DNA of 64,000 bases from Mesorhizobium sp. L2C084A000 (GTDB taxonomy: Bacteria; Pseudomonadota; Alphaproteobacteria; Rhizobiales; Rhizobiaceae), in NCBI RefSeq assembly GCF_000502875.1, contig NZ_AYWX01000001.1, positions 166,527 to 230,526 of the forward strand, read 5' to 3'. The notes beneath the pieces are model-generated. The model ran no database searches. It saw only the letters and a program-made list of their open reading frames with translations, and was not told the DNA's origin. The position numbers were made by a program, and so were the translations under genes. Below are positions 1-64,000 of this stretch, one piece after another. Within the stretch, counting starts at the first letter, position 1; each line of letters opens with the position of its first letter.

Positions 1-774
1 ATGGATGCCGAGTTTATGCTCAAGTCCGGAACAGAAGACGTCGTTGCGCGCGCCAAGCGCGCCATCGTCGCCGACCAGGAATTTCGGCACCAGGAACAAC
101 GATATGCCGCGCGTGCCGGCCGGCGCGTCGGGCAGCCGCGCCAGCACCAGATGGATGATGTTGTCGGTGAAATCGTGCTCGCCATAGGTGATGAAGATTT
201 TTTGGCCGAAGATGCGGTAGCTGCCGTCACCCGCCGGCTCGGCGCGGGCGCGCAAGGCGGCGAGGTCCGAACCGGCTTGCGGCTCGGTCAGGTTCATCGT
301 GCCCATCCAGTCGCCGGAGACGAGCTTTTCGAGATATTTGGCCTTGAGGTCGTCGGAGGCGTGTTTGTCGAGCGCCTCGACCGCGCCCATGGTCAGCGTC
401 GGGCCGATGCCGAAGGCCATGGCGGCGGAGTTCCACATTTCGAGCGCGGCCACGCCGAGCATGGTCGGCAGCGCCTGGCCGCCATATTCCGCAGGCCCGG
501 AGAGCGCGTTCCAGCCGCCATCGATCCAGCGGCGATAGAGTTCCTTCCAGCCGGGCGGCGTGGTGACGGCGGCGCCCTTCAGCACCGCACCCTGCCGATC
601 GCCGATCGTGTAGAGCGGTGCGACCTCTTCGGTGGCGAAACGGCCGGCCTCACCCAGAACGGCATCGACCAGATCCTCGCCGAGATCGCCGAAGGTGCCG
701 GCATCGAGCGCCGATTTCATGCCGGCCACGTGCTTGAGCGTGAAGGCGATATCCTCGACCGGTGCCCTATACAT
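1..774 (-). CDS. Acyl-CoA dehydrogenase, N-terminal part (cut by window edge)
   Basis: The minus strand reads 258 codons and runs off the left edge, so the C-terminal half is missing. It begins MYRAPVEDIAFTLKHVAGM and carries the flavin-contacting motifs of acyl-CoA dehydrogenases: MNLTEPQAGSDL near residue 160 and FGQKIFITYGEHD near residue 190. The family oxidises acyl-CoA thioesters to the 2-enoyl-CoA with FAD, passing electrons to ETF, in the cytoplasm. The N-terminal extension before the usual dehydrogenase fold resembles the long (about 590 aa) FadE-like/PA0506-type subgroup. The ATG at 774 is preceded by a perfect AGGAGGAG Shine-Dalgarno at 783-790. Substrate cannot be told from this fragment. 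Confidence 0.9.
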   Translation of the reverse strand, partial: MYRAPVEDIAFTLKHVAGMKSALDAGTFGDLGEDLVDAVLGEAGRFATEEVAPLYTIGDRQGAVLKGAAVTTPPGWKELYRRWIDGGWNALSGPAEYGGQALPTMLGVAALEMWNSAAMAFGIGPTLTMGAVEALDKHASDDLKAKYLEKLVSGDWMGTMNLTEPQAGSDLAALRARAEPAGDGSYRIFGQKIFITYGEHDFTDNIIHLVLARLPDAPAGTRGISLFLVPKFLVGDDGALGARNDVFCSGLEHKLGIH

Positions 775-1593
775 GCCGCTCACTCCTCCTGATGCATCGG
801 CCCGCCCAACCCTAGAGCCGGTGCCGCTGCAAAACCACCCGCCGTATCAGCGGTCTCCCACCTTTCCTCAAAAACGGCAACTAAGGCCCGCGATGCCGGG
901 ACTACCAAAACATCGCCGCCCTCGCTAATGGCTCGCCCCTACACTTTCCCCACAGCGCGTCAGCTCGAGCCGGGCGAATGATCGGCGCCTGCCTGATCTC
1001 CCCGCGCTACGTCACACAGCGTCAGCACATGGGATCGAGTCGATAGTCGCGACACGAGATCGCTCCAAGGACAAACACGCGCCCATCGCGCTATTGTTCG
1101 GCGTTCGCGATGCCCATGCCCGAATGCTTCCTGACGTCGGGCGTGTGGCTCGATCCGACGGCGCCGTTGGCGGGCCGTGCCGCCGTTTCGTGGCGCGAGA
1201 TCGGTGGCCATGGCGGAGCATCCGCGCCGTACTTGGAGGCGATGCGCCATGATCTGCATCACTGCCTTTATCAATGAGCCGAACGTCCAAGCCATGCGAT
1301 GAACACAGCGAGAACATGGCTCGCGATCAGGGGGGACTACTTGTGGGTGATCCAATCCAACAAAACTTCGATCTGCTCGCACCGACATGCATTGAAAGCG
1401 CCAGAACCTATAAGACTAGCCCTATTTACGATAGCAATTGCTGGTTTCGATCAATGTTGCTTCGCGCACCGCAAAACCTTAAAGACCGATGCGGCAAGGG
1501 CTTGTATCGGTTCCTATGATTCGAAAGGGAGTACGGCTCTTATTCCATGGCGCCGTTATCTCGGCGGATAGGTGAGATCGTGACAAAGTCAAA
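775..1593. other. Gene-poor stretch, no supported gene
   Basis: About 800 bases contain no open frame that I can support. Overlapping short frames on both strands (for example 960-1388 minus and 1274-1571 plus) have no recognisable motif, poor codon pattern and no convincing ribosome-binding site. From about 1320 onward the sequence becomes visibly more A+T rich than the flanks. Together with the integrase remnant at 2745-3041 this suggests decayed acquired DNA. I see no tRNA gene in it. Confidence 0.5.
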
Positions 1594-2721
1594 ATGGACT
1601 GCAACGCGATCATGAGCCCAAAATCTGGCAATGAAATTCGCTCGATATGCATTGTCCAAACAAAATTCCTGGGTGATGTCACGCTGACATCTGCTTTGGT
1701 CCGCAATCTACGCCTCGCCTATCCCGACGCTTCGATAACAATGATATGCGCGCCTGGCCTTAAGCAATTCATTGTCGCGCAACAGATTGCCGACGTGGCG
1801 GTTGGCTTTGAAACCGGGGGCAGAGGAAGGACTCCGCTTAAGCGATTGACCGACTATTATGCCCTTATTTCTGCTCTGCGGCGTCAAAAATTCGATCTCA
1901 GCATCGATCTTACCGATACAAAAACCTCACGGATCATGCACCGTTTGACCGGCGCCCCACTTCGGGTTGGCTTCGATCCTCCCGAGCGTCCGTTTAAGTT
2001 CTGGGAAATTCAGATGGCAAACGTCCTCGCGCCGCCGTTCGGCCATGGTGGCTCCCATTATCTCTACAGATACCTGTCTCCATTGGGCGCCCTCGGGTTA
2101 GCGATTCAAAACCCAACCCCTCGGCTGCAGCCCACCAAGATTGCCCAAGAGGAGTGTGCCAGGCTTCTTTTCGAAAACGCCTTGGCGAAGAAATCATACG
2201 TGGCTGTGCATGCGGGCGCGAGGTCCGAGGGGCGTCGTTGGCCGCCGCAACATTTTGCCGCCGTCATTGATGAGATCTACGCCAAAACCGGGCTGCGGTC
2301 TCTGATCATCGGTGGGCCTGACGAAAGGCCCGTTGCGCAAAGCATAATTGAAGCGGCAACATCGCCGGTGGCCACTGTCGTCGGAAAGGCCTCGCTTGAA
2401 GTCCTTGTCGCGTTGTTGACAGAAGCGGCAATTTTCCTTGGCAATGACAGCGGCCCGATGCACGTTGCAGCCTCTGTTGAAACTCCGGCGGTGGGATTGT
2501 TCGGTCTGCAGTCTCCTGATCTATGGGGCCCGTTTGGTATCCCCAACAAAACGCTCCGGCCGCCCATGCCTTGTCCATGTATCGCTCCAGGTGTTTGTAA
2601 AGAATACAACCCCGGTGGGGTCTATTGTGTTCAGCGGCTTCAGGTTGCTGAAGTCGCAGAAGCGACACTCGATTTCATTGAGACAAGCGGCTCTCGACCG
2701 ACCCAACTACGATGCGCGTAA
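1594..2721 (+). CDS. Glycosyltransferase family 9 (ADP-heptose:LPS heptosyltransferase-like)
   Basis: A 375-residue protein of the GT9 (heptosyltransferase, GT-B fold) family, which transfers ADP-activated heptoses or related sugars onto lipopolysaccharide core or other surface glycans at the inner face of the membrane. Visible landmarks are ICIVQTKFLGDVTLTSAL near the N-terminus, VAVHAGARSEGRRWPPQHF near residue 205, LIIGGPDE near 235, and the signature FLGNDSGPMHVAAS near 285, followed by AVGLFG. ATG at 1594 or 1612 are both possible; an in-frame stop at 1573 excludes longer forms. Codon use and GC are lower than in neighbouring genes, and an integrase fragment lies just downstream, so horizontal origin is likely. 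Acceptor unknown. Confidence 0.82.
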   Translation: MDCNAIMSPKSGNEIRSICIVQTKFLGDVTLTSALVRNLRLAYPDASITMICAPGLKQFIVAQQIADVAVGFETGGRGRTPLKRLTDYYALISALRRQKFDLSIDLTDTKTSRIMHRLTGAPLRVGFDPPERPFKFWEIQMANVLAPPFGHGGSHYLYRYLSPLGALGLAIQNPTPRLQPTKIAQEECARLLFENALAKKSYVAVHAGARSEGRRWPPQHFAAVIDEIYAKTGLRSLIIGGPDERPVAQSIIEAATSPVATVVGKASLEVLVALLTEAAIFLGNDSGPMHVAASVETPAVGLFGLQSPDLWGPFGIPNKTLRPPMPCPCIAPGVCKEYNPGGVYCVQRLQVAEVAEATLDFIETSGSRPTQLRCA

Positions 2722-2744
2722 TTACCTAGCATTGATCCGCGACG

Positions 2745-3041
2745 TCATCGAACTGACGTGCCCCTCGATGCCGTTCGATCACCCACGCGATGCGAGATCG
2801 TTTCTTCGGCCGTCTCGTAGCTCACGTCCGTCTCGTCGCCAAGATACTCGTGCAAGCTCGACCTGAACCCATGAACGGTCACGTCGCCGGGCGTCAGATG
2901 CAGGATGCCGGTCCTGACAGTGCTTGGCTTCGCGCCTCGCGAGCCGCTAGGAAGATGTACGCCGCATCCCGATACGGAGGCAAGCTGCTCCCGGAGGATG
3001 GTCATGGCGCGCACATTTTTTGTAAGCCTCAAATTTGTCAC
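2745..3041 (-). pseudogene. Tyrosine recombinase (phage-type integrase) C-terminal remnant
   Basis: Read on the minus strand, this fragment matches the catalytic domain of P4-type site-specific integrases. RAMTILREQL resembles the conserved RAMxILRE segment, DVTVHGFRSSLHEYLGDET is the HxxR box, and YETAEETISHRVGD is the LAHxxGD box. The whole N-terminal part is missing, and the catalytic tyrosine segment expected just after the last histidine is not recognisable. No credible start or ribosome-binding site is present. It is best read as debris of an integrated element that also brought the adjacent glycosyltransferase. The element class is an inference from motif memory. Confidence 0.7.
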
Positions 3042-3130
3042 GCGGATTTTGCAATCGGGGCGGCGCGTATTAAGTTCAAGCCATGCCGGATCGACCGGCG
3101 TGAGATCAGAACCAGCAACCGGAATCGCCC

Positions 3131-3349
3131 ATGCTTGCCAGACCCGACGCTTACCGCTGCATCGAATGCGGCCTGCCCTATCGAGCGGAGGGGTTCTGTT
3201 ACCATGGGGGCAGACTGGACCACGGTGCCGCCTACTGGTCGGATCGCGGCATATTGTGCTCCCCGCAATGCTCTCTGGCCCATCACCGCAAACGCGCCGC
3301 CGAAGGCACGCTGCGGCAAGAGCCCGCGCCCGATCCGTTTGGATTCTAG
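3131..3349 (+). CDS. Small Cys/His-containing hypothetical protein
   Basis: A 72-residue protein with a possible zinc-ribbon arrangement: YRCIECGLPY near residue 10, FCYHGG near 22, and GILCSPQCSLAHHRKR near 42. CxxC and C-x3-C pairs plus histidines would suit a structural metal site. I do not recognise a named family. Coding appears plausible because composition returns to the high-GC pattern of the chromosome and the Cys pairs are regularly spaced, but the ribosome-binding site upstream of the ATG is weak (CCGGAAT). It sits alone between the integrase remnant and the muramidase gene. Confidence 0.55.
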   Translation: MLARPDAYRCIECGLPYRAEGFCYHGGRLDHGAAYWSDRGILCSPQCSLAHHRKRAAEGTLRQEPAPDPFGF

Positions 3350-3450
3350 CCGCTGATGCGACGCCAGCTTTTCTGAAGCCGGCCTCCCGGAAGCAAATCC
3401 TTAACCATGACGGTTCAGGATTTGCCTTTGATCAACGGGGACTCCCTGTT

Positions 3451-4617
3451 TTGAAAAGGACGGCGTGCCTTCTTCGCCGCACAGCGCTTCTCGCCTTGGC
3501 GGCGACGATGGCGCTGTCCATGGCGGCAAAGGCCTCGGATTTTTCCGAGCCGTGGAAGAACGCCGACCGCGCTTTGGTCGTCGATGCCTACGAATACAAT
3601 TCCATCGATTGGGCCCAGCTCGCCACCGACAAGCGGGTCGTCGGCTTCATCAACAAAGCCTCCGACGGCATGCCGCCGGCCTATTTCTGCTTGGGCAACG
3701 ACATCGAGGTGAAGCTTTGCAAGGCGCTGTGGAAACGTCATGCGGTGACGCGCGAACTGTTCCAGACGCGCAGGGTGGTGGCCAAGGCACTCGGCCTGAA
3801 ATGGGGCGCCTATCACCTTGCCCGCCCCGGCAATCCGGTCGAGCAGGCCAACAATTTCCTCGATTTCGCCGGGCCTGCGCCGGACGATCTCATGGCTCTC
3901 GACATTGAGGGCAATGATCCCTCGCAATGGATGTCGCTTGACGACGCCGAGGAGTTCGTACGCCAGGTGCATCGCCGCATCGGCCGTTTCCCGGTGCTGT
4001 ACACCAACGGCAGGACCGCCCAGTACATTGCCGACAACAGCTACCGATACCGGCTCCTGTCGCGGCTGCCGCTCTGGTATGCGCGCTACACCAACGACAT
4101 CGACGTGCATTTCCCGATGGGCAACTGGCAAGGCTACGCACTTTGGCAGTTTTCGGCGCAAGCCAATTGCGGCCGTTTCCGCTGCCCTTACAGGGTTGCC
4201 GGCACGCCTAACGACATAGACGTCAATGTCGCGCCGACAGACGCCGCCACGCTGCGCGCGCAATGGCCGTTCGGTGGGCTTATCGACGTGCCGCCGGACT
4301 ATCTCGCCTCGATACCGCTTCCGGTCTCACGCGAGGCCGGCCTCGCCGGCAATGTCACCATCACCTTTGCGTCTGTGGCCGCGCCGCCGACTTTCGAGGA
4401 CATGGTTGCAGCGTTGGGCACACGCTGGTCCCGTTTCCGCGACGGCTTCCGCATGCCAGTCGTGAAGACGGTGCCCCGGAGACCGAGTTTCGGCATTGTC
4501 CAATATGTCGCCTGGAAGCGGACCGAGCGGCGTTCGCCCGCACAACTCGACGCTGCCTTTGCCTTGTCCGATCCGCTCAGCACCGCTTCCACCGAACTCG
4601 ATCGCGGCCAGCGGTGA
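3451..4617 (+). CDS. Secreted GH25-family muramidase (lysozyme-like)
   Basis: About 388 residues. An N-terminal signal peptide (KRTACLLRRTALLALAATMA, ending near AAKA-SDF) precedes a glycoside hydrolase 25 domain, the family of N-acetylmuramidases that cut the peptidoglycan glycan chain. Family landmarks are VVDAYEYNSIDWAQL near residue 42, GAYHLARPGNP near 120, the catalytic DxE segment LMALDIEGND near 147-153, VLYTNGRTAQY, and LPLWYARYTND then YALWQFSA. The C-terminal about 110 residues after the fold are unassigned. The reading frame extends far upstream, but TTG at 3451 is chosen because GGGGA lies 9 bases before it and it puts the signal peptide first. It converges on purD with a 14-base gap. 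Confidence 0.8.
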   Translation: MKRTACLLRRTALLALAATMALSMAAKASDFSEPWKNADRALVVDAYEYNSIDWAQLATDKRVVGFINKASDGMPPAYFCLGNDIEVKLCKALWKRHAVTRELFQTRRVVAKALGLKWGAYHLARPGNPVEQANNFLDFAGPAPDDLMALDIEGNDPSQWMSLDDAEEFVRQVHRRIGRFPVLYTNGRTAQYIADNSYRYRLLSRLPLWYARYTNDIDVHFPMGNWQGYALWQFSAQANCGRFRCPYRVAGTPNDIDVNVAPTDAATLRAQWPFGGLIDVPPDYLASIPLPVSREAGLAGNVTITFASVAAPPTFEDMVAALGTRWSRFRDGFRMPVVKTVPRRPSFGIVQYVAWKRTERRSPAQLDAAFALSDPLSTASTELDRGQR

Positions 4618-4631
4618 GCCAACGCGGAACT

Positions 4632-5909
4632 TCAGGTTCCCTGTTCGCGCGCCACGGCCTGCCAGCCGATATCGCGGCGGCAGAACCCGTCCGGCCAATC
4701 GATGCGGTCAAGCGCGGCATAGGCTCGTTTCTGTGCCTCGCCGACCGTGGCGCCTGATGCCGTCACGTTGAGGACGCGGCCGCCATTGGCAACCAGCGCG
4801 CCGCCATTGATGGCGGTACCGGCGTGGAATATCTGGACGCCGTCGCTCGCCGCGTCTTCGACGCCGCGGATGACCGAGCCTTTTTCCGGTGTTCCGGGAT
4901 AGCCTCTCGCCGCCATCACCACGGTCAAGGCCGCCTCGTCGCGCCAGCGCACCGAAGTATGCGCAAGCTGGCCGTCGGTCGCCGCGTTGAGCAGGACCAG
5001 CAGATCGTCCTTCAGCCGCATCATCAGCACCTGGCATTCCGGGTCGCCGAAACGGGTGTTGTATTCGATCAGCCTCGGTCCCTTGTCGGTGATCATCAGC
5101 CCGGCAAACAGCACGCCGGAGAACGGCGCGCCAAGTTCGGCCATGCCGCGCATGGTCGGCTCGATGATCTCGCGCATGGTGCGCTCGACCAGTTCCGGCG
5201 TCATCACCGGGGCCGGCGAATAGGCGCCCATACCGCCTGTGTTGGGGCCAGTGTCGCCATCGCCGACGCGCTTGTGGTCCTGCGCGGTGCCGAAGGGCAG
5301 CGCGGTGTTATCGTCGCAGAGGCAGAAGAAGCTCGCCTCCTCGCCGGTCATGAATTCCTCGACCACAACTTCCGCGCCGGCAGCGCCGAAGGAACCATCG
5401 AAGCAGGCATCGAGTGCTGCCTGTGCTTCACTGAGCGTCATGGCGACGGTGACGCCCTTGCCGGCAGCGAGCCCGTCGGCCTTGATGACGATCGGCGCTC
5501 CGGTCTTTTCGACATATGCCTTGGCCGAGGCCAGATCACTGAAGCGGCCATAGGCGGCAGTCGGGATGTCGTAGCGGGCACAGAGGTCCTTGGTGAATCC
5601 CTTCGAACCTTCCAGCTGTGCGGCAGCCTTGGAGGGACCGAAGACGCGGATATTTTCGGCGCGCAGATCGTCGGCAATGCCGGCGACCAGCGGCCCCTCC
5701 GGACCGACCACCACGAGGTCGATTTTTTTCTCCCGGCAGAACGCGGCCACGGCGGCGTGGTCGGCTAAATCCAGCTTCACCAGCTCAGCCTCGCTGCCGA
5801 TGCCCGGGTTGCCGGGAGCCGCATAGAGCTTTGTCAGCAGCGGTGATGCGGCAATCTTCCAGGCGAGCGCATGTTCGCGGCCGCCGGAGCCGAGAAGAAG
5901 AACGTTCAT
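4632..5909 (-). CDS. purD: Phosphoribosylamine--glycine ligase
   Basis: PurD catalyses the ATP-dependent ligation of glycine to 5-phosphoribosylamine, the second step of purine synthesis. The protein has the N-terminal [30 protein letters not shown] near residue 80, the ATP-grasp region [33 protein letters not shown], and [22 protein letters not shown] written in pieces as FAGLMIT...[10 protein letters not shown]. At 425 residues it is of normal length. A GTG at 5915 is in frame, but its Shine-Dalgarno would touch the codon; ATG at 5909 has AAGAGG five bases upstream and is preferred. Confidence 0.97.
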
Positions 5910-6065
5910 GGCCACCTCTTGATGCTGTCCCTAAAAAAGAACCCGCTATTGCTCTCTGCAGGACGGGTCAAGGCATCAGGGTGTTTAGATCGCGATTGCG
6001 CACGGGAACGTTATCCCCCGCCGAAAATGGCGGCGGACACCGCCGCCGATTTTCTGGCGATTCGA

Positions 6066-6881
6066 CTAGGCGGAGAAAACCACCGGAAACCAGTCCTCGC
6101 GTAGCCTCTGTCCCGGCTGCATGCCATGGCCATGATAGGGCGGCGAGGTGCGGCCCGGCCGCTCGACATAGCGCGCATCGTCACCGACCCAGCGCAGCGA
6201 CAGCGCCCGGCGCCGCGCCGCGGTCATATTGCCACGGGCGCCGTGCGCGGTCCTGAAGTCGAACAGGATGGCGTCGCCCGGCTCCATTTCCCATTCGAGC
6301 ACCTTCATCGACGGATCCTTGTCGGGATCGGGCACCGGCAGATAGTCGCCCTCGCCGGCATAAAAGTTGCTATCGTCGAGCCAGCGCACCGGCAGGATCA
6401 TCTTGTCCCATTTGTGCGAGCCGGCGATCAGACGCAGCGTCGCTTCCTTCACCGGGTCGATGGGTATCCAGAAGCTCACCGTCTGCCGGCCATCGACGAA
6501 ATAGTAGGGGATGTCCTGATGCCAGGGCGTCGGCTTCTGCGTGCCGGGCTCCTTGACCAGCACATGATCGTGGAAGAACTGCGCGGTGCGCGACTGCATC
6601 ACCGCAGCCGCCAGTTCGGCGGCTGGCGAACCCCGCACCAGACTGACGAATTCGGGGATGCGCTCCCAGTTGCAGTAGTCGTCGAAGAAACTGCCGCGGC
6701 CGTTGGCGATGTCGGATGCGGTGGCGCTGCGGTTCTGCATGTTGCGTTCGATGCCGGCGGCAATCGTGTCGACCCAGCCCTTGAAGGCGCCGCGAATGCA
6801 GACAGCGCCGTCACGCTGATAGTCGGCAATCGTGGACGCGCCGATCATGGTGGCGTCGAGGGTGGCAGTCTGGGAAGCCAT
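6066..6881 (-). CDS. Phytanoyl-CoA dioxygenase (PhyH) family protein
   Basis: A 271-residue Fe(II)/2-oxoglutarate-dependent oxygenase. The double-stranded beta-helix ligands are visible: WHQDIPYY near residues 120-127 (HxD) and RTAHGARGN near 210 (distal His), with RWVGDDARYVERPG following. Members hydroxylate small molecules or acyl-CoAs; the substrate here is unknown. ATG at 6881 is preceded by AAGAGGAGAA; an in-frame longer start at 6908 has no such site. It is divergently transcribed from a LysR regulator 89 bases away, a standard arrangement for control by that regulator. It is otherwise alone, so no pathway can be inferred. Confidence 0.88.
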   Translation of the reverse strand: MASQTATLDATMIGASTIADYQRDGAVCIRGAFKGWVDTIAAGIERNMQNRSATASDIANGRGSFFDDYCNWERIPEFVSLVRGSPAAELAAAVMQSRTAQFFHDHVLVKEPGTQKPTPWHQDIPYYFVDGRQTVSFWIPIDPVKEATLRLIAGSHKWDKMILPVRWLDDSNFYAGEGDYLPVPDPDKDPSMKVLEWEMEPGDAILFDFRTAHGARGNMTAARRRALSLRWVGDDARYVERPGRTSPPYHGHGMQPGQRLREDWFPVVFSA

Positions 6882-6970
6882 GGCGTTCTCCTCTTGGAAT
6901 GAAGCCATTATCGCAATATCAATTCATTCAGTAAAATAATAACTTTCCATCCGACATATAGAGTACTCCT

Positions 6971-7882
6971 ATGAGTGTGACCCTCACGCAGCTGCGCTAT
7001 CTGGTTGCCGTGGCGCGTCACGGTAGCGTCACCGGCGCGGCAAAGATGCTCAACGTTTCTCAGCCGTCGATTTCGGTGGCGATCGACGCGGTCGAAAAGA
7101 ATTTCGGCCAGAAGCTGTTCGTCCGCCAGCGCGGAAGCGGCGTGTCGCCGACATCGTTCGGCCGCGCCGTCGTGGCCAAGGCAAGGCAGGTTCTCACCGA
7201 AACGGACGAACTCGTCGGCCTGGGTTCAAGCAAATCGGCTGTCAGCGGTGAGTTGGTGCTGGGATGCTTCGAGGATCTGGCGCCTTTCTTCGCGCCGGCT
7301 TTGATCCGCGCCTTCTCCGAACGCTATCCGGCCGTCAAAATCGTCGTTCGCGACGAGACGTTCGAGACCCTGGGACGACGGCTGGGTGATGCGGCCATCG
7401 ATCTCGGCCTGACTTATGATCTCAGCCTGCCGACGCATTTCGCCCGCATCCTGCTGCGCGAACTTCGCCCGCACGCGCTGTTGCCGGCAGGCCATGCCCT
7501 GGCGGACCGGCCAATGGTCAGTCTTGCCGATCTGGCCGCCTATCCGCTGATCACGACGGACCAGCCGCACAGCTGGCAGCACATGCTCGACCTGTTTCGC
7601 AGCCGCGGCCTTTCGCCAGCGGCCGACATGACGACGAGCTCGTTCGAACTGCAGCGCAGCATGGTCGCCAACGGCTTCGGCGTCGCGGTCAGCTATACCC
7701 GCCCGCACGGCGACCGCAGCTATGACGGGCTGCCGCTGATCTGCAAGCCGCTATCCGATCCGCTGCCCATGCAGCGGATCCTGCTCACCTATGACACGCA
7801 TCAGCGTGTGTCGAATGCAGCGCTGGCCTTCGTCGAGATGGCCAGGGACTGGTTCGCCACCCGCGACATCTTTGCCTTGTGA
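6971..7882 (+). CDS. LysR-family transcriptional regulator
   Basis: A 303-residue LysR-type regulator. The N-terminal winged helix-turn-helix is clear (LTQLRYLVAVARHGSVTGAA, then VSQPSISVAIDAVEK, residues about 5-60), followed by the periplasmic-binding-protein-like effector domain (ELVLGCFEDLAPFFAPAL near residue 93 and the hydrophobic ELQRSMVANGFGVAVSY near 225). It is divergent from the PhyH-family oxygenase at 6066-6881, its probable target. The 89-base AT-rich shared region contains the start-proximal GAGTACTCCT but no clear long palindrome. Effector unknown. Confidence 0.93.
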   Translation: MSVTLTQLRYLVAVARHGSVTGAAKMLNVSQPSISVAIDAVEKNFGQKLFVRQRGSGVSPTSFGRAVVAKARQVLTETDELVGLGSSKSAVSGELVLGCFEDLAPFFAPALIRAFSERYPAVKIVVRDETFETLGRRLGDAAIDLGLTYDLSLPTHFARILLRELRPHALLPAGHALADRPMVSLADLAAYPLITTDQPHSWQHMLDLFRSRGLSPAADMTTSSFELQRSMVANGFGVAVSYTRPHGDRSYDGLPLICKPLSDPLPMQRILLTYDTHQRVSNAALAFVEMARDWFATRDIFAL

Positions 7883-7944
7883 AAGGCTGACGTGCACCAC
7901 TCTCCCGCTTGCCGCTTGACGGTTTCTGCCGCTGCTGCCACTCC

Positions 7945-8934
7945 ATGGACATGGAAAACATCCAGTCGAAAGCGGCCCAGGGCCGTGTCGCCGATGCTCC
8001 GAACGGCCATTGGGTCTACCGCGTGCTGCCGCGCTCGATATGGCCCTATGCGCAGCTTGCCCGATGGGACAGGCCGATCGGCTGGCAGCTGCTGCTGTGG
8101 CCGTGCTGGTGGTCGGCGGCCTTGGCGGCAAGCGCCTATCCGCGTCCCGGCGACCCGCTGCTCTCACTGCTGCCGGCACCAGTGTATCTCGTGCTTTTCC
8201 TGGTCGGGGCCATCGCCATGCGTGGCGCCGGCTGCACCTACAACGACCTCGTCGACGAGGACATCGACAGCCAGGTGGAGCGCACGCGCTCGCGACCGCT
8301 GCCGTCGGGCAAGGCGACCCGCCGGCGGGCATGGCTGTTTCTCGTCCTGCAGGCTCTGGTCGGCCTCGTCGTGCTCATCCAGTTCAACAGCTTCGCCGTC
8401 CTGCTCGGCATCTGCTCACTGGCGGTCATCGCCATCTATCCATTCATGAAGCGGATAACCAACTGGCCGCAACTGGTGCTTGGCCTTGCCTTTTCCTGGG
8501 GCGCGCTGATGGGATGGGCGGTCGAGTTCGGCGATCTCGATGGGCCTGCCATCATGCTCTATATCGGCTCGATCCTGTGGGTGATCGGCTACGACACGAT
8601 CTACGCGCATCAGGACAAGGAAGATGACGCCATCGTCGGCGTGCGCTCGACGGCACGCTTGTTCGGCGACAACACCAAGTCGTGGCTGGCAGGGCTTTAT
8701 GGTGGCGCGCTGATCTGTTTTGCGATCGCCTTCGCGTCGGCGCAGGCGCCGGTGGTGGCGCTGGCCGGGCTGATTGCCGCCGGCGCCCATATGGCGCGGC
8801 AGATCGCGGTTCTGGATATCGACAATCCGGACCAATGCCTGCGACTGTTCAGGTCGAACAACCAGGTCGGCTGGCTGATCTTCCTCGGCCTGATCGGCGG
8901 CGCTGTGTGGGTGGCGCTGAAGCCGCTGGTTTAG
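7945..8934 (+). CDS. ubiA: 4-hydroxybenzoate polyprenyltransferase
   Basis: UbiA is the integral-membrane prenyltransferase that attaches the polyprenyl tail to 4-hydroxybenzoate in ubiquinone synthesis. Both Asp-rich Mg/diphosphate motifs are present: YNDLVDEDIDSQVERTRSRP near residue 97 and YDTIYAHQDKEDD near 213. Eight to nine hydrophobic segments follow. ATG at 7945 gives 329 residues; the frame is open a little further (TTG 7909) without ribosome-binding support, and even for 7945 the Shine-Dalgarno is poor. It begins 62 bases after the LysR gene on the same strand but is a housekeeping gene and probably independent. The side-chain donor may come from the polyprenyl synthase at 24477-25493. 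Confidence 0.95.
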   Translation: MDMENIQSKAAQGRVADAPNGHWVYRVLPRSIWPYAQLARWDRPIGWQLLLWPCWWSAALAASAYPRPGDPLLSLLPAPVYLVLFLVGAIAMRGAGCTYNDLVDEDIDSQVERTRSRPLPSGKATRRRAWLFLVLQALVGLVVLIQFNSFAVLLGICSLAVIAIYPFMKRITNWPQLVLGLAFSWGALMGWAVEFGDLDGPAIMLYIGSILWVIGYDTIYAHQDKEDDAIVGVRSTARLFGDNTKSWLAGLYGGALICFAIAFASAQAPVVALAGLIAAGAHMARQIAVLDIDNPDQCLRLFRSNNQVGWLIFLGLIGGAVWVALKPLV

Positions 8935-8970
8935 CGGCTTCCCGTCTCAGCATTCCCAGCGGGATCATGC

Positions 8971-9537
8971 TCAGTCGCGCGAAATAATCTCCTGGCCGTC
9001 GATGACCAGCCTGAGACCGAGGGCGCCCGCTCTGCGGCGAGCGAGGAAACGCGGGCGGCGCGTGTTCGAAATCCGCCCCTTGCGCCTATCCTGCGGCGGC
9101 AGCGTCTTGATGGCGGCGCCGAGCGATTCTTCCAGGGTGCGGGCAACGCCGTCCGATTCGATCAGCAGCATCGGCAGACGGTAAGCGTCGGCCCAGGCGC
9201 GCCAGTCGGCTGCGACATCGTCGAGATCGTCGGCCACAAGCAGCGGCACCGACAGCATCGGGTCGTTGTGCAGGAGTTCCAGGGTCACCGTGACATTGCC
9301 GTCCGGGTCTTCCATGGCGCGGGCGGCAACGCCGCGGAACGCATTGGCGGGCAGAACGATGATTGCGGGCAGGCCGCTCATCTCGAGCAGGCGGCGGATC
9401 ACGGCGCCGCGCTGGTCGATGGTGAAGGTTACATCGCCGTAGTCGTCGCGAGTCGCGTAGCTCACCACTTGCGGCAGGCGGAATGGGTCGAGACGCATGT
9501 TGCGTCCCGCCCAGACTGGCTTCAGTCCGGTGTTCAT
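8971..9537 (-). CDS. Conserved Rhizobiales protein, DUF6101-like
   Basis: A 188-residue soluble protein (MNTGLKPVWAGRNMRLDPF..., SYATRDDYGDVTFTIDQRGAVI, LPAIIVLPANAFRGVAARAM) that I recognise as a conserved rhizobial protein of unknown function, probably DUF6101. There are no membrane segments or signal peptide; a basic stretch near residue 150 (QDRRKGRISNTRRPRFLARRR) could contact nucleic acid. The ATG has AGGAAGG 7 bases upstream. The mRNA leader contains two strong hairpins (9563-9604), which could matter for control. It converges on ubiA with a 36-base gap. Confidence 0.75.
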   Translation of the reverse strand: MNTGLKPVWAGRNMRLDPFRLPQVVSYATRDDYGDVTFTIDQRGAVIRRLLEMSGLPAIIVLPANAFRGVAARAMEDPDGNVTVTLELLHNDPMLSVPLLVADDLDDVAADWRAWADAYRLPMLLIESDGVARTLEESLGAAIKTLPPQDRRKGRISNTRRPRFLARRRAGALGLRLVIDGQEIISRD

Positions 9538-9562
9538 AGAGTGGCCTTCCTGTCTGTCTCCT

Positions 9563-9604
9563 GAGAGCCGGTGTCCGGTTCTCTCCGGGCCGGTTTTTCC
9601 GGCC
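9563..9604 (-). promoter_or_regulatory. Twin hairpins in leader of the DUF6101-like gene
   Basis: On the minus strand two adjacent stems lie between the end of the FAD dehydrogenase gene and the DUF6101-like start. The first is GGCCGG-AAAAA-CCGGCC (9588-9604). The second is GAGAACCGG-ACA-CCGGCTCTC (9563-9583, one mismatch), 15 bases before the Shine-Dalgarno. Neither is followed by a T tract, so a simple terminator for the upstream operon is not obvious. Confidence 0.45.
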
Positions 9605-9723
9605 TCGTTTGTATGGAGACAGTAGCGCGGGCTCCTTACCGCCCCGCTTAAGAAAGTCGGTTAAATTTTGCTGATCTCAGGGATGGTTATCGGAATCCCA
9701 CCAGCCACAAGATGTCGAAAGGA

Positions 9724-11154
9724 TCAGATAACCTTACCCGGATTCATGATGCCGGCCGGGTCGAAAGCGGCCTTAACCCTTCGCATCAGATCGATCGCCA
9801 TCGGCGGCGCGGTGGCGATCAGTTCGTCGCGTTTCAACTGGCCGATGCCGTGCTCGGCCGAGATCGAACCGTGCAGGCTGCGCACCACATCGTGCACCGC
9901 CTTGTTCATGGGATGATAGAGAGCGAGGAACGCCTCATCGTCGCCGTCGACGGGCCGCGAAATGTTGTAGTGGAGATTGCCGTCGCCCATATGGCCGAAG
10001 CAGACGACGCGGGCACCGGCGCTCACCGACGCCACGGCGCCGGCAGCCTCCGCGATGAAACGCGGAATCGATGCAATAGGCACCGAAATGTCGTGCTTGA
10101 TCGAGGCGCCCTCCGGCTTCTGCGCCTCGGGCAGCAGCTCGCGGAAATTCCAGAAGGCATCGCCCTGCGTGAGACTCGCGGCAATGACGGCGTCGCCGAC
10201 GAATTCCTGTTCAAGGCCGGCCGAAAGCACGTCCTCGATCAAGGCTCTCGAATCCTCCGATGAACGACCGGACGAAATCTGCATCAGCACGTACCACGGC
10301 CAGTCCTCGATCAGCGGCCGCACCACGCCCTGGGCATGCGCCAGCGTGAAATCATAGGGCCGCTTGCCGATCAGTTCGAAAGCGGTGAGTGCTGCCCCGG
10401 CACGGTCCATGGCCAGGCTGAACAGCGAAAGTGCTGCCTCGGGCGACGACAGGCCGACGAAGGCGACTTCGCGCCCCTTCGGCTTCGGGAACAGCTTGAG
10501 CACGGCGGCGGTGATGACGCCGAGCGTGCCTTCGGCACCGACGAACAGGTTTTTCAGATCGTAGCCGGTGTTGTCCTTCTTCAGCTTGCGCAGGTCGTCG
10601 AACACCTCGCCGGTCGGCAGCACCACCTCGACACCGAGACAGAGTTCGCGCGCATTGCCATAGGCAAGCACTCCGGTGCCGCCGGCATTGGAGGAAAGAT
10701 TGCCGCCGATCTGGCAGGAGCCTTGCGCGGCCAGCGACAGTGGAAACAGCCGGTCGGCGGCGTCGGCCGCCTCCTGCAGCGTCTGCAGGATGACACCGGC
10801 CTCGACCGTCACCGTGTTGGACAAGACATCGATTTCACGGATGCGGTTCAGCCGCGACAGCGACAGGACGATTTCGCGCCCGGACCTGTCCGGCACCTGG
10901 GCGCCGACCAGGCCGGTGTTACCGCTTTGCGGCACGATCGGCGTGCCTGTCTCGGTCGCCAGCCGCATGATCCGGCTGACTTCGTCGACGCTGCCCGGCC
11001 GCAGCACCAACGATGTCGCGCCGTGCCAGAGCCCGCGCCGTTCAACGAGGTAAGGCGCGATATCCTGCTCTTCACGCAGCGCATATTTGTCGCCGACGAT
11101 CGCCGTGAAGCGATCGATGAGAGCGGGATCGAGTGTCTCTGTGATTTCGGTCAT
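9724..11154 (-). CDS. FAD-linked 2-hydroxyacid dehydrogenase (D-2-hydroxyglutarate/D-lactate type)
   Basis: A 476-residue flavoprotein of the VAO/GlcD fold. The FAD-binding PCMH domain includes VPQSGNTGLVGAQVPD near residue 95, GGNLSSNAGGTGVLAYGNAR near 153 and DLKNLFVGAEGTLGVITAA near 200. The C-terminal substrate domain shows FGHMGDGNLHYNISRP near 378 and SISAEHGIGQLKRDEL near 432, the metal/substrate motifs of D-2-hydroxyglutarate and D-lactate dehydrogenases. It would oxidise a D-2-hydroxyacid and pass electrons to ETF or quinone. It starts 9 bases after the tsaC stop on the same strand, so the two are cotranscribed, a conserved pairing with no obvious functional link. Exact substrate uncertain. 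Confidence 0.9.
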   Translation of the reverse strand: MTEITETLDPALIDRFTAIVGDKYALREEQDIAPYLVERRGLWHGATSLVLRPGSVDEVSRIMRLATETGTPIVPQSGNTGLVGAQVPDRSGREIVLSLSRLNRIREIDVLSNTVTVEAGVILQTLQEAADAADRLFPLSLAAQGSCQIGGNLSSNAGGTGVLAYGNARELCLGVEVVLPTGEVFDDLRKLKKDNTGYDLKNLFVGAEGTLGVITAAVLKLFPKPKGREVAFVGLSSPEAALSLFSLAMDRAGAALTAFELIGKRPYDFTLAHAQGVVRPLIEDWPWYVLMQISSGRSSEDSRALIEDVLSAGLEQEFVGDAVIAASLTQGDAFWNFRELLPEAQKPEGASIKHDISVPIASIPRFIAEAAGAVASVSAGARVVCFGHMGDGNLHYNISRPVDGDDEAFLALYHPMNKAVHDVVRSLHGSISAEHGIGQLKRDELIATAPPMAIDLMRRVKAAFDPAGIMNPGKVI

Positions 11155-11163
11155 GGGGAAAAA

Positions 11164-12138
11164 CTATGTTGCGGGTTGTGGGATGTCACGAGGGGCGGCG
11201 GCACGCGACAGCCGATCGTTGATCGCTTCGCCGAGCCCGTCGAAGGGAACCGGCTCGACGGCGATGGTCCGCGCGCCGCTGCGGTCAAGCTCCTGCATAT
11301 AGGCGAACAGATTGCTCGCCGCTTCGCGCAGGTCACCGGTTTCGGACAAATTGAGGAAGGCTTCGGCGCGGCGCCAGCCTTGCGCCCTCTGGCTGCCGAA
11401 GCCGAGCAAAGCCTCGCCCTCGCCGACCGTGCCGGCATGGAGCCGCATCGCAGCACCTGGCGCATAGTGCGAGGCAAGCATGCCCGGCGCCTCGATACCG
11501 GCGATGCCGCCGCGCAACAGCTCCATGCCGATAGCCGCCTCGATCTCCTCGGCGGCGATGCCGCCGGGCCTCAGCAGCCGCAATCCGTTTCCTTCGGCCT
11601 TGACGATGGTCGATTCCAGCCCGACCGGGGTCGCGCCGCCATCGACCACCAGCTTTATCCGCGCACCGAGATCGGCGGCTACCGCTTGCGCGGTCGTTGC
11701 GCTGATCCTGCCGGATGAATTGGCGCTGGGCGCTGCAAGCGGGCAGCCGAGCCTGGCGATCAGGTCGCCGCCAAAGCCCCTCGGCATGCGCAAGGCAATC
11801 GTATCGAGCCCGGCGGTGACCAGCGGATGGATGCCGTTGCCGGGCCGTTGCGGCAGCACCAGCGTCAGCGGACCTGGCCAGAATGCCAGCGCCAGTTTCC
11901 TGGACAGCGGATCGAACAGCGCGAGGCGTTCTGCCATCGCCATGTCTGCGACATGAGCGATCAGCGGGTTGAAGCGCGGCCGCCCCTTGGCCTCGAAAAT
12001 GCGCGCGACACCGATGCCGTTGGTGGCGTCGCCGGCCAGCCCGTAGACGGTTTCCGTCGGGATGGCGACGACATCGCCTTCCATGAGCAGCGCCAGCGCC
12101 CGCTCCAGCGCCTCGCCCGAGGCAAGTATTTCAGCCAC
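11164..12138 (-). CDS. tsaC: L-threonylcarbamoyladenylate synthase (Sua5/YrdC)
   Basis: This enzyme makes threonylcarbamoyl-AMP from threonine, bicarbonate and ATP for t6A37 modification of ANN-decoding tRNAs. Landmarks: VVAIPTETVYGLAGDA near residue 24, IFEAKGRPRFNPLIAHV near 45, FWPGPLTLVLP near 86, CPLAAPSANSSGRIS near 130 and GLESTIVKAEG near 175. The extra C-terminal Sua5 domain (about residues 215-324) is present, making this the long form. The frame is open to 12231, but GTG at 12138 is chosen: GAGGTGA lies five bases upstream and the product then begins with the usual AEIL sequence. Confidence 0.93.
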   Translation of the reverse strand: MAEILASGEALERALALLMEGDVVAIPTETVYGLAGDATNGIGVARIFEAKGRPRFNPLIAHVADMAMAERLALFDPLSRKLALAFWPGPLTLVLPQRPGNGIHPLVTAGLDTIALRMPRGFGGDLIARLGCPLAAPSANSSGRISATTAQAVAADLGARIKLVVDGGATPVGLESTIVKAEGNGLRLLRPGGIAAEEIEAAIGMELLRGGIAGIEAPGMLASHYAPGAAMRLHAGTVGEGEALLGFGSQRAQGWRRAEAFLNLSETGDLREAASNLFAYMQELDRSGARTIAVEPVPFDGLGEAINDRLSRAAAPRDIPQPAT

Positions 12139-12330
12139 TCTCGTCACCTCACAGCTGCGGGGTGCGTAGTACGATGGCGGCCGTTGGGCAAGTCGCTGTT
12201 GGGTAAACGATTGTTGGGCGAGCAGGAGCATTGGCGATTTATCAATCCCTAAAATGCTATGTTTCCGCGAAAGCCGGCATCAATTCCGGCCTGCTATCGA
12301 ACAGCTTCTGGGCAAAGGGGAGCGAAATCA

Positions 12331-12834
12331 GTGTCTGCGCGTATCCTGCTGGGTATCATTCTTGCTGTTGCGGCCGGCGAAGCCCAGGCGTCATCCCTGG
12401 TTTTTCCAGGCGCGCCATCCTCCACACCATCGATCGTCAGGATCGGCGCCCTCAACCAGCCTAGAACCGCCGATGCAGTCAATGCCAGCGATGGGCGGTC
12501 GGTGGTGGCAAAAGGGGAAGCGCAGCCCGACGTCACCGATGAAAAGGTGGCGGCGATCCCGGACAAGCCCGCGACCGGGCACGACTTCCAGCCAGGCCCG
12601 ATGGTCATTCGTGGCGGCGTTACCGGTCCCGACTTCCCGGCACCCGCGCCAACCGCTGCACCAGCGACAGGTACTGCGCCGGCCGCTGGCACGGCGCCGG
12701 CGGCAGACACCGCGCCGGCAACGGCCACCGCCTCCGCAGCCCCCTCAGGGAACGCCGAGAACCAACCCACCCCGCCGAGCGCTCCGGCGCCGGCAGCAGG
12801 GCAGCGCATGCCTCCCAACGGCTACACCAAATAG
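12331..12834 (+). CDS. Secreted Ala/Pro-rich hypothetical protein
   Basis: A 167-residue protein with a signal peptide (SARILLGIILAVAAGEAQA, cleavage near AQA-SSL), a middle section without known motifs, and a low-complexity tail rich in Ala, Pro and Thr (repeats of APA.GTAPAA between residues about 105 and 145) that looks like a flexible periplasmic linker. GTG at 12331 has AGGGGAG eight bases upstream, so it is preferred over ATG-like upstream codons that would bury the signal peptide. It is followed 131 bases later by another secreted small protein gene. No function assigned. Confidence 0.7.
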   Translation: MSARILLGIILAVAAGEAQASSLVFPGAPSSTPSIVRIGALNQPRTADAVNASDGRSVVAKGEAQPDVTDEKVAAIPDKPATGHDFQPGPMVIRGGVTGPDFPAPAPTAAPATGTAPAAGTAPAADTAPATATASAAPSGNAENQPTPPSAPAPAAGQRMPPNGYTK

Positions 12835-12965
12835 CCTTGGCTCAAAGGCAGCCGACATCGATGGCGAGACTTGACGGTGGTCTGGCGCCCGGCGCACCAT
12901 TGTCAGGCAACCCCGTTCTAGGCATTTCTGGCAGACGGGATTTCATCAGGGGTAAAGGGGGGACC

Positions 12966-13355
12966 ATGAGAAAAGCTGGAATCGTAACCGGGGCAGGCCT
13001 TCTGCTGGCGTCACTGCTTGGCGTCGTCGCGGCTCACGCCGACGACATGCTGGGATCCTATGTCGCGCGCATTTCCGATCGCGACCATCAGGCGAGTGAC
13101 GGCTATGCGCTGGACAATGCCGCGCAGATGGTGCGGCAGGACCGCGCCAACTGGCACAAATTCCACCGCCGTGACAGCGACGACGAGGGTGATGGCTGGT
13201 TCAGGACCAACGGCCAGCGCGCCGACCTGCAACGCATGCTGGAACGCGGCGGCGCGATGAGTTCCTCGACCAAGCGCGCCATCGTCAATGGCGAACCGCT
13301 GATCCAGGTCGATGTCTACGAAAACAGCGTGCGCGTCAGCATTCTCGAGAACTGA
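12966..13355 (+). CDS. Small periplasmic hypothetical protein
   Basis: A 129-residue protein. A clear signal peptide (RKAGIVTGAGLLLASLLGVV, cleavage after AHA) leads to a mature chain of about 105 residues rich in Asp, Arg and Asn (MLGSYVARISDRDHQASDGY, HKFHRRDSDDEGDGW, NGEPLIQVDVYENSVRVSIL). A strong ribosome-binding site (AAGGGGGGA) precedes the ATG. I recognise no family. A rho-independent-type hairpin follows at 13410-13433. Confidence 0.75.
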   Translation: MRKAGIVTGAGLLLASLLGVVAAHADDMLGSYVARISDRDHQASDGYALDNAAQMVRQDRANWHKFHRRDSDDEGDGWFRTNGQRADLQRMLERGGAMSSSTKRAIVNGEPLIQVDVYENSVRVSILEN

Positions 13356-13409
13356 CCGGGCCGTCGCCCGGGGCGGCTGACAGTCGGCTTCGGGGACGAC
13401 TGACAGGAA

Positions 13410-13433
13410 AAGGCGGCGCCTCAGCACCGCCTT
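13410..13433 (+). terminator. Hairpin terminator after the small periplasmic protein gene
   Basis: AAGGCGG and CCGCCTT form a 7-bp stem with a 10-base loop about 55 bases after the stop at 13355. It has no long T run, so strength is uncertain. It also faces the end of the minus-strand acidic protein gene at 13463. Confidence 0.45.
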
Positions 13434-13462
13434 GCCATCGATGGAACCGGCGGCTGAAAAAA

Positions 13463-13764
13463 TCAGGCCGCTTTTTCCTTGTCATCGTCTTCTTCGGACT
13501 CGTCGCCTTCAGCCTTCACGCTATCCTCGGCGTCGTCTTCGTCTTCGTCCTCGTCGTCTTCATCTTCGTCGTCATCCGAGAGCGTGGCAGTTTCGGTGGA
13601 CTCTTCGCCATCTTCATCGTCGCCGTCTTCGTCGTCATCAGACAGGTCAGCGGCTTCGACCGCTGCGGCGGCGGCATGATCGAGGATGGTTTCGGAAGCG
13701 GATTCAGCGCCTCGGCGGAAGCCGGGGTTTCTTCTGTCACTTCGATGTCGTGATCGGAATTCAT
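13463..13764 (-). pseudogene. Acidic Asp/Glu-rich small protein with apparent 1-base frameshift
   Basis: The natural start is ATG at 13764, preceded by a strong ACGGAGGC Shine-Dalgarno, giving MNSDHDIEVTEETPASAEA. After about 19 codons that frame loses coding character. The -1 frame immediately becomes ESASETILDHAAAAAVEAAD and then a long acidic tail with repeats of SDDDEDGDDEDGEE to the stop at 13463. Adding one G in the GAGGCGCTGAA segment (near 13707-13712) joins both parts into one protein of about 100 residues. So either the gene carries a real frameshift or the sequence has a one-base error. The tail would be strongly anionic and unstructured; function unknown. Confidence 0.65.
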
Positions 13765-13873
13765 AGAAGCCTCCGTGGGGTTGGGGAACATGTCCCTTTT
13801 GCCACGGAGAGATCATCGCCATATGACTGTAAGCCGGCTCGAACGGCCGGCGGCAAAGAATATTTTCTTCGCC

Positions 13874-16363
13874 TTAACCTGCGATCTTCGAGAAATCCGC
13901 GACCTGGCCGGTGGCCGCGCGGATGCGGGCGAGCAGCGCCAGGCGGTTGGCACGCACCGCCTGATCCTCATCGTTTACAAGAACATGCTCAAAGAATGAA
14001 TCAACCGGTTCGCGCAACACGCTAAGCGCCAGCAAGGCGGCGGAAAAGTCATCGTTTTGAATCGCTTCGCCGGCTTGCTTCTCAGCCTGATTCACCGCCG
14101 CAAACAGCGATTTCTCGGCATCCTCGCGCAAGAGTGCCGACTCAACGGTTTCGGCGACCACCGTTTTCTTCTTCTCCTCGGCGGCCAGAATGTTGGCCGC
14201 ACGCTTGGTGCCGGCGAGCAGGTTCTTGCCATCCTCGGTGTCGAGGAAGGAGCCCAGCGCCTCGACCCGGCGCACGATCTGCAGCAGGTCGTCATTGGAC
14301 GATTGGCCAATCTCCCCCCTTGTGGGGGAGATGCCCGGCAGGGCAGAGGGGGGTACTTGGCGCTGAGAGGACGGCGGGACAGCGCCCCCCTCTGTCGGCT
14401 TCGCCGACATCTCCCCCTCTAGGGGGGAGATCGGGCGCGAACCTGTCGCCAGCACCGCATCGATCAGGTCGTGCCGAGCGCCTTGATCGCGGAGGTAGAC
14501 CTTTAGGCGATCGTGGAAGAAGGCCAGCAGGTCGCGATCCCCAGACTTTCCGTCGCCGGCGTGCGCCCGTGCACTCACATAGTCGCCACCCAACTTGGCC
14601 TGCTCTTCAGCGTGCCGGCGGTCGATCTGGTCTTCAATGATTCTTCGATGTTCAGCTACGATCGAAAGAAGGCTTACCGGCGTCTCGTTATCCAGCACCA
14701 GCCTCACCACCCCAAGAGCAGCTCTGCGCAGTGCGTAGGGATCCTTCGACCCGGTCGGCTTTTCATCGATCGCCCAGAAGCCGACCAGCGTATCGAGCTT
14801 GTCGGCGAGCGCGACAGCGACCGACACTGGATCGCTCGGTACGCGATCGGACGGGCCCTGCGGCTTGTAGTGTTCCTCCGCTGCAGCGGCGACCGATGCA
14901 TGCTCGCCCTGAAGCAGCGCATATTTGCGACCCATAGCGCCTTGCAGTTCCGGAAACTCGCCAACGACTTCGGTGGTGAGATCGGCCTTCGCCAGGACGG
15001 CAGCGCGCCGCGCCAGTGCCGGATCGGCGCCGATGATCGGCGCCAGTTCCTCGGCAAGCCGCGCAATCCGCTCCACCCGTTCGCCTTGCGTGCCGAGCTT
15101 GGCGTGGAAAGTCACGCCGAGATGGTCGAGGCGGGCCATGCGCTGGTCGAGCGGCTTCTTGAGATCAAGCCCGAATTTTTCCGCCGATGCCTCGAGCTCA
15201 CGCAGGTCAGGCAAATCGCCCTGGTCGGTCGTCCAGAAATAGAGCGCGTCGGACAGGCGGGCGCGCACCACCTTGCCGTTACCGTGGGCGATCTCCTTGC
15301 CGCCGTCCTTCGCCTCGATATTGGCGGTTAGGATGAAGCGGTTGGAAAGTTGGCTGATCTCCCCCCTTGAGGGGGAGATGGCCGGCAGGCCAGAGGGGCG
15401 CGCCTCACGCCGAGAGGACGGCGGGACAGCGCCCCCCTCTGTCGGCTTCGCCGACATCTCCCCCTCCAGGGAGGAGATCGGGCGCGATGTCACAAAGCAC
15501 TTCTGGTTGGCGCGGATGGTCAGTCGGATCACCTCGGCCGGAATGGCGAGGAATGCCTCCTCGAACTCGCCCATCAGCACGACCGGCCATTCGACCAGCC
15601 CGGACACTTCCTCCAGCAGCCCTTCGTCCTCAACCAGATCAAGCCCGTTGGCGAAGGCGAGATTGCGGGCGTCGGCAAGGATGATCTCCTTGCGCCGATC
15701 AGCATCGAGCACGACCTTGGCCGCTTCCAGCTTGGAAACATAGTCGTCGAAGCGGCGTACCGTGATGGCGTCAGGCGCATGAAAACGGTGGCCATAGGTG
15801 ATGTTGCCGGAGCGGATACCGTCGATCTCGAAATCGACCACGACAGGCTCCTCTGTTTCCGGGCCGAAGGTGCACAGGATCGATTGCAGCGGCCGTACCC
15901 AGCGCAGTGAACCGGGCTTGGCCGAGGCCGGCCCCCAGCGCATCGATTTCGGCCACGGAAAATTGCGGATGATGCCCGGCACCAGTTCGGCGATGATCTC
16001 CTCCGCCGCCCTGCCCGGCTTCGAAATGTGGGCGACATAAAAATCGCCTTTCTTCGGATCGGAATGGACATGCGCCTCGGCGATCGAGGAAAGTCCGGCC
16101 TTGCGCAGGAAACCCTGGACCGCCTGTTCAGGCGCCGATGTCGAAGGCCCCTTGATCTCTTCGCTTATATCCTTCGAGCGCGCGGTCAGGCCCCTGATGT
16201 CGAGGGTCTGCCGCCGCGGCGTCCAGTACTCGCGCGCCGCCTCATAGGTCAGTCCCGCCTCGACCAAACCGTCGGTCAGCATCTTCCTGAGATCACCCGC
16301 CGCCTTGCGCTGCATGCGCGCAGGGATTTCCTCGGAGCGAAGTTCTAGAAGCAGGTCAGGCAT
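13874..16363 (-). CDS. glyS: Glycyl-tRNA synthetase beta subunit, with two palindromic-element inserts
   Basis: GlyS is the tRNA-binding beta chain of the alpha2-beta2 glycyl-tRNA synthetase. Family sequence runs throughout: [17 protein letters not shown] at the start, [37 protein letters not shown], then [16 protein letters not shown] and the DALRP-like anticodon-binding end. At 829 residues it is about 90 longer than I expect. The excess is two in-frame inserts: residues about 292-336 ([18 protein letters not shown]... to ...SPSRGEISQ) and about 642-685 ([18 protein letters not shown]... to ...SPTRGEIGQ). Both are encoded by the repeat element described separately and fall in loops between conserved blocks. 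ATG at 16363 matches the family N-terminus. glyQ lies upstream on the same strand. Confidence 0.96.
14307..14438. repeat. Palindromic repeat element inside glyS (copy B)
   Basis: About 132 bases built as an inverted pair. The left arm has the hairpin AATCTCCCCC-CTTGTG-GGGGAGAT followed by CCGGCAGGGCAGAGGGGGG. The right arm has CCCCCCTCTGTCGGCTTCG, the mini-hairpin GTCGGCTTCGCCGAC, and CATCTCCCCCTCTAGGGGGGAGAT. It is a multiple of three and open in the glyS frame, so it is translated as an approximately 44-residue insert. It is closely similar to copy A at 15355-15486 and related to intergenic copies elsewhere in the window. Confidence 0.85.
15355..15486. repeat. Palindromic repeat element inside glyS (copy A)
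   Basis: This copy has the same architecture and length as the element at 14307-14438: GATCTCCCCCCTTGAGGGGG, then GCCGGCAGGCCAGAGGGG, a central variable part with GAGAGGACGGCGGGACAGC, then CCCCCCTCTGTCGGCTTCG and CTCCCCCTCCAGGGAGGAGA. The central segment GAGAGGACGGCGGGACAGCG is identical in the two copies. The reading frame through it is open and used by glyS. Confidence 0.85.
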
Positions 16364-16558
16364 CGGGGTCAGCTCATGCGGGAGAGTGGTCCGGGCGGGG
16401 CATAGCAACTCGGCTGGCTGCTGTCACCCTTTACACAAATTTTGACCGCCCTGTCGGGACGAGACCACGCCACCCGTCCTTGGATCAAAGATTTCCATGA
16501 ACCGAACGCAGCGCTGAAGCGACCCACGCTCAGGCAGGGAACATTTGGCTCAACGATC

Positions 16559-16735
16559 ATGAAAACGGCATCCAGACTTCTGCAGATCCTCGCACTCGGC
16601 GCCTGCTTCACGGCGCAGGCTCACGGCGCCTTCTCGATGCCGGGCGTGCGGCAGGCATTGCGCACCATCGACGGTGCCGGCGGTCAGGCCGTACCGCCGA
16701 TCAACGGTTCCCTCGAGATGATGAAGCGGGCCTGA
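16559..16735 (+). CDS. Possible small secreted peptide
   Basis: A 58-residue frame, MKTASRLLQILALGACFTAQ then HGAFSMPGV, with a plausible signal peptide (positive N-terminus, hydrophobic core, AxA-like site at AQA-HGA). The mature part is about 35 residues. The only purine-rich upstream site (AGGGAA) is about 16 bases away, which is too far, so translation is uncertain. It lies alone between the convergent ends and starts of glyS and glyQ on the opposite strand. Confidence 0.45.
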   Translation: MKTASRLLQILALGACFTAQAHGAFSMPGVRQALRTIDGAGGQAVPPINGSLEMMKRA

Positions 16736-16738
16736 AGC

Positions 16739-17683
16739 TCAGGCCGCCAAGCCACCCGCCTGCGTCTTCAGAAACGCTTCGCCGCAAGCCTTGGCCAGAT
16801 TGCGCACCCGCAGGATATAGCTCTGCCGCTCAGTGACCGAAATCACGCCGCGTGCGTCGAGCAGGTTGAAGACATGGCTGGCCTTGATGCACTGATCGTA
16901 GGCCGGGAAAACCATGCGGTGCATCGGCAGATTGTCGTTGGACGCCGGCGCGCCGGCGTCGAGCAGCGCCTTGCACTCGGCCTCGGCATCCTCGAAGTGG
17001 CGCAAAAGCATCGCCGTGTCGGCGTATTCGAAATTGTGGCGCGAATATTCCTGCTCGGCCTGCAGGAAGACATCGCCATAGGTGACCTTGTCGGTGCCTT
17101 CGCGGCCGTTGAAATTGAGGTCGTAGACATTGTCGACGCCCTGCACATACATGGCCAGCCGCTCCAACCCGTAGGTCAGCTCGCCGGCCACCGGCGCGCA
17201 TTCGATGCCGCAGACCTGCTGGAAGTAGGTGAACTGCGAGACTTCCATGCCGTCGCACCAGCATTCCCAGCCGAGACCCCAGGCGCCCAGCGTCGGACTT
17301 TCCCAATCGTCCTCGACGAAGCGGATGTCGTGCAGCAGCGGATCGACGCCGATCGCCGCCAGCGAGCCGAGATAGAGTTCCTGCAAATTGGGCGGGTTCG
17401 GCTTCAGGATCACCTGGTACTGGTAATAATGCTGCAGCCGGTTCGGGTTCTCGCCATAGCGGCCATCCTTGGGACGACGCGAGGGTTGGACATAGGCAGC
17501 GTTCCAGCGTTTTGGGCCGAGCGCGCGCAGCGTTGTTGCCGGATGAAAGGTGCCTGCACCGACTTCCATGTCGTAGGGCTGCAGGATAACGCAGCCATAG
17601 GCTGCCCAATAGTTGTGCAAGGCCAGGATCAGCCCCTGGAACGAGCGGCTGGGATGCATATGGGCGGGGATTTCAATTGTCAC
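16739..17683 (-). CDS. glyQ: Glycyl-tRNA synthetase alpha subunit
   Basis: GlyQ is the catalytic alpha chain that activates glycine. Diagnostic sequence: [60 protein letters not shown] and [20 protein letters not shown]. At 314 residues it has normal length. GTG at 17683 has GAGG six bases upstream and gives the N-terminus [14 protein letters not shown]; a further GTG at 17701 is possible. glyS follows on the same strand about 375 bases later, with a small plus-strand frame between them, so the pair may be transcribed separately. Confidence 0.97.
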
Positions 17684-17877
17684 GGGTGGCCTCGACAGCA
17701 CAGGCTAGCTTGCCGGCACGTCCTAGAGACCCGGCAGCAAAGCGTCAAGCAAAGCACGCCGATGCGGTCGCGCCGACATTATGGACAATGTTGAAAGCTT
17801 TGCAGAGGCTGGCCCATTGCCCATCTCTCGGGCCTGCGCTCTGTTCGCCTGTGCAGCAACGACAACAGGTTTCAGCC

Positions 17878-18339
17878 ATGCCCAGCCCGATCGTCATCCG
17901 CCCTGTCGCGCGACAGGATTTCGAGCAATGGCTGCCGCTGTGGGATGGCTACAATGCATTTTATGGCCGCTCGGGCGAAACGGCCCTGCCGGGTGAGATT
18001 ACCCAGATGACATGGTCTCGTTTCTTCGATGCCTATGAGCCGGTCCACGCGCTGGTGGCCGAAGGCGAGGGACAGCTTCTCGGCCTCGTGCACTATCTCT
18101 TCCATCGCAGCACCACGGCGATCGCACCGAATTGCTATCTGCAGGACCTTTTCACCACGCAGGCATCGCGTGGCAAAGGCATCGGACGGGCGCTGATCGA
18201 GGGCGTCTACGAGCGCGCCCAGGCGGCCGGCTCGGGCCGCGTGTACTGGCTGACGCATGAGACCAATCACACGGCGATGAAGCTTTACGACAAGGTCGCC
18301 GAACACTCCGGCTTCGTCGTCTATCGCAAGCTCTTCTGA
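17878..18339 (+). CDS. GNAT-family N-acetyltransferase
   Basis: A 153-residue single-domain acetyltransferase. The acetyl-CoA pyrophosphate loop is visible as CYLQDLFTTQASRGKGIGRALIEGV near residues 80-105 (split here as QDLFTTQASRGKGIG and RALIEGVYERA), with the usual following helix and WLTHETNHTAMKLYDKVAEH near 125-143. Such enzymes acetylate small amines or protein N-termini; the substrate is not predictable. ATG at 17878 has ACAGG at a suitable distance. The reading frame extends upstream to 17677, but that part has no family sequence. Confidence 0.88.
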   Translation: MPSPIVIRPVARQDFEQWLPLWDGYNAFYGRSGETALPGEITQMTWSRFFDAYEPVHALVAEGEGQLLGLVHYLFHRSTTAIAPNCYLQDLFTTQASRGKGIGRALIEGVYERAQAAGSGRVYWLTHETNHTAMKLYDKVAEHSGFVVYRKLF

Positions 18340-18368
18340 GGCAGCCAGCCTAATACGGTTCAAACGAA

Positions 18369-18393
18369 AACGGGACTCCGAAAGAGCCCCGCT
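18369..18393 (-). terminator. Terminator hairpin between GNAT and TPR genes
   Basis: CGGGACTC (18371-18378) pairs with GAGCCCCG (18384-18391), one mismatch, across a 5-base loop. Read on the minus strand the stem is followed by TTTTCGTTT, a good signal downstream of the TPR gene ending at 18418. It may also stop plus-strand transcripts from the GNAT gene. Confidence 0.6.
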
Positions 18394-18417
18394 TGCGTTG
18401 AATTCAAATGGCTGACT

Positions 18418-20193
18418 TCATCCCTTCGGGGCGGGCACCGGCTCCGGCTTGACCTTCGGGGTCTCCTGCGCCGTGTTGGATTCGATCGGCGGCAGGCCCT
18501 TCATCAGCTTCTGCTGCAAGTTGGCCAGCACATCGGGATCCGGCTTCAGGTCGCGAGCCTGGTTCCACTGGAAGGTGGCTTCCAGCTTGCGGCCGACGCG
18601 CCAGTAGGCGTCGCCGAGGTGATCGTTGAGAACCGGATCTTCCGGCTTCAGCGACACGGCGCGTTCCATTTCGCGCACCGCGTCATCGAACCTGCCGAGG
18701 CGGAAATAGGCCCAACCCAGCGAATCGACGATGTAACCGTCGCTCGGCCTGAGGTCGACGGCCTTTTGAATCATCGCCAGGCCTTCCTTGAGGTTCATGT
18801 TCATGTCGACCCAGGAATAGCCGAGATAGTTCAGCACTTGCGGCTGGTCGGGGAACAGTTCCAGCGCCTTGCGGAAGTTCGGCTCGGCCTTGGGCCATTC
18901 CTTCAGGCGCTCATAAGCGATGCCGCGCTGGTAGAAGATGTTCCAGTTGGCCGCGGTCGGCGCCTTCAGCACCTCGACGGCCTTATCGTAGAGAGTGGCG
19001 GCCGAACGGAAATCGTCCTTCGAGGAATAGACGCCACCGAGCGCCAGATAGGCGCGCATGTCATTGGGATGGGCGTCGACCAAGGCTTTCAGATGGGTGA
19101 TCGCTTCTTCGTGACGGTCGAGATCGGCAAGATTGAGGCCGAGTTGCAGGTCCGAAAGCTCCTTCAGCGGCGAAGCGGCGGGAATCCGGCGATAGAGCGC
19201 GATGGCACCTTCGCCGTCCTTCAATTGCTCGGACACGGCGGCGAGTTGCACAAGGGCAGCGTCGCTATCTGGCTTCAAAGCAAGCGCATATTGCAGATAG
19301 AGGCGGACGAAGGGCTCGCCGCCACCACGGTTGAGCGCGGTGGCGAGGTCGAGCAGGATTTCGGAGGCGCCATCGGATGGACCGGCAACCAGCGGCGCAA
19401 TCTTGTCGCCTTTTGCAATTCGGTCGCGCAAGGCGACGATTTCCAGCTTGCCCGGCGAAAACGCCTCGGCCTGGTCGAGCACCGACAGCGCCTTGGTCTT
19501 GTCGCCCTTGCGGACCAGGAACGAGGCGTAGGCCTGGGCATTGCGCATCCAGGTTTCGGGAGCGGCACCGCCGGCGGCGGTATCCTGCATGGTCGCGGCA
19601 TAGATCGCCTCGGCCTTTTCGGGCATGCCGGATGCATCAGCGATCAGGGCGCGGTGGAACGACTTGAACAGGCCGAACCAATCCGGCCCCTGCAGCTTGT
19701 CGATGGACGCCATCGCATCGGCAGGCTCGCCGGCGCCTTGCTGCGCCCAGCCGGACATCACCCCGGAGATCAACCGGTCGAGATCGGATTCCAGCGACAG
19801 CTTGAGCCAGTACTGCGCCTTGGTGAAATCCTTCTTGTGGAAGGAATCGACGGCGAGCGCCAAGCGCGAGAAACGCTCGACGTCAGGCACTTCCTTGAGC
19901 TTGTCGGCATAGACCAGGGACTCGTCGAAGCGCCCTTGCGCGATCAGCGACAGCATCAGGCTCTGCTGCAGGCCGGTGTCGCTCGGGTCAAAGGCCAATG
20001 CTTGCTTGTAGTAGGCGATGGCGCTGTCGAGGTCGTTATCGCCTTCGGCGATCCGGGCTGCCAGATAGGCGCCCGAAAATGACGTGATCTTGACCGGTTC
20101 GCTGGTCTGCTTGGCATAGGCCGGCAAAGCCGAGATCGTCATGCCTGTCACAATTGCCAGCCTTGTCAGCCAGCGCGCACATCCTTGCCGCAT
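18418..20193 (-). CDS. Exported tetratricopeptide-repeat protein
   Basis: A 591-residue protein. A signal peptide (RQGCARWLTRLAIVTGMTIS, cleavage near AYA-KQT) is followed by at least ten TPR-like units: for example DLDSAIAYYKQALAFDPSD near residue 50, HEEAITHLKALVDAHPNDM near 360, EWPKAEPNFRKALELFPDQ near 455 and RFDDAVREMERAVSLKPED near 525. The tail is Pro/Lys-rich. Proteins of this type are common in alphaproteobacteria as periplasmic or outer-membrane-associated scaffolds; no partner is evident here. ATG at 20193 has AAAGGGA five bases upstream; upstream in-frame ATGs would hide the signal peptide. Confidence 0.87.
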   Translation of the reverse strand: MRQGCARWLTRLAIVTGMTISALPAYAKQTSEPVKITSFSGAYLAARIAEGDNDLDSAIAYYKQALAFDPSDTGLQQSLMLSLIAQGRFDESLVYADKLKEVPDVERFSRLALAVDSFHKKDFTKAQYWLKLSLESDLDRLISGVMSGWAQQGAGEPADAMASIDKLQGPDWFGLFKSFHRALIADASGMPEKAEAIYAATMQDTAAGGAAPETWMRNAQAYASFLVRKGDKTKALSVLDQAEAFSPGKLEIVALRDRIAKGDKIAPLVAGPSDGASEILLDLATALNRGGGEPFVRLYLQYALALKPDSDAALVQLAAVSEQLKDGEGAIALYRRIPAASPLKELSDLQLGLNLADLDRHEEAITHLKALVDAHPNDMRAYLALGGVYSSKDDFRSAATLYDKAVEVLKAPTAANWNIFYQRGIAYERLKEWPKAEPNFRKALELFPDQPQVLNYLGYSWVDMNMNLKEGLAMIQKAVDLRPSDGYIVDSLGWAYFRLGRFDDAVREMERAVSLKPEDPVLNDHLGDAYWRVGRKLEATFQWNQARDLKPDPDVLANLQQKLMKGLPPIESNTAQETPKVKPEPVPAPKG

Positions 20194-20430
20194 CGTATCC
20201 CTTTCAGCCAGGCGCCATCTCCGCATCAGCGGGATCGGCGTAGACTCGATCTTTCCAGGCAAAGCATGGCCTTTTTGGGGTCGCGCTTCAATCCGCCTCG
20301 AATTCACAATCCGGGCACCCGATTAACAAATCATGGCGACAGGGGGCAGTTTTCCGATTTTGAATTTCGGCCATGGCCCTGCGCAGCGCCGAATATATCA
20401 CAGCTTCGACCCTTGAGCTCGGCGCCAATA

Positions 20431-20874
20431 TCAACCCTCGGCTGGCGAGGCGGACCGCTGCACCAGCGTGTCGCTATATCCACCGGCCGCTATCGTGCTG
20501 CACAGTTCGTTCCATTCGCAGCCGCCGCAGGCCTTGCGTACAAGGCCAGCCGAAAACGCCTGCCGCATCCGGGCTAAGGTCCCCGTGTCGAGATCGAGGT
20601 GGGTGCCGACACGGATTGGCCGCGCCAGCAATTCCTCTACATCCAGCGCGGCGAGCCGGTCCCGCTCGACGACACTCTCGTTGAGACAATGCGGTTCCGG
20701 CTCGTCGAGCAAGGGAGCGCAGACATCGTCGGGGCCGGAAACGAGGAGGATGCCCTCGCCCCGGCTCAGGCGCTCCGCGACGCGATCATAATTGGCGATG
20801 AAGGCGGGGCTGTATCCCTTGCCCACATAGGTGAGCAGGCAAAGGAGGTGATGGGCGCGCAGCCTGATCGTCAC
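20431..20874 (-). CDS. DUF1284 Cys-rich protein, translationally coupled to bioY
   Basis: A 147-residue protein starting VTIRLRAHHLLCLLTYVGKG and continuing YSPAFIANYDRVAERL, the signature of DUF1284. Cysteines occur at HHLLC, DDVCAPL, PHCLN and in the cluster KACGGCEWNELCS near residue 120, a pattern that would suit an iron-sulfur or zinc site (inference). The GTG start at 20874 overlaps the bioY stop as GTGA (20871-20874), so the two are translated together. Through bioY it probably falls under BioR control. No biochemical role is known to me. Confidence 0.8.
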   Translation of the reverse strand: MTIRLRAHHLLCLLTYVGKGYSPAFIANYDRVAERLSRGEGILLVSGPDDVCAPLLDEPEPHCLNESVVERDRLAALDVEELLARPIRVGTHLDLDTGTLARMRQAFSAGLVRKACGGCEWNELCSTIAAGGYSDTLVQRSASPAEG

Positions 20875-21464
20875 GGATTGGCCGGCTTCGCCTTGCCGCC
20901 GGGAAGGGCCATGAGGGTCGCGGCACCCAGCGCTGACTTGAGCAAGCCGCCGACGATGAACGGCAGGAAGCCGAAGGTAACGGCCTGTTCGGCTCCAATC
21001 ATGACGGCAAGCCATGCTGTGCCAAGCACAAGGCAGGCAAGGTTGCCAAGCAGCATGGCGACGAAGGCAAGCATCACCCTTTTGCCGTTCCAGCCGCGTT
21101 CGGCCAGCCAGCCGACCAGTGCGCCGACAAGCGGGAAGGCGAAGAGATAGCCACCCGTCGGCCCGACGAAATGCGCCGCACCCGCTGCCCCTCCGGACAG
21201 AACCGGAAAGCCGACCGCACCCTCGACCAGCCAGGCGGCGATGGTGAGCGCGCCAAGCCGCCAGCCATAGAGGGCGCCGATCAGTGTCACCGCAAAGGTC
21301 TGCATGTTTACCGGGACCGGCACCATCGGCACCTCGATATAGGACGCCAGCGCCAGGAACAGCGTGCCAAGCACGACGGCTCCAACCTGCCAGGCAAGAG
21401 AACGATCCTGGAGCTGGAGCGGACTGAACGACGGCTTGCCGGGTGAGAATGCGACGTCTGTCAT
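20871..21464 (-). CDS. bioY: Biotin transporter BioY
   Basis: A 197-residue, six-helix S-component of ECF-type biotin uptake. Family sequence: YIEVPMVPVPVNMQTFAVTL near residue 43, GALYGWRLGALTIAAWLVEG, VGFPVLSGGAAG then GPTGGYLFAFPLVGALVGWL, and NLACLVLGTAWL. No BioM/BioN genes are adjacent, so it works alone or with shared ECF modules. ATG at 21464 has AAGGA at proper spacing. A BioR operator (21490-21499) lies 26 bases upstream of the start, and the bioR gene follows upstream on the same strand. The DUF1284 gene downstream overlaps by four bases. Confidence 0.95.
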   Translation of the reverse strand: MTDVAFSPGKPSFSPLQLQDRSLAWQVGAVVLGTLFLALASYIEVPMVPVPVNMQTFAVTLIGALYGWRLGALTIAAWLVEGAVGFPVLSGGAAGAAHFVGPTGGYLFAFPLVGALVGWLAERGWNGKRVMLAFVAMLLGNLACLVLGTAWLAVMIGAEQAVTFGFLPFIVGGLLKSALGAATLMALPGGKAKPANP

Positions 21465-21489
21465 TGGGATTCCTTCGATCGATTGCAAA

Positions 21490-21499
21490 TTATAGATAA
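21490..21499. promoter_or_regulatory. BioR operator in front of bioY
   Basis: TTATAGATAA matches the alphaproteobacterial BioR consensus TTATMKATAA exactly. An identical site lies in front of bioR. Presence of the regulator gene next door makes function very likely. Confidence 0.85.
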
Positions 21500-21571
21500 T
21501 TTCTGTTTTCGATCTATTATCGAATCCACACTTCCCTGGGGATTGCAAGCCCTGGCTTTGGCGGAGGCCGT

Positions 21572-22240
21572 CTAACCTACTATGGCGAAGGCTTCGCGCG
21601 TCGTTCCGGAAGCCGTCCTGACCGGCTTGCGGCCAATCCATTGGACGTGCCGCCCCAGTGTGACGGCCGCGGATTCGGTGTTTCCCTGCCGCAAGGCGGT
21701 GAGGATCGCGCGATGGTCCTGATCGGTGCGCGTCTCCCACTCCGACCGCCATGCCGCGAACAGGAAACGGGCGCTTGCCGCGTGCAGGTCGTCGATGGTC
21801 GCGAGCAGGCGCGACATGCCGCATGGCGACAGGATCAAGCGGTGGAAGGCGCGGTTGGCCTCTTCCCACGACCTGACATCGCGGGACTTGTCGCCGGCCT
21901 TGGTCGCCTCCTCGGCGAGATCGAGAATGGCCGATGTCAGATGCGGCGCGGCGTGGCGCAGCGCCAGCACTTCGAGTGCTGCCCGCATTTCGGCGACCTC
22001 CTTGACCTCGCCCAGATCGAAAGACGCGACACGCACGCCGCGGCGCGGCTCGCCGATGGCCAGTCCCTGCGCCTCGAGACGGCGGAAGGCCTCGCGCACC
22101 GGAACATGGCTGGTTTGGAATTCCTCGGCGATATGATCCTGCCGAAGCCTGGCCCCTGGCTCGATCGCACCGGAAATGATCCGGTCCGCCAGAACCTTGC
22201 TGATGCGCACCGCGATGGTGTCGTCCGTGCCCTTTGCCAT
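21572..22240 (-). CDS. bioR: GntR-family biotin regulator BioR
   Basis: A 222-residue FadR/VanR-type GntR protein. The N-terminal winged helix is SKVLADRIISGAIEPGARL then HVPVREAFRRLEAQGL and GEPRRGVRVA (residues about 13-75). The C-terminal all-helical effector domain includes EEANRAFHRLILSPCGMSRL and DQDHRAILTALRQGN. In Rhizobiales such proteins next to bioY repress biotin synthesis and uptake genes. ATG at 22240 is chosen from the usual N-terminus; the operator TTATAGATAA ends only 3 bases upstream (22243-22252), where a Shine-Dalgarno would be, so the mRNA may be leaderless or start inside the site. Autoregulation is therefore expected. Confidence 0.9.
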   Translation of the reverse strand: MAKGTDDTIAVRISKVLADRIISGAIEPGARLRQDHIAEEFQTSHVPVREAFRRLEAQGLAIGEPRRGVRVASFDLGEVKEVAEMRAALEVLALRHAAPHLTSAILDLAEEATKAGDKSRDVRSWEEANRAFHRLILSPCGMSRLLATIDDLHAASARFLFAAWRSEWETRTDQDHRAILTALRQGNTESAAVTLGRHVQWIGRKPVRTASGTTREAFAIVG

Positions 22241-22242
22241 GT

Positions 22243-22252
22243 TTATAGATAA
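22243..22252. promoter_or_regulatory. BioR operator abutting the bioR start codon
   Basis: A second perfect TTATAGATAA lies immediately upstream of the bioR ATG (22238-22240). Its position would let BioR block its own transcription. Confidence 0.85.
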
Positions 22253-22315
22253 TTTGCGGCAGGGCAGCTTGTCGAGCCAATTGCAGTCGAAATCGCGAGG
22301 CGCCAGAAGCAAGAC

Positions 22316-22918
22316 TCAAGGCTGTGAGACGAAACCGTCGAGTGCAGGCATCGCCACGGTGATCAGGTCATGCAGCCGCTTCTTCGGCACCCCGTCGCGC
22401 GCCTGCACAGAGAGGCCAAACAACAGCGTGGTGTAGTAGTCGCCAAGCGCTTCCGGATCAGTATCCGGCTTGAGGTCGCCGTCGCGAACGCCCTTTCTCA
22501 GGCGCTCGACAATCAATGCATTGCGCGCCAGTCGGCGCTCGGCCAGCCAGTGCAGCACGTTATCGTTTTCCGTGGCGCAGTTGGTGGCGGCCGAGACGAC
22601 CATGCAGCCTTTCGGCAAGTCCGGCCTTGTGTAGATTTCGATTGCATCGCGCAGCAACCGCTCGACAAACCGCCTTGCGGTCGGCTCCTCGGCAAGCGCG
22701 CTGGTGGCGAAGCTTCCTTCGCTGGTTTCGTAGAGAACAACGGCTTCGCGAAACAGATCCTCCTTCGAGCCAAAGGCGGCATAGATGCGCGCCGATGCCA
22801 GACCAAGCATGGACACGAGGTCGGCCATCGAGGTGCCCTCGTAGCCGCGCATCCAGAAGGCATCGCGCGCTTTCTGCAGAGCCTGGGCTCTGTCGAACTC
22901 CCTTGGCCGTCCCGCCAT
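22316..22918 (-). CDS. TetR/AcrR-family repressor
   Basis: A 200-residue TetR-type regulator. The helix-turn-helix is GRPREFDRAQALQKARDAFW then GYEGTSMADLVSMLGLASAR and IYAAFGSKEDLFREAV (residues about 3-60). The C-terminal ligand domain includes LPKGCMVVSAATNCATEND near 100. ATG at 22918 has GGAG upstream; 22930 is also in frame. It is divergent from the MFS transporter at 23019, and the 100-base shared region carries two copies of a palindrome built on TTTATCGATC. It probably represses both itself and the transporter until an inducing compound is present. Confidence 0.92.
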   Translation of the reverse strand: MAGRPREFDRAQALQKARDAFWMRGYEGTSMADLVSMLGLASARIYAAFGSKEDLFREAVVLYETSEGSFATSALAEEPTARRFVERLLRDAIEIYTRPDLPKGCMVVSAATNCATENDNVLHWLAERRLARNALIVERLRKGVRDGDLKPDTDPEALGDYYTTLLFGLSVQARDGVPKKRLHDLITVAMPALDGFVSQP

Positions 22919-22930
22919 CGCCGTCTCCAT

Positions 22931-22952
22931 TTCTTTATCGATCAACAAATAA
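22931..22952. promoter_or_regulatory. TetR operator copy 1
   Basis: TTCTTTATCGATCAACAAA plus TAA closely matches the reverse complement of copy 2 at 22981-23002 (20 of 22 positions). It overlaps the region just upstream of the TetR start, so it would mediate autorepression. Confidence 0.7.
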
Positions 22953-22980
22953 TCCGCTTGACTCCGGATTGCAAACCCAA

Positions 22981-23002
22981 TTCTTTGTCGATCGATAAAG
23001 AA
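22981..23002. promoter_or_regulatory. TetR operator copy 2
   Basis: TTCTTTGTCGATCGATAAAG followed by AA is a 22-base near-perfect palindrome centred on CGATCG (one mismatched pair). It lies 16 bases before the MFS start codon, ending just ahead of its AAAAGGAGA ribosome-binding site. Confidence 0.75.
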
Positions 23003-23018
23003 TCAAAAGGAGATTGGC

Positions 23019-24455
23019 ATGAGTTCACTCGATCAAGGGGTGCCGTTCGGCGCCACTGCGACACAGGGAGGGGTTGGCGCGAAGCGCGGCGCCACGCTGG
23101 CATTGCTCGCCTTCGCCCAGCTTATCATCGCTCTCGACATCAACATCGTCTTCGTGGCGCTGCCCGAAATCGGGGCTGGGCTGGGCTTTTCCGGCCAGAC
23201 CTTGCAATGGGTGGTGAGCGCCTACACCGTGTTTACCGGCGGTTTTCTGCTGTTCGGCGGCCGCGCCGCCGACCTTATCGGTCAGCGCCGCATTTTCATC
23301 TTCGCTCTCTGGCTCTATGCGCTTTCGTCGCTGGTCGGCGGCCTCGCCTGGTCGCCGGAAATCATCATCGCTGCCCGCGCTGTACAAGGCATCGGCGGCG
23401 CTTTCCTGTTCCCGGCGACGCTCTCGCTGATCAATCGCCTGTTTGCCGAAGGACCGGAACGCAACAGGGCGCTGGCGGTGTGGGGCGGTGCCGGCGCGAG
23501 CGGCCTCACCCTTGGCTCACTGGCCGGTGGATTCCTGACAGGCGCCTTCGGCTGGTCGTCGGTCTTCTACGTCAATGTGCTGCTGGCTGGCATAGCCATC
23601 ATCGCCGCATTTGCCATCATTCCACGCGATCCCAAGCGGCACCAGCGCCGCAACTTCGATCTGCCTGGCGCGCTGACCGTCACTGCGGGCGCCACATTGC
23701 TGGTCTTCACGCTGGTCCAGGGACCTGAATATGGCTGGGGTTCGCCAGCGATCGTCGCCAGCGCCGCGCTGGCAGCGATCTTCATCATCGCCTTCGCGCT
23801 GATTGAGGCGAAGAGCGCTGACCCGCTGATGCCGCTGCGGCTGTTCCGCAATCGCAGCCTCGTCGCCGGCATGACGATCACCTTCCTGTTCATGGGAACG
23901 TTCGGGGCCCTGCCCTATTTCCTCACCGTCCTGTTGCAGACCGTGCATGGCTTCACCGCGCTGGAAACCGGCCTCGCCTTCCTGGTGCCGTCGATCGCCA
24001 TCGCCGCCGGCACGCAGCTCGGTGAACGCCTGGCAACGCGCTTTTCAACCCGCTCGACCCTGGTCGGCGGCATGGTCATAGGGGCGGCCGGCACGGCGCT
24101 GATGGTCCTTGGAGCATCAGCCAACAGCTTCTATCTGGCTCTCGTTCCAGGGCTGATCATCTCCGGTGTCGGACAGGGCATCGTCTGGACCGCCATGTGG
24201 ATCGCGGCCGCGTCGGGCGTGGCTCACGACGAACAGGGCGTCGCCTCGGGGATGGCCTGCACGACGCTCAACATCGGCAACGCGATCGGCATGGCGACGT
24301 TGATCGCGATCGCCAACAGCCATGTCGGCGGATTGAGCGGCGATGCACTGAAGGCCGCGATAGCCGACGGCATACAGATCGCCTTCTGGCTGGCGGCGGC
24401 GGGCATCGTTGTCAGCCTGCTTGCCGCAATCGCTTTGCCGGGAAAGGCGAAGTAG
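23019..24455 (+). CDS. MFS drug/solvent efflux transporter (DHA2, EmrB/QacA-like)
   Basis: A 478-residue major-facilitator protein with about 14 hydrophobic segments, the DHA2 pattern. Landmarks: ALDINIVFVALPEIGAGLG in helix 1, GGRAADLIGQRRIFI in loop 2-3, AARAVQGIGGAFLFPATL in helix 4, and GGAGASGLTLGSLAGGFLTG (motif C of exporters) in helix 5. A strong AAAAGGAGA site precedes the ATG. Control by the divergent TetR regulator is supported by the operators at 22931-23002. The exported compound is unknown. Confidence 0.92.
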   Translation: MSSLDQGVPFGATATQGGVGAKRGATLALLAFAQLIIALDINIVFVALPEIGAGLGFSGQTLQWVVSAYTVFTGGFLLFGGRAADLIGQRRIFIFALWLYALSSLVGGLAWSPEIIIAARAVQGIGGAFLFPATLSLINRLFAEGPERNRALAVWGGAGASGLTLGSLAGGFLTGAFGWSSVFYVNVLLAGIAIIAAFAIIPRDPKRHQRRNFDLPGALTVTAGATLLVFTLVQGPEYGWGSPAIVASAALAAIFIIAFALIEAKSADPLMPLRLFRNRSLVAGMTITFLFMGTFGALPYFLTVLLQTVHGFTALETGLAFLVPSIAIAAGTQLGERLATRFSTRSTLVGGMVIGAAGTALMVLGASANSFYLALVPGLIISGVGQGIVWTAMWIAAASGVAHDEQGVASGMACTTLNIGNAIGMATLIAIANSHVGGLSGDALKAAIADGIQIAFWLAAAGIVVSLLAAIALPGKAK

Positions 24456-24476
24456 CCGGCAACCGGGTGACGCCGC

Positions 24477-25493
24477 TCAGTTCACCCGGCTGATGCAGAA
24501 ATCGATGACGTCGATCAGCGCCGATTTCTGCGGCGTCGCTTCCAGCGGCGCCAGCGCGTCGCGGGCGATCTCGCCGAAATGGCGGGCGCGTCCGATCGTG
24601 TCGGCAATGGCGCCATGGCGAGTCATCAGGCCGATCGCCTTTTCCAGACCGGCGTCATCGGTGACATTGTCCTCGATGGCACGCTTCCAGAAAGTGCGCT
24701 CGGCCTTCGTGCCCCGCCGATAGGCGAGAATGACCGGCAAGGTCACCTTGCCTTCGCGGAAATCGTCGCCGACATTCTTGCCGAGATCCTTGCTGGTGCC
24801 GCCATAGTCCAGCGCGTCATCGATCAGCTGGAAGGCAAGGCCGAGATTCATGCCGTAGGAGCGCAGCGCCGCACGATCGTTGCGGGTCGCCTGGGCAATG
24901 ACGGGGCCGACCTCGGCAGCAGCCGAAAACAGTGCGGCGGTCTTGGCCTTGATGACGGCGAAATGCTCGTCCTCGGTGGTTTCGAGGTTCTTGGCGGCGG
25001 CAAGCTGCATAACCTCGCCCTCGGCGATGATGGAGGCAGCACTCGACAGGATATCGAGCGCTTCGAGCGAGCCGACATCGACCATCATGCGGAAAGCCTG
25101 GCCGAGCAGGAAGTCGCCGACCAGCACGCTTGCCTGGTTGCCCCAGATCATGCGGGCGGTCTTCTTGCCGCGCCGCATGCCGCTCTCGTCGACGACATCG
25201 TCGTGGAGAAGCGTCGCCGTGTGCATGAATTCGACGGAGGTGGCGAGCTTGACGTGGCCCTCGCCGGCATAGCCGAACATCTGCGCGGCGGCCAGCGTCA
25301 GCATCGGCCGCAGCCGTTTGCCGCCGGACGAGATCAAATGGTTGGCGACCTCCGGGATCATCTCGACGTCGGAGCCGGCCTTGGACAGGATCAATTCATT
25401 GACGCGCCCCATATCCGCCACTGTCAGATCGATCAGATCCTTGATGGAGGCGGGCTCCCGCTTCCCGTTTTCGATGTTGAGAACGACACCCAC
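24477..25493 (-). CDS. ispB: Polyprenyl diphosphate synthase (octaprenyl/decaprenyl type)
   Basis: A trans-polyprenyl synthase that extends farnesyl or geranylgeranyl diphosphate with IPP to give the quinone side chain. Both Asp-rich motifs are present: TATLLHDDVVDESGMRRGKK near residue 94 and AFQLIDDALDYGGTSKDLGK near 222, plus SGGKRLRPMLTL near 58. About 338 residues. GTG codons at 25502 and 25493 compete; 25493 is preferred because GGGAG lies eight bases upstream. The product would supply UbiA (7945-8934). The symbol is by analogy; chain length (C40 or C50) cannot be read. Confidence 0.92.
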   Translation of the reverse strand: MGVVLNIENGKREPASIKDLIDLTVADMGRVNELILSKAGSDVEMIPEVANHLISSGGKRLRPMLTLAAAQMFGYAGEGHVKLATSVEFMHTATLLHDDVVDESGMRRGKKTARMIWGNQASVLVGDFLLGQAFRMMVDVGSLEALDILSSAASIIAEGEVMQLAAAKNLETTEDEHFAVIKAKTAALFSAAAEVGPVIAQATRNDRAALRSYGMNLGLAFQLIDDALDYGGTSKDLGKNVGDDFREGKVTLPVILAYRRGTKAERTFWKRAIEDNVTDDAGLEKAIGLMTRHGAIADTIGRARHFGEIARDALAPLEATPQKSALIDVIDFCISRVN

Positions 25494-25620
25494 AACAATC
25501 ACTCCCGTCTTGGTATAGAGCGTGCGACGGCACCCTTAGTCCCTGCATGGACTCTAGGGCGGCGGACATGGCCACGGCAAGTGGCGAATTGGCGCGGCGT
25601 CGATGACGGAATGTCAACGA

Positions 25621-25656
25621 CCCGAGAGGGAACGGGGACCCGAGAGGGAACGGGGC
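25621..25656. repeat. Two-copy 18-bp tandem repeat
   Basis: CCCGAGAGGGAACGGGGA occurs twice in tandem (25621-25638 and 25639-25656, last base differing) in the 220-base gap between the polyprenyl synthase start and the DUF2007 gene. The second copy can also fold with CCCCTCCCCGTTT further on. Confidence 0.7.
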
Positions 25657-25714
25657 TCTGCCTCGGAATCCCCTCCCCGTTTACATCAATAGCGCAAACT
25701 GCGAGTTTCATACG

Positions 25715-25939
25715 ATGATAGAACTTGTCCGCACCAACGATGCCGTGATCATCTCCTTTGTTGAATCGCTGATGTGCGACGCCGGCATCGCCTGCTTTGT
25801 CGCCGATCAGAATATGAGCATTCTAGAAGGGTCGATCGGCCTTTTGCAGAAACGCGTCATGGTCGATGCCGACCAGGCCGACGCGGCACGGCGCATCCTC
25901 AGGGATGCCGGCATCGCCAACGAAATCCGCGGAAAATAA
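25715..25939 (+). CDS. DUF2007 domain protein
   Basis: A 74-residue protein, MIELVRTNDAVIISFVESLM...CFVADQNMSILEGSIGLLQKR...DAARRILRDAGIANEIRGK, matching the DUF2007 (putative signal-transducing, PII-like ferredoxin fold) family. Its stop overlaps the start of the methyltransferase gene as TAATG, so the pair is coupled. This order (DUF2007 then a TrmN6-like methyltransferase then an S49 peptidase) is one I associate with Rhizobiales. Role unknown. Confidence 0.85.
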   Translation: MIELVRTNDAVIISFVESLMCDAGIACFVADQNMSILEGSIGLLQKRVMVDADQADAARRILRDAGIANEIRGK

Positions 25940-26739
25940 TGTCCGCCGCGCCCGCCGCCCTTGTCCCGGATACGCCGGCCCATACGGTCGACGCTTTCCA
26001 TCGCGGCCGGTTCTGGCTCGTCCAGCCCAAGCAGGGCGGCCATCGCGCCGGCATGGATGCGATGATGCTGGCGGCATCCGTGCCATCGACCTTTGGCGGG
26101 CGCCTGGCCGATTTCGGCGCCGGAGCCGGAGCTGCCGGACTGGCGGTGCTGTCACGCTGCCCGGCGGCAGAGGCGGTGCTTGTCGAACGCGCGCCGGAAA
26201 TGGCGGCCTTCGCGGCGGCGACGCTTGCCCATCCCGGCAATGCCCATCTCAGCGATCGCGCATCCGTGCTGGGCGCCGATGTCACCGTATCGGGCCGGGC
26301 GCGGGCAGCCGCCGGCCTCGCCGACAACGACTTCGACTTCGTCATCATGAACCCGCCGTTCAATGCTCCCCGGGACCGCGCCACATCGGATCGCCTGCGA
26401 AAGGAAGCCCATGTCATGGAGGACGGGCTGTTCGAGAGCTGGATCAGAAGTGCGGCGGCGGTGGTGAGGCCGCGCGGCGGGTTCGCCGTAATCGCCCGGC
26501 CCGAACAGCTCGGAGCCATTCTCGATGCGATCGCCGGCCGCTTCGGCGATGCCGAGATGCTCGCCGTCCACCCTCGTCCCGATGCGGCGGCGATCCGCAT
26601 CGTCGTGCGGGCAGCGCTCGGGACACGGGGAAAGCTTGCCATCCGCCCGCCCCTGATGCTGCACGCGCAATCAGGCAACGGCCCCGACGAGCGCAGCGAA
26701 ATGATCACCAACGGCCTCGCCTCGCTGTTCGGAGATTGA
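25939..26739 (+). CDS. tRNA1(Val) adenine-N6 methyltransferase-like protein
   Basis: A 266-residue SAM-dependent methyltransferase of the YfiC/TrmN6 type, which in E. coli makes m6A37 in tRNA1-Val. Visible elements: GGHRAGMDAMMLAASVP near residue 35, the SAM-binding LADFGAGAGAAGLAVLSRCP near 56, the acidic strand end AVLVERAPEM near 81, and the adenine-binding NPPF in DFVIMNPPFNAPRDRATSD near 137. RPRGGFAVIARPEQL follows. ATG at 25939 shares a base with the DUF2007 stop. Specificity for tRNA rather than another substrate is inferred from family. Confidence 0.85.
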   Translation: MSAAPAALVPDTPAHTVDAFHRGRFWLVQPKQGGHRAGMDAMMLAASVPSTFGGRLADFGAGAGAAGLAVLSRCPAAEAVLVERAPEMAAFAAATLAHPGNAHLSDRASVLGADVTVSGRARAAAGLADNDFDFVIMNPPFNAPRDRATSDRLRKEAHVMEDGLFESWIRSAAAVVRPRGGFAVIARPEQLGAILDAIAGRFGDAEMLAVHPRPDAAAIRIVVRAALGTRGKLAIRPPLMLHAQSGNGPDERSEMITNGLASLFGD

Positions 26740-26818
26740 GCTATTCTGCCCGGCCACATTGCCGTTGGCCGGGAAATCCCTACATGCCTGCAACCTATCG
26801 ACCGGAGACCGCGCCCTC

Positions 26819-27682
26819 GTGAAACGACTCATCAACCGCCTGTTGCCGAAATCCTGGCGCTCCACCGTCGTCACCATTCCGGTCATCCGGCTGCACGGCA
26901 CCATCATGGCAGGCGGTGGGCAGTTTCGGCCGAGCCTGTCGCTGGCTTCCACCGCCGGCCTCATCGAGAAGGCGTTTTCCTACGACGCGCCGGCGGTCGC
27001 CATCTCGATCAATTCGCCGGGCGGCTCGCCGGTGCAGTCTAGGCTGATCTTCAAGCGCATCCGTGACCTGGCCACGGAAAAGAACAAAAAGGTACTGGTC
27101 TTCGTCGAGGATGTCGCGGCGTCGGGCGGCTACATGATCGCGGTCGCCGGTGACGAGATCTTTGCCGATCCGTCCTCCATCGTCGGGTCGATCGGCGTCG
27201 TCTCGGCTTCGTTTGGCTTCCCGGAACTGATGAAGAAGATCGGCATCGAGCGACGTGTCCACACCGCTGGCCAGAACAAGGCGGTGCTCGATCCGTTCAA
27301 GCCCGAGAAAAAGGAAGATGTCGAGCGGCTGAAGGCGCTGCAGCTCGAGGTGCACGCAACCTTCATCGACCTCGTCAAGGAGCGGCGCGGCACGAAACTG
27401 AAGGACGATCCGGACCTGTTCACCGGCCTGTTCTGGACCGGCATCAAGGGCCTCGAACTCGGGCTGGTCGATGCGCTCGGCGACATGCGCACTGTGCTCA
27501 AGACCCGTTTCGGGGCGAAAACCCAACTCAGGCTGATCACGACACCGCGCGGTTTCCTTAGCCGCTTCGGCCTGTTCGGCTCAAGCAAGGGCTTTTCAGC
27601 GCCCGATATCGCAGCCGCTGCCGCCAGCGGCGTGATCGATGCGGCGGAAGAGCGCGCATTGTGGTCTCGCTTCGGGCTTTGA
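26819..27682 (+). CDS. S49-family peptidase (SppA/SohB-like)
   Basis: A 287-residue serine peptidase of the signal-peptide-peptidase A family, compact form. Landmarks: IRLHGTIMAG near residue 24, ISINSPGGSPVQSRLIF near 62, the nucleophile region VEDVAASGGYMIAVAGDEIF near 98-117, and the catalytic lysine-type region PSSIVGSIGVVSASFGFPEL near 120. There is no obvious long transmembrane segment at the N-terminus, so it may be peripheral. GTG at 26819 is preferred over an upstream frame because it gives the usual basic N-terminus KRLINRLLPKSWR. The ribosome-binding site is modest (GGAGA, 11 bases away). Confidence 0.88.
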   Translation: MKRLINRLLPKSWRSTVVTIPVIRLHGTIMAGGGQFRPSLSLASTAGLIEKAFSYDAPAVAISINSPGGSPVQSRLIFKRIRDLATEKNKKVLVFVEDVAASGGYMIAVAGDEIFADPSSIVGSIGVVSASFGFPELMKKIGIERRVHTAGQNKAVLDPFKPEKKEDVERLKALQLEVHATFIDLVKERRGTKLKDDPDLFTGLFWTGIKGLELGLVDALGDMRTVLKTRFGAKTQLRLITTPRGFLSRFGLFGSSKGFSAPDIAAAAASGVIDAAEERALWSRFGL

Positions 27683-27721
27683 AAACCCGGCAAAACCGTC
27701 TAGCATGAGAGCTTGAGTTTC

Positions 27722-27758
27722 ATGCATGTCGTGTTCCCAAAAGCGGGTCGACATGCAT
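27722..27758. repeat. 37-bp intergenic palindrome (ATGCATGTCG / CGACATGCAT)
   Basis: A perfect 10-bp inverted repeat, ATGCATGTCG...CGACATGCAT, separated by 17 bases including TTCCCAAAAGCGGG. It resembles the short dispersed CATGTCG...CCCAAAA...CGACATG repeats that I remember from rhizobial chromosomes. It lies downstream of the S49 peptidase gene. Confidence 0.6.
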
Positions 27759-27810
27759 CAACCGACCCGACCGGCCGCCTTCGCCGGCCCAGCGTGGGAG
27801 GAGTTTTGGC

Positions 27811-27996
27811 ATGCCGCAGATCATTTTCTTCGCCGTCGTTGGCGTTGCCGCCTATTTCGGCTACCGCACCTTCATTAGGGAAGCCGAGCGCGTGACCGCC
27901 AAGGTGCGGCGCACAGAAAAGCAAACGGCCAACGGCGCGATCGGCACTTTGGTCAAGGATCCGAAGACCGGCGAATACCGGCTGGCCAAGGACTGA
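27811..27996 (+). CDS. Small single-span membrane protein
   Basis: A 61-residue protein. MPQIIFFAVVGVAAYFGYRT forms one N-terminal transmembrane helix, followed by a charged cytoplasmic part (EAERVTAKVRRTEKQTANGA) and a conserved-looking end GTLVKDPKTGEYRLAKD. A strong GGGAGGAG site precedes the ATG. I have seen this type of tiny protein between sppA-like and ispE genes in rhizobia, but it has no known function. Confidence 0.8.
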   Translation: MPQIIFFAVVGVAAYFGYRTFIREAERVTAKVRRTEKQTANGAIGTLVKDPKTGEYRLAKD

Positions 27997-28016
27997 GCAT
28001 CATCCCGCAGACGATT

Positions 28017-28916
28017 GTGGACACCGACATCGGGTCGCGTAGCTGGCACGCACACGCCAAAATCAATCTTGCGCTGCATGTCACCGGCAGGCGCCCTGAC
28101 GGCTATCATCTGATCGAGAGCCTGGCGGTGTTCACACGGTTTGGCGACAGGGTCGAAATCGCGCCCGCCGACGGCGATGAGTTTACCGTATCCGGCCGTT
28201 ACGCCCCGGCCGTTCCTCTCGACGCCAGCAATCTGGTGCTCAAGGCGCGCGATGCCCTGCGGCAGACAGCCGGGCACGAGAGAACACCGCCGGTCGCTAT
28301 TCGGCTGGAAAAGAACCTGCCGGTTGCCTCCGGCGTCGGCGGCGGTTCGAGCGACGCGGCGACCGTGCTGCGCGGACTGGTGGAGACATGGGCGCTGGAC
28401 ATCGATGGCAGCGAGCTGGCGCGGATCGGCCTTTCGCTTGGCGCCGATGTGCCGATGTGCCTGGCGGCAAAGCCGCTGGTGGCGCGTGGCATCGGCGATG
28501 AACTGTCGATGGTGCCGGATTTTTCGGCGCTTGGCCTGGTGTTGGTCAATCCAGGCACCCCGGTGTCGACGGCGGATGTCTTTGCAGCGCTTTCCCGGCG
28601 CGACAATGAGGCCTTGCCGCCGCTGCCGCGCAGCATCGATTTTCACAGCCTGCGCAACTGGCTGGAGATCACCCGCAACGATCTCGAGCCCGCGGCGCTG
28701 GAGGTGCAACCCGCAATCGGCAGGGCGCTTTCCTGGCTGAACAAGGCCGGATCGGGGTTCTCGCGGATGTCGGGATCCGGCGCGACATGTTTCGGCCTGT
28801 TCGAAACCGGCAATGTCGCCAAGCGCGCCGCCGCCGAAATCCGCGGCCGCCAGCCCGACTGGTTCGTTGCCGCGACGCGCAGCATCGCATCGGAGGGCGC
28901 AGATGGCCAGAATTGA
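28017..28916 (+). CDS. ispE: 4-diphosphocytidyl-2-C-methyl-D-erythritol kinase
   Basis: IspE phosphorylates CDP-methylerythritol with ATP in the non-mevalonate isoprenoid pathway. GHMP-kinase motifs: HAKINLALHVTGRRPDGYH near residue 13, the phosphate loop LPVASGVGGGSSDAATVLRG near 100, LGADVPMCLAAKPLVARGIG near 142, and MSGSGATCFGLF near 250. At 299 residues it has normal length. GTG at 28017 is the first start in frame; no good Shine-Dalgarno is seen. The end overlaps moaB by 14 bases. Confidence 0.95.
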   Translation: MDTDIGSRSWHAHAKINLALHVTGRRPDGYHLIESLAVFTRFGDRVEIAPADGDEFTVSGRYAPAVPLDASNLVLKARDALRQTAGHERTPPVAIRLEKNLPVASGVGGGSSDAATVLRGLVETWALDIDGSELARIGLSLGADVPMCLAAKPLVARGIGDELSMVPDFSALGLVLVNPGTPVSTADVFAALSRRDNEALPPLPRSIDFHSLRNWLEITRNDLEPAALEVQPAIGRALSWLNKAGSGFSRMSGSGATCFGLFETGNVAKRAAAEIRGRQPDWFVAATRSIASEGADGQN

Positions 28917-29457
28917 CGAGAGCCGCTCCTTCATTCCCGTGCGCATCGCGGTGCTGACCGTTTCGGATACGCGCAGCCTCGCCGACGACAAATCCGGCCA
29001 GACGCTGGCCGACCGCATCACCGAGGCCGGCCATCTGCTGGCGGCCCGCAATATCGTCACCGACGACCGCGAGAAAATCCGCGACACGGTTCTGGCGTGG
29101 TCACAGGACAAGAATATCGATGTCGTCATCACCACCGGCGGCACCGGCTTCACAGGCCGTGACGTGACGCCGGACGCGCTGGAGCCGATCTTCGAAAAGC
29201 GCATGGATGGCTTTTCGGAAGTGTTCCACCGGATTTCCTACGACAAGATCGGCACCTCGACGATCCAGAGTCGGGCGACCGGCGGCGTCGTCAACGCCAC
29301 CTTCGTCTTCGTGCTGCCGGGTTCGCCAGGCGCCTGCAAGGACGCGTGGGACGGCATCCTGAAAGCGCAGCTCGACTACCGGCACATGCCGTGCAACTTC
29401 GTCGAGATCATGCCGCGCCTGGACGAGCATTTACGGCGCGGCAAATCGGCTTTGTAA
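28903..29457 (+). CDS. moaB: Molybdenum cofactor protein MoaB (MPT adenylyltransferase family)
   Basis: A 184-residue MoaB/Mog-fold protein. Landmarks: IPVRIAVLTVSDTRSLADD near residue 12, SGQTLADRITEAGH, the molybdopterin-binding DVVITTGGTGFTGRDVTPDA near 67, KIGTSTIQSRATGGV and FVLPGSPGACKDAWDGIL near 133. Family members bind molybdopterin and, in many species, adenylylate it. ATG at 28903 lies inside the end of ispE (14-base overlap), so translation is probably coupled although the pathways differ. Confidence 0.93.
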   Translation: MARIDESRSFIPVRIAVLTVSDTRSLADDKSGQTLADRITEAGHLLAARNIVTDDREKIRDTVLAWSQDKNIDVVITTGGTGFTGRDVTPDALEPIFEKRMDGFSEVFHRISYDKIGTSTIQSRATGGVVNATFVFVLPGSPGACKDAWDGILKAQLDYRHMPCNFVEIMPRLDEHLRRGKSAL

Positions 29458-29594
29458 AAGCCAGGCAAAGCGTCGGTTCCACGCCGCTTTTGCAGGCAGA
29501 ACAGCACCGGTGCCTTCGAAACACCATTCCAAACCGAACCTCGGAAAAGTACCTTGCCTGAAGGCGATCATCGCCATCACGACAAGGCAGAACC

Positions 29595-30017
29595 ATGACC
29601 ACGCATACCGGCGGATGCCATTGCGGCAACATACGCCTTGCATTTTCAACCGAACTCGACCCATCGCAAATCGAAGTTCGCGCCTGCCAATGCTCGTTCT
29701 GTGTCAGACATGGTTCGCGCGCCATTGCCGATCCGGACGGCAGACTGACCATCTCGGTCAAGGATGAGGCGCGATTGCGAAAATATCAGTTCGGGCTGAG
29801 GACGGCCGACTATTTGATCTGCCGGGATTGCGGCGTCTATGTCGCCGCAATCGCCGGAGAGGATGACGCAAGGGCGATCGTCATCATCAACGCCCTGGAC
29901 GACCGAGAGCGGTTCAATCAGGAGCCGGCTCGTGTCGACTTCGATGCCGAAAGCCGGGCACAGCGCCAAGCCAGGCGCCGCGCTCACTGGACGCCTGTCG
30001 AGATGAGCTTCGGATAG
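29595..30017 (+). CDS. GFA-family (Mss4-like) zinc protein
   Basis: A 140-residue protein of the glutathione-dependent formaldehyde-activating enzyme fold. Zinc-binding Cys groups are visible: GGCHCGNIRLAF at residues 6-17, CQCSFCVRHGS near 36, and LICRDCGVYVAA near 77. In the founding member the fold helps form S-hydroxymethylglutathione, but most family members have no shown activity. It converges on the PhyH-like gene with a 7-base gap. Substrate unknown. Confidence 0.85.
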   Translation: MTTHTGGCHCGNIRLAFSTELDPSQIEVRACQCSFCVRHGSRAIADPDGRLTISVKDEARLRKYQFGLRTADYLICRDCGVYVAAIAGEDDARAIVIINALDDRERFNQEPARVDFDAESRAQRQARRRAHWTPVEMSFG

Positions 30018-30024
30018 GCAGCTC

Positions 30025-30999
30025 TCAGCGGATGACCGGCTCGCCATGAAACCGTCGGCGCGACGGCGGCGATACGCCGAAGCCGACTTCCATCATCAGT
30101 CGCGGCGTGCGTGCCGGCACGGTGCCCATATGAAAGCCAAAGGGGTCCTCGACGAAGCCGAGACCGGCCTCGCCGGTCAGCGTCACCGGGCTCTGCTCGC
30201 CATAGACATCCAGAACCTGTTGCGCGGGATGGCCGACCAGAAGGGTAAGCTGATGCTTTAGGCTGCGGCGCTTGTGGCTGCCCCTGACATAGACATGCGG
30301 ACCGGTGTCGGCGTCGACCGGCTTGAGGTAGAAGAAGAATTTCAGCATGCGCCAGTCGTCGAGGTCAAAATGATACTTGCCGAGCGAGGCGAGGTTCTTG
30401 TCGGCATCCGAAGCGGCACCTGTGGGAAAACTCCACCAGACCCGCGTCGTGATCAGTTTCGCCTGGCCGCCGAGATAGTGCGCGGCAATATCCAGAAGCA
30501 GCGGATCGCGCTGGATGGCAAGCGCCGCCGGGCAGTCGAGGATGCGCTCGAAAAAATGCCCGCTAAGCAGCGAGCGGCCAAGGCGTTTCTCGGCCTCGGC
30601 ATGTTCCCCCGGCATGAATTCGAGACGGCGGTCGAAATTGCCGAAGCAAGGCGTGCGCCCGGCGAAGTCGGCGATCTCTTCATGGATATCAGGCGGCAGG
30701 ACCAGGCCTGAGAACAGCCCGTCGGAGCGCAACGCATCGACGACCGCTCCCCGTTCGACACCGGCAAACATCGTATCCCCGGCATTGGCGACCGGGCGGG
30801 CGCGCTTTGCGCCGAGCCAATGCATGCGGCGTCCGGGCATGGTGCGCGCCAACACGAACATCGGCAGCCAGGCAGGGTTCTCACGCAGGTCCGTCAGATA
30901 GGTTGGAATACGCACGGCGATGCGCCGCAGCAGGCTGCCGTTGCGCGCAATGGCCTCGAGACTGGCCGCGCCGGATGTGTCGGGGGTTGAAAGCTTCAT
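30025..30999 (-). CDS. Second PhyH-like Fe/2-oxoglutarate oxygenase
   Basis: A 324-residue protein whose C-terminal half shows the oxygenase core: KYHFDLDDWRMLKFFFYLKP near residue 208 (HxD metal ligands), DTGPHVYVRGSHKRRSL near 232, and DPFGFHMGTVPARTPRL near 287 (distal His). The N-terminal 100 residues (IPTYLTDLRENPAWLPMF..., LFSGLVLPPDIHEEIADFAG) do not match a domain I know. ATG at 30999 has CGAGGA upstream. It is not obviously related in sequence to the PhyH gene at 6066 beyond the fold. It stands alone; substrate unknown. Confidence 0.75.
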   Translation of the reverse strand: MKLSTPDTSGAASLEAIARNGSLLRRIAVRIPTYLTDLRENPAWLPMFVLARTMPGRRMHWLGAKRARPVANAGDTMFAGVERGAVVDALRSDGLFSGLVLPPDIHEEIADFAGRTPCFGNFDRRLEFMPGEHAEAEKRLGRSLLSGHFFERILDCPAALAIQRDPLLLDIAAHYLGGQAKLITTRVWWSFPTGAASDADKNLASLGKYHFDLDDWRMLKFFFYLKPVDADTGPHVYVRGSHKRRSLKHQLTLLVGHPAQQVLDVYGEQSPVTLTGEAGLGFVEDPFGFHMGTVPARTPRLMMEVGFGVSPPSRRRFHGEPVIR

Positions 31000-31142
31000 T
31001 GGGTCCTCGGCTATGAGAGCACCACCGATGCCGCATCGGTGCTCGCCTCTCGGCATGACCCAAACCCAATTCCCGCTTGAACGGAAGCTAACCCCGCGTC
31101 AAACTTTGTGCAATGCACAATGACCTGAGCAACTGCAAAAAA

Positions 31143-31667
31143 TCACGTCGAGGGGCGGCGCTCCTGCTTGGCCGGCGCCATCCAGATTTCGGCGTCGAGC
31201 CGCTTCGTCGCGAGGCCGCGGGCGATGGCCTCGGCACTGCCGGCACTCTTGGCCGCGGCCGCCGCCTGACGCTTGCTGATCAGCAAGCCGTCGGCCAAGG
31301 CGCGGTTTCCCGAAAAGACCCGGGCCAGGAATGGCGTGCGACTGGCTCGCGTGCGCGAAAACCGTGCCGCCATGGTCTGCCTGGCCGTATGGGCGACAAC
31401 TTCATCGATCCAGCCCTCCACCAGCCGCGCGCCCGGCTCCAGGAGCAGCAACCAATCCCCCTTGGCCTGGCGGATGCCGGCAGCGACACCGCCCGTCACG
31501 TACTGACAGCCGGCATGCTCGGCCACATGATGCGTCTGGTCGGTAGAGCCTGTGTCGCAGACGATGACTTCACGCACCACGCCTTCGACCGCGCCGCCAA
31601 TCAGCGAGGCGAGCGTGCGGGCGAGGCCCTCCTCGTCGTTGCGGGTTTCGATGAGAACACTGAGCAT
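31143..31667 (-). CDS. Short family-2 glycosyltransferase-like protein
   Basis: A 174-residue protein with the N-terminal nucleotide-sugar-binding half of a GT2 (GT-A) enzyme: LSVLIETRNDEEGLARTLAS, then VREVIVCDTGSTDQTHHVAE near residue 36 and GDWLLLLEPGARLVEGWIDE near 73 in place of the usual DxD. It ends where the acceptor-binding half would begin (SKRQAAAAAKSAGS..., LDAEIWMAPAKQERRPS), so it is about half the length of standard members. The DxD is replaced by EPG, so activity is doubtful; it may be a conserved short relative. AAGG abuts the ATG at 31667. Confidence 0.72.
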   Translation of the reverse strand: MLSVLIETRNDEEGLARTLASLIGGAVEGVVREVIVCDTGSTDQTHHVAEHAGCQYVTGGVAAGIRQAKGDWLLLLEPGARLVEGWIDEVVAHTARQTMAARFSRTRASRTPFLARVFSGNRALADGLLISKRQAAAAAKSAGSAEAIARGLATKRLDAEIWMAPAKQERRPST

Positions 31668-31765
31668 CCTTAGCCGAATAGCGGAAAGCGCCCGACAGCG
31701 CCAGTTTTGCATCGCACCATAGAAAGTTCTTGCTTTGTTCTTATCAACGAAATAGGAATAATTTC

Positions 31766-32971
31766 ATGAGCAGAGCGATTCGACACAACATGGACAGTCC
31801 CTGGGAGCGGGCGAAAATGGAACAGATCGTGCGCGCCGACATTGCAGCTTTCGGAGCAGGAAGAGCCGAGATGGCCAACGCGATGGTCGAGCAGAGCGGC
31901 ATGCGTGTCCGCCCGGACCGCAACCGCGGCAGGTCAGCGGGTATCAATCCGTCCGGCCGGTTCGAGCCGGTCAGCCGGCACGTGTTCGACGATGGCTGGA
32001 ATTCGCTGGAGGAACTGCCGCCCTTCAAGACCGAAGTGCAGGTCGAGAAGCCGCGCACAATCATCACCCGCAACGAATCGCCCGACATTTCCTTCGACCG
32101 TTCCATCAACCCCTATCGCGGCTGCGAGCATGGCTGCGTCTATTGCTTTGCCCGCCCGACGCACGCGTTCATGGGCCTGTCGCCGGGTCTGGATTTCGAA
32201 TCGAAGTTGTTCGCCAAGCCTGATGCGGCGCGCTTGCTTGACAAGGAGCTTTCGAAAGACAGCTACCAGCCGCGCACCATCGCCATCGGCACCAACACCG
32301 ACCCCTACCAGCCGATCGAGAAGCAATACCGGATCATGCGCGAAATTCTCGAAGTGCTGGAAGCGCGCGGCCATCCAGTCGGCATCGTGACAAAGTCCGC
32401 TCTGGTGACGCGCGATATCGATATCCTGTCACGCATGGCCGAACGCGGGCTCGCCAAGGTGGCGCTGTCGGTGACGACGCTCGACCGTATGCTGGCGCGC
32501 ACCATGGAGCCGCGCGCGTCGACACCGACCAAGCGGCTGGAAGCGATCCGGCAGCTTTCGGATGCCGGCATTCCGGCGTCGGTCATGGTGGCTCCTATCA
32601 TTCCGGGCCTGACCGATCCGGAGATGGAACGCATCCTCGATTCCGCACGTGCGGCCGGCGCGCGCGAAGCGGGCTACGTGATCCTGCGCCTGCCGCTGGA
32701 GGTCAGCCCGATCTTCAAGGATTGGCTGCTGCGCCATTATCCCGACCGCTACCGCCATGTGATGTCGCTGGTCCGCTCGATGCGCGACGGCAAGGACTAC
32801 GATTCGGAATGGGGCAAGCGCATGAAGGGCGCCGGTCCCTACGCCTGGCAGATCGGCCGGCGCTTCGAGATCACAGCCAAGCGGCTCGGCCTCAATGCCG
32901 AACGGCGCACGCTGCGGACCGACCAGTTCGTTGCCGCCGGGAAAGACCAGGTGCAGCTGACGCTGCTTTGA
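31766..32971 (+). CDS. PA0069-family radical SAM protein
   Basis: A 401-residue radical SAM protein related to the SplB-like PA0069 group. The Fe4S4/SAM motif is in INPYRGCEHGCVYCFARPTH near residue 112-130 (C-x3-C-x2-C). Other conserved pieces: IAIGTNTDPYQPIEKQYRIM near 172, GIVTKSALVTRDIDIL near 208, TPTKRLEAIRQLSDAGIPAS and PIIPGLTDPEME near 275. No substrate is known for the group. ATG at 31766 has AGGAATA upstream. rnhB follows on the same strand after 151 bases. Confidence 0.9.
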   Translation: MSRAIRHNMDSPWERAKMEQIVRADIAAFGAGRAEMANAMVEQSGMRVRPDRNRGRSAGINPSGRFEPVSRHVFDDGWNSLEELPPFKTEVQVEKPRTIITRNESPDISFDRSINPYRGCEHGCVYCFARPTHAFMGLSPGLDFESKLFAKPDAARLLDKELSKDSYQPRTIAIGTNTDPYQPIEKQYRIMREILEVLEARGHPVGIVTKSALVTRDIDILSRMAERGLAKVALSVTTLDRMLARTMEPRASTPTKRLEAIRQLSDAGIPASVMVAPIIPGLTDPEMERILDSARAAGAREAGYVILRLPLEVSPIFKDWLLRHYPDRYRHVMSLVRSMRDGKDYDSEWGKRMKGAGPYAWQIGRRFEITAKRLGLNAERRTLRTDQFVAAGKDQVQLTLL

Positions 32972-33086
32972 GAGACAATTCGTCGCGGTGGTTTGATCCG
33001 TCGCGGCACCAGAATCCCGTCCGGCCTGCCCCGGCCTGCAGACGGTGCCCTCCCGGTCCGGCGCCCCACCCGACCCGGAGGGACTT

Positions 33087-33150
33087 GCGGAGAATCAGAG
33101 CCGATGCGAACCTCGCCGCAACATGGCTCGCGCGCGTTCTGATTCTCCGC
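33087..33150. repeat. Inverted repeat with two GANTC sites flanking the rnhB start
   Basis: GCGGAGAATCAGAG (33087-33100) pairs with TTCTGATTCTCCGC (33137-33150), 13 of 14 positions, across 36 bases that include the rnhB ATG. Each arm holds one GANTC site (GAATC at 33092, GATTC at 33141), the CcrM methylation target of alphaproteobacteria. Confidence 0.6.
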
Positions 33151-33818
33151 CTCTCTTTGAGATCATCGAGAAGCCTGACTTCTCCTTCGAGACGAAGGCG
33201 ATGGCGGAGGGCCTGTGGCCGGTCGCCGGGATGGACGAGGCCGGCCGTGGCCCCCTGGCCGGGCCGGTGGTCGCCGCGGCCGTGGTGCTCGATCCCGCCA
33301 ACATTCCGGACGGCCTCGACGATTCCAAACGCCTCAGCCATTTGCAGCGTGAGGCCTTGTTCCTGCGAATTCTCGGCTCTGCGCAGGCGGTCTCAATGGC
33401 CTCCATCAGCGCCGAGGGCATCGACGGCAGCAACATCCTCAAGGCAAGCCTGGAAGCCATGCGCCGCGCCCTGGTCGGGCTGTCGGTCCGACCGAAACTC
33501 GCCCTTGCCGACGGACGCGACGTGCCACCGGGGCTGCCTTGTGAAGGGCGCGCGCTGATCAAGGGCGACCAGCGTTCGCAATCGATCGCTGCCGCCTCGA
33601 TCGTCGCCAAGGTAATGCGGGACCGCATGATGTGCGGATGCGGCAACCACCACGACCGCTACGGGTTCGAAGTCCATATGGGCTACGCCACGCTTCGCCA
33701 TCGCACCGCGATCGAAGCGCATGGCCCGGTGGCGCGGCTGCATCGCGTGTCGTTTTCGCCGTTCAGGCTGGGTGGCGCTGAAGTGGTCGAAGAAGAGAGC
33801 TTTGCTGGGCTGGATTGA
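33123..33818 (+). CDS. rnhB: Ribonuclease HII
   Basis: RNase HII removes ribonucleotides and RNA primers from RNA-DNA duplexes. Family motifs: [20 protein letters not shown] near residue 33 (catalytic Asp-Glu), [15 protein letters not shown] near 64, [13 protein letters not shown] near 126 (catalytic Asp), [15 protein letters not shown] near 158 and [16 protein letters not shown] near 177. At 231 residues it has normal length. ATG at 33123 gives the usual [13 protein letters not shown] beginning, but the ribosome-binding site is weak. An inverted repeat brackets the start codon (33087-33150) and could fold the initiation region. Confidence 0.95.
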
Positions 33819-33839
33819 GCAACGGCAGCAGCGACAAGT

Positions 33840-33863
33840 CAATCTCCCCCTTGTGGGGAGATT
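33840..33863. repeat. Partial copy of the palindromic repeat (hairpin only)
   Basis: CAATCTCCCCCTTGTGGGGA followed by GATTG is the terminal hairpin of the repeat found in glyS, without the GGCAGGCCAGAGGGG arm. It lies between rnhB and the ATP synthase terminator. Confidence 0.7.
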
Positions 33864-33898
33864 GACCGCTTCAGCGTCTCACGCACTCTCCAAGCAAA

Positions 33899-33926
33899 AA
33901 AGCCGCCAGGTTGCCCGGGCGGCTTT
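33899..33926 (-). terminator. Rho-independent terminator of the atp operon
   Basis: AAAGCCGCC (33899-33907) pairs with GGCGGCTTT (33918-33926), a 9-bp stem with a 10-base loop. On the minus strand the stem runs into seven T residues and then GCTTG, 24 bases after the atpF stop at 33950. It may act weakly for rnhB on the other strand. Confidence 0.85.
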
Positions 33927-33949
33927 AATTGTATGAGGGCTGTGAGGGC

Positions 33950-34441
33950 TCAGTTCAGCTTCGACTTCACGTCCGCAAGCGAAGCCTTGAACAGATCGGC
34001 ACCGGCCTTGGCGTCGATCTTGCCGGCAAGCAGCGCGCGCGCTGCCTCGACGGCGATATCGACGGCGCTGGCGCGGACTTCGCTGATGGCGTCACGCTCG
34101 GCCTGGCCGATCTTCTGTTCGGCAAGCGCGGTGCGCCTGACAACATAGTCCTCGGTTTTCTTGTGCGCCTCGGCGGCAAGCATATCGGCTTCGCGCTTGG
34201 CGGCGGCGACGATGTCGGCGGCCTCCTGCTCGGCTTCCTTGCGCTTGCGCTGATACTGGCCAAGCAGTTGCTGGGCCTCCTCGCGCAGTCGGCGTGCTTC
34301 GTCCAGTTCATTGCTGATCCTGGCGGCGCGGGCGTCGAGCGCCTTGGCGATCAGGCGAGGCACCTTGATGTAGACGGCAATGCCCAGGAAGATGACCAGG
34401 GCAACCGTGGCCCAGAGCGTCGCGAGAGATGTGTAATCCAT
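33950..34441 (-). CDS. atpF: F0F1 ATP synthase subunit b
   Basis: A 163-residue peripheral-stalk subunit. One N-terminal membrane helix (LATLWATVALVIFLGIAVYI) is followed by a long helical, Ala/Glu/Arg-rich stalk (EARRLREEAQQLLGQYQRKR, EQEAADIVAAAKREADMLAA). It is the last gene of atpI-B-E-F'-F. Start 34441 is 10 bases after the b' stop. Alphaproteobacteria use a b/b' heterodimer instead of two identical b chains, so both are needed. Confidence 0.95.
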   Translation of the reverse strand: MDYTSLATLWATVALVIFLGIAVYIKVPRLIAKALDARAARISNELDEARRLREEAQQLLGQYQRKRKEAEQEAADIVAAAKREADMLAAEAHKKTEDYVVRRTALAEQKIGQAERDAISEVRASAVDIAVEAARALLAGKIDAKAGADLFKASLADVKSKLN

Positions 34442-34451
34442 GATGCGCTCC

Positions 34452-35051
34452 TCACCGGGCCACGGATTTGACCGCGGCCGCGATCTCGGCCTTGCTGGCC
34501 TTGCCGCCAGCCAGGGCTTCGACGATCGCCGAAGCGGTATCCTCGGCGATGCTGCCGACTTCCTTCATGGCATTGGCCTTGATGGAAGAAATGCGGGCTT
34601 CGGCTTCGCCAAGCTTGGCGTCGAGCGCGGCCTCGACCTTCTTGCGCGCGGTGTCGGCCTCGGCCTTGGCCGCGTCGTTGGCCTGCTGGCCGATCGCGTT
34701 GGCCTTGGTCTTGGCTTCCGCCAGTTCCTGCTCGTAGGCAGCAACGGCGGCGTCGGCCTCGCCCTTCAACTTGGCCGCCTGATCAAGGTCCTGCGTGATG
34801 CGATCGTTGCGGACATCGATGATGCCGCCGACGCGCGGCATCACCACCCGCTTCAGGAAGAGATAGAACAGCCCGAAGGTGATCGCCAGCCACAGAAGCT
34901 GCGACGGGAACGTCGCCGGATCGAATGGCGGAAACGTGCCATGCGCTTCAGCAGGCACGCTGGTGCCGGAATGCGTTTCGCCTTCCGTCGCAGCGTGGCT
35001 GGTATCGGCTGATGGCGCGGACTCTTGCGCAAAGGCAGATGTCACGAACAT
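34452..35051 (-). CDS. atpF2: F0F1 ATP synthase subunit b'
   Basis: The diverged second stalk subunit, 199 residues. It has a longer N-terminal leader (MFVTSAFAQESAPSADTSHA...) before the membrane helix (FPSQLLWLAITFGLFYLFLK near residue 48) and the conserved VVMPRVGGIIDVRNDRITQD. A long Ala/Lys/Glu helix completes the stalk. ATG at 35051 lies 63 bases after the atpE stop. Confidence 0.95.
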   Translation of the reverse strand: MFVTSAFAQESAPSADTSHAATEGETHSGTSVPAEAHGTFPPFDPATFPSQLLWLAITFGLFYLFLKRVVMPRVGGIIDVRNDRITQDLDQAAKLKGEADAAVAAYEQELAEAKTKANAIGQQANDAAKAEADTARKKVEAALDAKLGEAEARISSIKANAMKEVGSIAEDTASAIVEALAGGKASKAEIAAAVKSVAR

Positions 35052-35114
35052 GGACTATCCCCGAAATTCAGGCCCGCCGCTTGCGCGGCCGGCCTGTCCA
35101 ATCTTCCCGAGTGC

Positions 35115-35339
35115 TCAGCCGAACAGGGCCAGAAGCGCGATGAGAAGCGAGAAGATGCCCAGAGCTTCGGTCACGGCGAAGCCGAAGATCAGGCGGCCGA
35201 ACTGGCCATCGGCAGCCGACGGGTTGCGCAGAGCGCCCGCCAGGTAGCTGCCGAAGATGTTGCCGAGGCCAATGCCCGCGCCACCCATGCCCAGGCAAGC
35301 GATGCCGGCGCCGATGTACTTTGCTGCTTCTGCGTCCAT
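35115..35339 (-). CDS. atpE: F0F1 ATP synthase subunit c
   Basis: A 74-residue rotor-ring proteolipid: two membrane helices with the Gly-rich first helix ([20 protein letters not shown]), polar loop [12 protein letters not shown], and the proton-carrying glutamate in [20 protein letters not shown] at 35339 ([12 protein letters not shown]) has AAAGGAG seven bases upstream; a longer frame to 35381 is not used. Confidence 0.97.
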
Positions 35340-35424
35340 TTGTTCAACTCCTTTGGATCTAAAATTCCGTTGCGATTCCATCCGGCGCCAATGTTGGAAA
35401 TTCCTGGGCCGGAAACTTTTGGAC

Positions 35425-36183
35425 CTAATGCCCGGGGTGCAGGGCGTCGTTGAGATACATGCAGGTCAACACGGCAAAGACGTAGGCCTGCAGGAAGGCG
35501 ACCAGCAGTTCCAGTGCCGTCAGCGCCACCGCCATCGCCAGAGGCAGGATAGAGCCGGCGACGCCGACCGCGCCGAGCGCGCTCAGGCTGACCACGAAGC
35601 CGGAGAACACCTTCAGCGTGATGTGGCCGGCGAGCATGTTGGCGAACAGACGAACCGAGAGGCTGACCGGGCGCGACACGAAGGAGATCACTTCGATCAG
35701 CACCACCAGTGGCAGCAGGAAGACCGGCACGCCATGCGGCACGAACAGTTTCAGGAAGCCAAAACCATGCTTCATGAAGCCGTAGACGACCACGGTTGCG
35801 ATCACCAGCACAGCAAGGCCGAAGGTGACGATGATGTGGCTGGTGACGGTGAAGAAATACGGGAACAGGCCAAGCAGATTGGCGACGAGCACGAACATGA
35901 ACAGCGAGAACACGAGAGGGAAGAACTTCATGCCTTGCGTGCCGGCGGCATCGCGCAACATGTTGCCGACGAACTCGTAGGCCATCTCGGAGACCGACTG
36001 AAGCCGCCCGGGAACCAGGCTGCGGCTCGACGTCGTGAGAAACAGGAATCCAGCCGCGACGATCACGGTTGCGACCATGAACAGCGCCGAATTGGTGAAA
36101 GACAGGTCATAGCCGCCGATGTCGATCGGAATCAGCTTGTTGATATGGAACTGGTGGATCGGATCGACCTTGTCAGCTGCCAC
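35425..36183 (-). CDS. atpB: F0F1 ATP synthase subunit a
   Basis: A 252-residue proton-channel subunit with five to six membrane helices. It begins [20 protein letters not shown], and the channel helix carrying the essential arginine is [20 protein letters not shown] near residue 180. The C-terminus ([20 protein letters not shown]) is typical. GTG at 36183 is preferred to TTG at 36189: GGGG lies seven bases upstream and the product then matches the rhizobial N-terminus. Confidence 0.96.
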
Positions 36184-36242
36184 GTTCAAACCCCGTCAAT
36201 GCCGCGTACGGCCTCGTTACCATTACCGCACATGAAGCGCGG

Positions 36243-36650
36243 TCATTTCTTGTCGTCTTGGTCACGGCGCGATTTATCGCCCTGTCCAAATTCTGCCACA
36301 ACGCCGGCGGAACGCATCACATTGAGCACTCCGGCGCCAAAACCAAGCAGCAGAAACACGATCAGACCCCATGGCGATGTCCCCGCCAGACGGTCGATGA
36401 TCCAGCCGATGCCGGCACCCACCACCACCCCGGCGATAAACTCGCTGGAGAGTTTGAGCGCCTGACCATAACCGGCCACACTGCCCGCTTTCGCGTCGTC
36501 TTTCCCCTCGAGCCGGCCCGGCCGCCTTGTCGCAAGCGAAGCTTCAAGGTCACGGCGGCGGCGCTCAAGATCGTCGTCGCGGATATCGGGTTCATGCTGA
36601 TTGCCGCGGCCGGTTTTTCCGGTTCCGTCTGGCCCATTCTTGTCGGCCAT
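36243..36650 (-). CDS. atpI: ATP synthase accessory protein I
   Basis: A 135-residue AtpI-family membrane protein with two hydrophobic segments (FIAGVVVGAGIGWIIDRLAG and PWGLIVFLLLGFGAGVLNVM) that assists c-ring assembly in other bacteria. The hydrophilic N-terminus (MADKNGPDGTGKTGRGNQHE..., ERRRRDLEASLATRRPGRL) is typical of alphaproteobacteria. A strong AGGGGGGT site precedes ATG at 36650. It is the first gene of the F0 operon. Confidence 0.92.
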   Translation of the reverse strand: MADKNGPDGTGKTGRGNQHEPDIRDDDLERRRRDLEASLATRRPGRLEGKDDAKAGSVAGYGQALKLSSEFIAGVVVGAGIGWIIDRLAGTSPWGLIVFLLLGFGAGVLNVMRSAGVVAEFGQGDKSRRDQDDKK

Positions 36651-36707
36651 CGCAACCCCCCTGCCCGGTCAGACCGTCACCGTCCGTCCGCTTCTAAAGT
36701 CGCCGGC

Positions 36708-36736
36708 AACATAGTTAGAGGGTTTGCGCCCGTCAA
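36708..36736 (-). promoter_or_regulatory. Promoter of the atpIBEF'F operon
   Basis: On the minus strand TTGACG (36731-36736) and TATGTT (36708-36713) are separated by exactly 17 bases, a good sigma-70 match, 58 bases upstream of the atpI start codon. Confidence 0.7.
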
Positions 36737-36904
36737 GCCACGGGCGGAAGTTCATTGCCATGTATTTTAGGCAATAAAATCAATCAATTAGAAAGGTGCG
36801 ACATCGTGCCCGCCATGATGACGAGGATGCATGGCGCGAATCCCCTGCGCAATGGCTCTTCGATAGGCTGCGCGCCACATCAAAGATCAGCGGCTGCTCT
36901 GCAC

Positions 36905-38089
36905 TCAGCTCCAGCCGCCGCCATAGGTCCGATAGAAGATATGCAGGCCGATCTTGGTCATCTTCTGCATCGTGCGCGCCCAGCCGGGATGGACATATTG
37001 GGCATAGTAGTGGGTCGACGATCCGACCTCCGGGATGAAGATCTTGCCGGCAGTGACGGCCATGGCGATCTCCTGGGCGGTCTTGTAGGCGGCTGGGCTA
37101 TCGATGCGCTTCTTCCTGCCGTCGCAGGCGAAGGAGAATTGGCAGCGGTTGAACCAGCTGTCGTTCTGGTAGACGACGCCGCAGATCGAATTCGGATAGG
37201 TCGGATTGCGGACGCGGTTGAGGATGACCTGGGCGACAGCGGCCTGGCCGCGCACGGATTCGCTCCTCGCCTCGAAATAGATGCCGTTGGCAAGGCATGC
37301 CTGCTCCTTTTGGGAGAAGACACTGGCGGGCAGCGGGTTCTGGATCCACGAATGATCGCCCTTGGCCATCGGCGGAATGAAGCGGCCCTCATTGGGCTGC
37401 TCGTCCTGAAGCAGGGCTTCGAAGGGCGATGCCTTGGCATAATCAGGCTCGGACTGCGCGTAGGCGGTGGCCAGCACGTCCGGATGGTCGTTGTTGACCA
37501 GCGCTGCCAGCATGGCCGGCACGCCGGGATCCGGCTTCTTGTCCTCGCGCGCATGGAATGCCGCGGCGATCTGGATTTCCTTGCCTTTGATCTGCGGCTT
37601 GGCGAAAGCCATTTTCAGGCCGCTGTCCATGCTGGGCCGCAGCAAGGAGGAGGTGCGCTCGAAGATCGAGCCGGCGTTGAAGTTCTTCGGCGGTGCGACG
37701 GGAGACATCTGGACGATGCGCCCTTTCTTCTCGGCGCGCACGACGCGGTCCTCATCGGGCGTGCCGCTGACTTTGCCGCCCTTGCCGCGAAACGACACGT
37801 TGCCGACACCGGCCAGGTGGACACCCGATCCGGAGATGGAGCCGGTGACATCAGAATCGGCAAAGGGCATCTCGGCCGCATGGGTCGAGCCGGCGACGGA
37901 TTTCTCGACATAGGAATTCCAGCGCGTGCTCGATGCTTCGAGGCCGGAAACCAGGCTCGTCATGTCCTGATAGGCGGCGACCGTCGGAAAGCCGATCCAG
38001 ATGCCGAAACCGATGACGAGCGGAGCCAGAAAGCCACGTTTTCTCTCACCGGCGGCGGCAACCAGCCGCTTCAACACACGTCGATGCAC
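36905..38089 (-). CDS. Cell wall hydrolase, SleB type
   Basis: A 394-residue protein with one N-terminal membrane segment (FLAPLVIGFGIWIGFPTVAA), a long linker, and a C-terminal Hydrolase_2 (SleB-like) domain: QACLANGIYFEARSESVRGQ near residue 275, AAVAQVILNRVRNPTYPNSI, SWFNRCQFSFACDGRKK near 325 and STHYYAQYVHPGWARTM near 368. SleB relatives are lytic transglycosylases or amidases acting on peptidoglycan; the conserved Glu in YFEAR is the likely catalytic residue. GTG at 38089 has GGAGAG seven bases upstream and is preferred to the longer frame to 38131. Anchored in the inner membrane, facing the periplasm. Confidence 0.88.
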   Translation of the reverse strand: MHRRVLKRLVAAAGERKRGFLAPLVIGFGIWIGFPTVAAYQDMTSLVSGLEASSTRWNSYVEKSVAGSTHAAEMPFADSDVTGSISGSGVHLAGVGNVSFRGKGGKVSGTPDEDRVVRAEKKGRIVQMSPVAPPKNFNAGSIFERTSSLLRPSMDSGLKMAFAKPQIKGKEIQIAAAFHAREDKKPDPGVPAMLAALVNNDHPDVLATAYAQSEPDYAKASPFEALLQDEQPNEGRFIPPMAKGDHSWIQNPLPASVFSQKEQACLANGIYFEARSESVRGQAAVAQVILNRVRNPTYPNSICGVVYQNDSWFNRCQFSFACDGRKKRIDSPAAYKTAQEIAMAVTAGKIFIPEVGSSTHYYAQYVHPGWARTMQKMTKIGLHIFYRTYGGGWS

Positions 38090-38233
38090 GGAACACTCTC
38101 CAGGAACGCGACTGACCCCACTGGAGAGCAAAATGATGCATTAACCTTGATGGGACGTTAACGGCTTCGATCGGGTTTTCCCGGTCGGCCCGAGGTCGTG
38201 GTTGCGAAGTCAGGCGATTTTGCGGCCGACTAT

Positions 38234-39529
38234 TCAGGCCGGACGCAGGAAGATCGGCCGGGCGATCAGCGCGCAGATGGCGGCCGCCAGCCAGACGCCG
38301 GACCAGGACCAGAGGTGCAAGAGCCCCGGAATGGCCACCGGCACCAGAAAGAAGCCGACAAAAACAAAGGTGTTGGCAAGACTGAGCGCGGTCCCGACAT
38401 GGCTGGCGCCGGCAAGGGTGGCAAGCTCGGTGTATGCGACGCCGTGCCAGGCGGAGACGGAGATGCCTGCGACAATAAGCACGACTGGAAGGACCGCCAA
38501 GCAGATGAGCTGGCCGCCCGGAACGGTTGGGCCGAACAGGACCAGCAGCCAAAGCATGGCGAAGGCAAGGGCGCTGAACGCGCTGCACAAGCGAAGAAAT
38601 TGGCGGCGGTTGCCGTGACGGTCGGTGAAGCGGCCGCTCCAGATGCGCATGACCATGGCGCCGATCTGAACGGCGGCGAGGCTCGCGCTGATCGCCGCCG
38701 TTCCCAACCCAACGAAATCGTGCAGGAACACGGAGGCGAAGGTGAGCACGGCCACCTGCGGAAAGCAGAGCAGGCCGATGGCGGTCGCGATACGCCAAAC
38801 ATCGCGGTTGCGCAGCGGCGCCGGTCCGGCCACAGCCGAAGCGAGATGGCCCTCCCCCGCCGTCGGCGGCTCGTGCAGCCAGCGCCAGGCGAACAGGGCA
38901 GACAGAGCGGATGCGCCCGCCAGCACCTCGAACACCGCGCCAAAGCCGAAAGCCAGCGCAAGCGAGGGCAGCACGAGCGCGCCAAGGCCGCCGCCGAGCG
39001 GCACCGCCGTCTGCCTGATGCTCATTGCGAAGCCGCGCTCGTTTTCCCGGAACCAGCCCATAATGGCGCGGCCGCTCGAACCGTTGACGCTGCCGCCGAG
39101 CAGTCCGGTGATGAGCAGGCTCGCGGCGAGCAGCGTGACGCCGGGAGTACCGGCCTTTGTCGGCACAACCAGCATCGCCATGACCAGGAGCCACACCGCC
39201 GTCGCGCCGAGCCCGACCAGGAGCACGCGGCGATCGCCCCAGCGATCGGTGAGCAGGCCCCAGGGCAGTTCGCTGAGCGCGACCCCCAGCCCGAGAAGGC
39301 CGAGCGCCAGGCCGAGCTCGGCATTGCCCAGGTGATAGCCCTGGCGAAGAACGACCGCCGTCGCCGGGATGCCGGAGAACGTAGCCGAGAAGGCGGCATT
39401 GGCGGCGACGCCGATGCCCAGAACCTTCCAGCGATGGCCGGGCTTGAATACCCTTTCGGCGGAACCGGCTGCCGTATCTTCCAGGAGTTCTGACGGCTGC
39501 CGGTCGGTGCAATTGACAATGGCGGACAT
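38234..39529 (-). CDS. MFS transporter, 12-helix
   Basis: A 431-residue major-facilitator protein. Motif A in loop 2-3 reads GLLTDRWGDRRVLLVG near residue 92, and twelve hydrophobic segments are visible. The hydrophilic N-terminal 35 residues (SAIVNCTDRQPSELLEDTAA) are longer than usual. It is divergent from the LysR gene at 39649. The 119-base shared region holds two 15-bp palindromes spaced 31 bases, presumed binding sites for that regulator. Transported compound unknown. Confidence 0.9.
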   Translation of the reverse strand: MSAIVNCTDRQPSELLEDTAAGSAERVFKPGHRWKVLGIGVAANAAFSATFSGIPATAVVLRQGYHLGNAELGLALGLLGLGVALSELPWGLLTDRWGDRRVLLVGLGATAVWLLVMAMLVVPTKAGTPGVTLLAASLLITGLLGGSVNGSSGRAIMGWFRENERGFAMSIRQTAVPLGGGLGALVLPSLALAFGFGAVFEVLAGASALSALFAWRWLHEPPTAGEGHLASAVAGPAPLRNRDVWRIATAIGLLCFPQVAVLTFASVFLHDFVGLGTAAISASLAAVQIGAMVMRIWSGRFTDRHGNRRQFLRLCSAFSALAFAMLWLLVLFGPTVPGGQLICLAVLPVVLIVAGISVSAWHGVAYTELATLAGASHVGTALSLANTFVFVGFFLVPVAIPGLLHLWSWSGVWLAAAICALIARPIFLRPA

Positions 39530-39594
39530 GACTTCATTTCCCGTGCTGGCCAGTGGTCCGGCCTTGACGATCTGTCCCTACCGCCATAATTTCA

Positions 39595-39640
39595 TCCTGA
39601 AAATCAGGAAGTTTTGGACATACAATCCTGAAAATCGGGA
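39595..39640. promoter_or_regulatory. Twin palindromic operators between MFS and LysR genes
   Basis: TCCTGAAAATCAGGA (39595-39609) is a perfect TCCTGA-N3-TCAGGA palindrome. TCCTGAAAATCGGGA (39626-39640) is a copy with one change. Their starts are 31 bases apart, about three helical turns, so a regulator could bind both on the same face of the DNA. Confidence 0.75.
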
Positions 39641-39648
39641 CTTCACAC

Positions 39649-40557
39649 ATGCGACGCGTAACTTTCGACCTCGACGTCCTGCGCAGTTTCGTCACCGGTA
39701 TGGAGCTGGGTAGCTTTGCCAAGGCCGCTGACCGGCTTGGCCGGTCGACGTCGGCGGTCAGCGCGCAATTGAAGAAACTGGAAGAACAGGCAGCGACGCC
39801 GATCTTCCGCAAATCAGGACGCGGCCTCGCTTTGACCGAGGCCGGCGAGACCATGCTCGGCTATGCGCGCCGGCTGATCGAATTGAATGACGAGGCGGCA
39901 TCCGCCATCCATGATGTCGAGTTGGAAGGCTGGGTACGGCTCGGCTTGCAGGAAGATTTCGGCGAGGCGGTGCTGCCGGACGTGCTCGGCCGATTTGCCC
40001 GGGCGCACCCCAAGGTGAAGATCGAAGCCAGGATCGCACGCAGCCACGACCTTGCCGAAAGGGTCATGTCAGGCAGTCTCGACATCGCGCTCGCCTGGCA
40101 CTGCGGCGAAACGCTGCCCTACAGCCAGCATGTCGCCGATGTGCCGATGCGTTGGATCGGGCCGGCAAAGCGCATCGAGACCAGCCTGCGGCACGGCGAG
40201 CCGTTGCCGCTGGTGGCGCTCGAAGCGCCATGCCTTCTGCGCACGGTGGCAACCGAAACGCTCGACCGCGCCGGGCTGTCGTGGCGGATGGCCTTTTCCA
40301 GCCCGAGCCTTGGCGGCATCTGGGCAGCTGTGGCGGCGGGACTGGGGCTGACGATCCGCACCGACATCGGCCTGCCGGCCAGCGTCAGCGCAATGACGCC
40401 GGAGATCGCCGGGCTGCCGGCATTGCCCAAAATGGCGTTGGTGCTGCACCAGAAGGATGCTGAACTGGATCCGGTGGCAGCGCGGCTGGCCGACATATTG
40501 TTGCAGGCGGCGTTGCAGGCGCTGCCACGGGACGAGCGGTTGAAGGAGGTCGCTTAG
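39649..40557 (+). CDS. LysR-family transcriptional regulator
   Basis: A 302-residue LysR-type regulator. The helix-turn-helix is LDVLRSFVTGMELGSFAKAA then RSTSAVSAQLKKLEEQAAT (residues about 7-60), and the effector domain begins GWVRLGLQEDFGEAVLPDV near 94. It ends with LPKMALVLHQKDAELDPV and a basic tail. The start codon lies 8 bases after the second operator palindrome (39626-39640), so autoregulation is likely together with control of the divergent MFS gene. Confidence 0.92.
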   Translation: MRRVTFDLDVLRSFVTGMELGSFAKAADRLGRSTSAVSAQLKKLEEQAATPIFRKSGRGLALTEAGETMLGYARRLIELNDEAASAIHDVELEGWVRLGLQEDFGEAVLPDVLGRFARAHPKVKIEARIARSHDLAERVMSGSLDIALAWHCGETLPYSQHVADVPMRWIGPAKRIETSLRHGEPLPLVALEAPCLLRTVATETLDRAGLSWRMAFSSPSLGGIWAAVAAGLGLTIRTDIGLPASVSAMTPEIAGLPALPKMALVLHQKDAELDPVAARLADILLQAALQALPRDERLKEVA

Positions 40558-40589
40558 ACAGCCGGAACAGGTATCCAGCGTCGCGTTCC

Positions 40590-40643
40590 TTCACACCCCC
40601 CACTCTGGCCTGCCGGACATCTCTCCCGCAAGGGGGAGATTGG
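40590..40643 (-). repeat. Palindromic repeat, intergenic half-element 1
   Basis: CACACCCCCCACTCTGGCCT then GCCGGACATCTCTCCCGCAA and GGGGGAGATTGG is one arm of the repeat also found in glyS. It points towards its inverted partner at 40707-40763. The pair flanks about 60 bases that contain the hairpin TCGCGAGTGCTCTCGCGA. Confidence 0.75.
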
Positions 40644-40706
40644 ATGTCGCGAGTGCTCTCGCGAATCTTCAACGTTGCAAGAAAGGCGCCGTCAGAACGA
40701 ACTGCT

Positions 40707-40763
40707 GATCTCCCTGCTTGCGGGGGAGATGGCCGGCAGGCCAGAGGGGAGTGCTGTCCCGCC
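40707..40763 (+). repeat. Palindromic repeat, intergenic half-element 2
   Basis: GATCTCCCTGCTTGCGGGGG, AGATGGCCGGCAGGCCAGAG and GGGAGTGCTGTCCCGCC form the inverted partner of the arm at 40590-40643. It lies downstream of the LysR gene and ends just after the der stop region. Confidence 0.75.
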
Positions 40764-40814
40764 AACGTTGCGGAGAATTCCCGCGAGCAAAGGGGCTCAT
40801 TCGAGCCCGACCGC

Positions 40815-42248
40815 TTATTTGCGCTTGTTGGACCTGCCGGCGAATGGATTGTCCGACGTGCGCAGCGCGATGCGGATCGGTACGCCGGGCATGTCGAAGG
40901 CTTCGCGCAGGCTGTTGGAGAGATAGCGGACATAGGATTGCGGCATCGCATCGGGCCGCGAGCACTGGACAACGAAACCCGGCGGCCGGGTCTTGGCCTG
41001 GGTGACGTATTTGACCTTCAGCCGGCGCCCGGCCACGGCAGGCGGCGGATGGTGTGCCAGGATGCCTTCCAGCCAACGGTTGAGCTTGCCGGTCGAGACG
41101 CGGCTGTTCCACACCTTGTGCGTCCTGATGACGGCATCCATCAGCTTGTCGAGGCCGCGCCCGGTCTCGCCGGAGACAGGTACGGCCTGGAGGCCGCGCG
41201 CCTGGGGAAGAAGCCGTTCCGTCTTCTCGCGCAGTTCGGCCAGAAGCTCCTGGGGATGGTCGATCAGATCCCATTTGTTGAAGGCGATCACCGGCGCCCG
41301 GCCTTCCCTGATGATCAGGTCGGCGATCTGCAGATCCTGCTTCTCGAAGGGGATGGTGGCGTCGAGGACGATGATGACGATCTCGGCAAACCGGATGGCG
41401 CGCAGACCGTCCTGCACCGACATCACTTCCAGCTTTTCGTGGATCCTGGCCTTGCGGCGCATGCCGGCCGTGTCGAACAGTTTCAGGCGGCGGCCATGCC
41501 AATCCCAATCGACCGAGATCGAATCACGGGTGATGCCGGCTTCCGGTCCGGTGAGCAGCCGCTCTTCACCGATCAGCGCGTTGATCAGCGTCGACTTGCC
41601 GGCATTGGGGCGGCCGACGACGGCAATGCGCATCGGTTTGGTGTCGTCATAGGCGTGCTCGGCATCCGGATCGGCGATATCCTCGCCGATCAGCACCTCG
41701 CCGGCAGCGACGTCTTCGTCTTCGCCATCTTCTTCTTCGCCGAAGGCGCGCGCTTCGCCGAGCGCGCCGATCACGGCGTCGCGCAAATCGGGCATGCCCT
41801 GGCCATGCTCGGCCGAAACCGGGATCGGCTCGCCAAGGCCGAGCTCCCAGGCTTCCAGCATGCCGCCCTGGGCGCCCTTCGCCTCGGCCTTGTTGGCGAC
41901 CAGCACGACCGGCTTGCCGGACTTGCGCACGATCTCGGCGAAGGTCCTGTCGTCAGGCAACAGGCCGGACTTGGCGTCGATGGTGAAGAAGATCAGGTCG
42001 GCTTCGCGGATGGCGATCTCGGTCTGCGCACGCATGCGGCCGGGCAAGGTCGAGGCGCCAGCGTCCTCGAAGCCGGCGGTGTCGATGACATCGAAATGCA
42101 GGTCGTAGAGCTTGGCGGCATGGACGCGACGGTCGCGGGTGACGCCCGGCGTGTCGTCGACGAGCGCCAGCTTCCTTCCCACCAGCCGATTGAAAAGAGT
42201 CGATTTGCCGACGTTAGGTCTGCCGATGATGGCGACTTTGAAGGTCAC
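40815..42248 (-). CDS. der: Ribosome biogenesis GTPase Der (EngA)
   Basis: Der has two tandem GTPase domains and a KH-like C-terminal domain and acts in 50S subunit assembly. Domain 1: [20 protein letters not shown] at residue 5, [15 protein letters not shown], and NKAE near 120. An acidic linker ([20 protein letters not shown] written in part) joins domain 2: [20 protein letters not shown] near 210, [13 protein letters not shown] near 256, and NKWDLID near 325. It ends with the KH region and the tail [11 protein letters not shown]. At 477 residues it is normal. The GTG start at 42248 overlaps the stop of the YfgM-like gene (GTGA), so the two are coupled. Confidence 0.97.
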
Positions 42249-42910
42249 GACGCACTGCCCGACCCGCGGATCAGCTCGGACATCAATGTTGCGCGCTCGC
42301 GGGTGTTGCGCGGGGCGCCGTCATCGGCGGCGATCTGGTCGAACAGTTTCAGCGCATCCTGCGTCTTGCCTTCCTTCCAGGCGGAAAGGCCGAGTGCCTC
42401 GCGCGCCGTGTGGCGCAGCGTGTTGGTGTCGGATGTGAGCGCTTCGACACGGCTGGAGACGTCGGCAAAGGAGCCGTGGTCGACAAGCAGCAGTGCTGCC
42501 CGCAGGCGCGCCATGTCGCGAATGCCCTGGGGAATGGCCGTATCGGCGGCGACTTCGTCGAAATCCTTGACGGCGGCGGGGACGTCACCCTTGTTCGCCT
42601 TGACGGTCGCGCCGCGCATGCGGGCGAGCAATGGATAAGCGCCGTAGCCATCCTTCTCCAACTGATCGAGCGCGGTCAGCGCCTCATCGTTCTTGCCGTC
42701 ATTGGCGAGCTTCAGCGCCTGCGAGAACGCATCGCCCGAGCGGTTGGCGCGCGTCTCGTCCCAATAGCGGTAGCCGACGAAGGCGGCGGTGCCGAGCACC
42801 ACGAGGATCGCAACGACAATCAGAGCGGGGCCAAAACGGTCCCACAGCGCCTGCGCCTGTTCGCGACGGATCTCGTCGTTGACTTCACGGATGAAACTGT
42901 CGTCGGACAT
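42245..42910 (-). CDS. YfgM-like membrane-anchored TPR protein
   Basis: A 221-residue protein. A cytoplasmic N-terminus ([20 protein letters not shown]) leads to a single membrane helix ([20 protein letters not shown] near residue 26) and a periplasmic region of TPR-like repeats ([36 protein letters not shown]). This matches the YfgM/TPR_21 family, whose E. coli member is linked to the Sec translocon and periplasmic chaperones. Its position directly upstream of der matches the yfgM-(bamB)-der order in many proteobacteria; bamB is missing here. ATG at 42910. Confidence 0.85.
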
Positions 42911-43124
42911 CAAATCAAACCATTCCTGCCCCGTCGGGCCTTTGTCAGCCCGCGTTTTAGCGAAATTTTGCCGGCATGGAAGGGGTTCAACCGGAAAATC
43001 GCCTATTGTCCGGGGCAAACGGATGTTTGCCCCGGACAAGCAGCCGAAAAGGCTCATCGCACCCACGCCACATTTAGGCGATAGCCGGCTTGCAGACGTT
43101 CCCCGAGTGAAGATCAGATTGCCT

Positions 43125-44123
43125 ATGCTTCGTCCGTTCCGCGTTGTTGCGTTTTCGCTTGCCGCGCTCACCACTGGTGGCGGGGCTTTGGCCGATCCGC
43201 CGGTGCCGGCAAAGCCGAAACAGGTCGTCATCATCTCATTCGACAGCGCCCGCGATATTTCGCAATGGAAACGCAGCCGGGCATTGGCTGAGCGCACCGG
43301 CGCGCATTTCACCTATTTTCTGTCCTGCGTCTTCCTGCTGTCGACGGAGACGCGCAAGGAGTACACCGCACCCGGCAAAAGCGCCGGCAAATCCAACATC
43401 GGCTTTGCCGCCTCCAAGCAGGAAGTCACCGAGCGGCTCGAACAGATCGGCCTTGCCGCGCATGAAGGCCACGACATCGCCAGCCATGGCTGCGGCCATT
43501 TCGACGGCAAGGACTGGAGCAAGGCGGACTGGCTGAAAGAGTTCAGTTCGTTCGAGCACATTCTCGAAAACGCCTATGCGATCAACGGCATTGCACCCGA
43601 ACCACAGGGCTGGCGCGATTTCGCGCGGCATGCGGTGGTCGGCTTTCGCGCGCCGTACCTGTCGACCAGCAAGGCGCTTTACGAAGCGCTGCCGGCGGCC
43701 GGATATCAATTCGATGCCAGCGGCGTCTCGCAAGGCCCTGCCCGACCGACGGCCAGCAACGGCATCATGCACTTTTCCCTGCCTCAGATTCCCGAAGGAC
43801 CGAAGTCGCGGCCGGTGATTGCCATGGACTACAATCTCTATGTCAGGCATTCCGGCGGCTTCGAGCGGCCAAGCCAAGCGGGCGAGTTCGCCAACCGGAC
43901 CTATGCTGCCTTCCGCGCCGCCTTCGACAGGCAGTATGCGGGAAAACGCATTCCGCTGGAACTCGGCTTCCACTTCGCGCTGATGAATGACGGCGCCTAC
44001 TGGAACGCGCTGGAGCGCTTTGCCGGCGACGTCTGCGTCAAGGCGGATGTCGAATGCATCAGTTTTCGCGACTATGTTTCGCGCCAGGATGCTGGCCAAA
44101 GGCAGGTCTCGGTCGGCGGCTGA
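43125..44123 (+). CDS. Secreted polysaccharide deacetylase-like protein
   Basis: A 332-residue protein with a signal peptide (LRPFRVVAFSLAALTTGGGA, cleavage near ALA-DPP) and a NodB-like fold: KQVVIISFDSARDISQWKRS near residue 28, where the usual TFDD is SFDS, and HEGHDIASHGCGHFDG near 118 giving the H-x3-H metal pair. VVGFRAPYLSTSKALYEALP near 168 is the conserved RAPY segment, and the domain closes with LELGFHFALMNDGAYWNAL. It may remove acetyl groups from a cell-envelope glycan; the substituted Asp makes activity uncertain. ATG at 43125 or GTG at 43107; ribosome-binding sites are weak for both. Confidence 0.75.
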   Translation: MLRPFRVVAFSLAALTTGGGALADPPVPAKPKQVVIISFDSARDISQWKRSRALAERTGAHFTYFLSCVFLLSTETRKEYTAPGKSAGKSNIGFAASKQEVTERLEQIGLAAHEGHDIASHGCGHFDGKDWSKADWLKEFSSFEHILENAYAINGIAPEPQGWRDFARHAVVGFRAPYLSTSKALYEALPAAGYQFDASGVSQGPARPTASNGIMHFSLPQIPEGPKSRPVIAMDYNLYVRHSGGFERPSQAGEFANRTYAAFRAAFDRQYAGKRIPLELGFHFALMNDGAYWNALERFAGDVCVKADVECISFRDYVSRQDAGQRQVSVGG

Positions 44124-44156
44124 GCCGCCAACCCGGTTCGATTTCCAACTCGGTCT

Positions 44157-45416
44157 TTAGGCTGGGTCCTCGGCGCCCTGCCTTGCCAGATAGCGCTGGT
44201 CGATTTCAGGCAGCGGCTCGCCTTGGAGCGTCGCCTCGAAGGCGCGCAGGCGCTTGTGGACCGATTGCAACTCGACGATGGTCGACCAGGAGGTGAGCAG
44301 AAATTGCAGCGAACCGGTCACCTTGCCGAACGCGTTCGAAATCTGATTCAGCGCGCCGAACGTTATCTTGTGCGCCACCAGCGAGGGACCGAGGATCAGC
44401 AGCGAGAAAATGTTGTCGGCCTGCAGGTAGGTGTAACGGACGACGTTGAAATAGATGTAGTGAAAATAGAGCCTGAAATAATTGTGACGAACATTCTCGA
44501 ACAGCTCGGCGGTGGTGGCCGGCTGGGCCCGGTCCGCATGATCCTCGCCGTAGACGAGTTCCTTGCGGTAGGCGGCTTCGACACGCTGGTTGCGGAACTG
44601 CAGCCCTGGAAGCTTCAGACCGGCAACCATGACCGAGATCGTCCCGAACAGACACCAGGCAAGGGCCGCGACAACCAATGGCTGCGGGATCGCGCCGATA
44701 ATCGGCAACTCGGTGATATGGGCCTGCAACTGGATCATGACCGGCAGGAATGCGATCAACGTCATGATCGACTGGACGAAGCTGGAGCCGAGATCTTCCA
44801 TGATCTGCGAGAACCGCATCGTGTCTTCCTGGATACGCTGCGAGGCACCCTCGATATGGCGCAGCCTGCCCCAGTTCTCGACGAAGTAGTTGTTCATCGC
44901 CGTGCGCCAACGGAAGATCCAGTGACTGACGATGAAGGCATTGACCACCTGCACATTCATGCCGACCAGCGCCAGCCACGAAAAATCGGCCAATCCGATA
45001 TAAAATTCGCTGTTGGTAGACTTTCCAGTCCCCGACATCAGGCCCTGCACATAGTCGAAGAAAGGCCCATACCAGGCGTTGACGGCGACACTGACCTGCA
45101 CATTGAAATAGATGAAGAACAGAATGACCGCGGTCATCAGGATCGACCAGCGCTGCCATGGATGCGGCGAATACCAACTCCAGAATGCATAGAAGACGAG
45201 CACGCAGAACGCGAAATAGAGATAGAACCAGAGGAACGGCTTCGATACGAGGATGGCGATGCCGATGAGGGGCGGCGCGCCGGCCGCGGCGGGCGGCAAT
45301 CCGAAAACCGCACCCAATTGTTCACCACCGAAGAACCAGAACAGGATCGCCGCAAGGCTCCAGACGGCGGCCGAAGTGAAAAAGAGCTTCGGCTGCGGGA
45401 AAAAGGATACGAACAC
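44157..45416 (-). CDS. bacA: BacA/SbmA-family peptide transporter
   Basis: A 419-residue inner-membrane protein of the SbmA/BacA family, which imports antimicrobial and nodule-specific cysteine-rich peptides and affects lipid A very-long-chain fatty acid modification. Family sequence: FWSWYSPHPWQRWSILMTAV near residue 78, FNVQVSVAVNAWYGPFFDYV near 104, NVQVVNAFIVSHWIFRWRTA near 153, NWGRLRHIEGASQRIQEDTM near 180, and ELQSVHKRLRAFEATLQGEP near the end. About seven membrane helices and no ATPase domain, so it is the proton-driven type. In rhizobia bacA is essential for bacteroid survival with IRLC legumes. GTG at 45416 has AGGA 10 bases upstream. Confidence 0.93.
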   Translation of the reverse strand: MFVSFFPQPKLFFTSAAVWSLAAILFWFFGGEQLGAVFGLPPAAAGAPPLIGIAILVSKPFLWFYLYFAFCVLVFYAFWSWYSPHPWQRWSILMTAVILFFIYFNVQVSVAVNAWYGPFFDYVQGLMSGTGKSTNSEFYIGLADFSWLALVGMNVQVVNAFIVSHWIFRWRTAMNNYFVENWGRLRHIEGASQRIQEDTMRFSQIMEDLGSSFVQSIMTLIAFLPVMIQLQAHITELPIIGAIPQPLVVAALAWCLFGTISVMVAGLKLPGLQFRNQRVEAAYRKELVYGEDHADRAQPATTAELFENVRHNYFRLYFHYIYFNVVRYTYLQADNIFSLLILGPSLVAHKITFGALNQISNAFGKVTGSLQFLLTSWSTIVELQSVHKRLRAFEATLQGEPLPEIDQRYLARQGAEDPA

Positions 45417-45529
45417 TGTGGCGAATTCCTCGATCTAGGCGCAAATCAGCTGACGACAGCGGGCATAAAGTCACACATTAGTGGGAAAGAAAATGCCCGT
45501 GCCCGATGCCCGGCACAGCAAGCCCACAA

Positions 45530-46690
45530 TCATGGCGATTTTGGCGCAGCCGACCATGTGATGGCGCCGGAGACGACCAGCATGGTTGCGGCGGTGATCG
45601 AGGCGAGGAAGAAATCGCCGGACATTTGCGCCAGAAATCCGGCTGCGACCGGACCGATGATCTGGCCAAGGCCGAACGCAGCCGTCATCAGGGCAAAGAT
45701 CCGCCGCGGCGCCTCTGGCGCCTGCTGCCGGGCGGCTTGCAGGCCAAATGCGGTGATGGCAATGAAGGTGCCGCCGAGCAGCACGCCGGCAAGCAGCGGC
45801 CCGGTGGCTCCGCCGATGGCGACGCTGGCGGTGACGCCGGCAACTTCGATGAAGCACGCCAGCGCATAGGCGGCATAGAGGCCGGTCCGGGCCGCGATCT
45901 TCTGCCAGAGCCAGACGGAGGGAAAGCCCGCAAGACCGGCGACCATCCACACCATGGCCTCGAAGATGCGGCTGCCGCCGCCTTGCCGAACGATGGCGAC
46001 CAGGAATGTCGCCGTCACCACATAGCCAAAGCCGAACAGGCCGTAGGCGATGATGACCTTGACCAACGACCGGTCCATCCGCAGTGCCGGCTCGCGGGTG
46101 ACTTCGCCGTTGCCGAGCGGACCCTCATTGACCAACAGAGTGACGAGGACGAAACCACAGGCCGAAATCGTCGCCGACCACAGCCAGCCTGCCGCCCAGC
46201 CCGAATGCTCGGCGACCAGCACCGCCATCATCGCCGCCGATGCCGCTATGCCGAGCCCGACGCCGCCGAAATGCCAGGCCTGCAGGTCGTTGCGGCCGGC
46301 AGCCGCGATATGGCTGAACACGATGCTGGCCATGAACACCATGACGAAGGCGCTGGCCAGACCGGCCAGAAAGCGGATGGCGAGAAAGGCCGCCATCGCT
46401 TCGGTCAGCCCCATCAGCGCGGCAAGGACCGCACTGGCGCCAAGCCCCGCCAGCATCAGCAGGCGCTCGCGCCCATGCGCCCAGCCGCCCGCCGCTGCCA
46501 ACGCGCCGACGAGGTAGCCGAGATAATTGGCCGACGCGATCCAGCCGGCATCGGCAGGCGACAGATGCAGTTCCTGCATCATCCCGGGCAGGATCGGCGT
46601 GTAGACGAAACGGCCGATGCCCATGGCAATCGCCATGGCAATCATGCCGGCGAGAGCGAAACGCAGCGCTGTCGAGGTGGCTGATGTCAT
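45530..46690 (-). CDS. YbfB/YjiJ-family MFS transporter
   Basis: A 386-residue 12-helix major-facilitator protein of the YbfB/YjiJ type. It begins LRFALAGMIAMAIAMGIGRF then VYTPILPGMMQELHLSPADA and WIASANYLGYLVGALAA, the signature of this group. Other pieces are HFGGVGLGIAASAAMMAVLV and FGFGYVVTATFLVAIVRQGG. The substrate is not known. ATG at 46690 is the family-typical start. The upstream region carries a small minus-strand frame (46804-47037) and then a LysR gene on the other strand, a possible regulator. Confidence 0.9.
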   Translation of the reverse strand: MTSATSTALRFALAGMIAMAIAMGIGRFVYTPILPGMMQELHLSPADAGWIASANYLGYLVGALAAAGGWAHGRERLLMLAGLGASAVLAALMGLTEAMAAFLAIRFLAGLASAFVMVFMASIVFSHIAAAGRNDLQAWHFGGVGLGIAASAAMMAVLVAEHSGWAAGWLWSATISACGFVLVTLLVNEGPLGNGEVTREPALRMDRSLVKVIIAYGLFGFGYVVTATFLVAIVRQGGGSRIFEAMVWMVAGLAGFPSVWLWQKIAARTGLYAAYALACFIEVAGVTASVAIGGATGPLLAGVLLGGTFIAITAFGLQAARQQAPEAPRRIFALMTAAFGLGQIIGPVAAGFLAQMSGDFFLASITAATMLVVSGAITWSAAPKSP

Positions 46691-46803
46691 TGCACTGCAC
46701 AATAAGTGCAGGGATCGCTGAAACAATCGCCATCTGTTGGGCCAGTGCGTACGCGGGACGTGCTCGCCTCGACTTTCCTCGAGCCGGAACGCTTGGCACC
46801 TGC

Positions 46804-47037
46804 TCAGCAGCGACCGCCGCCGCATAGTGAAACCGTCTCGTGCACTGTCCGCCGTGCCGTCAGCCTGAACGGCACATCGCCCAGTTCGCGCTCCGACATG
46901 GTGTTCAGCACCGGATGCGAAAGCGGATCGATCAGCCATCTCTGCGTTTCGCTGTCCTGGCGCGGCTCATGCGAAGTAGTCGCAGCGAAAAAGACCTTTA
47001 GCGATGACGACAATATCCTCAGCATTTCCGGCTCCAC
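46804..47037 (-). CDS. Possible small hypothetical protein
   Basis: A 77-residue frame (EPEMLRILSSSLKVFFAATT, SETQRWLIDPLSHPVLNTMS, ERELGDVPFRLTARR) starting at GTG 47037 with GGGAGAGA seven bases upstream. MSERELGDVPF faintly recalls DUF1127-type ends (LSDREL.D), but this is not enough for assignment. It lies between the YbfB-type MFS gene and the divergent LysR gene. Coding is plausible, not proven. Confidence 0.45.
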   Translation of the reverse strand: MEPEMLRILSSSLKVFFAATTSHEPRQDSETQRWLIDPLSHPVLNTMSERELGDVPFRLTARRTVHETVSLCGGGRC

Positions 47038-47119
47038 AGATCTGTCTCTCCCGAGAAAATCTGCCGTTTCGACATGCCTTTCAATTGAGATTTCAGCCGG
47101 ATCAGTTTAGAAAAACTCA

Positions 47120-48112
47120 ATGGCCATGCTCAACCGCGTCCATCTCAACGGCCTCCGCGCCGTCGAAACCGTTGCCCGTCTCGGATCGCTGGCGGCGGCG
47201 GCCGGTGAGCTCAACGTTTCCGTCAGCGCCGTCAGCCAACAGATCAGCCGTACCGAAAAACAGCTCGGCCAGGCGCTGTTCGAGCGAACGGCGAGCGGTC
47301 TGGTGCTGACCGAATTCGGCGCCGTCTTCGCGGCCCGCCTTGGTGCTGGATTTCGTGAGCTTTCACAGGCCGTGGCGCTGGCCGACGAGGCGACGCAATG
47401 CACATTGGTGGTTTCGGTGGCGCCGGCCTTTGCCTCGAAGTGGCTGTTGCCCAGGCTATCTCGCCACTTCGACCGGCATCCCAACGTGCTGCTGCGCATC
47501 GACGCTTCGGTGCGGCTGGCCAATCTCGATCACTCGGACATCGACATCGCCATCCGGCTCGGCGACGGCAAATGGCCTGGCGGGCGGGCGGAACTGCTCT
47601 TGGCGCAGGAAGTCTTCCCGGTCTGCGCGCCGGCGATCGCCCAAAAACTGAAGTCGATCGAGGACCTTGCCCAGACCTGCGCGATCACCGACGAGCGAGC
47701 GATGATCAACTGGGAAAGCTGGTTCGAGACAGCCGGCGTTCCACCCGTCACCTTCCTGAAGGGCGCGCGTTTCACAGACCCGATGCTGTGCCTGGAATCG
47801 GCAATCGCCGGCCACGGCGTGATGCTGGGCTGGCAATTGCTCGCCGCCGATGCGCTGGCCGATGGGCGGCTGGTGGCGCCGTTCGGAATCCGCGCCCAGA
47901 GCGGGCTCGGCTATTGGCTGGTGACCTCGTCCGTCAAGGCGGAAAGCCGCAAGGTCCGGGATTTCAAGCTCTGGATCAGGGAAGAGATCGAGGCAACCAT
48001 GGCGCGGTTCGGGTCCGCAAACCCAGCACCCGCCGGCGCGATCGCGGTGGAAAGCACCGCGCCGCCGCTCTATGGTAGGTCGGACATCAAACTACGACAG
48101 GCAGGATCATGA
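47120..48112 (+). CDS. LysR-family regulator (GcvA-like)
   Basis: A 330-residue LysR-type regulator of the GcvA/AmpR-like branch. The helix-turn-helix is NGLRAVETVARLGSLAAAAG then VSVSAVSQQISRTEKQLGQA, and the effector domain begins CTLVVSVAPAFASKWLLPRL near residue 93, a GcvA-branch hallmark. HSDIDIAIRLGDGKWPG and LESAIAGHGVMLGWQLLAAD follow. The C-terminus is about 30 residues longer than usual. Its stop overlaps the aminopeptidase start (ATGA), so the two are in one operon and the peptidase is a candidate target. Confidence 0.9.
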   Translation: MAMLNRVHLNGLRAVETVARLGSLAAAAGELNVSVSAVSQQISRTEKQLGQALFERTASGLVLTEFGAVFAARLGAGFRELSQAVALADEATQCTLVVSVAPAFASKWLLPRLSRHFDRHPNVLLRIDASVRLANLDHSDIDIAIRLGDGKWPGGRAELLLAQEVFPVCAPAIAQKLKSIEDLAQTCAITDERAMINWESWFETAGVPPVTFLKGARFTDPMLCLESAIAGHGVMLGWQLLAADALADGRLVAPFGIRAQSGLGYWLVTSSVKAESRKVRDFKLWIREEIEATMARFGSANPAPAGAIAVESTAPPLYGRSDIKLRQAGS

Positions 48113-49365
48113 CCACACATTCGCGCGGCGTTTCCGCATCGATCGACCCGGTGAAGCTCGACAGGCTGGCGGAAGTCGCCATCAAGGTCGGGCTGCAATT
48201 GCAGCCAGGACAGGATCTGGTGCTGACCTCATCGATCGCGGCACTGCCGTTGACCAGGCGGATCGTCGAGCATGCCTACAAGGCCGGCGCCGGGCTGGTG
48301 ACGCCGATCTTCAACGATGACGAGATGACGCTGGCCCGCTACCGTTTCGGCGCCGACGCGAGCTTCGACCGCGCCGCCGGCTGGCTTTATGAGGGCATGG
48401 CGAAAGCCTTTGCCAACAATGCGGCGCGGCTTGCCGTGCGCGGCGAGGATCCGTCGCTGTTGTCGGCACAGGACCCGGCGAAAGTGGCGCGCGCCAACAA
48501 GGCGAATTCGATGGCCTACCAGCCGGCGCTGGAAAAGATCACCGGCTTCGACATCAACTGGAACATCGTCGCCTATCCGGACCTCGCCTGGGCCAGACAG
48601 GTCTTCCCCGGCGATGCCGACGACGTTGCCGTGGTGAAGCTTGCCGATGCCATCTTCGCCGCCTCGCGGGTCGATGTGGAGGACCCGATCGGCAACTGGA
48701 AAGCGCACAACGCAGCGCTGCGCAGCCGCACCGAATGGCTCAACGGCCATAATTTCCATGCGCTGCATTTCACCGGGCCAGGCACCGACCTGACCGTTGG
48801 GCTGGCGGACGGCCATGAATGGATGGGCGGCGCCTCGACCGCCAAGAACGGCATCACCTGCAACCCCAACATCCCGACCGAGGAGGTCTTCACCACGCCG
48901 CACGCAAGGCGGGTCGAGGGTCATGTTTCCTCGACCAAGCCGCTGTCCTACCAGGGCACGCTGATCGACGACATTTCGGTGCGTTTCGAAGAAGGCAGGA
49001 TCGTCGAGGCCAAGGCATCGAAGGGCGAGGACGTGCTGAAGAAGGTGCTCGATACGGATGAGGGCGCGCGCCGCCTCGGCGAGGTGGCGCTGGTGCCACA
49101 TTCCTCGCCGATCTCGGCGAGCGGGCTGTTGTTCTTCAACACGCTGTTCGATGAGAACGCCGCCTGCCACATCGCGCTCGGCCAGTGCTATTCGAAGTGC
49201 TTCGTCGACGGCGCCTCGCTCAGCCAGGACGAGATCGCGGCGCGCGGCGGCAACAAGAGTTTAATCCACATCGACTGGATGATCGGCTCGGACAAGATCG
49301 ACATCGATGGCGTTCACAAGGACGGCGCCCGCGTGCCCGTCATGCGCAAGGGCGAGTGGGCCTGA
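48109..49365 (+). CDS. M29-family aminopeptidase
   Basis: A 418-residue thermophilic-aminopeptidase (peptidase M29) type metallopeptidase that removes N-terminal residues in the cytoplasm. Metal-site segments: NPNIPTEEVFTTPHARRVEG near residue 248, KASKGEDVLKKVLDTDEGAR near 303 with LGEVALVPHSSPISASGLLF following, NTLFDENAACHIALGQCY near 345, and KSLIHIDWMIGSDKIDIDG near 383. Start ATG 48109 overlaps the LysR stop by four bases. DUF488 follows 19 bases later. Confidence 0.92.
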   Translation: MTTHSRGVSASIDPVKLDRLAEVAIKVGLQLQPGQDLVLTSSIAALPLTRRIVEHAYKAGAGLVTPIFNDDEMTLARYRFGADASFDRAAGWLYEGMAKAFANNAARLAVRGEDPSLLSAQDPAKVARANKANSMAYQPALEKITGFDINWNIVAYPDLAWARQVFPGDADDVAVVKLADAIFAASRVDVEDPIGNWKAHNAALRSRTEWLNGHNFHALHFTGPGTDLTVGLADGHEWMGGASTAKNGITCNPNIPTEEVFTTPHARRVEGHVSSTKPLSYQGTLIDDISVRFEEGRIVEAKASKGEDVLKKVLDTDEGARRLGEVALVPHSSPISASGLLFFNTLFDENAACHIALGQCYSKCFVDGASLSQDEIAARGGNKSLIHIDWMIGSDKIDIDGVHKDGARVPVMRKGEWA

Positions 49366-49384
49366 CCCGCTTACGGAGGGTCCG

Positions 49385-49741
49385 ATGGCCTTCGACCTAG
49401 CGGTCAAGCGTATCTACGAGCCACCCGCGCCCGATGACGGGCAACGGGTTCTGGTCGACCGAATCTGGCCACGCGGCGTCAGCAAGGAGGACGCCGCGCT
49501 GGCGCTGTGGCTGAAGGACATCGCGCCGAGCGACGATCTGCGCAAATGGTTCGGCCATGAGGCGGCGCGCTGGGCTGAGTTTCAGAAGCAGTACCGAGTT
49601 GAGTTGGACGGGAATGAATATGCGGTGGGTGAATTGCGCGGCCTGCTTCGCCACGGCAAGGTGACACTGCTCTACGGCGCGCATGATGAGAAGCACAACA
49701 ATGCGGTGGCGCTGGCGGCATTTCTCAGAAAGACGGATTGA
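49385..49741 (+). CDS. DUF488 family protein
   Basis: A 118-residue protein with the DUF488 signature: VLVDRIWPRGVSKEDAALAL near residue 22, LKDIAPSDDLRKWFGHEAAR near 43, and VTLLYGAHDEKHNNAVALAA near 93. The family is small, widespread and of unknown function (some members resemble uroporphyrin-III C-methyltransferase annotations, which is not supported). ATG at 49385 has ACGGAGGG upstream. It is probably in the operon with the aminopeptidase. Confidence 0.88.
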   Translation: MAFDLAVKRIYEPPAPDDGQRVLVDRIWPRGVSKEDAALALWLKDIAPSDDLRKWFGHEAARWAEFQKQYRVELDGNEYAVGELRGLLRHGKVTLLYGAHDEKHNNAVALAAFLRKTD

Positions 49742-49775
49742 AGGGCGCCCACAATCTGTAAGGTCGGCGATTGGC

Positions 49776-49833
49776 CAATCTCCCCCCTTGCGGGGGAGAT
49801 GCCCGGCAGGGCAGAGGGGGGTGCTGTCCCGCC
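49776..49833 (+). repeat. Palindromic repeat, intergenic half-element 3
   Basis: CAATCTCCCCCCTTGCGGGG, GAGATGCCCGGCAGGGCAGA and GGGGGGTGCTGTCCCGCC form an arm of the glyS-type repeat, 35 bases after the DUF488 gene. Its inverted partner is at 49891-49943. Confidence 0.8.
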
Positions 49834-49890
49834 GACCTGTCAGCCAATCACCGGCCAAATTCTGAGACGAACAGTCAAAGGGTGGCGATC

Positions 49891-49943
49891 CTTCACACCC
49901 CCCTCTGGCCTGCCGGCCATCCCCCGCAAGGGGGGAGATTGGC
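49891..49943 (-). repeat. Palindromic repeat, intergenic half-element 4
   Basis: CTTCACACCCCCCTCTGGCC, TGCCGGCCATCCCCCGCAAG and GGGGGAGATTGG are the inverted partner of 49776-49833. Together they form a composite of about 170 bases between the convergent DUF488 and ArsC-like genes. Confidence 0.8.
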
Positions 49944-49963
49944 AGCGTCGCCTTCTCGCTACG

Positions 49964-50311
49964 CTACTTCACCGCCGCCTGATAAACATCAGCCTTGAAC
50001 CCCACCAGAATCCGATCACCGACCTCCAGCACCGGCCGCTTGATCACGGTCGGCTTGGCCAGCATCAACGCCTTGGCCTTCTTTTCATCCAGGCCCTGCT
50101 TGTCCTTTTCCGCCAGTTCGCGAAACGTCGTACTCGCCTTGTTGAGCAGCTTTTCCCAGCCGACCTTGCCAACCCAGCCGTCAAGACGCTTGGCGTCCAG
50201 CCCCTCTGCCCTGAAATCGTGAAAACGGTAGGAAACATCATGGCCCTCCAGCCAGACGCGCGCCTTCTTGACGGTGTCGCAGGTGGTGATGCCGTAGATG
50301 ATGATCGTCAA
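49964..50311 (-). CDS. ArsC/Spx-family protein (YffB-like)
   Basis: A 115-residue thioredoxin-fold protein of the ArsC family. IIIYGITTCDTVKKARVWLE holds the single active-site cysteine (residue 11), RFHDFRAEGLDAKRLDGWV follows, and KPTVIKRPVLEVGDRILVGF near 85 carries the conserved cis-proline region (IKRPVL). This is the YffB-type subgroup (CD-TVKKA rather than C-x2-C of Spx), which is not known to reduce arsenate. The rest of an ars operon is absent. Function uncertain. Confidence 0.88.
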   Translation of the reverse strand: MTIIIYGITTCDTVKKARVWLEGHDVSYRFHDFRAEGLDAKRLDGWVGKVGWEKLLNKASTTFRELAEKDKQGLDEKKAKALMLAKPTVIKRPVLEVGDRILVGFKADVYQAAVK

Positions 50312-50404
50312 AACAGCGGCCCTTCCGATTTCGAATCTGACCGCAGATTAAGGAGCTCTGCGCGCTTTGCCAGCGGTCGCACCGGTGTCCCAGTGTTTTT
50401 GGGC

Positions 50405-50433
50405 TTGTCAACACTAAGGAATTTTCCTAAGTA
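50405..50433 (+). promoter_or_regulatory. Promoter with embedded palindromic operator for arsR-SRPBCC
   Basis: TTGTCA (50405-50410) and TAAGTA (50428-50433) are 17 bases apart. Between and overlapping them is ACTAAGGAATTTTCCTAAGT (50413-50432), whose core AGGAA-TT-TTCCT is a perfect palindrome. A dimeric ArsR repressor there would block RNA polymerase; it lies 37 bases before the regulator start. Confidence 0.7.
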
Positions 50434-50469
50434 TTTTTGAGCCGCTTTCGACGACACCCGGGATGACCA

Positions 50470-50826
50470 ATGACAAGCCTTCAGACCACAACTCCGAGCC
50501 GTCCACCGATCGACGGCATCTTTCGCGCACTGTCCGATCCGACGCGGCGACGCGTGGTGGAGCGGCTGAACCGCAGCCCTGCCTCGGTCAGCGAGCTTGC
50601 CCAACCGTTCGACATGGCCCTGCCCTCCTTCATCGAACATCTCAAAATCCTCGAAGGTTGCGGGCTGGTGCGCTCGCAAAAGACCGGCCGGGTCAGGACC
50701 TATCAACTGGCACCCGAGCCGCTGAAGCTTGCCGAAAACTGGCTGGCCGAACAGCGCACGCTGTGGGAGCGCCGCCTCGACCAGTTCGACGCCTATGTGA
50801 TGACCCTCCAGGAGACAGAAAAATGA
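50470..50826 (+). CDS. ArsR/SmtB-family repressor
   Basis: A 118-residue winged-helix regulator: [20 protein letters not shown] near residue 16, [20 protein letters not shown] near 39 (recognition helix), and [20 protein letters not shown] (wing) near 68. No Cys-based metal motif (CxC) is present, so it belongs to the non-metal ArsR group that usually travels with SRPBCC proteins. The downstream SRPBCC gene overlaps it by four bases (ATGA). An operator-like palindrome sits in the promoter, suggesting autorepression. Confidence 0.92.
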
Positions 50827-51302
50827 TCTATCCCCTCAAGCCGGATCCCAGGCTGGACCTCGTGCTGGAGCGCGTCATCGATGCGCCGCGCGAATTGCTG
50901 TGGCGCGCCTTGACGACGCCTGAGCATGTCAAGCAATGGTTCACGCCTAGGCCTTGGATGATCACCGACTGCGAGATCGACCTCAGGCCGGGCGGTCTGT
51001 TCCGGACGCGCATGCAGTCGCCCGACGGCAATGAGGTCAACGACCGCCATTGCTGCTATCTCGAAATCGTGCCGAACGAGCGGCTGGTGTGGACGGATGC
51101 ATTGTTGCCGGGTTACCGGCCGTCAGGGGAACCCTTCATCACCGCTGTCATTTCCTTGCAGCCGGACGGCAAGGGCACGCGCTACACCGCCACCGCCATC
51201 CATGGCGACGAGGCGACCCGCAACAACCATGAAGAGATGGGTTTCTTCGACGGCTGGGGCACGGTGGCCGATCAGCTTGCGCAGTACGTGAAGACCATTT
51301 GA
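50823..51302 (+). CDS. SRPBCC (AHSA1-like) domain protein
   Basis: A 159-residue START/Bet v1-like small-molecule-binding protein of the activator-of-Hsp90-homologue-1 type: [20 protein letters not shown] near residue 12, [20 protein letters not shown], and [20 protein letters not shown] at the end. ArsR-SRPBCC pairs are very common; the SRPBCC protein probably senses or handles the inducer. It is translationally coupled to the regulator and followed by a strong terminator. Confidence 0.92.
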
Positions 51303-51310
51303 GCCTCTCA

Positions 51311-51353
51311 CATGGCGGCCTGGGACATCGTCCCGGCCGCCATGCTTATTTTT
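51311..51353 (+). terminator. Rho-independent terminator of arsR-SRPBCC operon
   Basis: CATGGCGGCC (51311-51320) pairs perfectly with GGCCGCCATG (51335-51344), followed by CTTATTTTTC. It lies 8 bases after the SRPBCC stop. Confidence 0.9.
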
Positions 51354-51405
51354 CAACCTTCAGCGACGAGACCGAGCTCCCGCAAGCCGATGGTATTTCA
51401 CGGCC

Positions 51406-51759
51406 TCAATAATAGAAGCGCTCTTCGGTGATCTTGCCGTTTTTGACCGTGTAGAGGCCAACTTCATCCATGGTGACACGCTCGCCGGTAGCCTTGGGCG
51501 TTATGTCGAACTTGAAGCGCACCGCGAACTGGTCTCCGTTGACGTAGGGGCCCTCGACCGAGCCGCCATGCACTTCATTGTTCTCCTGCCACCATTGGCC
51601 CTTCTGCCTGAGCGCCTCCTTGCCATGGGAGATGGCCATCGGCCCCGCCATGGCTTCGAGACTGATTATATCATCGGCGTTGTACTTCTCGGCAGCAGCT
51701 TCGTTATCGCCCTGCTTGAGCAGCTCGGTGAAATCCTTGGCAATTTCCGCGATGGTCAT
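51406..51759 (-). CDS. SnoaL-like (NTF2-fold) protein
   Basis: A 117-residue protein of the NTF2/SnoaL-like fold: MTIAEIAKDFTELLKQGDNE, AAAEKYNADDIISLEAMAGP, HGKEALRQKGQWWQEN, and the C-terminal strands FKFDITPKATGERVTMDEVG then LYTVKNGKITEERFYY. Such proteins are ligand binders or cyclases; no activity can be named. ATG at 51759 has CGAGGAAT upstream; the frame extends to 51840 without family sequence. Standing alone. Confidence 0.85.
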   Translation of the reverse strand: MTIAEIAKDFTELLKQGDNEAAAEKYNADDIISLEAMAGPMAISHGKEALRQKGQWWQENNEVHGGSVEGPYVNGDQFAVRFKFDITPKATGERVTMDEVGLYTVKNGKITEERFYY

Positions 51760-51846
51760 TTGTATTCCTCGTGTCAGACGCACTGCAAATGGGGAACAGC
51801 TTGCTGGCCTGCCATCGTCGGAACGTGCGGTAGCTGACAATCCGTG

Positions 51847-52488
51847 TCAGGACGGATCGCCCAGCTTGCGAACTATGATGCCACATGGCAAAGGCCAACG
51901 ATCCAGGAAGAGGTATTTTGTCAGGCCGCGCAGGCTGTGAACAAAGATGAAGTCATGGGCAACGAAGCTGATCGGTTCGATGGGCTGCCGAGAGATGAAC
52001 TTTTGATCGTAGGCAAGTGTCAGATGCGGAACGAAATGATCCGACGCTTTGAGCCCATTCCTGAGCATCTCGACACCAAGCAATTTGTGAAGTTCAAAAA
52101 CCGGTCCATCATCGGCGAGAAGCACAAATGGGCGATGAGGTGGCCTGCCCCTTGTTGCCGGGCGACCGGGAAAGCTGCCGACGTGGCCAAACGTGACCTC
52201 GAAAGCAGGCATGTGGACACGCTGACCCGATCTAGATCCCGCAAAGACGGTCCTGGACCGTAACCGCTTGTAGTCGCCGGCATGTTGCAGGCTCGGATGG
52301 AACCGTTCAACCGACAGCAGCGATTCACCGACTTCATGTCGATGACAAAGCTGGGTCTGCAGATTGGCGAATGAACCATAGTCCTTCGGCTGCAAGAACA
52401 ACCCGAAGAAGGCACGATCCGGCCGCTTCGGTTGCCACGGAGGCTCTGGTATGCCGAAATCGAATTCACCTTGCCGATACATACTCAT
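51847..52488 (-). CDS. 2'-5' RNA ligase/LigT-like phosphoesterase family protein
   Basis: A 213-residue protein of the 2H phosphoesterase superfamily. The two His motifs are seen as RFHPSLQHAGD near residue 79 (H-P-S, a variant of HxT) and HFVPHLTLAYDQKF near 168 (HLT). RAFFGLFLQPKDYGSFANLQ at the N-terminal side and SFVAHDFIFVHSLRG near the end are typical of rhizobial members. These proteins handle 2',3'-cyclic or 2'-5' phosphodiesters of RNA. ATG at 52488 or 52482; the ribosome-binding site is weak. GC and codon use are slightly lower than neighbours. Confidence 0.82.
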   Translation of the reverse strand: MSMYRQGEFDFGIPEPPWQPKRPDRAFFGLFLQPKDYGSFANLQTQLCHRHEVGESLLSVERFHPSLQHAGDYKRLRSRTVFAGSRSGQRVHMPAFEVTFGHVGSFPGRPATRGRPPHRPFVLLADDGPVFELHKLLGVEMLRNGLKASDHFVPHLTLAYDQKFISRQPIEPISFVAHDFIFVHSLRGLTKYLFLDRWPLPCGIIVRKLGDPS

Positions 52489-52578
52489 ACGCCCGGCGAA
52501 GAACGCTCCTGTTTCTCGTCTACGATTAGAACAAAACAGGAACAACTCTTGGAGTCAAGCGTGAATTTGGTCGATGAA

Positions 52579-53664
52579 CTAACCTGGCAGCACCGGGCAA
52601 TTGGCGCCACGGCGCAGGCTGATATGCGCCACGTCGCCGACCTGGAATTGAAAACCCTCGGCCTGGCGCGGCGCGTCTATGACAACAGGTGCCCCCCGCC
52701 CGAGTTCAGCGTGCAGACGCAACGTGCGGCCGTGAAAGACGATGCTGTTGACGCGTGCCGGCGCTGTGCCGGGCGCGGCCTCGGTCATCGCCAGGAGATC
52801 TTCCGGCCGCACGCCGACGGTGTGCATGGCATCCTCGGCGAGAGCTTCGCCGGTTTCAGAAATGGCCTCCAGCGGCAGGGCGCCGGCGGCGAAGCGCAGG
52901 CGATCGCCGTCTCGGCCAACGAAGCGCGACTGCAGGAGATTCATGGTGCCGATGAAGCTCGCCACAAACTTCGTGGCGGGCCGGTCATAAAGTGTGGCCG
53001 GCGGCGCAATCTGCTCGATGCGGCCCTTGTTCATGACGACGATGCGGTCGGAGATCGACAGCGCTTCGGTCTGGTCGTGGGTGACCATGACGAAGGTGGT
53101 GCCGAGCCGCGACTGCAGCCGCTTCAGTTCAACCTGCATCTGTTCGCGCAGATGCGCATCGAGCGCCGACAACGGCTCGTCGAGCAGTAGCACGCGTGGT
53201 TCGCAGACGATGGCACGCGCCAGTGCGACACGCTGGCGCTGGCCGCCCGACAGTTCGGAGACGCGGGCGCCAAGCTTGTCCGCGAGGCCGACCATGTCAA
53301 GGGCTTCGCCGGCGCGCTTTGCCTGTTCGGCTCCAGACAGTTTGCGCAGCGATAGGCCAAAGCCGACATTTTCGGCGACATTCATGTGCGGGAACAGTGC
53401 GTAATCCTGGAACACGGTGTTGACCGGCCGGTCGAACGGCCGAAGGGCCGTGATATCGCGACCATCGAGCAACACCTTGCCGCTCGACGGGCTTTCGAAA
53501 CCGGCGATGACGCGCAGGCTGGTGGTCTTGCCGCAACCCGACGGCCCGAGCAGCGTGACAAACTCGCCGCTGATAATGTCGAGATCGACGGCGTCGAGCC
53601 CGACGATGCCGCCAGGAAAAATCTTCGAGACCGCCTGTAGCCGCACAAGTGGATCAGGCGCCAT
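52579..53664 (-). CDS. Polyamine-type ABC transporter ATP-binding protein (PotA-like)
   Basis: A 361-residue ATPase. Walker A is LLGPSGCGKTTSLRVIAGFE near residue 39, Q-loop NTVFQDYALFPHMNVAENVG near 84, signature VSELSGGQRQRVALARAIVC near 134, Walker B LLLDEPLSALD near 158, and the H-loop VMVTHDQTEALSI near 190. A C-terminal TOBE-type domain follows, as in PotA/MalK proteins. It is the last gene of the polyamine operon; its ATG at 53664 overlaps the XRE-cupin regulator by 11 bases. It would power the two permeases at 55387-57137. Confidence 0.93.
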   Translation of the reverse strand: MAPDPLVRLQAVSKIFPGGIVGLDAVDLDIISGEFVTLLGPSGCGKTTSLRVIAGFESPSSGKVLLDGRDITALRPFDRPVNTVFQDYALFPHMNVAENVGFGLSLRKLSGAEQAKRAGEALDMVGLADKLGARVSELSGGQRQRVALARAIVCEPRVLLLDEPLSALDAHLREQMQVELKRLQSRLGTTFVMVTHDQTEALSISDRIVVMNKGRIEQIAPPATLYDRPATKFVASFIGTMNLLQSRFVGRDGDRLRFAAGALPLEAISETGEALAEDAMHTVGVRPEDLLAMTEAAPGTAPARVNSIVFHGRTLRLHAELGRGAPVVIDAPRQAEGFQFQVGDVAHISLRRGANCPVLPG

Positions 53665-54262
53665 CGCGAACCTCGGATGGCTTCGTGGTGTTGACCCAGA
53701 GGATATGGCAACGCTCGGCGCCTGGATTGCGGAAGGCATGCAAAAGCGTGCTCTTGAACGCAAAACTGTCGCCGGTCTTCAGCACGTAATTTGTCGAATC
53801 AACCACCAGTTCGACCTCGCCGGCCAGCACGAAGCCGAATTCATGACCGGCATGCGCATAGGCCTCCGCGGTGCCGCCGCCGGCTTCCACCGTCACCAGC
53901 ATGCCGGTCAGCGTCGCGCCCGGCGGCGACAGCAGCGCCTTGGCAATGCCTTCCGACTTGACCGGGATTTGCCGTCGCTTGTCGGCACGCACGCAATAGA
54001 GATCGTTGACGGCATCGTTGCCGTCGGCGATCAGCGCCGACGGCTCGATGTCGAGGGCGGCGGCGAGCGGCCAGATCACCTTGACGCGCAGCGAGGACAT
54101 GCCGCGTTCGATCTGGCTCAACGCACCGATCGACACGCCGGCTTTTGCCGCAAGATCGGCCAGCGACAGGTTGCGCTCCAGCCGCAGCGCCCGCACGCGC
54201 CGGCCGACCCGCACATCGGCATCGTCCTTCGGCTTCTCAGCAGCTTCGTCCAGTATGTCCAT
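53654..54262 (-). CDS. XRE-cupin regulator (PuuR-like)
   Basis: A 202-residue regulator joining an N-terminal HTH_3 domain (VGRRVRALRLERNLSLADLA then KAGVSIGALSQIERGMSS, residues about 20-75) to a C-terminal cupin (GTAEAYAHAGHEFGFVLAGE near 130, TGDSFAFKSTLLHAFRNPG near 165). This layout matches PuuR, the putrescine-responsive repressor. It lies inside the transport operon between the binding-protein and ATPase genes. Candidate operators TTTCA-N6-TGAAA lie at 57175-57190 and 58565-58580. ATG at 54262 has GGGA upstream. Role as polyamine sensor is an inference from context. Confidence 0.9.
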   Translation of the reverse strand: MDILDEAAEKPKDDADVRVGRRVRALRLERNLSLADLAAKAGVSIGALSQIERGMSSLRVKVIWPLAAALDIEPSALIADGNDAVNDLYCVRADKRRQIPVKSEGIAKALLSPPGATLTGMLVTVEAGGGTAEAYAHAGHEFGFVLAGEVELVVDSTNYVLKTGDSFAFKSTLLHAFRNPGAERCHILWVNTTKPSEVRDGA

Positions 54263-54331
54263 CAATTCCCGACCTCGTTTGCAGTGTCTCGGGTGACACC
54301 GCGTGGCTGACGCCGCGCGGTGCTCTAGGGT

Positions 54332-55402
54332 TCAGCCGCCTGCCTTGACCTTTTCGAACATCTTGGCGAGGTCGTCATTCTGTTTCATCGGTCCGGTGAA
54401 GATGGTGGTCTTCAGCATCACTTCCGGGTCGGATGGCAGCTGCAATTTCTCCAGCTCCTCCTTCGGCACGGTGGCAAAAGCGGAGCTCAGCGAACTGCCA
54501 TAGCCATAGGCCTCGATCAGGTATTTGCCGGAGTCGGCTTCCAGCCGGCTGTTGATGAAGTCATAGGCGAGGTCGACATTCTTGGCGTCCTTGAGCATGA
54601 CGAAGCCGCAGGCCCAGGTCAGCATGCCCTCCTTCGGCTTCATGAACTCGACCGGCACGCCCTGCTTCTTCAGCGAGGTGGCCGACGCGTTCCAGGTCAT
54701 GGCGGCGACCAATTGGCCGCTGGCCAGCGCCTGTTCGACGGAGGTCATGTCGGTGGTGTAATTGGAGAGCAGCGGGCGCTGCTCGCGCAGCTTCTCGGCC
54801 ACCTTGTCCATTTGCTCCGGCGTCATGTCGAACGGATTAACGCCGGCGAGCAGTGCGGCAACGACCGGCGTGTCGTGCACCGCGTCGATCGTCGCCATGC
54901 GACCGGCATACTGCTTGTCCCACAAAAGGTTCCAGCTCGCTTCCGGGTTCTTCACCAGGTCGGTGCGGTAGAGGATCGAGGTGTTGCCCCAGTCCCATGG
55001 CACCATCCAGACCTTGCCGTCGCCGGCCTGCAGGTCGGGCAGGTTCTTGAACACCGGGAAGATCGAGTCCCAGTTCTTGATCCGCTTGGTGTCGATCGGC
55101 TGCAGCAGGCCTTCCTTGTTCCAGCGCGCCACCTTGTCATAACAGGGATGCGCGATGTCGGGGCGGAAGCCGGCCTTGACCTTGGTGAAGGCGTCATCGT
55201 CGTCACCGAAGATCGAGGCCTCGACGCCGTCGGGGTGCGCGGCGAGGAAGCTCTTGTTGAAATCGGGCAGTTCATAGCCCGACCAGGTGAAATATTGCAG
55301 CTTGTCGCCGGCGAAAGCGACGGTCGACGACAGCGCCAGCGCGAACGCCGTCAATCCAGCGCAAACAGTCTTTGCAGAGATCGATTTCAGGTCGAATGCC
55401 AT
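54332..55402 (-). CDS. Periplasmic polyamine-type binding protein (PotD-like)
   Basis: A 356-residue extracellular solute-binding protein. The signal peptide (AKTVCAGLTAFALALSSTVA, cleavage after AFA) precedes KLQYFTWSGYELPDFNKSFL, characteristic of spermidine/putrescine binding proteins. Further on are GKVWMVPWDWGNTSILYRTD near 125 and TPEQMDKVAEKLREQRPLLS. It would capture the ligand and deliver it to the permeases. It overlaps the upstream permease gene by 16 bases and precedes the XRE-cupin gene. Exact ligand (putrescine, spermidine or related amine) is not decidable. Confidence 0.92.
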   Translation of the reverse strand: MAFDLKSISAKTVCAGLTAFALALSSTVAFAGDKLQYFTWSGYELPDFNKSFLAAHPDGVEASIFGDDDDAFTKVKAGFRPDIAHPCYDKVARWNKEGLLQPIDTKRIKNWDSIFPVFKNLPDLQAGDGKVWMVPWDWGNTSILYRTDLVKNPEASWNLLWDKQYAGRMATIDAVHDTPVVAALLAGVNPFDMTPEQMDKVAEKLREQRPLLSNYTTDMTSVEQALASGQLVAAMTWNASATSLKKQGVPVEFMKPKEGMLTWACGFVMLKDAKNVDLAYDFINSRLEADSGKYLIEAYGYGSSLSSAFATVPKEELEKLQLPSDPEVMLKTTIFTGPMKQNDDLAKMFEKVKAGG

Positions 55403-56256
55403 TGCAGTTCTCCTCTCTTGGTTTGTTTTGGTTGTGACGGATCCGCGGGCTTTGGCGCCGTGGCGGACAAGCCGCGATGGCGCAGGATTTCAGCCGCTGC
55501 AGCGATGATGAAGGACACAGCCAGGATCGACGTGCCCAGCGCCATCACCGTCGGCAGCGACTTTGGAAAACGCAGCTGGCTCCAGATGTAGAGCGGCAGC
55601 GTCGGCTCGGTGCCGGCCAGGAAGAAGACGACAATGAATTCGTCGAAGGAGATCAGGAAGGCCAGCATGAAGGCCGAAACGATGGCCGGCAGGCTGAGCG
55701 GCAGCATGATCCGCCGGAACGTCGTCCAGTCGGAGGCGCCGAGATCGAGCGCCGCCTCGCGAATGGTTTTCGGGATGGCGGCGAAGCGGCTGCGCATGAT
55801 CACCACGGTCGTCGGCAGCGCCACCAATATGTGACCGAGAACGATGGCGATGCGCGATGGCCCCAGACCAATGAGATTGATGAGGATCAGCAGCGATATG
55901 CCGACGATGACGCCGGGGATCAGGATTGGCAGCCGGGCGATGGCGCTGATGGTGGCGGCCAGCGGCGAGCGGCCGTAGAGGTCCATGTAGGATACGGTGA
56001 TGCCGCACAGCGTCGCACTCGTGGCGGCAATGGCGCCGATGACGAGGCTGTTCAGGAGTGCACCGGTCAGCGCCGAATTGCCGAACAAAGTCGCGTACCA
56101 TTGCAAGGTGAAGCCTTGCAGCGGAAACGCTGCCTGGATCGAGTTGTTGAAGGAAAACAGCGGGATCAGCAGCACCGGCAGATAGAGAAAGACCAGATAG
56201 GCGACGACGTAGACGCCGAGCCAGCGGCCGCCTCCCTGCGTGCGTGCAGCGCTCAT
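55387..56256 (-). CDS. Polyamine-type ABC permease (PotC-like)
   Basis: A 289-residue inner-membrane permease with six hydrophobic segments. The family loop for ATPase contact is IREAALDLGASDWTTFRRIM then LPLSLPAIVSAFMLAFLISF (EAA motif, near residue 175). It begins GVYVVAYLVFLYLPVLLIPL and FSFNNS, the PotC pattern. ATG at 56256 overlaps the PotB-like stop by four bases; its end overlaps the binding-protein gene by 16 bases. Confidence 0.92.
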   Translation of the reverse strand: MSAARTQGGGRWLGVYVVAYLVFLYLPVLLIPLFSFNNSIQAAFPLQGFTLQWYATLFGNSALTGALLNSLVIGAIAATSATLCGITVSYMDLYGRSPLAATISAIARLPILIPGVIVGISLLILINLIGLGPSRIAIVLGHILVALPTTVVIMRSRFAAIPKTIREAALDLGASDWTTFRRIMLPLSLPAIVSAFMLAFLISFDEFIVVFFLAGTEPTLPLYIWSQLRFPKSLPTVMALGTSILAVSFIIAAAAEILRHRGLSATAPKPADPSQPKQTKRGELQWHST

Positions 56257-57137
56257 GTGCGGCTGCCAAATCTGCGGTCGGCGAAACGCGCGACCAGCAC
56301 CACGCACAGGATGACCAGCATGACGGCGACGGAGAGTGCGGCGCCAAACGGCCAATCGTTGGCCTTGCCGAATTGCGCCTGGATCAGCGTGCCGATCATG
56401 GTGCTGGCCGGGCCGCCGACGAGCGCCGGCGTGACATAGTCACCGACCGTCGGCACGAAGACGACAAGGGCTGCCGCCAGCACGCCCGGCATCGAATTGG
56501 GCAGCACGACACGGCGGAAAGAGGTGAAGGGCCGCGCGCCGAGATCGGAAGCGGCCTCGATCAGCGATTTCGGGATGGTGTCCAGCGCCACGTAGATCGG
56601 CAGGATGGCAAAAGGCGCGTAGGCGTGCGCCAGCGTGACGACGACGGCGGCCGGCGTGTTGAGAAAGGCCAATGTCGGCTCGGACCAGATGCCGCTTTCG
56701 ATCAGCGCCGAGTTCAAAACGCCATTGTAGGCGAGCACGATCTTCCAGGCGAAGACGCGCAGGAGATAGCTGGTCCAGAATGGCAGCGTCACCAGAAACA
56801 GCAGAAGGCCGCGCCGCCGGCCGGCGTGGAAGGCAAGATAGTAGGCGACGGGATAGGCAGTGACGACGGTCGCCAGCGTGACCAGAGCGGCAATGATCAG
56901 CGAACGCAGCGTCACCGTCCAGTACAGCGGATCGGACACCACAGTTGCGAAGTTCGCCAAGCTGAAACCGGCACCGAGCAGCGAACCGTCATTGTTGCGG
57001 AAGGCGAGGAAAAGCACGAGGCCGAGGGCAAACAGGATCAGCAGGAAAGTGACCAGAGCGCCCGGGAGCAGCATGGCGACCCGGAAGCCCTGAGAAGACC
57101 GGGCCTCTGGCGCTGATGTTGCAACTAGGGTCGACAT
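56253..57137 (-). CDS. Polyamine-type ABC permease (PotB-like)
   Basis: A 294-residue permease: MLLPGALVTFLLILFALGLV first helix, TLPFWTSYLLRVFAWKIVLA near residue 125, and the EAA loop LIEAASDLGARPFTSFRRVV near 200 followed by VPTVGDYVTPALVGGPAST, typical of PotB. ATG at 57137 has CAGG upstream. A -35-like TTGACA with an operator palindrome directly after it lies at 57175-57197, so the transporter genes probably have their own promoter besides read-through from the oxidoreductase gene. Confidence 0.92.
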   Translation of the reverse strand: MSTLVATSAPEARSSQGFRVAMLLPGALVTFLLILFALGLVLFLAFRNNDGSLLGAGFSLANFATVVSDPLYWTVTLRSLIIAALVTLATVVTAYPVAYYLAFHAGRRRGLLLFLVTLPFWTSYLLRVFAWKIVLAYNGVLNSALIESGIWSEPTLAFLNTPAAVVVTLAHAYAPFAILPIYVALDTIPKSLIEAASDLGARPFTSFRRVVLPNSMPGVLAAALVVFVPTVGDYVTPALVGGPASTMIGTLIQAQFGKANDWPFGAALSVAVMLVILCVVLVARFADRRFGSRT

Positions 57138-57174
57138 CGACCTGCCTATCGGAATTTGAAATTGGCTTAGAGTT

Positions 57175-57197
57175 TTTCATATCCATGAAACTGTCAA
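57175..57197 (-). promoter_or_regulatory. Operator palindrome and -35 box before the polyamine transporter genes
   Basis: TTTCATATCCATGAAA (57175-57190) is a perfect palindrome of the form TTTCA-N6-TGAAA. On the minus strand TTGACA (57192-57197) lies directly upstream of it, so bound regulator would occupy the promoter spacer. A matching motif precedes the FAD oxidoreductase gene. Confidence 0.7.
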
Positions 57198-57239
57198 GCG
57201 GAATCCCAAACGGAAACCCATTGACAGGAATTGCTTTGG

Positions 57240-58520
57240 TCAGCGCTCCAACGCATCGAGCAGCCGGTACCAGGCGATGGTCGCGGCGACGCCGACTTGG
57301 CGGAAGGCGTGAAACGGGATCGGTCGGATCGGCGAGACCGGGAAGGGCAAATGCCTGGCGTCGCCACTTTGGAGATAGCCGGCGATGCGCTCGCCAAGAG
57401 CGGTCATCAGGCCGACACCACGACCCTGGCAGCCGACCACGGCGAGCAGGCCCTGCTCCGGCTCGTGGATGTGCGGCAGATGGTCCGGCGTCATCGCCAC
57501 GCGGCCGAACCAGCGCTTCTCGATGGCGATGCCGGACAGCATGGGATAGAGCCGCCGCAGCGCCCGCTCGAGATGCGCCCAGTCGCTGGCGCTCGTCGGC
57601 AGCGCCATGCGACCCCGCCCGCCAAGCACCAGCCGGCCGTCGGCGCTCTTGCGGTAGTAGACGAGGATGCGCCTGGAGTCCGACACCGCCTGCCCTTCCG
57701 GCAGGATCGGGGCCGCCTGACCGGACGACAGCGGTGCTGTGGCGATCTGAAAAGAATGCAGCGGCACGATCGTCTGCGCAAGGCCGGGGATCAGACCGTC
57801 CGTATGGGCGTTGGTCGCCAGAACGACCGCCTTTGCCTGCAATTCCAGGCCATTTTCGGTCGAAATACGCCAAACGCCGGCGGTCTTGGTGAGCCGCACG
57901 ACCTTTTCGCGCTCGGCTACCCTCACGCCAGCCGCGGTCGCGACACGGGCGAGTTCAGATGTGTAAGCGAGCGGATCGATAACACCGGCGCGGCGATCGA
58001 GCCAGCCGCCGAGATAGCCCTGCGCACCGGTCTTGGCCGCGATCTCCGCTGCGTTCAGCAACTGGACATCCGCGCCCCGTGCGCGCCATTGCCGGTCACG
58101 GTTTCCCGCCGCCTTCAGCGCGGCCTCGGTGTGCGCCGCCTGGATCCAGCCATTGCGAACGAACGGCACCGCCAGCTTCTCGTCGCGGATCAGCTCGAAC
58201 ACCGCATCGGCGGTCGACGCCGCAAAATTGACAAGCGCCTCGCCGCGCTCAAGGCCAAAATGCTCCAGCAGCCATTCCGGATCGTATTTCAGGCCGGGAA
58301 TGACCTGACCGCCATTCAAGCCTGATGCGCCCTGGCCGATCTCGCCGGCGTCCAGCACCTGCACCGACAGGCCAAGCCGGGCGGCATGCAAGGCGGTCGA
58401 TAAGCCCATGATGCCACCGCCAACAATGGCGAGATCGACACGTTCGCCATTGGGAAGCGATTGAAACGTGGAAGCTGCCTGTGGCTTGAGCCAGATCGGA
58501 TCGGAGAATGCTGTCGCCAA
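57240..58520 (-). CDS. FAD-dependent amine oxidoreductase (PuuB-like)
   Basis: A 426-residue D-amino-acid-oxidase-fold flavoprotein. The Rossmann motif is VDLAIVGGGIMGLSTALHAA near residue 28; GEIGQGASGLNGGQVIPGLK near 59 is typical of gamma-glutamylputrescine oxidoreductase-like enzymes. LATNAHTDGLIPGLAQTIVP near 235 and GCQGRGVGLMTALGERIAGY near 365 complete the flavin site. Encoded just upstream of a polyamine ABC transporter and a PuuR-like regulator, it probably oxidises a polyamine derivative (inference). TTG at 58520 has AGGTGA three bases upstream. A puuA-type ligase is not in the window. Confidence 0.9.
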   Translation of the reverse strand: MATAFSDPIWLKPQAASTFQSLPNGERVDLAIVGGGIMGLSTALHAARLGLSVQVLDAGEIGQGASGLNGGQVIPGLKYDPEWLLEHFGLERGEALVNFAASTADAVFELIRDEKLAVPFVRNGWIQAAHTEAALKAAGNRDRQWRARGADVQLLNAAEIAAKTGAQGYLGGWLDRRAGVIDPLAYTSELARVATAAGVRVAEREKVVRLTKTAGVWRISTENGLELQAKAVVLATNAHTDGLIPGLAQTIVPLHSFQIATAPLSSGQAAPILPEGQAVSDSRRILVYYRKSADGRLVLGGRGRMALPTSASDWAHLERALRRLYPMLSGIAIEKRWFGRVAMTPDHLPHIHEPEQGLLAVVGCQGRGVGLMTALGERIAGYLQSGDARHLPFPVSPIRPIPFHAFRQVGVAATIAWYRLLDALER

Positions 58521-58564
58521 GGGTCACCTGAATGCGCTGCGATTGGTGAAAATCCTAGTCAGAA

Positions 58565-58580
58565 TTTCACATTTTTGAAA
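58565..58580. promoter_or_regulatory. Operator palindrome before the FAD oxidoreductase gene
   Basis: TTTCACATTTTTGAAA has the same TTTCA-N6-TGAAA plan as the site at 57175-57190. On the minus strand it overlaps a possible -35 (TTTCAA) that lies 17 bases from TAGGAT (58552-58557). Confidence 0.6.
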
Positions 58581-58756
58581 GAGCACTCCGGCTTTCGTCT
58601 GTGGACTGCCGCCGAGGCGATCGGAGACCCAGAGTTCCGATCGCCTGCGACGGGATAGACCTTTGACGGGAATCCGGTGAAAGTGCCGCGCCGATCCGGC
58701 CGCCCACATTGACGATCACTTCGCCACATTGTCGATCACTCAGAGGACAGAGCGCT

Positions 58757-59914
58757 ATGACGAACCCGACCCACCTGCCCACCGAGGGCCTTTTTGTCGG
58801 ACGCGCCAGAGGTAGCGATGCCGCATACCCGCTGGTCGTCACGGTGCGCGATGGCACGGTCTTCGACATCACCTCGCGTGCGGCACCAACCATGCGAGAC
58901 CTTTGCGAGATGGCTGACCCCGCTGGGCATGTCCGCTCGGCCGAGGGCAGACCGATCGGATCGCTCGATGACATCGCCGCCAACAGTTTTGAGACCGGGC
59001 GCGATCCAGCAAAACCCTACCTGCTCTCCCCGGTCGACCTGCAGGCGGTCAAGGCATCGGGCGTCACCTTCGTCGTCAGCCTGCTGGAACGGGTGATCGA
59101 GGAACAGGCGCGCGGTTCGGCTGAAAAAGCCGACGCCATCCGCGCCGACATCGCAGGACTGATCGGCCACGATCTGTCGAAGCTGAAACCCGGTTCGCCC
59201 GAAGCGATGGAGATCAAGGCCAAGCTGATTTCGCGCGGCGCCTGGTCGCAATATCTGGAAGTGGGCATCGGCCCCGACGCCGAGATCTTCACCAAGTGCC
59301 AGCCGATGGCCTCGGTGGGCTTCGGCGCCGATGTCGGGCTGCACCCGGTGTCGACCTGGAACAATCCGGAACCCGAGATCGCCATGATCGCCGCCTCCAG
59401 CGGCAGGATCGTCGGCGCGACCATCGGCAACGACGTCAATCTGCGCGACGTCGAAGGGCGTTCGGCGCTGCTGCTCGGCAAGGCCAAGGACAACAATGCC
59501 TCGGCCTCGCTCGGTCCCTTCATCCGCCTGTTCGACGACAAATTCTCCATCGATGACGTCAAGCGCGCCGTCGTGCGCCTGAAAGTCGAGGGCGAGGACG
59601 GGTTCTCGTTGGAGGGCGCAAGCTCGATGGCCGAGATCAGCCGCTCGCCGGAGGAACTGGTCGCCGCGGCCATGGGGCCGCACCACCAGTATCCGGACGG
59701 GCTGGCGCTTTATCTCGGCACCATGTTCGTTCCGTCCAAGGATCGAGGCGAGAAGGGCAAGGGGTTTACTCACAAGGTCGGCGACATCGTCACCATCTCG
59801 TCGGAGAAATTCGGTGCGCTGGTCAACCGGGTGCGGCTTTCGCCCGACTGCCCGCACTGGACCTATGGCGCCAGCCATCTGATGCGGGAGCTAGCCAGAG
59901 CCGATCTGATCTAG
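58757..59914 (+). CDS. Fumarylacetoacetate hydrolase (FAH) family protein
   Basis: A 385-residue protein whose C-terminal half is an FAH fold: YLEVGIGPDAEIFTKCQPMA near residue 173, EPEIAMIAASSGRIVGATIG near 212 (metal-ligand Glu pair), NDVNLRDVEGRSALLLGKAK near 232, and HKVGDIVTISSEKFGALVNR near 348. The family hydrolyses or dehydrates 2-keto acids; in sugar clusters it often acts on 2-keto-3-deoxy sugar acids. ATG at 58757 has GAGGA about 10 bases upstream; an in-frame start at 58709 is unlikely. It precedes the sugar-type ABC genes by about 330 bases, suggesting a shared catabolic pathway. Confidence 0.87.
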   Translation: MTNPTHLPTEGLFVGRARGSDAAYPLVVTVRDGTVFDITSRAAPTMRDLCEMADPAGHVRSAEGRPIGSLDDIAANSFETGRDPAKPYLLSPVDLQAVKASGVTFVVSLLERVIEEQARGSAEKADAIRADIAGLIGHDLSKLKPGSPEAMEIKAKLISRGAWSQYLEVGIGPDAEIFTKCQPMASVGFGADVGLHPVSTWNNPEPEIAMIAASSGRIVGATIGNDVNLRDVEGRSALLLGKAKDNNASASLGPFIRLFDDKFSIDDVKRAVVRLKVEGEDGFSLEGASSMAEISRSPEELVAAAMGPHHQYPDGLALYLGTMFVPSKDRGEKGKGFTHKVGDIVTISSEKFGALVNRVRLSPDCPHWTYGASHLMRELARADLI

Positions 59915-60244
59915 CAACTGGTATCGTCGACGCCCTGCCAGGGCGCTACGGACCTGGTCCCGTGGGCGTAGGATGATCGCCGGCGTGACCCTTGTCGACG
60001 CAGGCCGCGTTCGCGCGACCCGAAACAATCACACCAATTATCCGACAGTCGGAAAATCACCTCAACTGATGCAATCTGATGGGACCGCTGATGACGACCC
60101 GTCAGGCGCCCACTACACCTGCAGATGGAGGCTTGCCATCCGTCGAAAAAGGGGATGCTCTGACGCATTCAACCGGCGCTGGCAAAAAGACGCTGAACAA
60201 GGGACGGATTTTGAACTGACCATCTACAAACGGGAGGAAATCAA
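59915..60244. other. Intergenic region with a 13-bp palindrome at 60041-60053
   Basis: No gene is supported in these 330 bases. TCCGACAGTCGGA (60041-60053) is a perfect palindrome with a single central base and is the only strong dyad here, a candidate regulator site before the ABC operon. The binding-protein gene has a strong GGGAGGA at 60232-60238. Confidence 0.45.
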
Positions 60245-61180
60245 ATGCTGACACGGCTAAGACTTGTTCTATACGGCCTGTTGGTGGCGCTGATGGTGAT
60301 ACCAGCAGCGGCACAGGCCAAGACGTTCTATTGGATTTCGCATGGCGGCCCAGCCGATCCGGTCTGGACTTACTTCCTGGCCGGCGCCAAGCAGTGGGCC
60401 AAGGACACCGGCAACACGGTCAACACCTCGTTCCACAATGGCGATGTGGCCTCGCAGCAAGAAGCGGTTCGCGCCGCCCTCTCCGCCAAGGCCGATGGTA
60501 TCGTCACGACGAGCCCTGATCCGGGCAGCCTGATCGAGATCGTCAAGGAAGCGCGTGCGGCGAAAGTGCCGATCATCAATTTCAACACGCCTGATCCGAA
60601 AGCCGACTTCAACGCCTATGTCGGCGGCGACAATGTCACCTTCGGCAAGCACTGGGCGCAATACCTGGTCGACAAGGGCCTGGTGAAGAAAGGCGACTTC
60701 GTCTGGATGCCGGTCGAAATCCCCGGCGCCACCTATGGCGTGCAGGAAGAAGAAGGCATCAAGAGCGTCTTCGAGCCGCTCGGCATCACCTATGAAATCA
60801 CCGAAGCGACGCTCGACCAGGCTGAAGTGATCAACCGCATGGTCGACTACCTCACTGCCAACAAGGCCAAGGTCAAGGCGATCATCGGCCTAGGCGATCT
60901 CGTCACCGGCTCGATCAAGCGGGTGTTCGACCAGGTCGGCATCAAGCCGGGCGAAATCCCGGTTGTCGGCTGGGGCAACTCGCTCGACACCACCCAGGAA
61001 GTGCTTAACGGCTATGTCAATGCCGGCCAGTGGCAGGACCCGCAGGCGACCAGCTATGTCGCGCTTTCGCTGGCCAATATGGCCGCCGGCGGCATTCCTC
61101 CGGGCTTCAACGTCATCACCGGCGCGCTCTACGAAAAAGACACCGCGCAGATCTACGACGACATCCTGTCCGGCAAGTAA
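60245..61180 (+). CDS. Periplasmic sugar-binding protein of an ABC importer
   Basis: A 311-residue periplasmic-binding-protein-like I (RbsB-type) protein. Signal peptide RLRLVLYGLLVALMVIPAAA (cleavage near AQA-KTF), then FYWISHGGPADPVWTYFLAG, VRAALSAKADGIVTTSPDPG near 75, KVPIINFNTPDPKADFNAYV near 108, and IPVVGWGNSLDTTQEVLNGY near 238. These are typical of CUT2 (ribose/xylose/inositol-type) systems. It is the first gene of an ABC set with 61295-63076, and a LacI-type regulator follows. The sugar is not identifiable by eye. Confidence 0.9.
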   Translation: MLTRLRLVLYGLLVALMVIPAAAQAKTFYWISHGGPADPVWTYFLAGAKQWAKDTGNTVNTSFHNGDVASQQEAVRAALSAKADGIVTTSPDPGSLIEIVKEARAAKVPIINFNTPDPKADFNAYVGGDNVTFGKHWAQYLVDKGLVKKGDFVWMPVEIPGATYGVQEEEGIKSVFEPLGITYEITEATLDQAEVINRMVDYLTANKAKVKAIIGLGDLVTGSIKRVFDQVGIKPGEIPVVGWGNSLDTTQEVLNGYVNAGQWQDPQATSYVALSLANMAAGGIPPGFNVITGALYEKDTAQIYDDILSGK

Positions 61181-61294
61181 CATCCAATCTCAACAGTCGC
61201 GGCCGCCCAACGGTCGCGACTGACTCTCCATTTCGCCGAGCCCTTCGCACGCGATGTGCAACGCTCAGCCTTCCACTCATGTCGCGGATTGCCT

Positions 61295-62281
61295 GTGGAA
61301 AATCATTCGCTCGTCCAACGCCTGATCGCACGGCCGGAATTCGGCCCTTTCGTGCTGCTCGTCGTCGAGATCGCCGTTTTTTGGAGTTTCAACCACGACT
61401 TCCTGTCGCCGCAGAACATCTCCAACACGCTGGCCTTCACGGTCGAGCTCGGCCTGATCGCGCTGGCGATGACGCTGTTGATGACGTCGGGCGAGTTCGA
61501 CCTCTCGGTCGGTTCCCTGTTCGGCTTCTCGCCGGTCTTGATGTGGACCCTGTTCAACAGCGGCCTGACCTCCCTTGAGGTCGGCTTTGTCGCCGCGCTG
61601 CTGGTCGCCGCCATCATCGGGCTGGTCAATGGCTGGTTCGTGACGCAGCTCAAGATCCCATCCTTCCTGGTGACGCTCGGCATGCTGCTTGTGGTGCGCG
61701 GCACCGCCCTTTTCGTCACCGACGGTTTTCCGCAGCGCACCTGGAGTGCGGAGGGCAGCTGGCTGGCCGAAGCGCTGGTCGGCGATTTCTTCATCGGACC
61801 GTTCCGCATCTACATGTCGCTGTTCTGGTTCATCGCCGCGGCGATCGCGCTCGGCTATGTGCTGACGCAAAGCCGCACCGGCAACTGGATCCAGGCGGCC
61901 GGCGGCAACCCGAGTGCTGCAAGGGCGCGCGGCGTCAATGTCAGCGGCGTCAAGATCGGCCTGTTAGTGCTGTCGTCGGTCATGGCTTCGCTTGCCGGCG
62001 TCATCTCGTCGCTGCGCACCTCGGCGGCCAACCCCAACAGCGGCACCGGCTATGAACTGGAAGTCATCGCCATGGTGGTGATCGGCGGTACCGCGCTGAC
62101 CGGCGGGCGCGGCACGATCATCGGCACCGTGCTCGGCATCCTGATCCTGCGCGTGATGCGCAACGGCATCGTGCTGATCGGCGTGCCCGGTCTTGCCTAC
62201 AACATCTTCATCGGCGCCATCATCCTTGGCATGATGGCGCTGCATTCATGGCTGGAACGCCGGCATCAGGCAGGGACTTGA
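61295..62281 (+). CDS. CUT2-type sugar ABC permease
   Basis: A 328-residue membrane permease of the RbsC family with about nine hydrophobic segments. Landmarks: LALAMTLLMTSGEFDLSVGS near residue 55 (usually VIxxGGIDLSVG), WFVTQLKIPSFLVTLGMLLV near 112, GGNPSAARARGVNVSGVKIG near 204, and EVIAMVVIGGTALTGGRGTI near 264. GTG at 61295 has GCGGA six bases upstream; a longer frame begins at 61256. ATPase gene follows three bases after the stop. Confidence 0.92.
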   Translation: MENHSLVQRLIARPEFGPFVLLVVEIAVFWSFNHDFLSPQNISNTLAFTVELGLIALAMTLLMTSGEFDLSVGSLFGFSPVLMWTLFNSGLTSLEVGFVAALLVAAIIGLVNGWFVTQLKIPSFLVTLGMLLVVRGTALFVTDGFPQRTWSAEGSWLAEALVGDFFIGPFRIYMSLFWFIAAAIALGYVLTQSRTGNWIQAAGGNPSAARARGVNVSGVKIGLLVLSSVMASLAGVISSLRTSAANPNSGTGYELEVIAMVVIGGTALTGGRGTIIGTVLGILILRVMRNGIVLIGVPGLAYNIFIGAIILGMMALHSWLERRHQAGT

Positions 62282-62284
62282 ACC

Positions 62285-63076
62285 ATGGCCGAGCCACTGA
62301 TCCGCATGACGAACATCCGCAAGTCCTACGGCCGCGTGCAGGCGCTGGAGGATGCCAATTTCCACGTCAATGAACGGGAGATCGTCGGCTTGCTCGGCGA
62401 CAATGGCGCCGGCAAGTCGACGCTGATCAAGGTGCTCTCGGGTGCCGTTCCGCTGACCAGCGGCGACATCTTCATCCGCGGCAACAAGGTGAGCCTGCGC
62501 AGCACCAGCGACGCCATCGCCCACGGCATCGAGACCATCTACCAGGACTCGGCGCTGGTCACGCAACTGTCGATCGCCCGCAATCTGTTCCTCGGACGCG
62601 AGCCGATCAAGTCGCCGCGCTTTCTCAACCGGATGGACCAGGACGCGATGAACACGGTTGCCCGCGACTTGCTCAAGCAGGTCGGCATCTCGAAGAACAT
62701 CCCGCCGACGACGCCGATCGGCTCGCTCTCCGGCGGCGAGCGCCAGGCGGTGGCGATCGCGCGCGCCATGCATTTCGACAGCGACCTGATCATTCTCGAC
62801 GAGCCGACCAACAATCTCGGCGTCGCCGAAACACAGGGTGTGCTGAGCTTCGTGCGCAGCGCCCGCGATTCCGGCCATTCCTGCATTTTCATCGCCCACA
62901 ACATCCACCATGTCTTCCAGGTGGTCGACCGCATCGTCGTCATGCGCCGGGGCAAGGTGGTTGCTGACGACATAGACCCCAAGAAGACCAGCGTGGCGGA
63001 GGTCGAACGGATCATTACCGGCATGTCGGACAAGGAGATCCGCGATGCCATCGCCGATGGCAAGCCATCGCACTGA
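62285..63076 (+). CDS. Sugar ABC transporter ATPase, single nucleotide-binding domain
   Basis: A 263-residue ATPase: Walker A GLLGDNGAGKSTLIKVLSGA near residue 36, Q-loop IYQDSALV near 84, signature GSLSGGERQAVAIARAMHFD near 145, Walker B LIILDEPTNNLG near 166, and FIAHNIHHVFQVVDRIVVMR near 195. CUT2 importers often use a double-domain ATPase of about 500 residues; this one has a single domain, as in the FrcA subgroup of rhizobia. Overlaps nothing but is 3 bases from the permease stop. A hairpin (63081-63107) follows it. Confidence 0.93.
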   Translation: MAEPLIRMTNIRKSYGRVQALEDANFHVNEREIVGLLGDNGAGKSTLIKVLSGAVPLTSGDIFIRGNKVSLRSTSDAIAHGIETIYQDSALVTQLSIARNLFLGREPIKSPRFLNRMDQDAMNTVARDLLKQVGISKNIPPTTPIGSLSGGERQAVAIARAMHFDSDLIILDEPTNNLGVAETQGVLSFVRSARDSGHSCIFIAHNIHHVFQVVDRIVVMRRGKVVADDIDPKKTSVAEVERIITGMSDKEIRDAIADGKPSH

Positions 63077-63161
63077 GAATGGTGATGGGCGGCAATCACC
63101 CGTCACCTCAGATCGCATCGCTTGTCTGACGCGCCATCGCATGGCGAACAGGATTGCAGCA

Positions 63162-63268
63162 TGTGGGTTACGGCATGAAAGCCACTGTCTCCGATATCGC
63201 TCGTAGCTGCGGGCTGTGGGTTACGGCATGAAAGCCACTGTCTCCGATATCGCTCGTAGCTGCGGGCT
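63162..63268. repeat. 53-bp tandem duplication covering the lacI start
   Basis: The block from TGTGGGTTACGGCATGAAAG through CGTAGCTGCGGGC is present twice with no differences (63162-63214 and 63215-63267, plus one shared base). It includes the start codon and first 13 codons of the LacI-type gene. The unit is 53 bases, not a multiple of three, so the first copy reads in another frame relative to the second. Confidence 0.95.
63175..63231 (+). CDS. 18-codon upstream ORF created by the duplication
   Basis: The ATG of the first repeat copy opens a frame MKATVSDIARSCGLWVTA that ends at TGA 63229-63231. This stop overlaps the regulator ATG (63228-63230) as ATGA. Ribosomes that start at the first copy would finish exactly on the true start, so reinitiation could keep the regulator expressed. 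Whether it is translated is unknown. Confidence 0.5.
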   Translation: MKATVSDIARSCGLWVTA

Positions 63269-64000
63269 ATCGACCGCAACGGTCGACCGGGTGCTCAACA
63301 ACCGGCCGGGTGCGAGTGCGGCCAACCGCCAGCGCGTCATGGAGGCGGCCAAGCAAGTCGGCTATCTGCCGGTCGCCGATCAGGTGACGCTACCCTCGCG
63401 GCCCGCCCACCTTGAATTCCTGCTGCCGATCGGCAGCAATGCCTTCATGCGCGATCTCGCCGGGCACATCGAGGACTACGCCGCGCGCCTGCCGCTTGTT
63501 GCCTCGTGCCGGATCCATAACCTCGCCGGTATCTCGCCGAACGCGCTGCAGAGCGCTGTCGAAAACCTTTCGCTCAGGGCCAATGGCGTCGGTGTCATCG
63601 CCGTCGATCATCCGCGTACGCGCAACATCCTGCACGACATCGTCGATGCCGGCATGCGCCTGGTGACGCTGGTGTCCGATGTTCCGGCGGCACCGCGCGC
63701 GGCCTATGTCGGCATCGACAACCGGGTGGCGGGACGAACGGCGGCGCTGCTGATGGGACGCTTCCTTGGCGGCCGAATCGGTCATCTGGCGATGGTCGTC
63801 GGCTCACGTTCCTATCGCGGCCACGAGGAACGCGAAATGGGTTTCCGCTCGGTGCTCAGTGAGGAGTTTCCCAATCTGACCGTCAGCAGCGCCGTCGAGG
63901 TCAACGACGAGCCCGATGCCAGCTACACCGAGACCATGAAGGCGCTGCACGACGAGCCGGAGATGCTCGGCATCTATTGCGTCGGAGCTGGGCATTCGGG
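63228..64000 (+). CDS. LacI-family regulator (cut by window edge)
   Basis: At least 257 residues of a LacI/GalR-type regulator. The helix-turn-helix is MKATVSDIARSCGLSTATVD then RVLNNRPGASAANRQRVMEA (residues 1-40), with the hinge AAKQVGYLP, followed by the periplasmic-binding-like sensor domain (LEFLLPIGSNAFMRDLAGHI near 64, VIAVDHPRTRNILHDIVDAG near 124, GIDNRVAGRTAALLMGRFLG near 162). Its position after the sugar ABC genes suggests it controls them and the FAH gene. The true start is the second copy of a 53-bp tandem duplication. The C-terminus lies outside the window. Confidence 0.93.
   Translation, partial: MKATVSDIARSCGLSTATVDRVLNNRPGASAANRQRVMEAAKQVGYLPVADQVTLPSRPAHLEFLLPIGSNAFMRDLAGHIEDYAARLPLVASCRIHNLAGISPNALQSAVENLSLRANGVGVIAVDHPRTRNILHDIVDAGMRLVTLVSDVPAAPRAAYVGIDNRVAGRTAALLMGRFLGGRIGHLAMVVGSRSYRGHEEREMGFRSVLSEEFPNLTVSSAVEVNDEPDASYTETMKALHDEPEMLGIYCVGAGHS

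What the first reader, a model, noticed from the sequence alone, without database searches (positions are those of the whole stretch)
14307..15486. Two palindromic repeat elements translated inside GlyS
The sequence shows two about 132-bp elements of the same inverted architecture at 14307-14438 and 15355-15486. Both are multiples of three and open in the glyS frame, so GlyS gains two roughly 44-residue inserts ([19 protein letters not shown]...SP.RGEI). Both fall between conserved blocks, likely surface loops: one after QKCFVTS and before [11 protein letters not shown], the other after LIDAVLA and before [13 protein letters not shown]. This resembles the Rickettsia palindromic elements that insert in coding genes, here in an essential enzyme of a rhizobium. 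It is a possible case of selfish DNA that survives by encoding a tolerated peptide.
Basis: partly seen in the sequence, partly recalled or inferred. Interest (0 to 1): 0.8.

Follow-up and report, generated by a model that had tools for sequence, protein, structure and literature searches.

The report
Selfish palindromes inside glycyl-tRNA synthetase loops
Short palindromic DNA repeats sit in frame inside an essential tRNA-charging enzyme of soil bacteria, and the same three loops of that enzyme are occupied, patchily and in many species, by several kinds of such repeats, so one gene records how selfish DNA can survive inside working proteins.

Summary
Confirmed. glyS (window 13874-16363, minus strand, 829 aa) carries two in-frame 123-bp palindromic elements (14309-14431, 15356-15478), each an inverted pair of two-hairpin units. 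Across the genus (Mesorhizobium by matching contigs) they are patchy: intact GlyS runs from 703 to 935 aa, and the element was seen at three positions only (A, B, D), each at a loop in a good AlphaFold2 model of insert-free GlyS. Site A shows no phylogenetic clustering (13 filled, 12 changes); B and D do. Other genera hold other repeat types at the same loops, at least one with no DNA match to this family. The arms lie in one reading frame in 95 of 96 inserts picked by DNA alone. A hairpin pair covaries inside the coding DNA (peptides SAKP, SPKA, STKS). Similar copies sit in the same frame in an E2 acyltransferase and a HyuAB-like oxoprolinase; 19 of 102 copies have their nearest relative at another site or gene. 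It works like Rickettsia palindromic elements but membership was not tested. What moves it is unknown: no RAYT was found in this genome. Exchange of glyS alleles between species is the main rival, strongest at D. New variant of a known kind.

The parts
13874..16363 (-). glyS, glycine-tRNA ligase beta subunit, 829 aa plus stop, with two in-frame palindromic elements
   Evidence: translation; Pfam PF02092 E 1.3e-169; PDB GlyRS-beta chains 7yse, 7eiv
15356..15478 (-). element at site A (residues 296-336, [41 protein letters not shown]); flanking SRP and SQ stand where empty alleles have RPQGxxxx
14309..14431 (-). element at site D (residues 645-685, [41 protein letters not shown]); with flanking RP and GQS 14300-14437
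14552..14656 (-). site C, hypervariable segment (residues 570-604), not the palindromic element
16739..17701 (-). neighbouring ORF that looks like glyQ (GlyRS alpha subunit); name recalled, not searched
   Evidence: ORF list

Best explanation
The inserts are copies of a non-autonomous palindromic element: two inverted ~50-nt units, each with two hairpins, around a variable spacer. Copies spread between loci, including between unrelated coding genes. In coding genes they last where they stand in frame, in the frame that gives a Pro/Gly/Glu/Ser-rich peptide (ISPLxGEM...GISPxRGEI), and in loops that can take ~40-50 extra residues. GlyRS-beta offers three such loops (A, B, D), which have been filled, partly deleted and sometimes filled in the other orientation, and which in other genera hold other repeat types. 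SHOWN: position, frame, patchiness, both orientations at B (read from the peptides), other repeat types at the same loops, hairpin covariation in coding DNA, closely similar copies in different genes. INFERRED: movement by copying of the element rather than only by exchange of alleles; tolerance and disorder of the peptide; a full-length protein. UNKNOWN: the enzyme that moves it.
For: Occupancy at three positions in the genus. Site A: 13 filled of 129 (10 full and 1 short copy of this element, 2 of other types), 12 changes on the core tree, shuffle mean 12.5-12.6; trees of 50 flanking codons give 11-12 changes. G110 and G082 carry the site-B element in the other orientation; their nearest relatives are copies at A (84%) and D (94%) of other genomes. 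Other genera: other repeat types at A, B, D, 45 of 54 such inserts fold at z <= -3, and 15 of 15 in Mesorhizobium. Frame: of 96 inserts picked by DNA arms alone, 95 have all arms in the ISP frame; one mosaic has one arm out; in 66 elements tested the next forward frame is open in 54. Covariation: pair 28-34 is GC 27, CG 8, AU 5, GU/UG 2, broken 3; score 0.087 against 0.037 +/- 0.005 shuffled. 19 of 102 distinct copies have their nearest neighbour at another site or gene, e.g. G134 glyS-A to G000 glyS-D 96.7%, an E2 copy to the glyS-D copy of G098 98.4%. Loops in an AF2 model, mean pLDDT 86.9.
Against: B and D carry phylogenetic signal (20 changes against 36.8 shuffled; 16 against 33.7), and at D a tree of the flanking codons needs only 12 changes, fewer than the core tree's 16, so filled alleles partly travel with their flanks (local and core trees were built by different methods). 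Junction codons are alike within a site. No target-site duplication and no mobiliser found (looked only for PF01797 in this genome). The repeat types in other genera are not all unrelated: three of four groups share short DNA stretches (<= 57 nt) and some inserts are mosaics. At D and in one B set third codon positions diverge about twice as fast as first and second, so weak protein-level constraint is not excluded. High cross-gene identity is partly due to constrained arms.
Confidence: 0.68

Rival explanations
1. One old insertion per loop, later moved between species as glyS alleles by homologous recombination, with loss by import of empty alleles; little or no continuing mobility.
For: Filled alleles of one site share junction codons. 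Phylogenetic signal at B and D, and fewer changes on the flank tree than on the core tree at D (12 against 16). Short in-frame remnants show decay in place.
Against: At A 50-codon flanks do not group filled alleles, and at B flank trees need more changes (24-25) than the core tree (20). Other repeat types sit at the same loops. Opposite orientations at B. Nearest relatives at another site or gene in 19 of 102 copies.
Confidence: 0.24
2. The loops are functional appendices kept by selection (protein function, or an mRNA hairpin that tunes glyS expression); repeats were co-opted.
For: Arms are almost invariant even at synonymous sites; hairpin pairs covary; some excess of third-position change at D.
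Against: Most scored species lack each insert. The spacer varies at all codon positions. Alike elements sit in unrelated enzymes; arms would also be alike after recent spread.
Confidence: 0.06
3. Artefact: assembly error, or a segment removed from mRNA or protein before function.
For: Six GlyS reads are frame-broken: G047, G097 and G052 inside an element (poly-G run or N stretches), G023 inside an element and once more outside, G084 at a residual junction at D, G100 at or after its site-D element.
Against: The other filled alleles are open in frame in many assemblies, single-contig ones included. No Rfam match in 13000-17000.
Confidence: 0.02

Closest known systems
Rickettsia palindromic elements (RPE) and Wolbachia protein-coding palindromes
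   Same: RPE: 105-146 bp palindromes, in frame in conserved proteins and also between genes; one host enzyme (Gmk) stays active with its insert (PMC2229807 section 9)
   Different: Free-living rhizobia; the same three loops of one enzyme used by several repeat types over many species. RPE and Wolbachia sequences were not compared; the Wolbachia work is known only as a reference and from recall
REP/REPIN and BIME elements; intragenic GTAG/CGTC REPs (PMC3733652)
   Same: Inverted pairs of small palindromic units; intragenic copies reported, among them tRNA synthetases in X. oryzae, E. litoralis and S. alaskensis, and REPs at about the same site of recB in two Xanthomonas (section 15)
   Different: No RAYT (PF01797) in this genome; units are two-hairpin, ~50 nt; no GTAG/CGTC tag test was run; coding inserts of 37-53 residues in many species
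Bacterial MITEs (ERIC, Correia, RUP and others)
   Same: Small non-autonomous inverted-repeat elements, some with open frames (passages of PMC2229807)
   Different: No terminal TA or target duplication shown here; no partner transposase found
Rhizobial and Brucella repeats (RIME, Bru-RS; recalled)
   Same: Palindromic intergenic repeats of the same bacterial order
   Different: Not compared by sequence; known to me as intergenic

Membership tests
Rickettsia palindromic elements (RPE) | About 105-146 bp element with inverted repeats and long stem-loop | tested here: met
   123 bp cores (111-159 bp in the relatives compared), arms 81 and 89% complementary, fold z -7.4 and -6.4 in G000
Rickettsia palindromic elements (RPE) | In frame inside conserved protein genes, and also outside them | tested here: met
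   glyS, E2, HyuAB-like; UvrD-like helicase in G486; 21 of 135 genus matches in frames under 200 aa
Rickettsia palindromic elements (RPE) | Sequence homology to an RPE family | not tested
   No RPE sequence was fetched or compared
Rickettsia palindromic elements (RPE) | Inserted protein is made and active | not testable with these tools
   No expression data
REPIN / RAYT-mobilised REP | Two REP-like palindromic units in inverted orientation | tested here: met
   Inverted pairs of two-hairpin units, inward or outward
REPIN / RAYT-mobilised REP | RAYT (Y1 transposase, PF01797) in the genome | tested here: not met
   0 matches in the own genome; found in 8 of 14 control genomes, 6 over the cut-off
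REPIN / RAYT-mobilised REP | GTAG or CGTC tetranucleotide at the foot of the palindrome | not tested
   No systematic test
MITE | Target-site duplication at empty versus filled sites | tested here: inconclusive
   Filled and empty junctions differ by replacement of several codons, so no duplication could be read

The most novel reading that the evidence does not exclude
A coding-resident class of selfish palindromes: elements whose full-length copies live mainly inside a few conserved proteins, move from gene to gene while keeping one reading frame, and use loops of essential enzymes as refuges. GlyRS-beta loops A, B and D act as a shared landing zone for several repeat types over many genera of the family.
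Probability: 0.28. Interest if true: 0.9.

Novelty: new variant of a known kind. Interest (0 to 1): 0.73.

Why it matters
It carries protein-coding selfish palindromes from obligate intracellular Rickettsiales to free-living, cultivable soil bacteria, with a dense natural experiment: one essential enzyme, three loops, over a hundred species, several repeat types. That makes old questions testable: whether such elements still move, why one frame is kept, how a protein absorbs 40-residue inserts, and whether repeats feed new loops into proteins. It also warns that some assemblies break these genes inside the elements.

Tried and rejected
RAYT partner: PF01797 searched in the own genome, none; no other transposase family was searched. 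Rfam: no match over 13000-17000. First AF2 job on the full 829-aa protein gave a poor model (mean pLDDT 49.8) and is not used. A first sorting of inserts by patterns mislabelled rows and was replaced; only its length-based tally is used. My first frame count (66 of 66) had picked inserts partly by their peptide and so was circular; one search repeats it on DNA alone. My claim that the repeat types are unrelated was tested late and had to be softened. 'All filled alleles are one imported haplotype': not supported at A, partly supported at D. That the E2 host is not the housekeeping PdhC is likely but not settled: a second E2 paralogue of mostly 455-470 aa aligning at about 70% is listed for many of the same genomes (capped list); I did not read whether it has an insert. 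Plasmid search: 165 records, mostly half-element matches; of the 30 listed, none has an annotated feature under the match (some have no annotation); no source of movement.

Literature: searches of the held open-access library; the listings showed no paper on in-frame palindromes in Mesorhizobium or GlyS. PMC3733652: passages and section 15 read; PMC2229807: passages and section 9 read; PMC2635572: passages only. Ogata et al. 2000, 2002, 2005 and Abergel et al. 2006 are known only through those texts and recall (PMC186582 not held).

Full report
OBSERVATION. The minus-strand glyS of the window (13874-16363) encodes 829 aa, a GlyRS beta subunit (PF02092; PDB relatives 7yse, 7eiv). Two 123-bp elements, 15356-15478 and 14309-14431, are read in frame. 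The copies are 88% identical over 146 nt, with arms 81 and 89% complementary. The genome gives 107 DNA matches, mostly half elements, and 150 scored six-frame matches out of 335 candidates at a loose limit. Rfam has no match at 13000-17000.

ANATOMY. The element is an inverted pair of units. Each has a first hairpin (ATCTCCCCC...GGGGGAGAT) and a second (GTCGGC-GAA-GCCGAC, GTCGCC..GGCGAC, GCCCGGCAGGGC and the like) followed by AGAGGGGG; a variable spacer lies between. In this genome 9 places match the GTCGSCGAAGSCGAC-type unit with up to 3 mismatches: 4 lie in glyS (two), an E2 acyltransferase and a HyuAB-like oxoprolinase, in one frame; of the other 5, one lies in an unidentified 251-codon open frame and four in frames of 153 codons or less.

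GENUS-WIDE MAP. glyS was found in 146 of 146 genomes of the genus. I read 137: 8 genomes had no listed coordinates, one (G036) no recognised start. Two are cut by contig ends, four stop early, two (G084, G100) are frame-broken further on. Intact lengths run from 703 to 935 aa. Aligned to an insert-free GlyS (G008, 706 aa), the element peptide is seen at three places only. A (after QKCFVT): of 134 scored, 120 empty, 11 full, 1 short, 2 other types; two frame-broken reads (G047, G023) also carry it. B (after ELAPIV): of 131, 86 empty, 37 full, 3 short, 5 an unrelated-looking variant. D (after DLIDAV): of 132, 92 empty, 28 full, 7 called short (one, G052, is a frame-broken misalignment), 1 and 3 of two other types, 1 other. 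The genus is Mesorhizobium by contig identity: contig lengths of G033, G022, G020 and G068 equal those of M. metallidurans STM 2683, M. loti DSM 2626, M. jarvisii LMG 28313 and Mesorhizobium sp. WSM3862.

HISTORY. On a tree of glyS core codons (129 genomes after dropping 8 broken or cut), site A has 13 filled genomes (2 of other types, 1 remnant) and 12 changes, as many as shuffled labels (12.5-12.6); flank trees give 11-12. B (44 filled, the 5 variants included) has 20 changes against 36.8 shuffled; its flank trees give 24-25. D (39 filled, 5 of them other than this element) has 16 against 33.7; its right-flank tree gives 19, but the tree of both flanks gives 12, fewer than the core tree. So at D filled alleles partly share flanks, which favours allele exchange there. 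At B most copies are in one orientation, but G110 and G082 read as the other, and their nearest relatives are copies at A and D. Short forms such as [15 protein letters not shown] look like internal in-frame deletions. Junction codons are alike within a site.

FRAME. Picked by DNA arms alone, 81 of 81 Mesorhizobium inserts and 14 of 15 in other genera have all arms in the ISP frame; in the remaining one (G688 D, a mosaic) one of two arms is out of it. In 66 elements the +1 frame is open in 54 and +2 in 20, and on the reverse strand 38, 57 and 19. The +1 frame is arginine-rich. The copies are related, so these are not independent events.

STRUCTURE OF THE ELEMENT. In 45 distinct coding units, picked by a pattern that left columns 28 and 34 free, pair 28-34 is GC 27, CG 8, AU 5, GU 1, UG 1, broken 3; the covariation score is 0.087 against 0.037 +/- 0.005 in shuffles and at most 0.015 when slid. 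In the protein this reads as SAKP, SPKA and STKS. Related rows can inflate such scores. Codon-position divergence at D (16 genomes) is 0.057/0.063/0.123 against 0.056/0.039/0.282 in the core; at B 0.115/0.151/0.160 (18 genomes) and 0.082/0.085/0.180 (9). Arms are nearly invariant even at synonymous places and the spacer varies at all positions, so constraint or recent spread acts largely on nucleic acid; the third-position excess in two sets leaves room for some protein-level constraint.

OTHER HOSTS. A genus search with the peptide (E <= 1e-9) matched 91 of 144 genomes at 135 places; 114 lie in open frames of 200 aa or more. Of 26 loci read, 10 are glyS, 13 E2 and 3 HyuAB-like; other rows were placed by frame length only. 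In G000 the E2 insert lies between the lipoyl and E3-binding domains. Among 102 distinct copies (glyS, E2, few HyuAB; intergenic copies not included) 19 have their nearest neighbour at another site or gene. In an order-wide draw 10 of 397 genomes match at E <= 1e-6, three outside the genus: G486 (glyS site D and a UvrD-like helicase), G498 (short frames) and G497 of another family (E2 linker).

OTHER GENERA. From the 297 genomes I chose 30 of 19 genera (most for fragmented glyS matches, G486 and G498 because), so this is not a fair sample. GlyS could be read in 27. A is filled in 22 of 26, B in 17 of 25, D in 19 of 25 scored; 5 at A and 2 at B could not be assigned to a type. Ten of 25 have all three filled by 15 or more residues. 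Of 28 readable GlyS with the best unbroken matches, a set biased to empty sites, A is empty in 28, B and D in 27 each. By DNA the types fall into four groups: ISP; HLLPAGEK with PTPDLRSDP (97 nt, opposite strand); LWGGR with PLEGRVV (150 nt); SRPASPAPQDE. Only the last has no match to any other; the rest share stretches of up to 57 nt, and G688 D, G607 B and G671 D, set aside as mosaic-looking, link types further. 45 of 54 inserts of other genera and 15 of 15 of 8 Mesorhizobium genomes fold at z <= -3; the nine that do not include G554 A, G486 B and all three of G656. Among named records 17 of 73 readable GlyS (of 80) have inserts of 12 or more residues at A, B or D: 8 Mesorhizobium, 4 Rhizobium (tropici, rhizogenes, tubonense, Leaf371), and Aquibium, Tianweitania, Jiella, Fulvimarina, Peteryoungia; the Fulvimarina inserts are not shown to be palindromic (the notebook's '18' is a slip).

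HOST STRUCTURE. An AF2 model of insert-free GlyS (43 sequences, mean pLDDT 86.9) matches solved GlyRS beta chains. Site A lies at the turn between strands 290-294 and 304-309 (its junction at the end of the first strand), B at the turn between helices 388-406 and 410-420, D at the turn between helices 556-562 and 570-584.

CONCLUSION. Movement by copying is the best explanation, allele exchange the main rival and probably part of the story. It works like RPEs; it is not filed as an RPE or as a RAYT-driven REPIN.

Noticed in passing
window 14552-14656 (minus); GlyS reference residues about 523-535: A fourth, hypervariable GlyS segment (site C): about 10-100 residues of very different sequence between species, as a rule not palindromic (mean fold z -0.81, lowest -4.08, over 33). 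Cause unknown; replacement by recombination or diversifying selection are candidates.
   Followed up: partly
L146, L147, L064, L012, L028, L093 (G047, G023, G097, G052, G084, G100): Frame-broken glyS reads, mostly at poly-G runs, N stretches or junctions of an element; likely assembly or sequencing errors at the palindromes, though G023 has a second break elsewhere.
   Followed up: partly
window 40708-40812 and 49771-49843: Two further places in the window with weak six-frame matches to the element peptide (C1:207234-207338 and C1:216297-216369).
   Followed up: no
L247 (G486), minus strand: UvrD-like helicase with an in-frame [15 protein letters not shown]... insert between its N- and C-terminal helicase domains.
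   Followed up: partly
Site B of G015, G032, G035, G037, G073: An alternative segment (LSKQPNFFDGKLLSADDLN... and the like, 21 residues longer) stands in place of empty loop B in five genomes.
   Followed up: no
window 13463-13822 (minus): Small ORF rich in Asp/Glu (119 aa) beside glyS, with repeated TCGTC/TCTTC tracts.
   Followed up: no
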